A DNA stretch of 36,239 nt, taken from IMG/VR virus record IMGVR_UViG_3300006805_000018, positions 1-36,239 of that record; one strand, written 5' to 3'. Below, piece by piece: positions 1 to 36,239 of the stretch (position 1 is its first letter; every line of letters begins with the position of its first letter). A model generated the notes under the pieces. It saw only the letters and a program-made list of their open reading frames with translations. It ran no database searches and was not told where the DNA came from. The position numbers were made by a program, and so were the translations under genes. The stretch comes from a virus.

Positions 1-123
1 TCTATAGTCTGACTTATTTAGTATGTAGTTTTATGTCGAGAAACACCGCATAACTCCATCTATAAAATTACTCACAGGCTCACAAACTATATCAAAGGTA
101 CATCTTATCTATTTTACTAAAAA
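1..123. repeat. Terminal direct repeat, left copy
   Basis: These 123 bases are identical to 36117-36239. The copy holds the end of the small gene that starts at 35946 (its TAG is at 19-21 here) and most of the leader of recT. An exact repeat at both contig ends is what a circular assembly leaves at its closing point; a physical short terminal repeat would look the same. The sequence alone cannot separate the two. Confidence 0.95.
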
Positions 124-131
124 CTTATAAA

Positions 132-935
132 ATGACTATAGAAAAATCAAAGCTACTAAAAATTATATGAGAAGATCAAAATGCGATACAGTTTGCTGAT
201 TATTGTTATAAATTGCAAACAGCTACAAAAGATTGAAAATTAGTCAATTATTTCGCAAAAGATTACACAGAAGATCAATTTGCTAAAATGTATAATCTTG
301 TGGCTAATGAATGATTGGTATTTGATTGAGTTCATATCACGATTGGTAATAATGGTATTAGTTATGACTATGTGGCGTATAAAAACAAAATGCTACTCGC
401 TTATCCTGAAAGCAAAATAGATATTGATCTTATACATAAGTGAGATGAGTTTAAGTTAGGTAAAGATAGCTGAAAGATTACTTATACACATACTATTGCT
501 GACCCATTTTCTCCAAGAGATGAGAATATTATCTGAGTATATGTAGTAATTAAGAACAATAGAGGAGAGTTTATTACTACGCTTTGAATTAAAGATTTAG
601 AAAAACACAAGAGAGTAGCAAAGACCCAATTTATTTGGAATGCTTGGTTTGCTGAAATGTGTATAAAAACAGTAATGAAAAAAGCGTGTAAAATGCACTT
701 CAATGATATTTATGAGAAAATTGAAGAACAAGACAATACTCAAAGCGATCTTGAACTAGTAAATATCGAACCAAATCTAAGAGACATAATTGATAGTATT
801 ACTAACATTGAAGACCTAAGAGAATTAAAGAAAAAAAATCAATGATTATGAAAAGAAATTGACGACTATTTTATTTCTCACGCTAATAAATTAAAATGAT
901 CCACTACTGCGAACAAGGAACAGAACAATGGCTAG
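132..935 (+). CDS. recT: RecT-family single-strand annealing protein
   Basis: 267 residues read in code 25, with 11 TGA codons as Gly. RecT proteins bind single-stranded DNA and anneal complementary strands during phage recombination, working with a 5'-3' exonuclease, which here is the next gene. The core resembles the family: a G-D-E-F segment near residue 100, a G-V-Y-V-V-I stretch near 135, then a K-H-K-R...F-I-W-N-A-W motif and an M-C-I-K-T-V-M-K-K helix near residues 160-185. The usual length is about 250-310. Start is the ATG after an A/T-rich leader; no Shine-Dalgarno sequence is seen. The last 12 residues lie beyond an in-frame TGA (897-899) that overlaps the ATG of the next gene as ATGA, so the true end could be there if that TGA ever terminates. 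Overlap with the next gene is 40 nt. Confidence 0.9.
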
Positions 936-1516
936 AGTGTAGAAGAGGCAAAATGACAGCATCACACGCACAAGCTATTGGTAACTGCTGAAAATGATTA
1001 GATACTTACGTTAGAACCGTAGTTGCTGATCGTATTGCAAACAAAACTTGAATTAGTGGTATAAAAAACGCTTACACAGATCACTGACACGAACACGAAG
1101 CTACAGCAAGATGACTCTATGAATTAGAGACTTGATTGACTGTATCTGAGGTATGATTTGTTGATTATGATGATTATAGTGGTTGTAGCCCCGATGGCGT
1201 TATATTTGATTGAGATAAGATCGTTTGACTCATTGAGATCAAATGTCAAGACAATCCAACTCACCTCGATACACTATTAAGTCAAAAAGCTGATAGTAAG
1301 TATGAGCGACAAATACAAATGCAACTATTAGTAACTGGTGGAGAATGGTGCGACTTTGTAGCGTATAATCCAAACTTTGAGCAATCTATGTATATCAAGC
1401 GTTACTTACCTGACGCAGATATGCAAGAAGCAATCAAGAAATGATTAGATATTGGAACAACAGAAATCAAAAAAACATTGTTTAAATTTAATTATTTATA
1501 TAAAACAGATGAGTAA
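896..1516 (+). CDS. YqaJ/lambda-type 5'-3' exonuclease
   Basis: 206 residues in code 25. It should degrade one strand of duplex DNA ends and hand the exposed strand to RecT; the exonuclease-RecT pair is a standard phage recombination module. The N-terminus has the family pattern E-Q-G-T-E-Q-W-L-E-C-R-R-G-K-M-T-A-S (residues about 6-23). The PD-(D/E)xK nuclease core follows: S-P-D-G-V near residue 98 and the E-I-K triad near 118. A later Q-I-Q-M-Q-L-L segment matches the conserved Q-x-Q motif of the family. The start sits inside the recT reading frame with an ATGA junction; its own stop overlaps the next start by 8 nt, so translational coupling is likely. Confidence 0.9.
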
Positions 1517-1745
1517 TATAACTATATGTTGACGAAATATACAGCAAGTATGAAAGTGTCAATTTGTTTTAACTAATTGGGACAAAACACAAAAAATTGA
1601 TTTTCAATGATTACTTAGTCAGGCAGAAGAATATATCTATGAAATGTGTTTTGACCCTGAACAAAATAGAATAAGAAAAGCAATGAAAGAATTGAGAAAA
1701 GATCCAAGCTATAGCCCATGACCACAATGAGCATACTTAGACTAA
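1509..1745 (+). CDS. Small hypothetical protein in the recombination operon
   Basis: 78 residues in code 25, no recognised family. It is hydrophilic with five TGA-coded glycines and no membrane segment. Its ATG overlaps the exonuclease stop by 8 nt (ATGAGTAA), so it is probably co-translated and could be an accessory factor of the recombination module. The stop codon abuts the first AGTCAGACT element of the genome (1745-1753). Its role is unknown. Confidence 0.7.
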
Positions 1746-1869
1746 GTCAGACTCCTAAATTATCCTAGAGCTTTATTGCTCTTTCACATATCATACAGCA
1801 TTGTAGAATAGGCGAGTATGGTATGTAAAAGTGTTATAGACACTATTTATTATATTATTATTTTATGTT
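1746..1869 (+). promoter_or_regulatory. Intergenic control region with AGTCAGACT element and two hairpins
   Basis: No gene. GTCAGACT (1746-1753) directly after the upstream stop is followed by AAATTATCC, the arrangement seen at several other gene boundaries here. Two short perfect hairpins follow: AGAGC/GCTCT with a 6-nt loop, and AGTGT/ACACT with a 5-nt loop. The region ends in TATTTATTATATTATTATT before the next ATG. It probably separates the recombination genes from the next unit, but no promoter core or U-run is clear. Confidence 0.5.
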
Positions 1870-2175
1870 ATGAATTTTCAAGGAGTGATTAAGGAAAAAA
1901 CACCAGTAGTTGAAGTAGGGCAAAATGCAGTTAGGAAGATTTCTTTTATGATTGAAGAAGTCTGACAAAAACAGTACAAAGATAGTCTCGTTATTGATGC
2001 TATTAAGGATAAGGTTGATTTAGTAGAGAAACTACCTATTGGATCAGAAGTTGCTATTACATACAATGGAAGAGCTAACAGCTATAATGGCAAGCTATAT
2101 AACTGACTATCATTGTGGAAGTTAGAGGTTATTAGTGAGCCACAAGAAGAAGAAATTGAAGACGTATTATTTTAA
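1870..2175 (+). CDS. DUF3127-like OB-fold protein, probable SSB
   Basis: 101 residues in code 25. The C-terminal half, Y-N-G-K-L-Y-N-G-L-S-L-W-K-L-E, matches the end of DUF3127 proteins, where the R-x-Y-N-G-K-x-F-N-x-L-x-A-W-K-I-E pattern belongs to a predicted single-strand DNA-binding OB fold common in phages and Bacteroidetes. The acidic tail (E-E-E-I-E-D-V-L-F) resembles the acidic tip with a terminal hydrophobic residue that SSB proteins use to recruit partners. Its place after RecT and the exonuclease fits a recombination or replication SSB. The ATG at 1870 is in frame with the whole domain; the one at 1865 is in another frame. Confidence 0.75.
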
Positions 2176-2391
2176 TTGAGCCTTACTGGCTCTAATTGTA
2201 GGTGGTGGTAGTTCGGACAGTGATCCGTGTATGGTCGCTTTATTTATTAAAGTGAGAGCAGAATAGCCTGAGGGCGAGTAGATTCGCACTAAATGTACCA
2301 TCTGAAAGCGTAGGGTGTATACATATTCTATAAGTCAAACCTTGTCTATCACTATCTACAATTAAAGTCAGATTTTATTTATTATTATAAT
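2176..2391 (+). other. Structured intergenic region, candidate RNA element
   Basis: No gene in 216 bases. After a short hairpin (GAGCC/GGCTC) an outer 7-bp stem can form between 2204-2210 and 2296-2302 (one G-U pair). It encloses three small stems: CGGA/TCCG (2214-2227), CTTTA/TAAAG (2238-2252) and GCGA/TCGC (2274-2287). That is a cloverleaf-like outline, but it lacks the conserved D-loop and T-loop bases of a tRNA. The end holds an AAGTCAGATTTTATT element (about 2365-2379) and an A/T-rich leader before the next ATG. Confidence 0.4.
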
Positions 2392-2811
2392 ATGAACGAA
2401 GATAACCTATACGAACTCGCAGACAATATAATCAGTCAATCAGTACATACTGATGATGATATAGTAGCTCTTGCAAGAATAAAACGGAGACTATCAAGAC
2501 TAGTAAAAGAATATGACATATTATCTAACTGACTGGAGGAAGAATATAACAAAGCAAGGGGATCTTTTTATGTAGAGATCAAAAGAAAATACAAAGACGA
2601 CTGACGCAGGATTACAGATAGCGAGGCTGATAGATATGCCAAGGATAGATCAGAAGAATTATATTGATCTTATCGCTCTGCTAAGGCTAAAACTAGAGGT
2701 ATGTATTGAGAGATCGAAGCTATAGGGCAATTCATTATAACACTCCAGTCCTCAAGGAAAGCCAACCAGCAAAGTCAGAATACTATTGATTTATCACTTA
2801 TACATGAATAA
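2392..2811 (+). CDS. Hypothetical coiled-coil protein
   Basis: 139 residues in code 25, family not recognised. It is highly charged and helical. The central part (about residues 30-110) is rich in K, R, E and D with spaced L/I/Y, consistent with a coiled coil. There is no membrane segment. It lies downstream of the recombination genes and immediately upstream of a small helix-turn-helix-like gene whose ATG directly follows this stop, so the two are probably translated together. A DNA-associated accessory role is possible but is only inferred from position. Confidence 0.75.
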
Positions 2812-3027
2812 ATGACACCAGAAGAAATGAGGACAGATCCTAATAAGAAAATAGGAACAGGGATAGAACAAATATCAGTTTCAAAGATTGCAAAAGTCAT
2901 GGCTGTAACTCCTGCTGACATACATCAAAGAATTTCAGGTACTACAAACATTACTAAAAACTACTACAATAGAATTATTGAAGCTTATGATTTCATTATT
3001 GAGGCACAAAAAAGAGTATTAAAATAA
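2812..3027 (+). CDS. Small HTH-like DNA-binding protein
   Basis: 71 residues with no TGA codon. The middle (about residues 24-55) reads V-S-K-I-A-K-V-M-A-V-T-P-A-D-I-H-Q-R-I-S-G, followed by a tyrosine-rich helix. This is the length and pattern of a helix-turn-helix of the Cro/LacI type, with a turn residue and a following recognition helix. The start immediately follows the previous stop (TAAATG). It is a candidate phage regulator, for example of the recurrent AGTC-N-GACT element, but that link is a guess. The gene is followed by a strong promoter at 3078. Confidence 0.6.
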   Translation: MTPEEMRTDPNKKIGTGIEQISVSKIAKVMAVTPADIHQRISGTTNITKNYYNRIIEAYDFIIEAQKRVLK

Positions 3028-3063
3028 TTTTGATTGTACTTGTGGACTGGCTTTACTCTATAT

Positions 3064-3105
3064 CTACAAAAAATCTATTGTAATTTAGAAAATAATCCGT
3101 ATAAT
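3064..3105 (+). promoter_or_regulatory. Promoter, TTGTAA-16 bp-TATAAT
   Basis: The -35 box is TTGTAA at 3078-3083, the spacer is 16 bp, and the -10 box is a consensus TATAAT at 3100-3105. Transcription should start about 3112, giving a leader of about 22 nt before the next ATG. The upstream sequence ACAAAAAATCTATTGTAA is shared with the promoter at 35594 and, nearly, with the - strand promoter at 30972. This points to a common regulator or UP-like element. CTACAA and TTGTAA also form an imperfect inverted repeat around the -35 box. Confidence 0.75.
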
Positions 3106-3133
3106 GATCTTACTTTAATACTAATTCTACCTA

Positions 3134-3316
3134 ATGCAAAACATTCGCCAAGCTCTAACTAAGTACGAAGAACTAGAAAAACAATCTCAATGAGATCTCA
3201 AAAAAAGGTACAGACAAGAGATCAATAGACTACAAAGAATTATCTTATTTCTCACTAAGCCTAGTAAACCAGTAAGAGAAGATCAAATTGAATATGAATG
3301 CCGTTTTAGTCTTTAA
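3134..3316 (+). CDS. Small basic hypothetical protein
   Basis: 60 residues in code 25, no recognised family. It is basic and probably helical: Q-A-L-T-K-Y-E-E-L-E-K-Q, then R-Y-R-Q-E-I-N-R-L-Q-R-I-I. It is the first gene after the TATAAT promoter at 3100. The leader ends in CTACCTA before the ATG, similar to other starts in this genome, and there is no Shine-Dalgarno sequence. Confidence 0.6.
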
Positions 3317-3327
3317 TTCTACCAACT

Positions 3328-3531
3328 ATGACATCTACAAAAGCTATTATTACTATTGTTATTATTTGAATTATTACTATTACAGCTTGATTGTTTGAGA
3401 TGACATCAGCAAGTGATATGGATTGTTTCAGACTTGAATCAGCTATTATGGAGCATAAAAACTCTAAGTGATTTAAGAAGATCAAAGCACATAAAGCTGT
3501 AAAATCACTGAAAGTATTATGCAAACAATAA
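3328..3531 (+). CDS. Small single-pass membrane protein
   Basis: 67 residues in code 25. Residues about 6-24 form one hydrophobic segment (I-I-T-I-V-I-I-G-I-I-T-I-T-A-G-L), a transmembrane helix or uncleaved signal anchor. It is followed by a basic soluble tail with two cysteines. No family is recognised. Such small membrane proteins in phage early regions often act in host takeover or superinfection exclusion; nothing here identifies which. Confidence 0.65.
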
Positions 3532-3561
3532 TTCAGACTTTATAATTTATCAATACTATCC

Positions 3562-3867
3562 ATGTACCGAAGATCTTATGACTACACTATTACTCCAGAA
3601 AAAAAGGAAGATTTTATGAAACATATAAACGATTATCTTGAAGAATATCCATATTATGTTCATGATAATGACTATCCATACGATATGTGCTGTAACAAAA
3701 AAGTAGAAGTTGAGCATATTACTTATTTTTATAGAGACATAGTAGGTCTATATCGAGTTATCAATAAATGAGTACAAGATTGATACACAGTACAAATAAA
3801 CTCTACAGAACACCAAAGCATACCAGAGATACAACATTTACATTTTATTAAAATTATTGATGAATAA
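3562..3867 (+). CDS. Hypothetical protein
   Basis: 101 residues in code 25; the frame continues through TGA at 3769 and 3781 to TAA. It is rich in tyrosine and acidic residues (Y-L-E-E-Y-P-Y-Y-V-H-D-N-D-Y-P-Y-D) with a C-C pair near residue 45. No family is recognised. Just upstream lies a TTCAGACTTTATAATTTATC copy of the boundary element. The stop overlaps the next start by 8 nt. Confidence 0.7.
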
Positions 3868-4063
3868 ATACCAAATTGAATGTAAAAATAGAGCAAAGAA
3901 AAATAAGAAAAAGATAACAAATAGATCAATAATGAGAGATGCAATGAAAAAGAAAATGTCTGAAATATGTGAACATTGAGTAGTTACTGGAATTTGCCGA
4001 CCATGTAGAAAGCAAATGGAAATCGAAAAACATTGAGACAACACATATTTTATTGAGGGTTAG
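3860..4063 (+). CDS. Small basic protein with a possible zinc knuckle
   Basis: 67 residues in code 25. The first half is lysine-rich (K-N-R-A-K-K-N-K-K-K). The second half carries C-E-H-G-V-V-T-G-I-C-R-P-C, a C-x2-H plus C-x2-C arrangement that could bind one zinc ion. It is translationally coupled to the preceding gene. It could be a nucleic-acid-binding protein; the function is not known. Confidence 0.6.
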
Positions 4064-4096
4064 ACTATATTATTTTATTTTATTATTATTGATGTG

Positions 4097-4345
4097 ATGA
4101 ACGAACAACGATACTTAAACTCCATAAGAATTAGATTTTGCGATTATTGAGAGAATAAAGACAAATATACATGAGAGGTTGAGTTTAAGAATTGAGAAAA
4201 AAATAGTTTTTCATTTAATGTATGACCTGAAATAGCAAATAGATATATCGAACTAATATCTGAAGATGTAGTAAAGTGAGCAAGTGAATTGTGAAATAAA
4301 CTGAAGCAATCTTTAGTAGAACAATGACTGTATAAGTCAGACTAA
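4097..4345 (+). CDS. Hypothetical protein
   Basis: 82 residues in code 25 with many TGA glycines, for example in E-F-K-N-G-E-K-N-S-F-S-F-N-V-G-P-E. It looks like a small beta-hairpin region followed by a helix. No family is recognised. The last codons (AAG TCA GAC TAA) are themselves an AGTCAGACT element, followed by TAATTATCC, so the regulatory motif overlaps the gene end. Confidence 0.65.
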
Positions 4346-4381
4346 CTAATTATCCCTAAACTATTTATTATAAATTACATC

Positions 4382-4543
4382 ATGACATTCTTATTGTTTT
4401 TATATCTTATTATCCATATTGCCCATGTTATGTATATGTTAATATACGCCTCTATTCAGACAAGCAGAAAACGAAGAAGACACTACATGATTAGAGCATT
4501 ACTATGACCAATATATAGTCTGCGGGTAATGTGGAATGAGTAA
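4382..4543 (+). CDS. Small membrane protein
   Basis: 53 residues in code 25. Residues about 2-26 are hydrophobic (F-L-L-F-L-Y-L-I-I-H-I-A-H-V-M-Y-M-L-I-Y-A), followed by a strongly basic stretch (R-K-R-R-R-H), which predicts one membrane segment with the tail inside the cell. The gene follows an AGTCAGACT...TAATTATC element and a TATTTATTATAAATT leader. No function can be assigned. Confidence 0.55.
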
Positions 4544-4573
4544 ACTATTTATTATTTATTATTATGTTGTATT

Positions 4574-4717
4574 ATGATTAAACTTATCTGCTGAATTATC
4601 CAATTTGTATCATGATTATCAACTGTAGATATGGGTAACAAAATATGATGGATATTTGTATGAACATGATTATTCTTTATAATACTTTCAATTCTTGAGA
4701 TTAATCACAGTAGCTAA
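4574..4717 (+). CDS. Small membrane protein
   Basis: 47 residues in code 25, with one or two hydrophobic segments (residues about 3-15 and 24-41). The frame depends on reading five or more TGA codons as Gly. Another ATG at 4564 lies in a different frame. The leader is TATTTATTATTTATTATT. No family is recognised; it is close in style to the preceding gene. Confidence 0.5.
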
Positions 4718-4761
4718 TATGAAGTTAGATAACCGACTAGTATAATAACTGGTCTATATCT

Positions 4762-4843
4762 GGTAACGAGTAGTAGTTGGATGCTGTCCTAGCTGTACAC
4801 TAGGAGTCGAGAGACAGAGGTGGTTCGAATCCATCCGTTGCCA
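4762..4843 (+). tRNA. tRNA-Tyr (GUA)
   Basis: A class II tRNA. The 7-bp acceptor stem is GGTAACG/CGTTGCC (one wobble). A short D-arm follows (AGTA/TGCT with GG in the loop). The 5-bp anticodon stem CCTAG/CTAGG holds the loop CTGTACA with anticodon GTA. A long variable arm and a T-arm with TTCGAAT come next. The discriminator base is A and the CCA end is not encoded. The long variable arm fits bacterial tRNA-Tyr. The gene sits between small membrane-protein genes and a secreted enzyme. It decodes UAU/UAC, not UGA, so it is not the tRNA that supports the recoded stop. A 6-bp hairpin (AGACTA/TAGTCT) follows it. Confidence 0.88.
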
Positions 4844-4901
4844 TATATAGACTACGTTGTTAGTCTGACCCATTATGGGATATTTATTCTTAATCTTATA
4901 G

Positions 4902-5612
4902 ATGAAATTTGTAATCTGACTAATCATCATGTTTAGTCTTGTTTGAGTGAGTTCCGCAAATGATCTAGTTTCAGAAATCAAGAACGCTTCACAAAGCTTT
5001 CAAAACGATTATTGAAACTATGAATGTAGTATTGATGGTACTCCAGTATCATTATGAGCATTATCTTATGCTTTGGCAATCAATGAATGAGGTTATAAAC
5101 AAAGAACAGTCTGATACAAAACTAATAATTGGTGATCTCTACACCACAAGCAAGTAAAGCCTATAAAGGGAACAACTTGTGCAGATTGAGTATGTACACG
5201 ACCAATATATAATACTGTAGAGGATTGACTATATGACAAGTTATATCTAATTACACATAAGAAGATGTACAATGGTTGTAATTTCTGATTTAATCAGTTG
5301 TTTGGTTATATCGTATGACCTAGAGCTAATCCAGATAGTCAGTATTCTCCATGAATAACAAAAAGGCAATATGTAAACCAAAGACTTAAACAGCTAAAAG
5401 AACAGGCACTTAAATATGACTGACCACTGTACAATCCACCACTAGATGATAATATAAATGAACCAGTTAAAACCCACAAACCAGAGTGTACTTGGGTATG
5501 AAATGCTAAGAAATGAGACTATATACAGTTGGATAGCTTTTTATGACAACTACTAGAAATCTTTTGAATTAAGCAGGACAGCAAAGTTTTTATCTGTAAT
5601 AATAATCAATAA
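4902..5612 (+). CDS. Secreted glucosaminidase/muramidase-like protein
   Basis: 236 residues in code 25. The first 19 residues (M-K-F-V-I-G-L-I-I-M-F-S-L-V-G-V-S-S-A) are a good signal peptide with an S-S-A cleavage site. The next part resembles glucosaminidase or lysozyme-like folds: A-L-A-I-N-E-G-G near residues 58-64, where E62 would be the catalytic acid, then N-N-W-G-S-L and Y-N-T-V-E-D-G-L as in FlgJ-type domains. It likely cuts peptidoglycan outside the membrane. Because it lies with the early + strand genes and not with the holin/CHAP group, it may act in envelope modification rather than final lysis; an exported endolysin is the alternative. The next genes are small membrane proteins. 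Confidence 0.6.
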
Positions 5613-5613
5613 A

Positions 5614-5871
5614 ATGACAAATATCCAAAAAGTAACCGTATGATTTGTAGCGTGTCTTATTTTATTTCTATGTTTTGTATTATATACATTAGTAACAAAA
5701 GTAAATATGTATGAGTCAGCCCTAGACAATACAGTAGATGCTACTATTATGGAAATAGACGAACACAAAAACACTATCAAAGGGGAGAGACTAAAGATAG
5801 CAAATAAGTGTAAAACTATCACTAAAAACCTACCTCATCGTTTCGTACAAGACGGTACTTGTGAACTTTAA
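5614..5871 (+). CDS. Membrane-anchored protein, possible spanin- or holin-like
   Basis: 85 residues in code 25. One hydrophobic segment near the N-terminus (about residues 9-28) is followed by a hydrophilic, partly helical domain with two cysteines in the last 25 residues. The topology (short N-terminal tail, one membrane span, external charged domain) is that of inner-membrane spanins or regulators of lysis. It follows the secreted glucosaminidase-like gene by one base. No sequence family is recognised. Confidence 0.65.
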
Positions 5872-5893
5872 CCTATAACTTATAACTTACCAA

Positions 5894-6109
5894 ATGAAAC
5901 ATCTAATAATATTCATTGCTACATTTCTAATACGATTATTATTAACACGATTTTGCATTGCATATACATCACTAGACTTTAGTTTAATTTTTATAGACGA
6001 AGGAGATAGGAGTTTATTTATTGGCACTTGAGTTATGTTTTGATTTGTTTGGTGATTAATATGAGTTTTATTTTATAATGATATGAAGGAATATAATTTA
6101 TTTACATAA
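5894..6109 (+). CDS. Small two-span membrane protein
   Basis: 71 residues in code 25, with hydrophobic segments at about 3-15 and 43-62 separated by a short acidic loop (D-E-G-D-R). It could be a holin or antiholin by size and topology, but no family is recognised. The start is preceded by ATAACTTACCAA, a leader form that recurs before other starts here (6110, 32314). Confidence 0.55.
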
Positions 6110-6119
6110 AACTTACCCA

Positions 6120-6206
6120 ATGAATATCCAACTAAATATGATGCTATTTGTAGTGGGAATTATACTAACACTTGCTTTTATTGCTTTAAGAACTGCACCA
6201 TTCTAA
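6120..6206 (+). CDS. 28-residue membrane peptide
   Basis: 28 residues, almost entirely one hydrophobic helix (M-M-L-F-V-V-G-I-I-L-T-L-A-F-I-A-L). It is preceded by AAAACTTACCC like its neighbour, and its stop overlaps the next start as TAATG. Its short length makes the call uncertain, but the conserved leader and tight coupling support translation. Confidence 0.4.
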   Translation: MNIQLNMMLFVVGIILTLAFIALRTAPF

Positions 6207-6817
6207 TGAAATACTGATTACTCACAGTCATAAAACAATATCAAAAGCCTACTAATGGTAGGAATAGATTATATGCGCAATGTGTTTGTGATTGTGGTAA
6301 TACAGTAGAAAGAAGATTAGATTGACTAAAGAACTGACATAATATGGATTGTTGATGCTTGAAGAAATGAGAGATTGAGTCTTTAATCTGAAAGAGATAT
6401 TGATCTGTAGTGGTTACTTGAACCCATAAGAATTATAGGGGAGATATAATGGCTGACTATATGTGCGACTGTTGAAAGGTTAGTAAGACTGCGAGCTTTA
6501 ATCTATTTAAGATTAAGAGTTGTTGATGTGAAAGATGAACTCACTGATTGCATAAATCGAGAGCTTATAGAATACGAATAACTATGAAAAGTAGATGCGA
6601 TAATGAAAATCACCCTCAATACTATCGTAGTTGATATATGTGAATAGCATACGACCCTAAACGATCTACATTTGAATGATGGCGAGATGATAACAAAAAT
6701 AGATGTAGTGATGATCTATACTTCACGAGAAAAGATGTATTTTGAGACTTTACATTAGAAAACACTAAACGAGATACATCGTATAATGTATCAAAACTTG
6801 ATTTATTTATTAACTAG
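6206..6817 (+). CDS. HNH-type homing-endonuclease-like zinc-finger protein
   Basis: 203 residues in code 25. The N-terminus, L-L-T-V-I-K...C-V-C-D-C-G-N...M-D-C-G-C-L, is the zinc-ribbon module found at the start of many phage HNH or AP2-type homing proteins. A second C-D-C-G...S-C-G-C module follows near residues 85-105. The C-terminal half (residues about 110-160) reads H-K-S-R-A-Y-R-I-R-I-T-M-K-S-R-C-D-N, then F-E-G-W, matching the S-R-x-Y-x-I-W-x-x-M-x-x-R-C pattern of the same group. A clear HNH catalytic triad is not seen, so it may be a DNA-binding relative. Its stop precedes the next ATG by two bases. Confidence 0.7.
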
Positions 6818-6819
6818 GC

Positions 6820-7152
6820 ATGGACTATATAAAACTATACGAGGCTTGTTGCGATGAATTAGTAAAACAGTTTATCCCATATATGTGATATGATTCTGGA
6901 GATGGTTATTGGATTGGTGAGGACGCTTGAACCTGCCAAATAAATGATCAATTCTGGACTCCTTATGATATGTATGTAGCTATGAAATATCAAATGTCAC
7001 CTGATCTAGTATTTGATCGACATGACGATTGAGCAACAGAAAAAACCACTTTATCACTTTATGCTTACCGACTATGAAAACAATCGCAATCTCCTGATTA
7101 CAAAATACTTGAAAATCAACACTGATTAGAAGTCAAAACGAACAATGAGTAA
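6820..7152 (+). CDS. Hypothetical protein
   Basis: 110 residues in code 25, no recognised family. It is acidic, with tryptophans and a cluster G-D-G-Y-W-I-G-E-D-A-G, and probably globular. It sits between the zinc-finger gene and the genes leading to the methyltransferases; the same transcript is likely because the gaps are only a few bases. Confidence 0.65.
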
Positions 7153-7181
7153 AGATCCTATGAGAAACCGCAAGGGACGTA

Positions 7182-7607
7182 ATGGATAAATATGGTAAGC
7201 CTTGAGAGAATATTTCTTTTCAAGAGTTTCAGGATATTATCCACTATAGAGAAGCCGAAAGAGTAATGGAGATTGAATGGTTAAAAAAAACAAGAGACGA
7301 CCTTAAACTACTGTTAGTAGATCGCACCTCACTAGATAACTGGATCTATGCTATGAAACTACAAGACAAAGGTATGATTGAAAGTATTAATCCACCTATC
7401 TATACTAAAAGCTATGATCATGTTATTTATCTAAATGAACCTATCGGTAATTATAAAACAGATTTATTTTCTATTTATCAAGAACCCGATTTTAAGGAAA
7501 TGTTTGATAAATATATTAATCATTGTTATCCTGATGCTTATGTATTTAGAAATTACAAAGACGACCAACAAGAAATTGATCTACTTTTATCTGAATTATT
7601 AGAGTAA
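7182..7607 (+). CDS. Hypothetical protein
   Basis: 141 residues; start chosen at 7182 because the frame is open through a single TGA glycine (P-G-E) near residue 7. It contains F-Q-E-F-Q-D-I-I-H-Y-R-E and a mixed alpha/beta composition with no membrane segment. No family is recognised. Its TAA overlaps the ATG of the methyltransferase gene (TAATG), so translation is coupled; an accessory role to methylation is possible. Confidence 0.7.
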
Positions 7608-8248
7608 TGAAAACAAATATAGTAATACAGTGAGATTGCTTAGAATACATGAAAACATTGCCTGATAAGTGTATAGATTTAGTACTTACTGATCCACCGT
7701 ATTGAATAGGTATAAAATGAAAAGTAGGGGGGGGAAAGTTAGCTAAAGTAAAAGATTATTGAGAATTTAATAATCGAGATCAATTTAGACCAAGTAGAGA
7801 ATACTTTGAACAGATACAAAGAATAAGTAAAAATGCAATTATTTTTTGATGAAATTATTTTAGCTCTGACTTACCTGATAGCTCTTGCCGAATTGTCCGA
7901 GATAAAAACAACAGCTGAAACTTCGCTGATTGTGAGTTAGCTTGGACTAACTTTAATACTGCAGTGAGGATGTTTAAATGGACTCGAAATGGTATGCTTC
8001 AAGAAGATATGGCTAATAAAGAATTTAGAGAACACCCAACGCAAAAACCAGTACCATTATTTAGACGAATATTAGAAAACTACTCAAAAGAATGAGATAT
8101 AGTCCTTGATTGTTTTGCTTGATCTTGAACTACATGAGTTGCATGTAAAGAATTATGAAGAAAATATATCTTAATAGAAAAAGAACCTAAATATATTGAA
8201 GTAATAAATAAGAGATTATCTACAGTTACCAAGTCTTTATTTGTATAG
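7607..8248 (+). CDS. DNA methyltransferase (N6-adenine or N4-cytosine, beta class)
   Basis: 213 residues in code 25. The catalytic motif D-P-P-Y is at about residues 32-35 and the AdoMet-binding motif F-A-G-S-G-T-T-G lies near residues 170-177, so the motif order is that of the beta class (PF01555 type). T-Q-K-P precedes the second motif, as usual. In F-A-G-S-G-T-T-G all three glycines are TGA, a clear test of the recoding. It methylates phage or host DNA, most simply to protect against restriction. A run of eight G residues (7727-7734) early in the gene could slip and switch it off. Translation is coupled to the previous gene. Confidence 0.9.
7727..7734 (+). repeat. G8 homopolymer inside the methyltransferase gene
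   Basis: Eight consecutive G residues read in frame as the end of a valine codon context followed by three glycines (GGG GGG GGA). The genome is A/T-rich and prefers TGA for glycine, so the tract stands out. Slippage by one base would truncate the enzyme shortly after its D-P-P-Y motif. Confidence 0.85.
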
Positions 8249-8253
8249 ATACC

Positions 8254-8457
8254 ATGATAGACCAAATAATAGATAGACGAATTGAACTATGAAAACAAAT
8301 TAGTGCAACGACTATATTCTCTAGAGCTAAAAGAGCAGACGAAATGATAAGAGCTGGATGGACTATAGATGAGGTTAATATGATAAGCGAATCTAAGTGT
8401 GCTAATATGTTACGGAATATATTAAATGATAATTCTTTTACTACTTATATGTCATAA
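8254..8457 (+). CDS. Small hypothetical protein, paralogue 1
   Basis: 67 residues in code 25. The first 40 or so residues are nearly identical in pattern to the gene at 9449: I-D-R-R-I-E-L-G-K-Q-I-S-A-T-T, then S-R-A-K-R-A and A-G-W-T-x-D-E. The C-termini differ. The two copies flank the D12-class methyltransferase exactly. It is helical and basic with no recognised family. Its stop overlaps the methyltransferase start (TAATG). It could bind DNA or assist the methyltransferases; this is inferred from position only. Confidence 0.75.
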
Positions 8458-9455
8458 TGAGCAGATATTGAATACCATATAAAGGTAGTAAATCAAGGAT
8501 TGTAGATCTGATACTGAAAGTTTTGCCGAAATATTTGCCAGTATGGGATATATTTTGATGATGATGAGCAGTATCTTTGGCTTGTCTTGATTCTTGATTT
8601 CACAATGAGATTAACTACAATGAGCTCGATCCTGATATATACAATCTATTCAAAGCATTGTGTAATGGAGAATTGAATATTAAAGAACTGAAAAAAAGAT
8701 TTATAACAAGAGAAGAATTTATTGAAATAAAAAATAAGGATCATAAAACCCCAATAGATAATGTTATATTGTTATGCTATAGCTTCTGAAATAATATGTC
8801 TTGTTATATGTACTGAAAAGATATAGAGCTTCGAAAACAATTACTACATAAAATACACTTCAAAGATATAAAAGATAAACAAGAGTTTGATGATACATTG
8901 CATCTAATGACAGAAAGTAGAATATTCAAACTTAGAGATAATACAGAATATAGGATATATATGGAGCGAGATTATGAAGATTATTTAAATGATGATTATC
9001 CAAGAAATAAATTAAGACATAAAATAATTAGTAGAAAAACATTAGATTGAATAGAATTATGAAATTATAAAGATGATTTTGATGCACAGAATTATCAGCT
9101 AGAGAGACTACAGAGACTAGAGAGACTACAGAGCCTAGAGAGACTACAGAGCCTAGAGAGACTAGAGTTACATAATAAAGACTATAGGGATTTAGATATA
9201 CCAGCAGGAGATGTTATATATTGTGATCCTCCATATGAAAATTCACATCAATATAAAATATGAATGTTTGACTCAGTAGCATTCCGAGAACGAGCAGAGG
9301 AGAAATCAAAAACTAATCCTATATTTATATCAAGTTATATTGGTAGAGACTGACGGAAAGAAATTGATACAGGTAAATGAAATATAATGTCTAAAAAAGA
9401 TTGAAAACATACAGACCATAAAGAAAAAATATTTTATAAATGATTATCATGGTAG
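8457..9455 (+). CDS. D12-class N6-adenine DNA methyltransferase (Dam-like)
   Basis: 332 residues in code 25. The N-terminus I-P-Y-K-G-S-K is the AdoMet-binding P-Y-x-G-x-K motif of the D12 (alpha) class. F-G-G-G-A-V-S-L is motif I near residue 33; its three glycines are TGA TGA TGA. C-D-P-P-Y-E is the catalytic motif, near residues 255-260. This is the Dam-type order. The middle part would hold target recognition and contains a run of L-E-R-L-Q-(R/S) repeats at about residues 215-237, encoded by 18-bp tandem repeats. The gene is flanked by two copies of a small paralogous gene, as if it had been inserted with, or between, a duplication. Confidence 0.88.
9099..9167 (+). repeat. 18-bp tandem repeat within the D12 methyltransferase
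   Basis: Three full copies and one partial copy of an 18-bp unit beginning CTAGAGAGACTACAGAG. The copies differ by a single base at the end of the first. Each adds six residues (L-E-R-L-Q-R or L-E-R-L-Q-S). Because the unit length is a multiple of three, gain or loss of copies would lengthen or shorten a helical linker in the protein without breaking the frame. Confidence 0.9.
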
Positions 9456-9622
9456 ATAAAATAATTGATAGACGAATTGAATTATGAAAGCAGATTAGTG
9501 CTACTACTGTAATATCAAGAGCAAAGAGAGCTAAAGAGATGATGAGAGCTTGATGGACTATGGATGAGATATGCACTAAAAAATCATGGTCAAAAATTAT
9601 ACAACCAAAGAAATCCACCTAG
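9449..9622 (+). CDS. Small hypothetical protein, paralogue 2
   Basis: 57 residues in code 25, related along its first 40 residues to the protein of the gene at 8254 (I-I-D-R-R-I-E-L-G-K-Q-I-S-A-T-T). Similarity continues at the DNA level, so the duplication is fairly recent. The C-terminus is basic (K-K-S-W-S-K-I-I-Q-P-K-K-S-T). It overlaps the methyltransferase stop by 7 nt and is the last gene of the left + strand unit; the terminator stem starts within its final codons. Confidence 0.7.
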
Positions 9623-9635
9623 TGTGGGTTTTTTT
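9613..9635 (+). terminator. Intrinsic terminator of the left + strand unit
   Basis: A 6-bp stem (ATCCAC/GTGGGT, one G-T pair) with a 5-nt loop is followed directly by a run of seven T. It overlaps the stop codon of the last + strand gene and ends the transcript that begins in the recombination region. Confidence 0.8.
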
Positions 9636-9808
9636 ATAACTAAAAATCTCACAACTTTTACAAGACTACACACATATAGCCAAGAAAAATAAATTGAGAT
9701 TTAGTGTTTTGAATATAATTCAAAATTGGTTTAGGACCCAAGATTGATTTATAGTAAAGACATGAGGTTTTGCAAGTTATTTAATATAAAATCTATCTAC
9801 AAGTAATT
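9636..9808. other. Gene-free convergent region with A/T-rich inverted repeats
   Basis: No open frame is credible on either strand. Two perfect inverted repeats stand out: AAATCTCA (9644-9651) with TGAGATTT (9695-9702), enclosing 43 nt, and TTTTGAAT/ATTCAAAA (9707-9725) with a 3-nt loop. The segment lies between the terminator of the + strand unit and a terminator for - strand transcripts. It may only be a transcriptional buffer, but such symmetric A/T-rich DNA is also typical of replication or packaging sites. Confidence 0.45.
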
Positions 9809-9834
9809 AAAAACCACTATAACTAGTATAGTGG
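9809..9834 (-). terminator. Strong intrinsic terminator (- strand)
   Basis: The 8-bp perfect stem CCACTATA/TATAGTGG has a 5-nt loop. On the - strand it is followed by five T (five A at 9809-9813 on the given strand). It lies about 120 nt beyond the CHAP gene and its own terminator, so it is either a backup terminator or the end of a separate small RNA. Confidence 0.8.
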
Positions 9835-9910
9835 CTTGATATGGGCTTATCTTAGCGGTTATTTATTCTAAGGCTTATATTCTACATTGTAGGGTATATA
9901 TTATACCTTG
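9835..9910 (-). ncRNA. Candidate small structured RNA between two - strand terminators
   Basis: On the - strand this stretch can form GGTATA/TATACC with a 3-nt loop, CTAC/GTAG, and CTTAG/CTAAG, and ends in the strong terminator at 9809-9834. It starts just after the CHAP-gene terminator, with TATAAT at its left end as a possible -10 box, although no -35 box is convincing. It could instead be an extended 3' end of the late transcript. Confidence 0.3.
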
Positions 9911-9915
9911 TGAGT

Positions 9916-9933
9916 AAAAACGCTCGTTACGTT
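9916..9933 (-). terminator. Weak intrinsic terminator after the CHAP endolysin
   Basis: On the - strand AACG/CGTT with a 7-nt loop is followed by TTTTT, about 25 nt after the CHAP stop codon. The stem is short. Flanking GTGA/TCAC could extend the fold around the U-run. Confidence 0.5.
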
Positions 9934-9957
9934 CACATTATTATTATAATATGTCAA

Positions 9958-10395
9958 TTATTTCTTCCTATAGAAATTTAGTACTGGATATTGTCACCAC
10001 TTATGAAACTGCACCATGATTGCATCTTCTCAATATCAGGATCAATCTCATGTTTTTGCATTTTGAGATATGATATAATAACCTCAATCAATTTGTTTAT
10101 GGATTACTCACACATGTCAGTCAGGGTTTCACTTAAAAGCATTAATCACTATAATGTCTCATCTCTCTGCTCTTACTGTTGGTCATGGTGTTAGCTTGTG
10201 TCGTAGTGCTGGGTCAAATGTTCAACCCTTTTTATAGGTAGCTTTCCTTGCAGATCATCCAAAAGATCATAGCTTTATACCATGTACTTGTAGCGAGTAG
10301 TCTTTTACTTGAGCAACACACTGAAATCAGTATTGTGGTGATTCTTGTACTTTCTCTGTTAGTCTAAGAATTAAGTAGTCGTTATGTAGTAACAT
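9958..10395 (-). CDS. CHAP-domain endolysin
   Basis: 145 residues in code 25. It fits a CHAP (cysteine, histidine-dependent amidohydrolase/peptidase) domain across most of its length: Q-C-V-A-Q-V-K-D-Y with the nucleophile C26, G-D-I-I-V-I near residue 79, G-H-V-G-V-I-H with H94, and Y-I-I-S-Q-N with the third polar residue near 111. These enzymes cut peptidoglycan peptides or amide bonds. There is no signal peptide, so release through the holin (12544) is expected. Its start overlaps the stop of the preceding membrane-protein gene (TAATG). It is the last gene of the late - strand unit and is followed by terminators. Confidence 0.82.
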
Positions 10396-10571
10396 TATTT
10401 ATTGTTAGAATTAAAAGCCCCAGTCTTAGGGAGTTCTTTTTTTGATTCTTCTAGTATTCGTATCTCAACTTGTTTCATAGGTTCACATCTTGGAATAGCT
10501 ACAGATTGTTTACCAAGAAAATAAAACAAGATACAAGTCAGAATAGTTAGTATTCAAATAAATCTATTCAT
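10395..10571 (-). CDS. Small membrane-anchored protein of the lysis group
   Basis: 58 residues in code 25. One N-terminal membrane segment (about residues 3-20, F-I-G-I-L-T-I-L-T-C-I-L-F-Y-F-L-G) is followed by a short charged tail with C-E-P-M-K-Q. A lipoprotein-like or spanin-like role is possible because it is wedged between other lysis-group genes and coupled to the CHAP gene. An L-P-K-T-G string near the C-terminus is not followed by a membrane segment, so it is not a sortase signal. Confidence 0.6.
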
Positions 10572-10698
10572 TATTATTAGTTAATGGTAAATCATTATTT
10601 TCCAATACTTCTTTGATCTCTTTTCTAATTATGGGGAAATCTACAAATTGATCTTGTAGACTATCCAAATAATTAGTAGTTCGTATTTCTAATTGCAT
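10564..10698 (-). CDS. Small hypothetical protein
   Basis: 44 residues without TGA codons, acidic and probably helical (Y-L-D-S-L-Q-D-Q-F-V-D-F). Its ATG overlaps the metallophosphoesterase stop as TAATG, and its own stop overlaps the next start by 8 nt. This tight coupling on both sides supports it as a real gene. No function is recognised. Confidence 0.55.
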   Translation of the reverse strand: MQLEIRTTNYLDSLQDQFVDFPIIRKEIKEVLENNDLPLTNNNE

Positions 10699-11735
10699 TA
10701 GCGATGTTCTCTTATTTCTAATTCAGGTCAGGTTTTTTTATCAATAATAGTTCAGTACATTGTATTGTTAACCTGATCAACTCAATATCTTTTATTCCAT
10801 TCTCATAGTTCTCATGCTGCTCATCTCTGATTTACTACTACACCTCATACTCTATGTGTTCGCTCTTTGTGTTTGTCAAATCTACTAAATCATCTTGTCT
10901 TTATTCAACCTTGTGGGTTCTCACTAATCATTAACTCTGGGATCTGTTTTTCTGCTACTGCATCACCATGATCTCGTCAATGTAGATGGCTTCCGTATTT
11001 TTCATACTGTCTTGGTTTACAATCTCACATGATTTCAATATTTGGGTGGTTTTCAAATAATCTCTCTAGCATATGATGGAAGAAATGGGACTTCACATAA
11101 TCATGGTTTCAAGGTACTATTCTAACTCATGTTTTAGTTTGTTGTCAAAGATAATCTAAGATATTACAATATAAGTCTGTAACACGCTTCCAGCTATCTT
11201 TTTCTTTCATATTGTTTTGCTGCTCTGTTCACTTAGTAGTCTTATAGTTAATGTCAGAATTCCATAGATCTCAACCACTTACAAATCTTAACTCATCTGC
11301 TCAATTAATAAGTAGTTTATCTGTTAATCTTTTGATTGCTTGGATGGTTCTTTTATCCTGACTATCAATGTTTCACTTACCACCGATCTTATCGTAATGT
11401 AGATCTCAAGCCTCAATAACTCATAACTTGTTTGAGTTTCTCACTATTTCATCTATATCTCGGATAGGTGGGGTATATCAATCTAATAGCTCTACAATAG
11501 TCTTCTGTGTCTCACTTACTCTAGGTCTAGCAGTAATGTTTACCCTGTAGTTCTCTGCTATCATAATACCATCATGATCTTTATTCTTCATACTTGTATC
11601 CCATTTGGTAGCGTCTACTTTCTCAATTATCCATTCATCATTTGCTAGTTTTAGTACTTCTGCTAGTTGTTGTTCTGTAATCACCCTTTCAGGTGCAATA
11701 GGTCATGATACTTGAATATTGAGTAGTTTTTCCAT
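10698..11735 (-). CDS. Calcineurin-like metallophosphoesterase
   Basis: 345 residues in code 25. The metal-binding motifs appear in order: E-A-G-D-L-H (about residue 110, D-x-H), S-G-G-D-L-W-N (about 155, G-D), V-P-G-N-H-D (about 205, G-N-H-D), and H-G-R-D-H-G-D (about 253). The N-terminal 90 residues are a separate region with E-Q-Q-L-A-E-V-L-K-L-A and may bind DNA or a partner. Related phage proteins act on phosphodiesters or phosphoproteins; the substrate here is unknown. Its location in the lysis group is unusual. Translation is coupled to both neighbours by TAATG overlaps. Confidence 0.82.
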
Positions 11736-11839
11736 TATCAAATAAGGGTATGAATTAAAAGCTGTATTATTCAAAGCACAATGCCTAATATACAAATTAG
11801 TATGATTCAAAAGTTGAATTTATCAAAATTATCTAACAT
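11735..11839 (-). CDS. 34-residue membrane peptide
   Basis: 34 residues in code 25 with one hydrophobic helix (F-G-I-I-L-I-C-I-L-G-I-V-L-G-I-I-Q-L-L-I). It overlaps the upstream gene by 7 nt and the downstream gene by 1 nt (TAATG). Size and position in a lysis group suggest a small holin, antiholin or pinholin-type factor, but nothing beyond hydrophobicity supports this. Confidence 0.5.
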
Positions 11840-12048
11840 CTATTTAATGAAGAACTAAGCTCGAAGTTAATCATATTGATTGTACGTTCGAGGTTTCTCA
11901 TGCTCATGTCTAGTCTAAGGGCTTTGAAAATCTCTTTCTCGTATTTCTTTTGTTGATAGTAGGTGATTTGACCGCTTGCCCTGATCCTAGAGAGTTTTCT
12001 TTTCTCTCGGTTAATGTAATCAAGCTGGGGGTCAATATTTTCGATCAT
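11833..12048 (-). CDS. Small coiled-coil protein
   Basis: 71 residues with no TGA codon, ending in TAG. It is strongly helical and charged (L-D-Y-I-N-R-E-K-R-K-L-S-R-I-R-A-S-G), with later Y-Y-Q-Q-K-K-Y-E-K-E-I-F-K-A-L. The first 139 nt lie in the same strand as the 3' part of the papain-like gene but in another frame, the longest overlap in the genome. Its ATG forms an ATGA with an in-frame TGA of the upstream gene. No family is recognised. Confidence 0.65.
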   Translation of the reverse strand: MIENIDPQLDYINREKRKLSRIRASGQITYYQQKKYEKEIFKALRLDMSMRNLERTINMINFELSSSLNRC

Positions 12049-12506
12049 AATGTTTGTATACTTACAAGATTAATATCTCAACTTGCTATCCTACCATAAC
12101 CTTTATAACCTCGTCCAGTACCAAATGAATTAGCAATATAAATATAATTATTATCATATCACATTGCACATACTAAGTGCCGCTTAATAGTCTGTCAGCT
12201 AAATATTTCAACTTCTTTATCTGCTATATTAAGTAATATTGGTCACTTATTTAGTTGTTCTATTGTTTTTTCTCGTGTGTATCGTTTGCGTTTCGATACT
12301 CTCATTTTATATAGTGCCTGTGGTAAATTATCTACATTATATCAATTATTAGTTAATCATAGTTGTTTTATATATGTTTCAGGTTTACTATCATATCAGT
12401 AAAATGACCCGCACGTTGCAAATGCATGAGCTACACAATAAGGTGTTTCGTACTGATTTGTAATAGTCGCCAACCGACCAGTAAATATAATAACTCAAGT
12501 AATCAT
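11910..12506 (-). CDS. Papain-like (C1A) cysteine protease
   Basis: 198 residues in code 25. Catalytic residues of the papain fold occur in order: Y-C-V-A-H-A-F-A with C24, H-L-V-C-A-M-G-Y-D-N with His near 107, and I-A-N-S-F-G-T-G-R-G-Y-K-G-Y-G-R-I-A with Asn near 124. The last matches the N-S-W-G...G-Y-x-R-I pattern of C1A peptidases. The oxyanion Gln before Cys is not obvious. At about 150 catalytic residues it is a minimal enzyme with no signal peptide. It may help lysis or mature virion proteins. The last 45 residues lie beyond a TGA that overlaps the next ATG as ATGA, and look low in complexity; the functional protein may end there. AGGAG lies 13 nt before the start. Confidence 0.7.
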
Positions 12507-12543
12507 AATCAATTATACTCCTAAAATATCTAATTGCAATAGA

Positions 12544-13032
12544 TTATTCTACTGTGTATCTTTCAATCTTCTTTTCGATTTGACTCTGACCAATTCATAC
12601 TATTTTTAGTAATATTCTAGCAATCCAATCAAGGCTTTTTCTCTCTTCTGTTGTAGATATAATAGCCAAGTTCTCCACCAGTGAAACTACTTCAAATAGC
12701 ATACGAAAAGCAATCAAAAACATTACTCAAGCACTCATTGCGATCGTTACACTGTTGTTATCTACTACATGTGACATATTCCCCATGAATAAAATAGATC
12801 CGGCAATTAAAAAAAGCCAGACAACTTTCTTAAATAATCAATCAGCTCATATTCTGCTAGATACAATCTTTTTAGATCTAGCTATATAAAGTCATACCAT
12901 TGTATCAATGATAGATAAAAACATCACTAAAACAAAAGCACTGATAGCAAACTCTAAACCATACAACTTAAGTCAGATTATGCCTCATATACTTAATGTA
13001 CTAACCTTAAATAATTGTGAAACTCGTGTCAT
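12544..13032 (-). CDS. Phage holin (holin_4-like)
   Basis: 162 residues in code 25; the start at 13032 is the furthest in-frame ATG and gives a full first membrane helix. Hydrophobic segments lie at about residues 14-22, 27-50, 72-88 and 98-115. The stretch F-L-S-I-I-D-T-M-V-G-L-Y-I-A-R followed by I-G-A-D-G-L-F-K-K-V matches the L-D-x-x-T-G-x-x-x-A-x-K...S-x-x-x-x-x-G-x-x-x-K pattern of toxin-secretion/lysis holins. S-L-V-E-N-L-A-I-I near residue 120 matches their E-x-x-S-x-x-E-N motif. It should open the membrane so that the cytosolic CHAP enzyme reaches the wall. Confidence 0.78.
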
Positions 13033-13058
13033 GTGTAAATATCAAATAAATCATGTCC

Positions 13059-13075
13059 GCCCCCAACTAGGGGGC
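13059..13075 (-). promoter_or_regulatory. Strong G/C hairpin between fibre and holin genes
   Basis: The 6-bp stem GCCCCC/GGGGGC with a 5-nt loop is striking in A/T-rich DNA. It lies in the 55-nt gap between the fibre stop and the holin start. There is no U-run on the - strand, so it is not a standard terminator. It may slow RNA polymerase or protect an mRNA end, and so separate structural from lysis expression. Confidence 0.6.
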
Positions 13076-13087
13076 AAGATGATGTAT

Positions 13088-14608
13088 TTAAACTATTGTA
13101 ACCCATGATCATCGTGTTCATGCGTCTCTTTTTCTTATCCGTAGTTTTGGAGTAGTTCATCATCATAAATTATAATACTTCTGTACAGCATATGTATTAT
13201 TATTTCACCAAACTAATGTTTCAACAAATCCATATGAGTCACTTCCACTGGGTTTATTAGATGCATTTTGTACATCAAATATTCATCATGTAAGGTGAGT
13301 ATTTAGATCTGTTCAGTTTGCTAGATTAATACTTGATCATGAAGATACTCATTTTGCAAAAACTACTCAGCTTGCAGATATCTCAAATAATACATTACTA
13401 TTCGCTGCGTTTGTTATATATATTATTGCTCATGTTCAATCTGTAGTTGGTGTCAATCTAACTCAATATCATCATAATCAAGTGAATGATTGATTTCCGT
13501 TGAAAGTATTTCCCCCATTAATAAAAGCTACATCATTATCAGTTACTGCTGTATTAAGTTGAGCGGCTGTAAATGTTGAGTTTAGTTTCCCACTGGCATA
13601 TCCATCATAAGTAGTTTTTAATGTTGTTGTAAAACTAGCTGTAGTGTTTGTTAAGACTGTGGATAGTGGCTGGTATAGAGTATCTAGATATGTCTTCAAT
13701 ACTGATTTAATATTAGACCATAGTGATGGTTTCCATAATCAAGTAGATACTTCTTTCACTAGTACACTATCTCAATCTTGTATTGCTGTATAAGCTGTAC
13801 TTGACACATTATGTAATTCTTCTAGTTCGTAACCATTTTGTATGGCGTATAGAATACGACCATTAGTTGACTGACTTCTTGTAACTGTTCCAATAAATAC
13901 TGCATGATTTGGAGCTGTAGGGGCTGTAGTAGTTACTTGTCAGTCCGTAGTAGATAACCATAGCTTTGTACCAATAGTATAAGCAGAAGTATCAAGATTA
14001 TCTACCTCACCGCTTGTTACAATATAACCAGTTGCATCGTTGGCAACATCTTCATATATTGCTCATACTGTCTTAGATGACATAGCTTCTGTAGTAGCGT
14101 TTGCCTTTAGGGCTTCAGGATGTGACCCGCTAGATGATGATGATTTCAGGTATACAATTGTTCATTTTGTTAGGGTCGCACCAGTCTTATTAATAAATGA
14201 GACCATTTCTTTATGCGCGGAGTTTACTATTCAATCATTGTTCGTGTCGTATGTAGATTTAAGCATATCGCCTCATCCAGAGCTTCATATAGCATCAGAC
14301 ACAGCTTTACTGGTTGGTACTGTTGTGTCATCTGATCAGAGTATAGTGGTGATAGTCTTTCAACTATCTTTCAAGATTTTACCAGTTACAGAATCAAACA
14401 AAACAATTCAATCAGTCGTACTTGACGGTGGTCAGACAACCTCTCAACTAAAGTTACTAGATGGAGTACCAAAAAACTGCTTTTCTATTGATTTTTTAGA
14501 TAGCTTATAAATAGCATCATCTTGTTTCTCTAGTCTTTCCTCAATCTCTAGCTCAAGACCTTTTATATAGTTATAGATAACCTCTTGATCACTTATTTCT
14601 TCTGGCAT
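13088..14608 (-). CDS. Tail fibre / receptor-binding protein
   Basis: 506 residues in code 25. The N-terminus is a short coiled coil (residues about 1-45, E-I-S-D-Q-E-V-I...L-E-I-E-E-R-L-E). Next come a fibre-like segment (G-I-V-L-F-D-S-V-T-G-K-I-L-K-D-S-G), a repeat-poor beta-rich region with T/S/N/G bias, and a C-terminal domain ending G-F-V-E-T-L-V-W-G-N-N...R-D-A-G-T-R-G-S-W-V-T-I-V. That is a common C-terminal form of phage fibres, where the tip binds the host surface. It is the most distal structural gene before the lysis group. The start is the first ATG after the previous gene, matching the coiled coil. Confidence 0.8.
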
Positions 14609-14621
14609 TATTATAGATTAT

Positions 14622-14873
14622 TTAATAAATTCGTTTTGTTCTTTGTAATACTTGAATCAGTATTATATTTCATGAGTTATTAACTATATAATCTCAATTA
14701 TTTCTTTGTAATTCTTGTAACTCTTGTACTGGAGATTCTATTCATAACCATGGAGATGTAATGTCTTCATTACTTTGTCGGTTAGTTGTTGTATTTCAGT
14801 TATTATCTCGGCTGCTTATAGTCTCTGACTCTCTATCTCGATCTGTAGCAGTAGTTGTATTGATAGTTCGCAT
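14622..14873 (-). CDS. Hypothetical protein between fibre genes
   Basis: 83 residues in code 25. The first half is very rich in T, N, S, R and D (T-T-T-A-T-D-R-D-R-E-S-E); the second half has L-Q-E-L-Q-R and may be helical. No family is recognised. Its place between two fibre genes suggests a virion or fibre-assembly role. The gap to the next gene is 13 nt. Confidence 0.6.
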
Positions 14874-14904
14874 ATTTATTAACTAGATACATAAAAGGAG
14901 GGCA

Positions 14905-14927
14905 GTACATACCTGCCTTGTATGTAC
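14905..14927 (-). terminator. Possible terminator after the second fibre gene
   Basis: The 7-bp perfect stem GTACATA/TATGTAC (9-nt loop) lies directly after the fibre stop. On the - strand it is followed by TGCCCTCCTTTT, so the U-run is short and offset. An alternative GGCAG/CTGCC hairpin shares the same bases. It may only partly terminate. Confidence 0.35.
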
Positions 14928-15704
14928 CTAACTAATCTTGATTATATCAAGGTATGCGTTTGTCACAACTACTCAAGTACCAGAGAAAGATCAAACAACT
15001 AATGCAACCACTGATGGTGATGATATAGTAAACATAGTCCTAGGTGAATATACTCAGTCGCTATTTGAGTTTGCTGAATTATTATACGCTCTACCAACTT
15101 GTCAATTTTGCATTCATCATAATGTTATATGATAATTTAATATAACAGATGATGTTCAAGATATTCATACTAGTCATGAGATATAATATGTTCATGCTGG
15201 AAGAGTTATATCTCATCATGAAACACTGGCTCAAATATTATCAAATAATTCAGTATTTAATAATACTCTAACTCATCATGATGGTACTGACTGTGGAGAG
15301 GACAGATTATATAATGCACATTTAGTTTTTACTGCATTATATACACTACCTGTAACATAACTAGATCAGTTGGATCAAGCTTCTAGATCGGCTTGAGATA
15401 TAGCATTAATAGCATCTAGCTTACTTTTATTAGCTGTAGTATATGACTCTTGTGTATTATCTAATACCGTTTTATTGCTGTGTGTATGTCTAGCTGTTGT
15501 GTTAGCTTCGACTGTAGAGTTGCTGCTCACTTCTGCATCAAAATCAGTAATCTCGCTCGCTGTATGAGTATGTGGTAGTTTCTTAATAGTATCAAGTGCG
15601 ATAGTATAGGCATCATTACTATCTTCACTATTCAATATTAAAACCCTATCATTGAGATGATAAGATCATTTTACTGGTAGTGAGGATAGTGGGATGTTGC
15701 TCAT
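14928..15704 (-). CDS. Tail fibre-like protein with a C-terminal jelly-roll-like domain
   Basis: 258 residues in code 25. Residues about 35-100 carry fibre-type features: L-P-H-T-H-T-A-S-E-I-T-D-F and T-A-R-H-T-H-S-N-K-T-V-L-D, which are histidine-containing collar patterns common in phage fibres, and T-T-A-N-K-S-K-L-D-A-I. Residues about 150-258 (P-A-G-T-Y-Y-I-S-G-L-V-G-I-S-G, then V-G-R-A-Y-N-N-S) look like a C1q/TNF-like or other jelly-roll head used for trimerisation and receptor binding. It precedes the 506-residue fibre gene, so the phage probably carries two fibre types or a fibre and its adapter. Confidence 0.75.
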
Positions 15705-15739
15705 TGGTTCTGTTATATCTAAAAACTATTTTTCTGCAA

Positions 15740-17617
15740 TTATTTAATATCTACTTTTGATAGGTTTTCTAATACTGTTTCAGCATCTGACTTATCCATT
15801 GTTTTGATTAGATCTTTGATTTCGTCTATGATATTTGGGTTTGTTTTGATAAACTTAGACAATGCTTTACGCTCTGCACTACTTGAGATTGCATTCTTAG
15901 CTAGCCAATTACCAATCTTCTTACTTACAGTATATCATACTACTGCTCATGGTACGCTTCATACTCATGCTCATAGTGCTCATCATGCAGCTGCTCATAT
16001 TCAAGCACCTACAGACTTACCAATGTCAGAAGCTACTGCATCTCTAATAATATCCGTCAGCCTACCTCATTGGATCTTAGATCATTGTAGTACATCCCTT
16101 AGATAATCAGCTGCATCAATTCTCTTTTGCATCTCTTTCATAGCTTGGTTTACAATGTTTTTATCTCCATATTGTACACTTTCTTCTAGTGTAGAAGCTA
16201 AAGCCTTACGGAAATCAGATCTAATAGATTTCTGTATATCAGTGTCTGAGATTTTATTAATAACATCGTCTACTGATTGTCTAACTTCCCATAAAGCATT
16301 TCTTGGGACTCCATCTGGATATGATTTAACCAATCTATTTACAGTGTCTGCTATATTATTAAACACTCACTCTCATGCTGCAATATACTTAGCTCTGTTT
16401 TTCTCGTTGATTAAATACTTTGACACATTTCTCACTATATCCTCTTGCTTAATTGGCTTCATTACTTCATCAGCCTTATTAAACAGCTGTCATAAATTAT
16501 CACCGATCAATCCAATATCAGACTTAATAGCTTGTACTGCTCATTTAGTATCAAAAGCCTTAGCATCAACGTTAATATCTGGTAGATAGTCGGGATTTTT
16601 GGAGAGTGTATCAATAACATCTGTTGTCTTTTTGTCTAGGTTCTTTCATAGATACTTGCTTCACTCAATTTGCTCTAATAGCTTATTAGCTACTTGTTTT
16701 GATGCTTCCTCTGGTGCTAGCTTGTTAATGTTTTTTACATAACTAGTGATATTTTCAAATCAATCAGCCGTTTTCTTACCTACATCTGACCAAGCATTGG
16801 ATCACCTTGTGAGTGATTGTTGCAGTGATTCTTTTACTCACATTGCTCACGCTTTAGCTCATTTTAATGCTTGACCAGCTCATACAAGATCGGCATAAGT
16901 TAATCATACATTAGCAATAGCTCATACCCAAGTAGCAGCATCTGGGTTCTCCTGCTCAAACTGCTTATATGCTTCTCATCCCTGCTCTATTAGTTTTAAT
17001 CACTCTTGTGCAACTGGAGACTGCATGATCTGATCAGCGTATCAAGCGAGTTGTGTTTTCTCTACTGGATCTAAGTTATTCCAAGCAGTTTTAGCTAGTC
17101 AAGTTACTGTTTCACCAATTACATCTTGTACAAATCAAGCTCATTCTTTTACCAATCAAGCCATAAATGTAGCTCATTCACCTAATCACTTACCAGATAG
17201 TCTTTCCCAGTTTTCGCCAATCTGATCTGATCTTTCTGTAGCCTTTTGGACTATATTAGAGCCAAAATCCTTAAAGCCACTAGTAAAAGAAGTCACTATA
17301 TCTCTAAAGTATTTATTGGCGTTATTCTTATATGTTCAGTGAGCAACATTTTTCTGATAATCACTAAATCATGATACAACATATCATTCTTTAGTTAATG
17401 ATGATGCAAAATCAGAAGTTGATCATTTATATCAGTTCCCTATAGCATTCGCATATCATTGCTTAAATTTATCAATATCAATAGTCTTTTCAGCTTGTTT
17501 CTGTTGATAAGATTGAACTTGTGCCGCTACTTGTGATCATTGTTGCATCTGTTGAGGAGCCTCCATCATTACTGATCATAGCTCCATCTGACTTATTGGT
17601 TGTGCTTTTACTGGCAT
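15740..17617 (-). CDS. Large virion protein with a C-terminal glycine zipper
   Basis: 625 residues in code 25, dense in TGA glycines. The N-terminus is Q/A-rich (M-E-A-P-Q-Q-M-Q-Q-G). The body is helical and acidic with repeated G-A/G-V pairs. Near residues 540-565 a glycine-zipper region (G-A-G-I-G-A-A-A-G-G-A-L-G-A-G-V-G) is followed by a basic segment, K-K-I-G-N-W-L-A-K-N-A. Such zippers insert into membranes. In short-tailed phages internal core or ejected proteins that form a channel have this feature, so an ejection protein is a reasonable inference. No enzyme motif is seen. It follows the M23-like virion protein by 9 nt. Confidence 0.65.
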
Positions 17618-17626
17618 AATATGTTA

Positions 17627-19891
17627 TTACTTAGGTAAATATGATGATGCTGGTGTTGAGTTACCGAATCAAAACTCTGACAAATCAACATCAGTTCAAT
17701 AATTACGGATCATTATTTGTTCTATTTCGTCTACTATCTTTATAAACTCTGTTTCAGGTAAATCAGTTGATAGTGTTGATTGTGCTGATCTAATAAACTG
17801 TATATCTTTGTCTGATGTTGGTCATTTTAAGTATTGTAATGCTGGTAGAGTTAATAGGTTTCTAAACTGTTCTACTTTTGATGCAAATGCCCCAGCTTGT
17901 GATCATACAGAGAATCATAGTTCTCATGTTCATCTCACTTTAGCTCTAACAGTTTCAATAAATCATCTAGTACCTACTGCCCTATTAAATCATTGTGTAT
18001 CATTCTTAATGTCTGTTTGTATACTTTGCAGTGAACTGAATAGCGTTAACTGTTCTGGAGTGAGTTTGTCTTTTGGTTGTACTGTCGCTAAATATCAAGG
18101 TATTTCTTTAGCATTGAACCATGTTCAATCTGCTTTCTTAACTGAGTAATCTAGGTGTGATCAGTCACCATTAGGTCAGGCGATTGTATATCAACTATTA
18201 CCCATTTGTCAGATACTAGTACCATATGGGATTTCATCTCATACATTTACATTGACACTATTTAAGTGGGCATATCTATGTATATTACCATTAGCATCCT
18301 GTACGTCTACATAGTTTCAATAGCTAGGTTTACTTGATTTTCATTGTCAAGACACAACCTTTACAACACGACCTCAAATAGACGGTATAGGATCGCCAAT
18401 CTTACCATCAATATCAATTCATTGGTAATTATCGTGAGCTCATCAGTAACTAGTAATTTTACCTGTTCAGATTGTAGTGAGATAATCTCCTCATAGCTTT
18501 CAATTAGATCATAATACTCTACTATCAGATGGATTTTTCTTATTAATTGCCATAATAGTTCAATCATCCATCTTTTGGAAGTCATATTCCACTCATGACT
18601 GATCTAGTTCATGTTTTAGTCTTAGCATTGCAAATTGTGATTGAATATCAAAGTCTTTAATCGCAAATTGACTCTCAATATCCATACTCTTTAATACCTT
18701 GTCATAAGAGAAGTTACGATCTGCTTCTACTTGTGACTTATACATATCTCTCTCAAACTTTATATCCTCTTTTGCCATTTCTCTCTCGAATTTTAAGTCT
18801 TCTTTTGCCATTTCTCTAGCATAATCAGCCTCTTTTGCTCTTACTGCGGATACTCATGATAATACCATATCTGCTTCTTGTATTCTTTTTTCTAATACTT
18901 GAAAGTCCATTTGTACTTTTTGGGTGTCGATATTGTACTTCTGTGCTATGTATTCTAACTTCATAGCTTTTTCTTCTGCTACAGACTGCTCATACATCTG
19001 ATATTTTTGTTGTGCTTGAGCTTGTACTTGTTCAATTTGACTTTGTAATAATGTAGCCTCTGCAATAAGTCAGTTTCTCTCTCTTACTAACTCCTTTCTA
19101 CTCTTATTTGTTAAGGCTGAGATAAGTAGCCCACTAGATCATTGATTCTGCTCAATAATATCATCAACTAAGTACTCTAGTTGATCATTCAATTCATTTA
19201 CCTTTCAAACTATACCAGTTAAATTATTTGTCAGTGAATTAAATTGTGGAGTATTAAGAAATTCTTGATATTTAGCCACTCTTTCATCTGCTGAAGGTGT
19301 TTTTATCGAATTTATATCTGATAGATATGTATCCATACTCTTTTTGTATTGCTCAGATGTCATATTATATTGAGCTTCTGCTTGTTTCTTTTGGATGTTT
19401 GCTGTTACTTCTTGATATTTTAGAGGGTCGGATTTGTTTAGTTGTTGTAGATCTGTATATTTGATCTTATTATCAACTACCAATTGTGCGATATCTCAAG
19501 AAGATTGAGAAGTGAGAAAATCTACACTTACATTACTAGGCGTTGGTATGCTGGCTGTTACTGGAGTAACTTTTTCTATAGTAGTTGTAGGAGCTGTAGT
19601 TTCTACTGGTGTGGTAGTTTGTACCTCTGGGGCAGTTGTTTGTGTTTCTGCTACATTTACAGCACTATCTAAAGCGGTTTTAGCCTGTATTCATTCATCA
19701 AGAGCTACTCACTTTGTTACGGTAGTTTTTCAATTGTTATTATCAAAACTAGTATATACACCATTTCATGATTGAGAGTTTTTATCTTGATTGGCAAACC
19801 TAGCATCAAATATCTTCTTAGCCTCAGGGTCTACTAATGGTTTGTTGGGTTTCTTATATAGAAATGCATTTGGATTTGTAGGTGTTGCCAT
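17627..19891 (-). CDS. Large virion protein with coiled coil and degenerate M23 domain
   Basis: 754 residues in code 25. Residues about 65-110 are a T/V/P-rich linker. Residues about 230-440 form a long coiled coil with repeats such as A-K-E-D-L-K-F-E-R-E-M and A-K-E-D-I-K-F-E-R-D-M. Residues about 460-600 resemble M23 (LytM) peptidases: N-Y-Q-G-I-D-I-D-G, R-Y-A-H-L-N-S, G-S-H-L-D-Y-S-V. The first zinc His (H-x-G-I-D) is replaced by Gln and the H-x-H pair is H-L-D, so two zinc ligands look lost and the domain is probably structural or binds the wall without cutting. It is likely a tail-tip or ejected protein in peptidoglycan contact. Confidence 0.75.
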
Positions 19892-19904
19892 AGTGTATAA
19901 GTTA

Positions 19905-20096
19905 TTAAGATACTCGTCAGCTTTCTGTAAAGAATCTGATTGTAGTTCAATTATGATAGTAATCTCCTAGTTGTGCATACTTTGGTTCTGATGATAATGT
20001 CCCGAAATATCTGCCACGATAAGTTCCAATATCATCATCATCTATTGTTTGTTGTGGTATATCTATTGTTAGCGGTTCTCGTTCTTTTTTACTCAT
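19905..20096 (-). CDS. Small virion-region hypothetical protein
   Basis: 63 residues, acidic in the first half (I-D-D-D-D-I-G-T-Y-R-G-R-Y-F) with a short beta-like end (T-T-I-R-F-F-T-E-S-G). It overlaps the upstream structural gene by 8 nt and ends 13 nt before the M23-like gene. No family is recognised; a minor virion or chaperone role is inferred from the neighbours. Confidence 0.6.
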
Positions 20097-21477
20097 CTAT
20101 TAGCACTGGTTCAAAACTAAAGTCATATACCTTTGGTGATTTAGTCTGATCTGTTGTTATAAGCTCAAACTTGAATTGTATTTCATGTCACTCAAATGCT
20201 TGATTTAATAGATTATATTTCTTCTTTCATATAGTACTTAAATTTGCAAATTCTGCAAATGATCATCAATCTACACTAACATATAGTTTTACGCTTGTTC
20301 AAGTTTCATTAAAGATGTTTGTTTTAATCTTATGAGCCTTTGTCTTTTTGCCTCAGAACGTATACTTTTGTGTTCTTATTTCTCATGATGGTAGATAATT
20401 AGTACTATCTAAATCAATATAATCAACTCAAAATGATGTTGATGACTTCCAAGCAAAATATACCCTTGGCGATCATGAAGTATTAGTTGCTATCTTAATA
20501 GCAGTCACATCAATATCATCTCATACGGAGTTTTTTGTTGTCTCTATACTCCAAGCTCTAGGCATTCATACTTTCTTAGCTCAATATGATGTCAGTCATC
20601 ATTTAGATATCACATACATTATATTTGATACTCAATCAGATGAGTCATTTCATAACATATAATCTCATGTTATTCACCATCACAATGATCTACCAAAGTG
20701 AAATACTTTTTTTCCGTCAGACAGTGTTCTTGCTGTAGCGAATATTTCTCTTTGCAATCAAGGAGTAAATACTTGCGAATATTCAGGCTTACCTCATGTT
20801 ACTACTAATTGAATACCCTCTTGGAAGATAGAGGATTTATATTGTCAACTATAGTCTTCATATGCGTTTGGATTCGTATTTGCTCAATCAAAGTACGCAT
20901 ATATTCAATCTGTCGTAAAACATTGAAAGTTATTTAATCTACGCCATATACCACATACCATAGATGATGATAGTGACAACAGTGGCGTATTTGTTCCAGA
21001 TCAAGTTAGATATGTGATTATGTTTCATAGTCATCACAATAGATAGTTTGCTCAATCTCTTATATATGACGTAAAATAATTGTATACGTAATCATTATCT
21101 CAAGATGTATTTCGATTTAATCATACATCAGATACGCTTATTCTTCAAATAGTAGCTCACGTTGAATATAATATATTTCATCATGCTTGTAAGATGTTCC
21201 ATATTGGGAATGGTGAGTCATAATCATCATTGCTAAACTTTTGATTTCATGAATGATCATAAATAAATCAATTTAGTGTACCGTATAAGTTATATCAAAG
21301 AAGTATTGATATTATCTCATCATTTCAAGTTTTTGTAAAGTGGTTTACTGGTTTGATTGCTAATTTTACATATTCAGGATCACGCAAATCTACTCATGCA
21401 GCATAAGCTACTTGATTCTTACCAACATATACATCGTGGTCAGATATTCATCATTGAAATCATTGTAGATATACCAT
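20089..21477 (-). CDS. Tail/neck structural protein, beta-rich
   Basis: 462 residues in code 25. It is rich in G, S, T, N, Y and aromatic residues, with repeating short strands such as G-D-Y-M-L-G-N-D and I-M-Y-V-I-S-K-G-G-L, which suggests a beta-propeller or similar repeat fold. It starts in a TAATG overlap with the connector-like gene at 21477, an order (portal, scaffold, capsid, connector, tubular/nozzle protein) that fits the tail tubular or nozzle protein of short-tailed phages. No sequence family is clearly recognised. Confidence 0.6.
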
Positions 21478-22181
21478 TATTTTCCGTAGTGATTGTAAAG
21501 TGTTGTATAATCTGCTTGCTGGGATTCTTGGTTTCTCCCTTTAATTCTTTTAATTGCTTTCTTCATAGAATCTTCAAATATTACCCTTGCGTTATTTGCC
21601 TCATTGGTTTCTCATTTCTTCCTATAAATACGCTCTTTTAGTCAGTCAACAATAAGGTAATGATATTGTCTTAGATTTGGTTGTCATGGGAATACGTCAG
21701 ACTCTCCAGTTGTTGTTGTTAAATCAGGAAGATCTGCAACTCACTTAATAAATAGTCAATCTGTTACATTCTCTAGTGGTTGTGGATATATATCAATATA
21801 TTCTCAAACAAGATCATAAAATCTATCTCAAGCAGACCTAGAGCTATCATCAAATCATGATACTCGTGATGATCTTTTTTGTCTGACTGGTTCGTAATTA
21901 GTTTGATCAGCCTTATACTTGACTCATACTTCCAATATCTTCTTTAGCCCAGTATTTCATCAGTTAGATGTAGGTAATTGATACCTATATTGACTAGCAA
22001 CTAGATTAGTTGTAAATTCAGTATAGAATAAATTGTCATAGATTTCATCTACTAGTCTATTTTCTATTTCATGATATATAATGTTTACGTCTTTTATTAA
22101 CTCTGCATCAGATAATCAAGTAAGGCTTGAACTTGTGTTAGAGTCGAGACGTGCCATTGTCATTATGTCAGCTACATTCAT
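21477..22181 (-). CDS. Head-to-tail connector / adaptor protein
   Basis: 234 residues in code 25. The furthest in-frame ATG (22181) gives an N-terminus M-N-V-A-D-I-M-T-M-A-R-L...L-S-D-A-E-L-I-K-D-V-N-I-I-Y-H-E-I-E, which follows the V-x-D-I-I-x-x-A-R-x-x-L...x-x-x-x-E-L-L-x-x-x-N-x-A pattern of phage adaptor proteins. I therefore prefer it to the ATG at 22157. The rest is mixed alpha/beta, with G-L-K-E-R-I-Y-R-K-K-G-E near residue 190. It would join portal to tail. It follows the major capsid gene and one small gene. Confidence 0.65.
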
Positions 22182-22205
22182 TGTTTTTATCTATAATGCT
22201 AAAGA

Positions 22206-22227
22206 GGGACTATTTAGTCCCTTTTTT
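22206..22227. terminator. Perfect hairpin with a + strand U-run, possibly bidirectional
   Basis: The 6-bp stem GGGACT/AGTCCC with a 4-nt loop is followed on the + strand by TTTTTT, although no + strand gene is nearby. On the - strand it overlaps the stop of the 50-residue gene and is followed only by CTCTTT. It may attenuate transcription out of the capsid gene unit, or block antisense transcription. Confidence 0.45.
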
Positions 22228-22362
22228 CTTCTTTGGTTCTTCTACTTCTGTTGTTTCCTCTTCAATCCTTATAGCAGTTCAGAGTGATACTAACTCATTA
22301 ACTGTTTCTTCTGATACTCCTGTGTGGATTACTCCAGTTCAAATACTTTTGTATGATGCCAT
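22210..22362 (-). CDS. Small protein downstream of the major capsid gene
   Basis: 50 residues in code 25. It starts M-A-S-Y-K-S-I-G-T-G-V-I-H-T-G-V-S and ends in an acidic then basic tail (R-I-E-E-E-T-T-E-V-E-E-P-K-K-K-K). Charged tails of this kind occur in head decoration or head-completion proteins, and the position right after the capsid gene fits; neither is proven. The stop codon lies in the 6-bp hairpin at 22206-22221. Confidence 0.55.
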
Positions 22363-22399
22363 TTCCTATATAATTAAGTAATAAATCCACTTGATTATA

Positions 22400-22417
22400 A
22401 GGGGAAATGATCCCCTA
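22400..22417 (-). terminator. Hairpin after the major capsid gene
   Basis: GGGGA/TCCCC with a 5-nt loop lies 4 nt after the capsid stop on the - strand and is followed by TTATAAT. The U-run is poor, so it probably stabilises or partly ends the capsid mRNA rather than stopping all transcription. It may help make the capsid message the most abundant one. Confidence 0.45.
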
Positions 22418-22420
22418 TTA

Positions 22421-23254
22421 TTATGCCAATGTATACTTGTATGTAACAATACATTTTGCGTCTTCACCAACGGTTGCTGCTTGGTAGAATGATTCACCAA
22501 CAATCTGATAACCGATTGCATTTGGAGAGTCAACTACTTTCATTTCAGTAAGCTGATTGATAAAGTGTGGTTTGTCTACTGAGAATGCAACCATCTTACC
22601 AGCTGGAGCTCTTGTAGTACCTACAAATACGAATCCTGCATAGTTTGGAGCATCTGCTGTGTCTTGGAGAGCTGACAATCCAGACTCAGTATATACAAAG
22701 ATACCTGATTGTCTAAGGAGAGGAGCAATAGCCCAATCAATAGCACAGATTCTAGTATCTGGAGCATTGTTTGAGTTAAGAGTTGTAGCCATTTCTTCGA
22801 TAGCTTCGATAATGTTTGTTTTATCGAGTGCAACTGCTGAAGACTCATGTAGCTTGTTAGCTGTTGGAGCATCAGTTGCTAGTGTAGCCAAGAAGTGAGT
22901 TTCTTGTAGGTTAGTAAGACCTTGTGCAATAGCATCCATTAGTCCACCCTTAACATTGAAAGCTGCTCTAATTGATTCAATAGTTCTAACAAATTTATTG
23001 ATACCGTATGCTTGGTTTACTGTTACAGTATAAACATCAGTATCAAAAGCTGACCTTGCAATATCTGCACCGAGATCAGAGATAGCTGACCAAGACTGCA
23101 CTGGCATAGATTCTACTTTTACTGTTTGACCTTTCATAGATACATCACCTTCATATTCACGATTTGCGAATTTAATGAATGCTGATTGATCATCAAGTCT
23201 CATTTGGAGATTATCTCTCACGATTGTTGCTAATTCATAAACGTTTCCTGCCAT
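22421..23254 (-). CDS. Major capsid protein
   Basis: 277 residues, HK97-fold-like in character: an N-terminal helix (Y-E-L-A-T-I-V-R-D-N-L), I-R-A-A-F-N-V-K-G-G-L, many A/V/T, and a C-terminal G-Y-Q-I-V-G-E-S-F-Y-Q-A-A-T-V-G-E-D-A. It lies after portal and scaffold, where a capsid gene is expected. All 16 glycines are GGN codons and there is no TGA, unlike the neighbours, which use TGA for most glycines. This fits selection for fast or accurate translation of the most abundant protein. An AAAAAAGGAGGG string lies 47 nt before the start, too far for a Shine-Dalgarno site, and a small ACAC/GTGT hairpin lies between. Confidence 0.85.
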   Translation of the reverse strand: MAGNVYELATIVRDNLQMRLDDQSAFIKFANREYEGDVSMKGQTVKVESMPVQSWSAISDLGADIARSAFDTDVYTVTVNQAYGINKFVRTIESIRAAFNVKGGLMDAIAQGLTNLQETHFLATLATDAPTANKLHESSAVALDKTNIIEAIEEMATTLNSNNAPDTRICAIDWAIAPLLRQSGIFVYTESGLSALQDTADAPNYAGFVFVGTTRAPAGKMVAFSVDKPHFINQLTEMKVVDSPNAIGYQIVGESFYQAATVGEDAKCIVTYKYTLA

Positions 23255-23311
23255 GTGTTAAATAATTTAATAATAAAGAATTTAGACACAGTGTGTATTA
23301 CCCTCCTTTTT

Positions 23312-23845
23312 TTATACTACTTTCACTTCTCAATTCTTTGCTCTTCTTAATATATCTAATCTTTCAGATTGTTTCATCTTTCATAGGTCTTCAATATTAT
23401 AGATCAACATACTAGAGTTAGAGCTTCTTGCTGGTCTTCAGACTAAAGAAGATGTATGAGTCTTCTTTTCTTGTACTACTCATGCAAGTTTGATACATTC
23501 CTCATAACTTAATCAAGGATGCTTTTCTTTATACTCTTTTACTTTTTCATTTGATACCACTGCTTCTCAGAATTGAGCACAAGCAATGTCATACTCAACT
23601 TTAGATTCGAGTTGTTTCTTCTCTTCAAGTTCTTTTTGATAAAGATCTTTGTAGGAGTCCCTCTCTTCTCTTAGAGTTTCATAATATGCTTTTGTCTTTT
23701 CTTTTTGTTCTTTGATTTTATCGTTCTCAAGGATTTTCTTCTCCTCTTCTGATAATCAAGAATACTTGTCTGACTTATTTTCTACAGTTGTGTCTTCTGT
23801 TGATGTGTTTAGAGTCTCATCATTGACTGCTTCGTTGTTTTCCAT
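23312..23845 (-). CDS. Capsid scaffold protein
   Basis: 177 residues in code 25. It is very rich in E, K, D and Q, with an unbroken predicted coiled coil at about residues 30-95 (S-E-E-E-K-K-I-L-E-N-D...L-E-E-K-K-Q-L-E-S-K) and a short basic C-terminal helix (S-E-R-L-D-I-L-R-R-A-K-N-G), the usual capsid-binding end of scaffolds. It lies directly upstream of the major capsid gene, its normal place. No protease motif is seen, so scaffold removal may need another enzyme. Confidence 0.8.
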
Positions 23846-23933
23846 TGAAGTTAGTTGTTACATGATAAATAGGGTGTCCCCTGCCGATAAACGGTTATTG
23901 ATTGCGTGATATAAACCACACAATCTAAACAGC

Positions 23934-24203
23934 TTACAGTCTATCACTTAAATCAACTTGATCATAAGTTATATTTCATTTAATGATCTCACTAGGTAGT
24001 CATTTTACTAGCTCTAGTAATCTACATTGCATCTGCAATATATTTACTTTGCTATATTTTTTCTCATCTGCTCACTCTAGTGGTCAGTTTATAAACATTT
24101 TTAGAATTTCTGCAACTTTTGAATCTATTTTATCTTGTAGGAGCTTCCATCCAATACTAGATTCTAGTACTTGCATCTCGATTTTGATTTGTTTTTCTGT
24201 CAT
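23934..24203 (-). CDS. Small hypothetical protein between portal and scaffold
   Basis: 89 residues in code 25, helical and charged (M-Q-V-L-E-S-S-I-G-W-K-L-L-Q-D-K-I-D-S-K), with I-L-Q-M-Q-C-R-L-L-E-L-V-K-G. It is coupled to the portal gene by a TAATG overlap. It may be a portal or packaging accessory protein; no family is recognised. An 88-nt gap with no recognised signal follows before the scaffold gene. Confidence 0.65.
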
Positions 24204-26080
24204 TACATAGTGTTATCTTGTAAAGATGGAGCTTGATTTTCCATTTGTTTATTGGTTGCTACATTAGATGCAATGTTACTCATTTGTTGTAATGGATTTG
24301 ATCACTCTACTTGTTGTGGGGCTTTCTTGGTCTCTACATAAGCTAGTAGCCTTTTGGTGATCGCTTCATACTTTAACGGACTGTCATCAGCTTGTCTAAG
24401 TAGCGTAAGGAATGCCAAGTGATCCTCATTAAGATCAATATCATCTGGTTTCATATTGTTATTGATAAGCTCAACATCCATTTTACCTTTGATCAGTTCG
24501 TATGGTTCTTCAAGTATTTCCTCTAAAAAGTAATCATCTAATCAATAACATTCTCAAATATTCTTTAGGATATTATATTTTGTAAATTGTGTCTGAGCTG
24601 TTTGATAGAACATAGATCAATACATAGTGAGAAATTGTTTTTTCTCCTCTTTCTTCTCGATGTCTCTTGTTTTAGCTCTTACAATTATATTGTTAATTAG
24701 TTTGGCGATCTTCTCTTTAGTAATCGTTCCTTTCTTATATACTCAAGAAACACTAACAGTAACATCAATAGGATCTTCCATATTTCTAGCATATTCCTCA
24801 ATCCATTTCATCCAAAAGTCTTCCTCTGCATCCGCAATATATGTTTCTGTAAACATAGTCATCAAGTTTGCATTCTTTTGGTTTCTTACATTCTCTGTCG
24901 CTGTTACTCAGGCTCATCCACTTACTCATACTGATGAAGTATCTTGTCAAACACTATAAAATGCTTCACTCTTCAACATATCAGGCACATTATATGAGTC
25001 TTGCTTTATATTGTTTCTTTGTTGTACTCTTACAGGTTCTGGATTAATCCTAGCATCATATCATACATAAGTTGGTCAATTCTCATTGGGATTCAGTAGA
25101 TCATTAATATTTGTTAATGCTTCAGTATCTACAAAGTAAGTATCGAATCATGCTTCTGCTTTAGCCTTGAGATAGTTAAGATTCATAAAGATCTGACGCA
25201 TTCTTTGCTTATCCTCCAGTAGATCAAACACTGACTCACCAAATACATCATCAGGATTATCACTAAAGTATGTCACAGTAACTGGATAGTCAATTTCCAT
25301 AGGATTATCCTCTTGTTCTTTTCTTACTGGTGTGATTTCTTCAATAGACAATGTTAATGCTCTTTCATTAGCTAGTAATACTTTATAAGGTACTCACTCG
25401 TATCTAGTAAAGTGCATATAGATAGGACAAATGTTGAAGTCTGTCGCTGGTTGTAGATCTCTTAGTCTTTGTACTTCTCTATTTCGTTTCTCTGTTCATA
25501 CTTTGATCTTTTGATTAATCAACTTCTCCACATTTATATCTGCTTTAGTTTTGATCTCATCTATATTAAAGAATCACCCATAAGATAATTCTTCTTTTGT
25601 TACTTCTAGTTCAAATCAGTGGAAGTTATAACCAAAGTTTAGACTATAGTCAGGGTCAGGTATCCATGTTCTCGGGTCTACTAAGATATTGTCTACTCTT
25701 CCATTATTCCATGCCTGTAACTCAATAGAACATCAAGCGACTGCAATAGTTTCAATCTTTAGTTTGTTTTTTCTCGCTCTCTTAGTCTTTCTAAAGTCTT
25801 TTTCTGCAAGAGCTTGTAATAGCTTGAGATCATAGCTATCATAGTTACCAACATGTAAGAAATCTACCTCAAGGTCTTTCTTCCCATGTAGAGCCTTCTG
25901 TACCTTTACGATTGTTTTGACTAATCTATCATAGATCTTCTTATCTTGATCTGCAATATTATTATAAAGTTCATACCTCTCATCAATCCTAGTTCTTTTA
26001 TTAGACACAAAAGAGAAACCAGCTTCATACTCTGATTTCACCTTATTGATAATATCTTTTTCAAATTCTGTATTTTCCAT
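24203..26080 (-). CDS. Portal protein
   Basis: 625 residues in code 25. It has the size, position and composition of a short-tailed-phage portal, although I see no short diagnostic motif. The N-terminus is helical (K-S-E-Y-E-A-G...R-I-D-E-R-Y-E-L-Y-N-N), followed by a mixed alpha/beta region with D-P-R-T-W-I-P-D-P-D near residue 135, a typical portal segment. The C-terminus is Q/N-rich (L-Q-Q-M-S-N-I-A-S-N-V-A), as in many portals. It follows the terminase genes and precedes scaffold and capsid. The portal is the 12-subunit ring through which DNA enters and leaves the head. Confidence 0.8.
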
Positions 26081-26134
26081 ATTAGAGATTAGAAATAATT
26101 AATCTGTTTATATATAAAAATGGAAAATCTGCAA

Positions 26135-27457
26135 CTATAGTGATTTTGATCGGTTTGGTTGTGATATAATTACTTGTTTCTTTTTACCTATTCACAGTAG
26201 TGATGAATAATTAACAGCTAAATATCTAAATGCATCAGCTCAATGAGATGATCGGTCATGTTCTGGATGATCTTTGAATATCTTTCTTTTCTCATCATAT
26301 TCTTTATGATATTGTCACAAACATCTATAAATGTATTCTGCTTTGTCCTTATTAATCCATAGATTTTGAAACATTGCTCTTGCTTGATCTATTCAATCCA
26401 TTATTCATAATCTAGGTGTTATCTTTATATTCTCTAATCATTTATTTCTCATTGTTTCTACTCTTGATACTCATGTTGTCAACTCTCTAGCTTCTGCATC
26501 ATGTGGTAGATAGTGGTTTCAATAGTTATAGCCTTTATCTTTTAGTTGTCTGATATAATAATCCATTCACTCTCAGCTAGATTCTAAATAGTCTATAATC
26601 CTTACTTCTTTACCAAAGATCTGAGCAAATATAATAGCTGTAGCATCTGATATTCACAAGTCCCAGAATGTATGTACATCTAAAGCAGGATCATAAGGAA
26701 TAGAACAGAATCTATTTTCCTCGTCCATCTTTTTGAGGTTACTAGAGTAGTAGGCTCATTGGACACTTGCATCAAAACTACAGTAGTATTCCTGTAACCA
26801 TAAATCATAATCCATTCACATATCAAGCTCTTCTTGTAGATATTCCTTTGAGATAATTGGGTTTCAATCCTCTCTACAAGTATCATCGACTGTTAATAGA
26901 CTTACTTCTCGCTTTGGGTTATCTTTAGCCAACATAAATAGATCATATCCATGATTACGTCATCTAGGTGTATAATTGAATCAAGCCCATCATCAGTTCT
27001 CTGCTAAGATAGGTCTAATAAGATCCCATGCTCTCGGATTAGATAGGGAGTATTCAGAAAACTGTACTCATATAGGATTAGATCAGACAAGTCTATCAAT
27101 CTGTCATAATTCAGTACCTACGATCTGTATAATAGATCAATTGATCATTTCGATCTTCATTTGTTGTTGATCTTTTCTTACTGTGATTTCTTCGGGGATA
27201 TGATCTATGTATCTAAATCAATTAGCATCCATTCAATCCCATATAGCTTTTCTTGCTTGTGATTGTGTTGGGAAGATATAGAAATATAATCATGGAGTTT
27301 TCCATGCTTTATGTATCATATTATTTCGATCATCTCTATCCTTTCAAGCTCTACGATGCCAGACCTTTATAACTCTTTTGATTCAATTCTCTCTAGCTTT
27401 CCATACAGGCAATTGATATGATCTTGGTTTATATTTATGTGGGATATATAATTCCAT
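26135..27457 (-). CDS. terL: Terminase large subunit
   Basis: 440 residues in code 25. The ATPase domain comes first: an adenine-binding Q at residue 15 (S-Y-Q-L-P-V-W), a Walker A-type V-W-H-R-R-A-G-K-D (residues 32-40, with G38 coded by TGA), F-P-T-Q-S-Q-A-R-K near 62-70, and a Walker B-like G-V-Q-F-S-E-Y-S near 130-137. The RNase H-like nuclease domain follows, with T-F-W-D-L-G-I-S-D-A-T near 263-273 (first catalytic Asp), L-P-H-D-A-E-A near 318 and H-G-A-D-A-F-R-Y near 415. It packages DNA into the prohead through the portal. The start overlaps the small terminase stop (TAATG). Confidence 0.92.
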
Positions 27458-27900
27458 TAAGGTAGATCGGAAAATGAAATAGTATTAACAATTAATCATC
27501 AGTCTTTGTTTGTTAAGTCTCATCATAAAACAGTTATCCTTTTTAAGTCATCGTTTGATATAGCTGAAATTTTATTTAGTAGGTGGATGAGCTCTTTAAC
27601 GTCTTTATCTTCCTTTACAGTATATTCTTCTCAATCAGAATCAAGATACTCTTTCAATAACTTTTTAGTCATAGCTTCGTTAGCTTTGGATATATTCTTT
27701 AGGTTTCTTTTTGAAGATCATACTATATAAGCAATAGTTTCGTCCTTAGTTCCAGTTTGTTCCAGTTCTGTTTTAGCTCTATGTACAGTTCATATTCATA
27801 TATCTGCTTCTTTCGCAATATCTCTAATTGTAGCATGGGGATTTTCTGCTATTACCTCTGCTACTTTTCATATATTCTTTGCTTTATCTGTTCTACTCAT
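27457..27900 (-). CDS. terS: Terminase small subunit
   Basis: 147 residues in code 25. The N-terminal helix-turn-helix reads A-E-V-I-A-E-N-P-H-A-T-I-R-D-I-A-K-E-A-D-I-G-I-G-T-V-H-R-A-K (about residues 14-44), a typical DNA-recognition domain. Residues 70-130 are charged helices for oligomer formation. It lies directly upstream of the large subunit with a TAATG overlap. It would recognise the packaging start site. The alternative, a transcription regulator, is less likely given the position. Confidence 0.78.
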
Positions 27901-28228
27901 TTACTACATTGTTAAGATTAAATTCTCAATCAGTATTCATTTGTCTTTGTATTCATCTTGTTTGTCTAAATAGGTGAGCTATATAGTTTTCAAAGTTATC
28001 TCATTCGAATAATAGATTGTCTATTTTTATATTTACTCCTATAGCCTTTCAATTATGTCTTAGTATTACAGTGATAGTATCAAAGTTCTTATTCTCGTTA
28101 TATCGTTTAAGGATTCTAGTGTATAATCTCTTCTCTCATCTTGTAAATCAATCACCTCAATTACCTATAGCCTTTGTAGAGACTTTATATAGTTCTTGAT
28201 CGTCTTGTGTAAAGATAAATTCTAACAT
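27893..28228 (-). CDS. Hypothetical protein upstream of terminase
   Basis: 111 residues in code 25. It has a mixed fold with basic segments (E-K-R-L-Y-T-R-I-L-K-R-Y) and a beta-like middle (T-I-T-V-I-L-R-H-N-G-K-A-I-G-V-N). No family is recognised. It overlaps the small terminase start by 8 nt and the previous stop by 7 nt, so the three are co-translated. Confidence 0.65.
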
Positions 28229-28458
28229 GGTGTATTGTGTGATAGTCGTATCATAAAATCATAGATTGTTATTTCTTTTGTACTCTTGCCTTTGATTTGG
28301 ATATAAGTTAATAATCTCTCTTGTAGTCGCAGTGTTTTATACTTTTGTCGAGATCAGTAATGTAATATTTTCTTTCTATCTTCTATACTATTGATTTCTT
28401 TAGATTCTTCAAGGAAAGATCTTACGTCTTTTATAATATAAGATAGTTCTTGATCCAT
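28222..28458 (-). CDS. Small basic hypothetical protein
   Basis: 78 residues in code 25 with a single TGA glycine. It is helical and charged (D-Q-E-L-S-Y-I-I-K-D-V-R-S-F-L-E-E), with a basic second half (R-Q-K-Y-K-T-L-R-L-Q-E-R). It follows an AAGTCAGACTATTTAATTATC element that overlaps the end of the upstream gene. No function is recognised. Confidence 0.6.
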
Positions 28459-28475
28459 ATTGTCTGTATTGATAA

Positions 28476-28700
28476 TTAAATAGTCTGACTTGCTTTGGGC
28501 GATTGGAATCATATCACGCTTGATTGTCCTGATGGTTTTAGTTCATATTCATAGAAATATTGATATTCTGTTGATCAATTTCATAAACATATATATCTTA
28601 TTCACCTTGACTCTATATATTCATAGCCTATTACTTTATAATCTGATCAACAAGTGTGTTGTGTTATGTCTCATATCATGTAGTTTACTATTAATCACAT
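28476..28700 (-). CDS. Small hypothetical protein
   Basis: 74 residues from the ATG at 28700, or 67 from the one at 28679; both are in frame. The N-terminal extension has an early TGA glycine. It contains E-Y-I-E-S-R-G-I-R-Y-I-C-L-G and E-Y-Q-Y-F-Y-E-Y-E-L, which suggest a small beta sheet. The last codons (AGT CAG ACT ATT TAA) form part of a boundary element. A 13-bp inverted repeat and another AAGTCAGAT copy precede it. Confidence 0.55.
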
Positions 28701-28725
28701 TTGTTCTATAATTTATAAAATCTGA

Positions 28726-28809
28726 CTTATTACTAGTGGTTATATCATCCAAGGGTAGGTGTCTACGGATTATGATTGCACCACGTCAACACAACACACT
28801 AGTAATAAG
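28726..28809 (-). repeat. 13-bp perfect inverted repeat enclosing a hairpin
   Basis: CTTATTACTAGTG (28726-28738) pairs perfectly with CACTAGTAATAAG (28797-28809). The 58 bases between contain a nested hairpin: an ATCAT/ATGAT stem around GTAG/CTAC (28755-28766) with a 4-nt loop. It lies in the intergenic space between the Acb2-like gene and the next gene. On the - strand its right end runs into AGTCAGATTTTATAAATTAT, the recurrent boundary element. It may be a structured leader RNA, an mRNA processing site or a protein-binding DNA element. Confidence 0.75.
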
Positions 28810-28837
28810 AAAGTAGATTACTCTACTGACTGGTGAT

Positions 28838-29083
28838 TTATTTTGCTGTTACTGCTTTTACTGCCCACATACATGCTGTTTGAGCTTCTGTAATAGCAAT
28901 ACTAATATAGCGTTGTCTCTCTGAATGAGATTCAATTGTGACATTAGTATCTTTTTCAAATCTACTAGATTTTAATTTATCAATTATACTTGCGTATAGT
29001 GATTTGATTTCTGCTACATCGTCGTCTTTTGTATAATCATAATTGATTGATACTAGTTTTTCTCCATAAGTTTCGTCACACAT
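28838..29083 (-). CDS. Acb2/Tad1-like small protein, candidate anti-CBASS sponge
   Basis: 81 residues, no TGA codon. The N-terminal half has alternating charged helices (V-A-E-I-K-S-L-Y-A-S-I-I-D-K-L). The C-terminal helix reads E-R-Q-R-Y-I-S-I-A-I-T-E-A-Q-T-A-C-M-W-A-V-K-A-V-T. This strongly resembles the S-R-E-x-S-L-A-x-T-x-x-E-x-A-x-M-W-A-x-K-A helix of the Acb2/Tad1 hairpin family. Those proteins bind cyclic nucleotide signals and so block CBASS or related defences. The length fits Acb2 (about 90). Only the helix pattern was judged by eye; alternatives are an uncharacterised member without that activity. It lies among small accessory genes upstream of terminase. Confidence 0.55.
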   Translation of the reverse strand: MCDETYGEKLVSINYDYTKDDDVAEIKSLYASIIDKLKSSRFEKDTNVTIESHSERQRYISIAITEAQTACMWAVKAVTAK

Positions 29084-29113
29084 GTTACTATTGGTTTAAT
29101 GATAAATGATATT

Positions 29114-29386
29114 CTACGATCTATATCCTATATTTTTTCTCGTTACTCGTTCTTCCTTTCTCATCATGTGATGGATTGATGTTTTGATTTTCAATAAATT
29201 ATTTGTTTGTTCTTGCATATTTGCTCAATCAAAGTCTCATCATAGTCTTGTTATTTCTTCTTGTAGTCGTTGGGAGTATTCCAAGAGAGATATCTCTCTA
29301 ATGTTTTTATCCTTTACATAGTTTTGCAAACACTCAAAGGCTTTTATGTGGTTATTGAGTGGGATCTTGTTTTCATGTGGTTTCAT
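29114..29386 (-). CDS. Small helical hypothetical protein
   Basis: 90 residues in code 25. It is mostly helical with L-E-Y-S-Q-R-L-Q-E-E-I-T-R-L-G-G-D-F near the middle and a basic C-terminus (M-M-R-K-E-E-R-V-T-R-K). The first 35 nt overlap the preceding gene in another frame. No family is recognised. A 30-nt gap follows before the Acb2-like gene. Confidence 0.6.
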
Positions 29387-29555
29387 GATAGTCGATTATA
29401 GTATTTACTATGCTTTGTCGTCCTACTGTTGCTACTGTTTCTTGTGTTCTAGTGTTTATAAGAATTACTGATCAGTTTGATTCTATGATCTCTTGATTAT
29501 ATAGTCTCAATATCTCGTTACATTGTTCATTGTGTTTACTTAGTTTTCTAGCCAT
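29352..29555 (-). CDS. Small hypothetical protein
   Basis: 67 residues in code 25, helical N-terminus (K-H-N-E-Q-C-N-E-I-L-R-L-Y-N-Q-E-I-I), then a beta-like S-V-I-L-I-N-T-R-T-Q-E-T-V-A-T-V. It overlaps the stop of the upstream coiled-coil gene by 8 nt. The function is unknown. Confidence 0.55.
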
Positions 29556-30219
29556 AGTAGTTACTAATCAGTATATAGATAAATAGGAGGATTGCAAGGA
29601 ATAATAGTCGATTTCTTTGATATTTAATATTATATAAGTCTGACTGGAGATCGTGTTTTTCTTGTTGTGTGCTTTTAAGATCTAAATTATATGCTCTATC
29701 TCTTTGAGTAGATTCTTTTACATATTTACTATGTTTATTTTTTAATTCATAGTTTTCTGTCACGATCTTATTCTTTTCTACGATTAGTTCTTCCATCTCT
29801 TTTTCTAACTCAATCACCTTAGTCTCTGCACTAGTAAGCATTACAATAAGTTCTTCTCTAGTGGGTTCTACAAAGAATACATAAGTATCGTTGTTATTTT
29901 CTCACTCTGTTTTTCTATATGATAGTCAGTGGACTATATTGAAGTTTGCAGCAATAGAAGTTGCTCTTTTGTTTTGTGGGATCATTTTGAGTAGATCTTC
30001 ACTAGTAGCTGTAAATGTTTCATGTACTGCACAATGAGCTTTAATGTATGCTGCAATAACTTCATAGTCTCAATGTACTACTGGTTCAATAGCTGGTGCT
30101 TGTACTTCTTCAATGATCTCTGGTACTTTTGTAAGTTCCTTAGCAATCTTTTTTATTTCTTCTTGTTTCATAGATCACTTACGAATAGAAGATGATGTGT
30201 TGTTTCCTTTTGGTGGCAT
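29548..30219 (-). CDS. Coiled-coil protein with a C-terminal membrane anchor
   Basis: 223 residues in code 25. Residues about 45-120 form a globular domain (D-Y-E-V-I-A-A-Y-I-K-A-H, later S-I-A-A-N-F-N-I-V-H-G-L-S-Y-R-K) with the look of a winged helix. Residues 125-200 are a long coiled coil (E-L-E-K-E-M-E-E-L-I-V-E-K). Residues 201-219 are a membrane helix (L-L-F-L-A-I-L-L-F-I-Y-I-L-I), so the protein is tail-anchored with its body in the cytoplasm. It might tether DNA or the replication machinery to the membrane; this is inferred only from architecture. The start at 30219 adds the full N-terminal domain compared with the internal ATG at 29841. Confidence 0.65.
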
Positions 30220-30230
30220 TTGGTATGTAG

Positions 30231-30386
30231 TTAAAATAATAAAAGATATATTTTAGATCAAAGCTCTAATGGTAAGAATAAGTTAAATAATATCCACCAA
30301 AATCATCATTCATGTAAAGCTCAAGCAAAATTAACGCACCAAAGTAATAAATAAGGGTATCATAATTTTATACTATATTCTTTCAT
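30231..30386 (-). CDS. Small membrane protein
   Basis: 51 residues in code 25, with two hydrophobic segments (L-L-L-W-C-V-N-F-A-G-A-L and W-W-I-L-F-N-L-F-L-P-L-E-L) and a hydrophobic end. It starts 20 nt after the NinG-like stop. The sequence immediately upstream is an AAGTCAGATTTAATTAATTATC copy of the boundary element, the clearest case of that element directly in front of a start. Confidence 0.5.
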
Positions 30387-30405
30387 AAGTATTATTGATA
30401 ATTAA

Positions 30406-30966
30406 TTAAATCTGACTTAGCAATATTTCATATAGTGCTTTGAGTTCGAACTCCTTTGGCTTATTATTCTCGCTTAATGCTATTCTTTTTAGTTCTTCTA
30501 CATCTACTCACTCGCTTTTAAGTTTTGCTTCAAACTCAATAGGTTTTCAGTTTCACGAGAATTTAGCATTACAGCAGTAGAATCATTGAGGTCTTGTGTT
30601 GTTTTCGTTTCGTCTTAACGATCGTTTAGTTCTAGTTATGTAGTGTCAGCATCATATATGATCTCTACCTCAACAAGTATAACATACTAATCAATATTTT
30701 CATCTTATATATTTTGATCGTAATTCATCTAGTTTCTCTACTCGGTTTATCTTTTTAGGTTTCAATGCTTTACCCTGTGTCTTTCTTTCTTGGTTTTCTC
30801 ACCATTTTATTGAGTCTCTTTTTGCTCTATCAATATCTCTTTGTTTCTTGATCTCCAGTAGTTCTTGATTTTTAATTTCAATCTTTTTGTATTTCAAATC
30901 AATAGCGTATAGCTTTTGTTTGATCTTTTGATCTACTTTGATTTGTATTTTATCAGATATTTTCAT
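30406..30966 (-). CDS. NinG/Rap-like recombination nuclease
   Basis: 186 residues in code 25. The first 75 residues are a charged coiled coil. The core reads C-Y-T-C-G-G-R-D-H-I-G-C-G-H-Y-I-T-R, then N-N-T-R-P-Q-G-F-Y-C-C-N-A-K-F-S-G-N-G-K-P-I-E-F. This matches the C-x-x-C-G...C-G-H-Y...N...C-x-x-C-N...S-G-N pattern of NinG (lambda Rap), a Holliday-junction-cleaving HNH-like nuclease. Its promoter (30972-30999) places the transcript start almost at the ATG, so the mRNA may be leaderless. It is the first gene of the long - strand unit; its end overlaps an AGTCAGATT element. Confidence 0.8.
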
Positions 30967-31186
30967 ACCCTATTGTAATCCAAAGTTTTATAATTGCAAT
31001 AGATTTTTACAAATAGGTATTGTATTTTTATTATTTATCATTATAGTGTATGCACAACCAATCGTAAACCTTTACTATAAGTTGGTAATGAGTAGAGGAG
31101 CGGTTGGCGGATTACTAGAGTTCGTGAGCTGATTGATTAAAAGACCAAACTATTTTAATCATAGACGATGCCTAACTTGTCTTTAA
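30938..31186 (+). CDS. Possible small membrane protein, divergent to the NinG-like gene
   Basis: 82 residues if started at the ATG at 30938, but that start lies inside the NinG-like gene and its promoter, so the true start is uncertain. The credible part is a membrane helix (I-G-I-V-F-L-L-F-I-I-I-V-Y-A) followed by a basic tail (S-R-G-A-V-G-G-L-L-E-F-V-S-G-L-I-K-R-P-N), reading one TGA as Gly. An ATG at 31090 would leave only 32 residues. The end is followed by a strong terminator at 31217-31265. Confidence 0.35.
30972..31009 (-). promoter_or_regulatory. Promoter of the long - strand unit
   Basis: On the - strand the -35 box is TTGCAA (30994-30999), the spacer 16 bp, and the -10 box TACAAT (30972-30977). 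Initiation 6-7 nt later would fall on or next to the ATG of the NinG-like gene. The upstream AAAAATCTATTGCAATTATAAAA matches the upstream block of the promoters at 3078 and 35594, so these three are probably co-regulated although they face different gene groups. Confidence 0.7.
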
Positions 31187-31216
31187 TTCTAGGATCGGAC
31201 AAGTAAATAATTTGTT

Positions 31217-31265
31217 AGTCCCCATACCGAACTCCGAAAGGAATCGCACCAGGTGGGGCTTTTTT
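31217..31265 (+). terminator. Intrinsic terminator with a branched stem
   Basis: AGTCCCCA...TGGGGCT closes a stem (one bulged T) with an inner TCC/GGA hairpin capped by a GAAA tetraloop, followed by six T. A further stem just upstream pairs CTAAC-TTGTC with GACAA and GTTAG (31172-31216 region). It may simply end the + strand membrane-protein transcript, or be the end of a short structured RNA. The loop segment CCCCATACCGAACTC resembles loop C of 5S rRNA. Confidence 0.75.
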
Positions 31266-31270
31266 ATTAC

Positions 31271-31298
31271 TTGATTTTTTATAATTTATCGTTATATT
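31271..31298 (+). promoter_or_regulatory. Promoter of a candidate small RNA
   Basis: TTGATT (31271-31276), a 16-bp spacer, and TATATT (31293-31298). It starts 6 nt after the terminator at 31265 and faces a gene-free structured stretch that ends in another terminator. The start site would be about 31305. Confidence 0.6.
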
Positions 31299-31304
31299 AT
31301 ATTC

Positions 31305-31434
31305 ACTGATCGACCAAGCCTCTCCACGATGCTTAAAGAGGGAATCCTGAATTAACAGGTGAGCGGGAAGTCATGACACCATACGATACTTATTGTTAAT
31401 ACCCTGTACGCTGTAAAGTTACGCAGGGTTTTTT
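31305..31434 (+). ncRNA. Candidate small RNA with its own promoter and terminator
   Basis: About 130 nt. Upstream is a promoter with a 16-bp spacer and downstream an intrinsic terminator. Inside are CCTCT/AGAGG (31319-31341), CCTG/CAGG (31346-31359) and the palindrome GTCATGAC. The longest + strand open frames are under 10 codons, so it does not look like an mRNA. The opposite strand has one 56-codon frame in code 25 across the region, which I regard as chance. I do not recognise an RNA family. Its place just upstream of the replication initiator leader suggests a control RNA. Confidence 0.55.
31401..31434 (+). terminator. Intrinsic terminator of the candidate small RNA
   Basis: ACCCTG (31401-31406) pairs with CAGGGT (31424-31429); an outer U-run of six T starts at 31429. 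The loop can pair further. Stem strength and U-run are typical of a full terminator. Confidence 0.8.
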
Positions 31435-31446
31435 GATATAAAAATT

Positions 31447-31463
31447 AAAAAGTCTGACTTTTT
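31447..31463. promoter_or_regulatory. Perfect AAAAAGTC-T-GACTTTTT palindrome, operator candidate
   Basis: A 17-bp perfect palindrome centred on AGTC-T-GACT, the symmetrical form of the element seen at many gene boundaries. It lies 13 bp upstream of the -35 box of the promoter at 31477, a position suited to an activator or repressor. It could also form a weak hairpin. Confidence 0.55.
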
Positions 31464-31476
31464 TTTGATTTTGGTC

Positions 31477-31504
31477 TTGATTTTTTTATTTTTTTTCTTA
31501 TACT
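31477..31504 (+). promoter_or_regulatory. Promoter of the replication unit
   Basis: TTGATT (31477-31482), a 16-bp T-rich spacer, and TATACT (31499-31504). The start site would be about 31511, giving a leader of about 110 nt before the initiator ATG at 31623. The same -35 box and spacer length are used by the promoter at 31271. Confidence 0.65.
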
Positions 31505-31510
31505 CTTTTT

Positions 31511-31622
31511 ATCTTTCCAACGATAGTCGAAAGTCACCCTCCAACAATTACATTTATAAATAAGGACGTGGTACTATCATCTGGGAGGGTGAGCCACGTT
31601 TTTATTTATATCTGAAGTTGTA
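31511..31622 (+). promoter_or_regulatory. Attenuator-like leader with overlapping long stems
   Basis: A perfect 9-bp pair TCACCCTCC (31534-31542) with GGAGGGTGA (31584-31592) interlocks with a perfect 6-bp pair ACGTGG (31566-31571) with CCACGT (31594-31599). The second pair is followed by TTTTT and is a good terminator. GGAGGGTGA lies in the loop of that terminator, so the two stems form either a pseudoknot or alternative terminator and antiterminator folds. The leader precedes the replication initiator gene by 20 nt, so it could switch replication genes on or off. No known riboswitch class is recognised. A stand-alone RNA of about 93 nt is the alternative. Confidence 0.6.
31566..31603 (+). 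terminator. Terminator hairpin in the replication-unit leader
   Basis: ACGTGG/CCACGT stem with a 22-nt loop and a five-T run, 20 nt before the initiator ATG. The loop contains the second half of the 9-bp inverted repeat, so terminator formation would be affected by pairing upstream. Confidence 0.7.
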
Positions 31623-32306
31623 ATGACCTGACGAATTAAGATCCATAGGAAGATCACAGAGCGAGAACGATACACAAACTGAAATGTAGTCAGGTTATTT
31701 TTTCATTGTTTATTAAAAGCAAACCATGCTGATAAGAATTGGCAGTGAATAAATATAGATAGGTGAAGTTTTATAACTAGTATTGAGCATTTAGCAATAG
31801 AACTAAAACTATCACAACAACAAATAAGAACAGCGTTAACTAAGTTAGAAAACACATGAGAATTGGTGAAGAAATCAACAAACAAATATACGCTAATAAC
31901 ACTAGTTAAATACAGTGATTACAACGATTGAGACAACGAAGATAACAAACAAATAACAAACCAACAACAAACAAATAACAAACAAATAACAACAACTAAG
32001 AATGATAAGAATAGTAAGAATGATAAGAACAATAATTTCTTATCTATTGAGGAGGTTATTGAAACTCGAAACTGAATTGATTGATTTAAGAAAACAATGA
32101 AGATCACAAAAGAAATAAAAAAAGAACGAGCAAGAGTAGTAAAAGAATATACAGTTGAGGAATTTGAGTATGCAGTAGATCAATATACACAAGACACGAA
32201 AAATAGGGCAAAAACAAATGATCCAAAATGATATGATAAACATAGGTTTACGTTCTACGAGTTTATAAAGCAATCTAATTGATTACAAAAACGAGTAAAT
32301 AAATAA
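31623..32306 (+). CDS. Replication initiator / replisome organiser protein
   Basis: 227 residues in code 25. Residues 1-50 follow the pattern I-K-I-H-R-K-I...N-G-N-V-V-R-L-F-F-H-C-L-L-K-A-N-H-A-D-K-N-W-Q-G-I typical of phage replication initiators of the DnaD/replisome-organiser type. The winged helix follows (F-I-T-S-I-E-H-L-A-I-E-L-K-L-S-Q-Q-Q-I-R-T-A-L, residues about 57-79). Residues about 110-140 are an N/Q/T/K/D linker. The C-terminus (I-E-E-V-I-E-T-R-N-G-I-D-G-F-K-K) may be a helicase-loading tail. The start at 31623 is required for the conserved N-terminus. The first 75 nt also hold a 9-bp hairpin and T6 that look like a terminator. The next gene encodes the primase-helicase. Confidence 0.8.
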
Positions 32307-32326
32307 TTTATCTATAACTTACTGCA

Positions 32327-34237
32327 ATGGAACTAAAAGATTTTATAAAAACATACCCAAACTTCAAAGACTGCACAATCCAGACTTTTGACGATAGATC
32401 AAAGGATCAATCACTTGCGAGAAAGTTTGCTGTTGATTGAGTAGACCGATCACTAATTAAAACACTAAATGATTCTGGTGCTGGTGTGTTTTTTTCTGTA
32501 AATTCTATGCAACACTGAACAAGATCAAAAAGTACAGTAACTAATCTAAATGCTTGGATTGTAGAGTGCGATGATTTGCCGAAAGAAAATCAAATGAACT
32601 TGATTAATAATGCACCAATCAAGCCATCTTGTGTTATAGAGAGTAACAAGTCGTACCATATTTACTATTTCGCAGAAGATGCTACAAATGAAAACTGGGA
32701 GAGGGTGAATAGATGATTGCGTGAGTATTATCATTGAGATCAAGCAATATGTAGTGATACAGCAAGAGTGTTAAGACTGCCATGAACATATCATAACAAG
32801 TGAGAACCATACAAGATAACTTGTTTGTATTGTGATGATGTAAGATATAATGAGAGCGACATGATGACAGCATTTTCATATTCCGATCCAATAAAAGAAC
32901 ACCAAGAAATAAAAAAGATTGTAGTAACTAAGGCAAGAGATATATGGGAGCTTATGAGTATGCAGTCTAGTAGATATATGCTTGACAGATTAAGTTGATC
33001 AAGACTAGTAAGATGAGAGAGAATTGAATATAAAAAGAATAGCAATTGATCTGAACAAATACGAGTTAATGGTGAAAGCACTTGAGCGTGGATTGATCAT
33101 AATGATAAGATTTGATCTGCAAAAGATGGATGACCTACATGGATACAATGGTGTCAGTTCTACTGAAACAGTAAATGAGATATTGCAAGATGGTTTACTG
33201 AGTTTTGTGACGACCTTATACCCGAAGAGTTTAATAGATCAATACAGATAAAAGAAATTGAAAAGATCGAGAAAAAAGAACAAGAGGAAAAGCTTGAATT
33301 TGAGAGAGGAACAAAACTAAAACATATATCACAGGCAGATAGGATTATGAGGTGATTTCATGAGCTTATTGACACAAATCCGCAAAAGATAATGAAATGG
33401 TGACGGAATGAATGGGATGGTTTCTTGTGAGGCATATATGGTTGAAAAGTATATCTTATTTGAGCAGACACATGAGTTGGTAAGACTACATTTGTCAATC
33501 AGATAGCTAATAACTTATCTAGTGCTGGTGTGAGAGTTACAAGATATTCATTAGAGGATAGATTAGAAGATAATGCTAAAGAGGATATATTCTATACAAC
33601 AAATCAGCGTAGGGTACAAAAATGAAAAAACAAAATAGAGTGGATAAAGTTTATCAATTGAGAATATACACATTCATGATGAGAAAACTTTGATCAAGAT
33701 ATACTCGATGATATAATAGAGTCAGCTGAGGAATTATCACAAAATCAGATCACCGACTTAGATAAAGACAAAGATGTTACTATTGATGATATGGTTGCGT
33801 TGATGAGCGAGGAATGTGACAGAGGGACAAGAGTTTTTTTTATAGATCATCTCCACTACTTCCAGTTCGACAACAATCAGACAAGGATGGATCTACAGAT
33901 TGAAAATGCAATGAAAGCAATAAACGAGATAGCAAGAAAAAGAGATGTAGCGGTGTTTATTATTGCACACTATAATTGATCTATATGAGCATGAAGACCG
34001 ACACTAAATTCATTTAAGTGATCTACTGGTATCAAACAGATTGCAAACATAGTCATACAGATTGAGAGAGATGACGACACAGATATAACTGAGTTTACAG
34101 TATCAAAAATTAGATGACCAATAAAAAAGAGAACCATTGAGGCTAGATTTGACATTACAACATACTCATATAGTTTCACAAAAAGCATAGAGCAAAAGCA
34201 AAAGGAAAAGGAAAACAAAGCGAAATTCTGAAAATAA
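32327..34237 (+). CDS. Primase-helicase fusion (AEP-type primase plus DnaB-like helicase)
   Basis: 636 residues in code 25. The N-terminal part resembles an archaeo-eukaryotic primase/PrimPol: E-C-D-D-L near residue 80 (metal-binding acidic pair), S-N-K-S-Y-H-I-Y-Y near 107, and T-A-R-V-L-R-L-P-G-T-Y-H-N-K near 145. A middle helical linker follows. The C-terminal RecA-like domain has Walker A G-A-D-T-G-V-G-K-T-T near 378-387, in which the first two glycines are TGA, and Walker B V-F-F-I-D-H-L near 502. I-I-A-H-Y-N-G, then S-G/S-T-G-I-K-Q-I-A-N match motif H3 of DnaB-type helicases. It would unwind and prime phage DNA, recruited by the initiator encoded just upstream. Confidence 0.88.
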
Positions 34238-34261
34238 CTGTTTATTTTTATACTATACATA

Positions 34262-34543
34262 ATGAAATCACAAGAACAAATTTCATTAGAAAACTCTATT
34301 AATCATCAAATTATTCAATCAATCAGAGATCATATTATGCACAGCCACCAAATTATGGACGCCATGATAATTAATCAATGTTTAATTGATATTGCAAATG
34401 ATAAATGAAGGATTGATGAAATATGATACATTGATCACTTAAACGATACTATTGAGAAAACGCTTAATTGAAGAACTATTGAAGATGTAATGACACTATG
34501 ATTTGAGAGATACCAGAAAATATGTCAGCTATTATTTTATTAA
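34262..34543 (+). CDS. Small hypothetical protein
   Basis: 93 residues in code 25. It is helical, rich in H, I, Q and D (S-I-N-H-Q-I-I-Q-S-I-R-D-H-I-M-H-S-H-Q-I-M-D), and has no membrane segment. No family is recognised. It follows the primase-helicase in the replication unit. An ATCCC/GGGAT stem lies after it, without a U-run. Confidence 0.65.
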
Positions 34544-34603
34544 TCCCTTGCAATCTTAATATCTAGGGATATAATTATATTTATTACTTACATTACTTAC
34601 CTG

Positions 34604-34807
34604 ATGAATACCCCAGAAAACAAAACACATAGAAATATTATAAGTCAAGAGATACACCAGATCAATAAAAATGTTAGTTTTGAATTAGTAAAACGTCTTA
34701 TCTCTATTTGATTTAATCTATGAAAAAATATATCAGAGTGATCATTAGTGGATATTGAAGCAAAGATTGGTAATAAATTTGAGATAATAATATATCAATT
34801 AGACTAA
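34604..34807 (+). CDS. Small hypothetical protein
   Basis: 67 residues in code 25, with a helix (N-I-I-S-Q-E-I-H-Q-I-N-K-N-V) followed by a short beta-like end (K-F-E-I-I-I-Y-Q-L-D). The leader has TATTTATTACTTACATTACTTACCTG before the ATG in two overlapping copies of the ATTACTTAC form. No function is known. Confidence 0.6.
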
Positions 34808-34927
34808 CCAATTATCATAATATTTATTACTTACCTACCCTATACAAATGACATGATCAGATTAATGTGTATTAAAACGCAGACTAGTTAAAATTCCCCA
34901 TGATTTATTACATAAACTTCAAGACTA

Positions 34928-35086
34928 ATGGAAACAAAGCCTAAAACAATCATAGATAGAATATCACAAGACAACTGAATAACTATCATAGTCTATAGTG
35001 ATGGTACTACTAAATCAGAGAAGACAAAAGAAAACCCCAAGACTATCTTATGGCAGACTAAAAAAAGAGGCATAAAGAAGATTTAA
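34928..35086 (+). CDS. Small basic hypothetical protein
   Basis: 52 residues in code 25 with one TGA glycine (D-N-G-I-T-I-I-V-Y-S-D-G-T-T-K), suggesting a beta hairpin with a basic tail (K-K-R-G-I-K-K-I). The 120 nt before it contain only frames under 13 codons and a TATTTATTACTTACCTACC leader-like string at about 34821-34839, which could belong to a very short peptide or be a relic. Confidence 0.5.
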
Positions 35087-35104
35087 TTTATAATTTATAA
35101 ACCT

Positions 35105-35569
35105 ATGACTAAAAAAGATATGATTGATAAGATCTACAAAGTAGTAGCAGATAAGACAGTATCATTTTGATGCCAAATAAAGACCAACCCTGTGTTTAAT
35201 ACAAATTATAAGCGTAGTATAATGCTATTTGTGTCAGCTTGGTTTTCAGAAAGATCGAAAGACAAAGAAGCGTGGAAGAAATCTAGTCATTTAAGAATGA
35301 TAAATAAAGATTGAAATAACTGTCAAAACGTATGAAGTCGACAAGATGCAGATAAAATGTTAGATTGATGTTTAGTAATCTGACACCCAGTTATGATATG
35401 AGATATACTTGATTGGATAGAAGAAAGACACTGACTTAAATTTGCAAGAGTAAAAACAGATAATATAAGCATAATAAAAGTATATGAATACCGAAAAGAA
35501 AAAAGAAAACCCATTGAAGATCAAAGTGAGAATTGTATTAAGTTTTTTTATGAATTAGTGTCAAGGTAG
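35105..35569 (+). CDS. Hypothetical protein
   Basis: 154 residues in code 25. It contains M-I-D-K-I-Y-K-V-V-A-D-K-T-V-S-F-G-C at the start and H-P-V-M-I-G-D-I-L-D-W-I-E near residue 95, a pattern I associate with uncharacterised small phage proteins of replication regions, without a known function. The C-terminus is basic, then acidic. There is no membrane segment. It is followed by a promoter and structured leader. Confidence 0.7.
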
Positions 35570-35578
35570 ATAGATAAT

Positions 35579-35621
35579 ATTACAAAAAATCTCTTGTAAT
35601 TTATAAAGTTATTCTTATACT
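35579..35621 (+). promoter_or_regulatory. Promoter, TTGTAA-16 bp-TATACT
   Basis: TTGTAA (35594-35599), a 16-bp spacer, TATACT (35616-35621). TTACAAAAAATCTCTTGTAATTTA around the -35 box is nearly the same as around the promoter at 3078, including the TTACAA/TTGTAA inverted repeat. Transcription from about 35628 would read through the last two small genes and across the circle junction into recT. Confidence 0.72.
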
Positions 35622-35627
35622 TAGATC

Positions 35628-35774
35628 ATACAGTTAGATAAAGACTACCGCAAGACACTAATAGTCGAACTCACCCGAGTGTGGTACTCAATACAAGAAT
35701 ATCAGATAAAACATTTTTATGTAAGTCAGACTATTCTAATTATCAAACTACTATTTATTATTAAGGTATGTATT
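35628..35774 (+). promoter_or_regulatory. Structured leader upstream of the last small genes
   Basis: About 147 nt without a gene. A GACTA/TAGTC stem (35643-35666) is followed by ACTC (35669-35672), GAGT (35677-35680) and ACTC (35686-35689). The middle GAGT can pair with either neighbour, so two hairpins exclude each other. Near the end lie AAGTCAGACTATTCTAATTATC and CTATTTATTATT, the boundary element and usual A/T leader. There is no U-run for a terminator. Confidence 0.45.
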
Positions 35775-35921
35775 ATGTTATTTTATGTAATGTATAGATG
35801 AAAAAAATATACCGATATATTATTAGTATGTAATTGAGAGTATACTAGAGTGGAAATTAAAATGAAAGATTGAACTACTACATATACTGATACAAACAGC
35901 GCCCAAGTTATTTTTTACTAA
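35775..35921 (+). CDS. Small hypothetical protein
   Basis: 48 residues in code 25 (M-L-F-Y-V-M-Y-R-G-K-K-Y-T-D...M-K-D-G-T-T-T-Y), which look like a small beta sheet. An ATG 8 nt upstream is in another frame that stops at once. No family is recognised. It is followed by a TATTTATTACTTATTC leader for the next gene. Confidence 0.5.
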
Positions 35922-35945
35922 TATTTATTACTTATTCTACCATCT

Positions 35946-36137
35946 ATGCAACTATCTAAACTAAAAACTATTCTAACTGATGCTATCTGGACTACTGGAG
36001 GTACTACAGAAAAAGAACAATGTACTTATTGTACTCTATGAGATTATACAAGTACAGTAATGGAAGATCTAAAAACAGGTATGATTAGAATACTAGATGA
36101 TCATGCTAATGTAAAATCTATAGTCTGACTTATTTAG
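35946..36137 (+). CDS. Small protein with a possible C-x2-C site, spanning the circle junction
   Basis: 63 residues in code 25. The only notable feature is C-T-Y-C in the middle, a single C-x2-C pair. Its last seven codons (including TAG) lie in the terminal repeat, and the same end is found at bases 1-21. On the circle it is therefore intact and lies about 110 nt before recT, probably in the same transcript from the promoter at 35594. Confidence 0.6.
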
Positions 36138-36239
36138 TATGTAGTTTTATGTCGAGAAACACCGCATAACTCCATCTATAAAATTACTCACAGGCTCACA
36201 AACTATATCAAAGGTACATCTTATCTATTTTACTAAAAA
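36117..36239. repeat. Terminal direct repeat, right copy
   Basis: Exact copy of bases 1-123. See the left copy for the interpretation; removing one copy gives a closed unit of 36,116 bp in which the last small gene runs directly into the recT leader. Confidence 0.95.

Follow-up and report, generated by a model that had tools for sequence, protein, structure and literature searches.

A TGA-free major capsid gene in a code-25 phage and probable codon-usage selection on highly expressed genes

Gene layout and TGA use in the window

The window analysed here is an entire IMG/VR record of 36,239 bases. The gene for its major head (capsid) protein occupies 22421..23254 of the minus strand, runs from ATG to TAA over 277 aa and matches the profile phrog_267 across residues 16-254 (E 1e-11). 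The gene is placed between probable scaffold and adaptor genes, all of them on the minus strand together with the genes on either side. Directly upstream is the probable scaffold gene (23312..23845, 177 aa), which was named from its position and its acidic, Lys/Glu-rich sequence and had no match in a family search; beyond it follow the probable portal gene (24203..26080, 625 aa), named by position and likewise without a match in family searches, and the terminase large subunit (26135..27457, 440 aa; phrog_2 4e-23, phrog_2472 1e-45). On the other side lie a head-tail adaptor (21477..22181, 234 aa; SU10_adaptor PF24175) and a virion/fibre-like gene (20089..21477, 462 aa), for which family searches returned no match. 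A tRNA-Tyr(GTA) gene at 4761..4844 on the plus strand was the sole tRNA gene found in the window.

In-frame TGA is present in most window genes, and their open reading frames are open only when TGA is read through, as at 27 positions of the terminase, which served as a check on the genetic code. An independent comparison, in which TGA columns were masked and aligned with standard-code homologues, gave Gly in 194 cases, followed by Ser in 18, so that TGA is read as Gly.

The capsid gene departs from this usage. Its 16 Gly codons comprise 12 GGT, 4 GGA and no TGA, whereas TGA accounts for 506 of the 689 Gly codons in all other window genes pooled (0.73; Fisher p = 1.0e-9). The 24 other genes that have 10 or more Gly are all richer in TGA. 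The codon count thus bears out the initial annotation, which had reported a capsid gene with GGN glycines exclusively between TGA-rich neighbors: TGA encodes 7/7 Gly in the probable scaffold, 17/27 in the probable portal, 27/32 in the terminase, 12/16 in the adaptor and 43/52 in the virion/fibre-like gene. The next lowest share in any gene that has 5 or more Gly belongs to a DUF3127 protein gene (1870..2175, plus strand, 101 aa; PF11325 3e-12), whose TGA count of 2/7 involves too few codons to judge.

TGA use in related capsid genes and in code-25 hosts

The terminase, together with the terminase and capsid protein of the first code-25 relative, served as queries that gave further code-25 contigs. 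In six code-25 phage lineages, the TGA share of the capsid gene was compared with the rest of the same contig. Searching viral contigs with the window capsid protein itself returned zero relatives. A DnaB Walker-motif pattern containing TGA gave six matches in viral contigs, all of them chance hits in standard code.

The capsid gene was TGA-free in four of the six lineages: in the window, in L080 (0/14; rest of the contig 0.51), in L079 (0/27; rest 0.31) and in L067 (0/25; rest 0.25), the last accompanied by the 98% identical L068 (0/24; rest 0.21). In the other two it was reduced but present, with 11/23 in L012 (rest 0.83) and 8/21 in L075 (rest 0.73); L076 and L078 had gene counts identical to L075 and are apparently the same virus. 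Pooled over the six lineages, capsid genes had far less TGA than the remaining genes (Mantel-Haenszel OR 0.077, p 2.6e-21). The per-gene tabulation in related phages proposed by the initial annotation therefore gave a low capsid share in every lineage. The capsid proteins fall into two major capsid protein (MCP) families, phrog_267 and phrog_1357, and that of the window is related by sequence to those of L012, L067 and L080.

A counterexample was found on a bacterial contig, G033:C13, where an HK97-type capsid gene (PF05065) uses TGA for 21/29 Gly against 0.59 for the contig. We take this gene to belong to a resident prophage that is not known to be active; the G033 host nonetheless avoids TGA in EF-Tu (2/35). 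Searches of 145 genomes of the class with PF05065 and phrog_1357 yielded this one clear code-25 prophage capsid. The avoidance that had been described as complete hence holds for the window and three other lineages, and not for L012, L075 or the prophage. Normal capsid TGA use in relatives, which the initial annotation had regarded as contrary to its reading, was seen in the prophage alone, which has another capsid family. On the same contig (L171), a run of short minus-strand ORFs at about 7220-10427 adjoins TGA-rich prophage-like genes and contains 0/9, 0/6, 1/7 and 0/4 TGA, which possibly reflects recent acquisition or high expression.

Depletion of TGA was also observed in bacteria. A RecA pattern that required TGA for both Walker glycines found nine code-25 genomes, and one of these draft genomes, G004, was studied in depth as a stand-in host that is not known to host the window phage. 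Over about 766 kb, its overall TGA share was 0.626. TGA made up 62/203 Gly codons in its ribosomal proteins (0.31 vs 0.63 genome-wide), 14/60 in EF-G and 20/54 in GroEL. EF-Tu had a lower TGA share than its flanking ORFs in 20/20 code-25 species (sign p 2e-6; pooled 159/736 vs 400/985), where the ORFs, as in all sets, were called mechanically and the flanks may contain spurious ones. The weakest case was G008, in which avoidance was almost nil (EF-Tu 35/38, flanks 0.93). Across the G004 genome, non-Gly codon adaptation and TGA share were weakly correlated (rho -0.10, p 0.04). One tRNA-Gly(TCA) gene was found in 995 kb of G004, and the GCC and UCC Gly isoacceptors were not recovered from this draft, whose tRNA-Gly inventory is incomplete. 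A thymidylate synthase-like gene of the same genome (G004:C1:123066-124097) has no TGA among 20 Gly and is likely a recent transfer from a standard-code organism.

Probable selection on a reassigned codon and competing explanations

The neutral TGA share was computed from the bases present at four-fold sites, with Gly codons excluded. The values so expected, 0.73 for the window and 0.83 for L012, match the observed backgrounds, which places ordinary genes of these two phages near mutational equilibrium and the capsid gene away from it; in the other lineages the background TGA share is itself below the expectation. The remaining codons of the window capsid gene are shifted as well. Its non-Gly codon adaptation, at 0.675, is the highest of 29 genes (mean 0.585, sd 0.028), and its non-Gly codon shift correlates with that of the highly expressed genes of the stand-in host (rho 0.44, p 8e-4). 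Within their own contigs, the capsid genes of L067 and L079 rank first in non-Gly adaptation and those of L068 and L080 second, and those of L012 (10/11) and L075 (6/14) are not better adapted in other codons.

Taken together, the TGA-free capsid gene is probably an extreme case of codon-usage selection on highly expressed genes in code-25 organisms. AT-biased mutation alone would bring TGA to about 0.73 of the Gly codons in the window, where ordinary genes are indeed found, and the capsid gene is held away from that value and uses GGT and GGA. Under this explanation, UGA, decoded by one dedicated tRNA-Gly(UCA), would take longer to read than GGT and GGA or draw on a scarcer tRNA, and would be purged where ribosome traffic per gene peaks, which in a phage would be the capsid gene late in infection. 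TGA depletion is common to unrelated code-25 phages and to EF-Tu, EF-G, ribosomal proteins and chaperonin of the hosts; that capsid genes and the most active host genes are nearly or fully UGA-free suggests that the reassigned UGA still carries some translation cost. On this evidence from six lineages and highly expressed host genes, the proposal of the initial annotation that the most abundant phage protein is under selection against the reassigned codon is well supported.

Several observations run against this explanation: the probable scaffold gene is likely also abundant and uses TGA for every Gly, the MCP gene of the G033 prophage and EF-Tu of G008 are TGA-rich, the codon adaptation of the L012 and L075 capsid genes is unremarkable, and across the stand-in host G004 non-Gly codon adaptation tracks TGA share only weakly. 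The contrast between the scaffold gene and the MCP gene just downstream of it could alternatively mean that the UGA share of Gly codons tunes how much each gene of a single late transcript produces relative to the others. Reassigned codons would then be purged from the capsid gene and also retained in minor structural genes to hold back their output, a reading that we consider improbable.

Recent acquisition of the capsid gene from a standard-code phage, with TGA not yet regained by mutation, would predict exactly zero TGA, and the thymidylate synthase-like gene of G004 is a probable transfer of this kind in a host. However, a search of 50,697 phage records gave no relative of the capsid protein, nor did the standard-code loci compared, and INPHARED phages with related terminases yielded no capsid relative. 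The sequence relatives found are code-25 phage capsids alone, the nearest of them the TGA-using L012, and the GC3 of the gene equals that of the genome, which makes such a transfer distinctly improbable and leaves this alternative, raised by the initial annotation itself, unsupported. Transfer would also leave unexplained why L012 and L075 are partly depleted and why host EF-Tu is depleted as well. Chance or composition, by which one gene of about 40 would lack TGA by accident, draws on the small number of Gly codons in the gene, but the Fisher test in the window, the repetition in five further lineages and a capsid TGA share below even a composition-only expectation of 0.42 (p 1.6e-4) leave it a virtually negligible probability; replication in other lineages refutes it.

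Two further explanations place the cost of UGA elsewhere in translation. Most bacteria read UGA as a stop, and the initial annotation had proposed that release factor competes for it and causes premature termination. RF2 (prfB) was found above the family cut-off in 0/9 code-25 hosts vs 10/10 bacterial controls, and five weaker prfB matches in the hosts all carried an RF1-type motif and no SPF; with no RF2 found in these nine hosts, this cause is highly unlikely. Alternatively, UGA might be misread at times, for example as Trp, with errors that abundant structural proteins could not afford, and proteomics of a BD1-5 bacterium did detect low-level misreading of UGA as Trp, Ala, Asp and Lys (PMC4032931). 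Avoidance driven by accuracy should make TGA rarer at conserved Gly sites, but in 153 host genes the Gly sites that are conserved in E. coli had no less TGA than the remaining Gly sites (OR 1.08, p 0.51), so we regard accuracy as a rather unlikely cause. This negative result favors a limit on tRNA supply or on the rate of decoding. From elimination and analogy, the most likely cause of selection against TGA would be slow UGA decoding or a limited pool of tRNA-Gly(UCA), the latter being the other cause put forward by the initial annotation. No tRNA-Gly(UCA) gene was found in the window phage, and with tRNA-Tyr as its only detected tRNA, it would need the tRNA-Gly(UCA) of its host.

Known systems and an apparent second reassigned codon

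Avoidance of reassigned codons in highly expressed genes has a counterpart in Blastocrithidia (UAR = Glu, UGA = Trp), where reassigned stops are depleted in abundant proteins and cytosolic ribosomal protein genes, which was interpreted as translational burden (PMC12153298). Blastocrithidia is a eukaryote with a modified release factor that still uses UAA as a stop, whereas the present case concerns bacteria and phages in which UGA encodes Gly and no RF2 was found. Similarly, in a ciliate, reassigned UAA/UAG are less used in the 10% of genes with the highest expression (PMC10553269), a system that differs in its codons, its eukaryotic nucleus and the lack of a virus. As in ordinary codon-usage bias, the window capsid gene is shifted in its remaining codons too, and the highly expressed host genes shift alike, but the most avoided codon here is a former stop, which outnumbers every other Gly codon in the rest of the genome. 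Absconditabacteria/Gracilibacteria have code-25 phages and prophages with dense in-frame TGA encoding Gly (PMC10746230; RSA-ATP1, PMC13059738), and the parts of these two papers that were consulted make no mention of per-gene TGA use or capsid avoidance; RSA-ATP1 encodes a tRNA-Gly(UCA), unlike the window phage (PMC13059738). A literature search whose coverage leaves out most subscription journals returned no report of avoidance in code-25 bacteria or phages.

The avoidance of TGA indicates that a former stop codon now encoding Gly, though the commonest Gly codon here, is not equivalent to GGN even after the reassignment has been fixed, and the residual cost of reassigned stops described earlier in eukaryotes would extend to bacteria and phages jointly. 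In addition, the TGA share may provide a proxy for expression level, readable from sequence alone, in a group of organisms of which hardly any have been cultured.

CGA apparently encodes Trp in the window phage. In the terminase, again used as the check, 13/15 standard-code homologues have Trp at CGA residue 183 and 9/11 at CGA residue 402, and over the CGA columns of all window genes Trp was counted 23 times, with Arg outside the four commonest residues. With CGA read as Trp, two DNA methyltransferases, an HNH endonuclease and NinG score higher against their profiles, and the terminase scores slightly lower; the other window genes contain about 63 CGA vs 77 TGG. This assignment agrees with the code predicted for Absconditabacteria (PMC8629427), the only paper returned by a literature search on CGA as Trp, and points to a possible host among these bacteria. 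If it is true, the phage would have one stop and one sense codon reassigned. In the code-25 phage L079 (IMGVR_UViG_3300042465_006658), CGA corresponds to Arg (54 Arg columns), so that the meaning of CGA differs among code-25 phages.

What the first reader, a model, noticed from the sequence alone, without database searches (positions are those of the whole stretch)
31511..31622. Interlocked stems form a possible attenuator or riboswitch before the replication initiator
A perfect 9-bp inverted repeat and a perfect 6-bp terminator stem interleave (order 1-2-1'-2'), with TTTTT after the last arm and the initiator ATG 20 nt later. Either a pseudoknot or a terminator/antiterminator pair is forced by the geometry. 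No known class matches in my reading.
Basis: partly seen in the sequence, partly recalled or inferred. Interest (0 to 1): 0.75.

Follow-up and report, generated by a model that had tools for sequence, protein, structure and literature searches.

The report
Folding RNA switch before phage replication gene
Just upstream of the gene that starts DNA replication in a virus of bacteria with a rare genetic code, the RNA can fold in mutually exclusive ways, one of which should stop transcription; the same layout with different sequences recurs before the equivalent gene in unrelated phages, so it is probably an on/off switch for phage replication.

Summary
A 9-bp repeat (31534-31542/31584-31592) interleaves with a terminator stem (31566-31571/31594-31599) before the DnaD-like helicase-loader gene (ATG 31623). 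0 of 2000 shuffles and no other place in 3.6 Mb of held DNA (both strands) show this. Folding growing transcripts gives the 9-bp helix first, then the terminator.

No homologue of this sequence was found, so covariation could not be tested on it. But leaders of 3-4 other lineages of the same loader family show the same order 1-2-1'-2' 8-26 nt before the ATG (chance expectation 0.04-0.08 for all 81 loci). In Bacteroidota-type phages this led to a strict kissing-loop RNA family: 25 pairs, 99% paired, 18 with changes on both sides, no Rfam match. It is also present in Cellulophaga phage phi18:3 and Flavobacterium phage FL-1. The window's leader fails that family's covariance model, so it is not a shown member. 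Best reading: an attenuator working like pT181/pIP501 rep leaders. The next RNA upstream is an orphan abiF-type RNA.

The parts
31477..31504 (+). promoter-like site P3 (TTGATT, 16 nt, TATACT); predicted transcript start about 31511
   Evidence: consensus match only
31513..31533 (+). hairpin 1, CTTTC[CAACGATAGTC]GAAAG; its loop holds A = GATAGT (31522-31527)
   Evidence: MFE of the leader; loop-loop match p 0.015
31534..31542 (+). B, 5' arm of the 9-bp helix (TCACCCTCC)
31555..31572 (+). 5' arm of the long terminator-like hairpin; GC-rich core C = ACGTGG at 31566-31571
31573..31578 (+). A' = ACTATC, complement of A, in the loop of the terminator hairpin
31584..31592 (+). B', 3' arm of the 9-bp helix (GGAGGGTGA), in the loop of the terminator hairpin
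31593..31610 (+). 3' arm of the terminator-like hairpin; core C' = CCACGT at 31594-31599, followed by the U-rich tract
31544..31621 (+). full extent of the competing hairpin, ending 1 nt before the ATG (would bury the ribosome-binding region)
   Evidence: -32.9 kcal/mol, z -7.8
31623..32306 (+). DnaD-like helicase loader / replication initiator (227 aa, genetic code 25)
   Evidence: phrog_2514 E 1.2e-26; start codon agrees with homologues
32327..34237 (+). DnaB-like replicative helicase with RepB-primase-like N-terminus, same operon

Best explanation
The 112-nt stretch is the 5' leader of the phage's replication operon, and it works as a cis-acting attenuator. Transcription starts near 31511. 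As RNA emerges, B pairs first with part of C, then with B' (9 bp), so the hairpin's 5' arm is left unpaired. Once C' and the U-tract emerge, the long C/C' hairpin can displace B/B', terminating transcription about 20 nt before the start codon or, on read-through RNA, burying the ribosome-binding region. What keeps the RNA in the B/B' state long enough (RNA polymerase pausing or speed, a phage or host protein, or an RNA or small-molecule ligand) decides how much loader and helicase is made. Shown: the sequence elements, their rarity, the computed order of folds, and the recurrence of the layout at homologous genes. Inferred: transcript start, termination, exchange between states, and any trigger.
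For: Elements and rarity. Prefix folding from 31511: B/B' has probability 0.92-0.96 when the RNA ends at 31592-31596, C/C' 0.97-1.00 from 31604 onwards. No other gene lies between the promoter-like site and the ATG, and intrinsic terminators are few in this genome. The same B-C-B'-C' order, with C' ending 8-26 nt before the loader's start codon, occurs in L215/L217, L222 and L239 (B of 7-8 nt) and in L187/L189/L191/L192/L193 (6 nt): expected 0.04 (k>=7) or 0.08 (k>=6) for all 81 loci, so 3-4 lineages besides the window. Precedent: repC of pT181 and repR of pIP501 are controlled by a terminator just before the start codon whose 5' arm is pre-empted by an upstream leader segment (PMC5703833), and IncIalpha repZ by a leader pseudoknot (PMC8383071).
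Against: No homologue of this leader was found in IMG/VR by exact-pattern or neighbouring-gene scans, so there is no covariation on it. Most loader homologues have no such leader because the gene sits inside an operon. Leader-bearing loaders are scattered in the loader tree. The B/B' state is not energetically exceptional, and the final fold overwhelmingly favours the hairpin, so without a trigger the leader would simply terminate. The descriptor ranges were chosen after seeing some examples.
Confidence: 0.48

Rival explanations
1. It is an independent small RNA gene, the third of three tandem promoter-RNA-terminator units in this intergenic region. The middle unit carries an abiF-type RNA motif, i.e. 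the family of RNA antitoxins that bind AbiF toxins. The RNA acts in trans (for instance as a decoy for a host defence protein), and the replication operon is reached by read-through, as in RCd22-abiF.
For: Three promoter-like sites with the same 16-nt spacer (31020-31047, 31271-31298, 31477-31504) and three T-tailed hairpins ending about 31260, 31428 and 31598. abiF motif at 31314-31341: 25.3 bits, E 4.7e-4 for the 36-kb record. The size (about 95 nt) and the terminator before a gene resemble RCd22, which terminates before abiF and acts in trans (PMC12373285).
Against: The unit has no match to abiF or any other Rfam family. It lies only 18 nt from the ATG and no other gene or start site lies between. 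Similar layouts elsewhere sit before loader genes.
Confidence: 0.25
2. It is an ordinary intrinsic terminator, partly bidirectional, insulating the replication operon from upstream transcription; the 9-bp repeat is accidental.
For: The hairpin is by far the most stable fold, and in the full leader its probability is about 1. The B/B'-containing prefix is not unusually stable for its composition.
Against: The perfect 9-mer between loop and upstream RNA has p 0.0009-0.0015, and the layout recurs before homologous genes far above expectation. A pure insulator 18 nt from the ATG would leave the operon without an evident promoter, apart from a weak 9/12 site inside the hairpin (31553-31580).
Confidence: 0.14
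3. It is a DNA element: part of the replication origin or a binding site of the initiator, the inverted repeats acting as DNA.
For: The region is the minimum of cumulative GC skew, is very T-rich just upstream (31440-31512), and adjoins the initiator gene.
Against: The GC skew changes sign together with gene direction here. There are no iterons. The interleaved order and the T-tract after the hairpin fit RNA better, and in the related leaders the elements sit directly behind promoter-like sites.
Confidence: 0.08

Closest known systems
pT181 repC / pIP501 repR leader attenuators (PMC5703833)
   Same: Leader of a replication-initiator gene; terminator-like hairpin just before the start codon that also buries the ribosome-binding region; an upstream leader segment pairs with its parts and pre-empts it.
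   Different: Plasmids, controlled by a counter-transcribed RNA; no promoter-like site for an antisense RNA was seen on the minus strand of this leader. Here the loop (B') rather than the 5' arm is the main partner.
IncIalpha repZ activator pseudoknot (PMC8383071)
   Same: Long-range leader pairing upstream of a replication-initiator gene decides its expression.
   Different: That pseudoknot activates translation and is blocked by antisense Inc RNA; there is no terminator just before the gene.
Kissing-loop leader RNA of Bacteroidota-type phages described here (L255, L256, L258, L259/L263, L222, phi18:3, FL-1; no Rfam match)
   Same: B-C-B'-C' order; B' in the loop of a terminator-type hairpin; promoter-like site directly upstream; often at the head of the operon with the DnaD-like loader.
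   Different: The strict family has B inside hairpin 1 with a conserved ANTATA, an inner stem D around B', and a UGAA/GGAU internal loop; the window has none of these and scores at background with its covariance model.
RCd22-AbiF of C. difficile phage phi027 (PMC12373285)
   Same: Promoter, structured RNA, terminator, then a gene reached by read-through; an abiF motif lies in the neighbouring unit of the window.
   Different: RCd22 is an RNA antitoxin for the toxin gene it precedes; there is no Abi_2 gene in the window.

Membership tests
pT181/pIP501-type rep leader attenuator | terminator-like hairpin immediately before the initiator start codon | tested here: met
   hairpin 31555-31610 (31544-31621 extended), ATG 31623
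pT181/pIP501-type rep leader attenuator | alternative pairing with an upstream leader segment that pre-empts the terminator | tested here: met
   by computation only: B/C then B/B' dominate in shorter transcripts, C/C' in longer ones
pT181/pIP501-type rep leader attenuator | counter-transcribed RNA that triggers termination | tested here: inconclusive
   no sigma-70-like promoter on the minus strand between 31069 and 31750; host promoter rules unknown
pT181/pIP501-type rep leader attenuator | regulated termination in the cell | not testable with these tools
   needs transcription assays
strict kissing-loop leader RNA of Bacteroidota-type phages (model R1) | match to covariance model R1 | tested here: not met
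   strict members used to build R1 score 74-93 bits and FL-1, not used, 29.6 bits; the leader 31511-31622 has no match above 2.7 bits
strict kissing-loop leader RNA of Bacteroidota-type phages (model R1) | B in the loop of a hairpin and inner stem D flanking B' | tested here: not met
   descriptor with H1 and D finds the strict members but not the window
strict kissing-loop leader RNA of Bacteroidota-type phages (model R1) | interleaved order B-C-B'-C' with terminator-type C/C' 8-26 nt before the loader ATG (shared by the looser group) | tested here: met
classical H-type pseudoknot | connecting loops long enough to cross both stems | tested here: inconclusive
   B to C 11-23 nt, C to B' 12 nt, B' to C' 1 nt; possible only with another stacking order or a shortened B/B'; no 3D modelling was done
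known riboswitch or leader class (Rfam 15) | match at gathering score, or credible weak match | tested here: not met

The most novel reading that the evidence does not exclude
The window's leader is a far-diverged member of a widespread, uncatalogued family of kissing-loop or pseudoknot leader RNAs that sense a signal and control entry into the replication operon of tailed phages, spanning phages of Bacteroidota and of code-25 Absconditabacteria/Gracilibacteria.
Probability: 0.27. Interest if true: 0.76.

Novelty: new variant of a known kind. Interest (0 to 1): 0.55.

Why it matters
How phages time expression of their replication proteins is mostly explained by protein repressors and antiterminators; RNA-only attenuators before initiators are known mainly from plasmids. 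A recurring leader architecture before DnaD-like loaders, with a strongly covarying kissing-loop family in Bacteroidota-type phages, would be a plasmid-like copy control in phages that can be tested in cultured systems (Cellulophaga phi18:3, Flavobacterium FL-1). It would also be an early example of regulatory RNA in a phage of code-25 bacteria.

Tried and rejected
Searches for the window's own relatives: loader, helicase, NinG and terminase scans of IMG/VR and one genome-collection scan gave only distant relatives without the leader. The DNA pattern GGACGTGG-gap-GGGAGGGTGA hit 32 other contigs, all chance matches. An unrestricted B-C-B'-C' descriptor is not enriched genome-wide (704 hits in 4.7 Mb against 314 in 2.4 Mb shuffled), so only position before the loader ATG, regular spacing, and the independent stems H1 and D are informative. 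Prophage loaders of Bacteroidota genomes are embedded in operons and lack the leader; model R1 finds nothing in 395 such genomes. abiF membership of the leader itself was rejected. The DUF2800 RNA match in the first unit is not significant (15.4 bits, E 3.4). B' looks like a Shine-Dalgarno sequence, but 31 nt from the ATG, and the other leaders do not share this; treated as coincidence.

Full report
SETTING. The window is a 36,239-base virus record that reads in genetic code 25 (TGA = Gly): coding density 0.89 against 0.36 with the standard code. By established knowledge its host is therefore an Absconditabacteria/SR1 or Gracilibacteria bacterium (inference; phages of these groups are described in PMC10746230). 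The finding lies in a 656-base gap between a NinG-like gene (30406-30966, minus strand) and the operon of a DnaD-like helicase loader (31623-32306) and a DnaB-like helicase (32327-34237). The cumulative GC skew has its minimum there.

OBSERVATION. Both stems are exact and at the stated places. Under fixed criteria the interleaved pair occurs in 0/2000 shuffles of the 112-nt stretch, 0/2000 of the whole intergenic region and 0/60 of the window, and nowhere else in 3.65 Mb (both strands) of natural DNA held at that point. The terminator stem is the core of an 18-bp helix with its U-tract paired, extended to 31544/31621, -32.9 kcal/mol, z -7.8. The perfect 9-mer between the hairpin loop and the RNA upstream has p 0.0009, although the energy of that fold alone is unremarkable (z -1.35).

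FOLDING ORDER. From a promoter-like site at 31477-31504 the transcript would start near 31511. Folding successive prefixes gives (i) RNA ending at 31576-31588: B paired imperfectly with C, with A/A' around it from about 31580 (P(A/A') 0.66-0.95); (ii) 31592-31599: B/B' with P 0.92-0.96; (iii) from 31604: C/C' with P 0.97-1.00. Thermodynamics thus gives a relay of mutually exclusive folds that ends in the terminator. Kinetics and any trigger were not computed.

COMPARISON AT HOMOLOGOUS GENES. No homologue of this leader was found. An alignment of the loader with six homologues (A2) gave 80 more loader loci. Most are inside operons, but several have a gap of about 115-215 nt with a hairpin ending 11-18 nt before the ATG. 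Their leaders have the same order B-C-B'-C' with unrelated sequences: TGGTGG/CCACCA (L187, L189, L191, L192, L193), ATGCAGG/CCTGCAT (L215, L217), GTTCTCAC/GTGAGAAC (L222), ACAACCAC/GTGGTTGT (L239). Across 81 loci (0.97 Mb, both strands) the descriptor is expected 0.04 times (B of 7 or more) or 0.08 times (6 or more) at 8-26 nt before these ATGs. It was observed in 3 and 4 independent lineages besides the window. The length ranges were set after seeing examples, so this is strong but not a pre-registered test. In the loader tree the leader-bearing rows are scattered and the window sits on a long isolated branch, so common descent of the leaders is not shown.

A STRICT RNA FAMILY. A scan of all held DNA for the same order with a T-tract brought out a very regular set: L255, L256, L258, L259, L222 and L185 (Cellulophaga phage phi18:3), with L1 23-26, L2 10-11 and L3 8-9 nt. 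Inspection showed two further stems not used in that scan: hairpin 1, whose loop is B plus ANTATA, and an inner stem D around B', with a UGAA/GGAU internal loop below it. On a gap-free structural alignment (variable linkers removed by hand) 99.3% of cells pair, 18 of 25 pairs have changes on both sides, and 0/500 shuffles reach any of the five measures; sliding partners by 1-3 columns gives 33-44%. H1 (all 5 pairs changed on both sides) and D (3 of 4) are independent of the selection. A seventh member found by DNA similarity, Flavobacterium phage FL-1 (KY421186, 18935-19033), keeps B/B' (CGTCTCAC/GTGAGACG), C and D, with 100% pairing in those three helices. No Rfam family matches the loci of the six. 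It heads the loader operon in phi18:3 (KC821620 3068-3168, before gp007-gp006) but precedes an unknown gene in FL-1, so its use is wider than replication. B and B' sit in hairpin loops, so in this family the kissing and the terminator can coexist.

MEMBERSHIP. The window's leader does not match the covariance model of that family and lacks H1 around B and D around B'. It is filed only as having the same topology and position. Functionally it most resembles pT181 repC and pIP501 repR attenuators (PMC5703833) and, more loosely, the repZ pseudoknot (PMC8383071). The triggering antisense RNA of those systems is not evident here.

NEIGHBOURHOOD. The intergenic region holds three promoter-like/terminator-like units in a row. 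The middle one carries CCAAGCCTCTCCACGATGC, the core of the abiF RNA family (25.3 bits, E 4.7e-4 for the record, below the 37-bit gathering score). The same 19-mer occurs in 53 other IMG/VR contigs, often beside tRNA-like sequence. Only 2 of 43 tested carry an Abi_2 gene, and the window carries none. AbiF is a toxin kept in check by such an RNA (PMC12373285), so orphan copies in phages could be decoy antitoxins; this is inference. It keeps the rival reading alive that the third unit, too, is a trans-acting small RNA.

VERDICT. Real, specific and probably regulatory; mechanism inferred; novelty lies in the variant and in the family it led to.

Noticed in passing
window 31314-31341: Orphan abiF-type RNA (19-nt core exact, 25.3 bits, below the gathering score) with no Abi_2 gene in the record; the same 19-mer in 53 other IMG/VR contigs, often beside tRNA-like sequence, only 2 of 43 tested with an Abi_2 gene. 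Possible decoy antitoxins against AbiF defence.
   Followed up: partly
L255:1127-1223, L256:1870-1967, L258:2678-2774, L259:2714-2811, L263:2714-2811, L222:2901-2998, L185:1144-1244 (phi18:3), L300:2495-2593 (FL-1): New covarying kissing-loop RNA with intrinsic terminator in Bacteroidota-type phages, with no Rfam match.
   Followed up: partly
window 31006-31605: Three promoter-like/terminator-like units in a row on the + strand within one intergenic region.
   Followed up: partly
window 31165-31283: Weak match to DUF2800 RNA (15.4 bits, E 3.4) that includes the identical GGACAAGTAAATAA; not significant.
   Followed up: no
window 31165, 31326, 31383, 31520: The pentamer ACGAT, part of the abiF core, occurs four times in the 656-base gap, where about 0.6 are expected.
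   Followed up: no
L192:1742: A second B-C-B'-C' element with T-tract (GTGGTCG/CGACCAC) 6 nt before a 173-aa gene, in a contig that also has the element before its loader.
   Followed up: no
window 4761-4844: tRNA-Tyr (gta) gene with an upstream promoter-like site (TTGTAT-16-TATAAT, 4656-4683) in a code-25 phage.
   Followed up: no
window 26135-27457: Terminase large subunit 42-54% identical to those of standard-code phages; only one of the 80 best-matching or first three relatives (IMGVR_UViG_3300000227_000201) clearly uses code 25 as well.
   Followed up: partly
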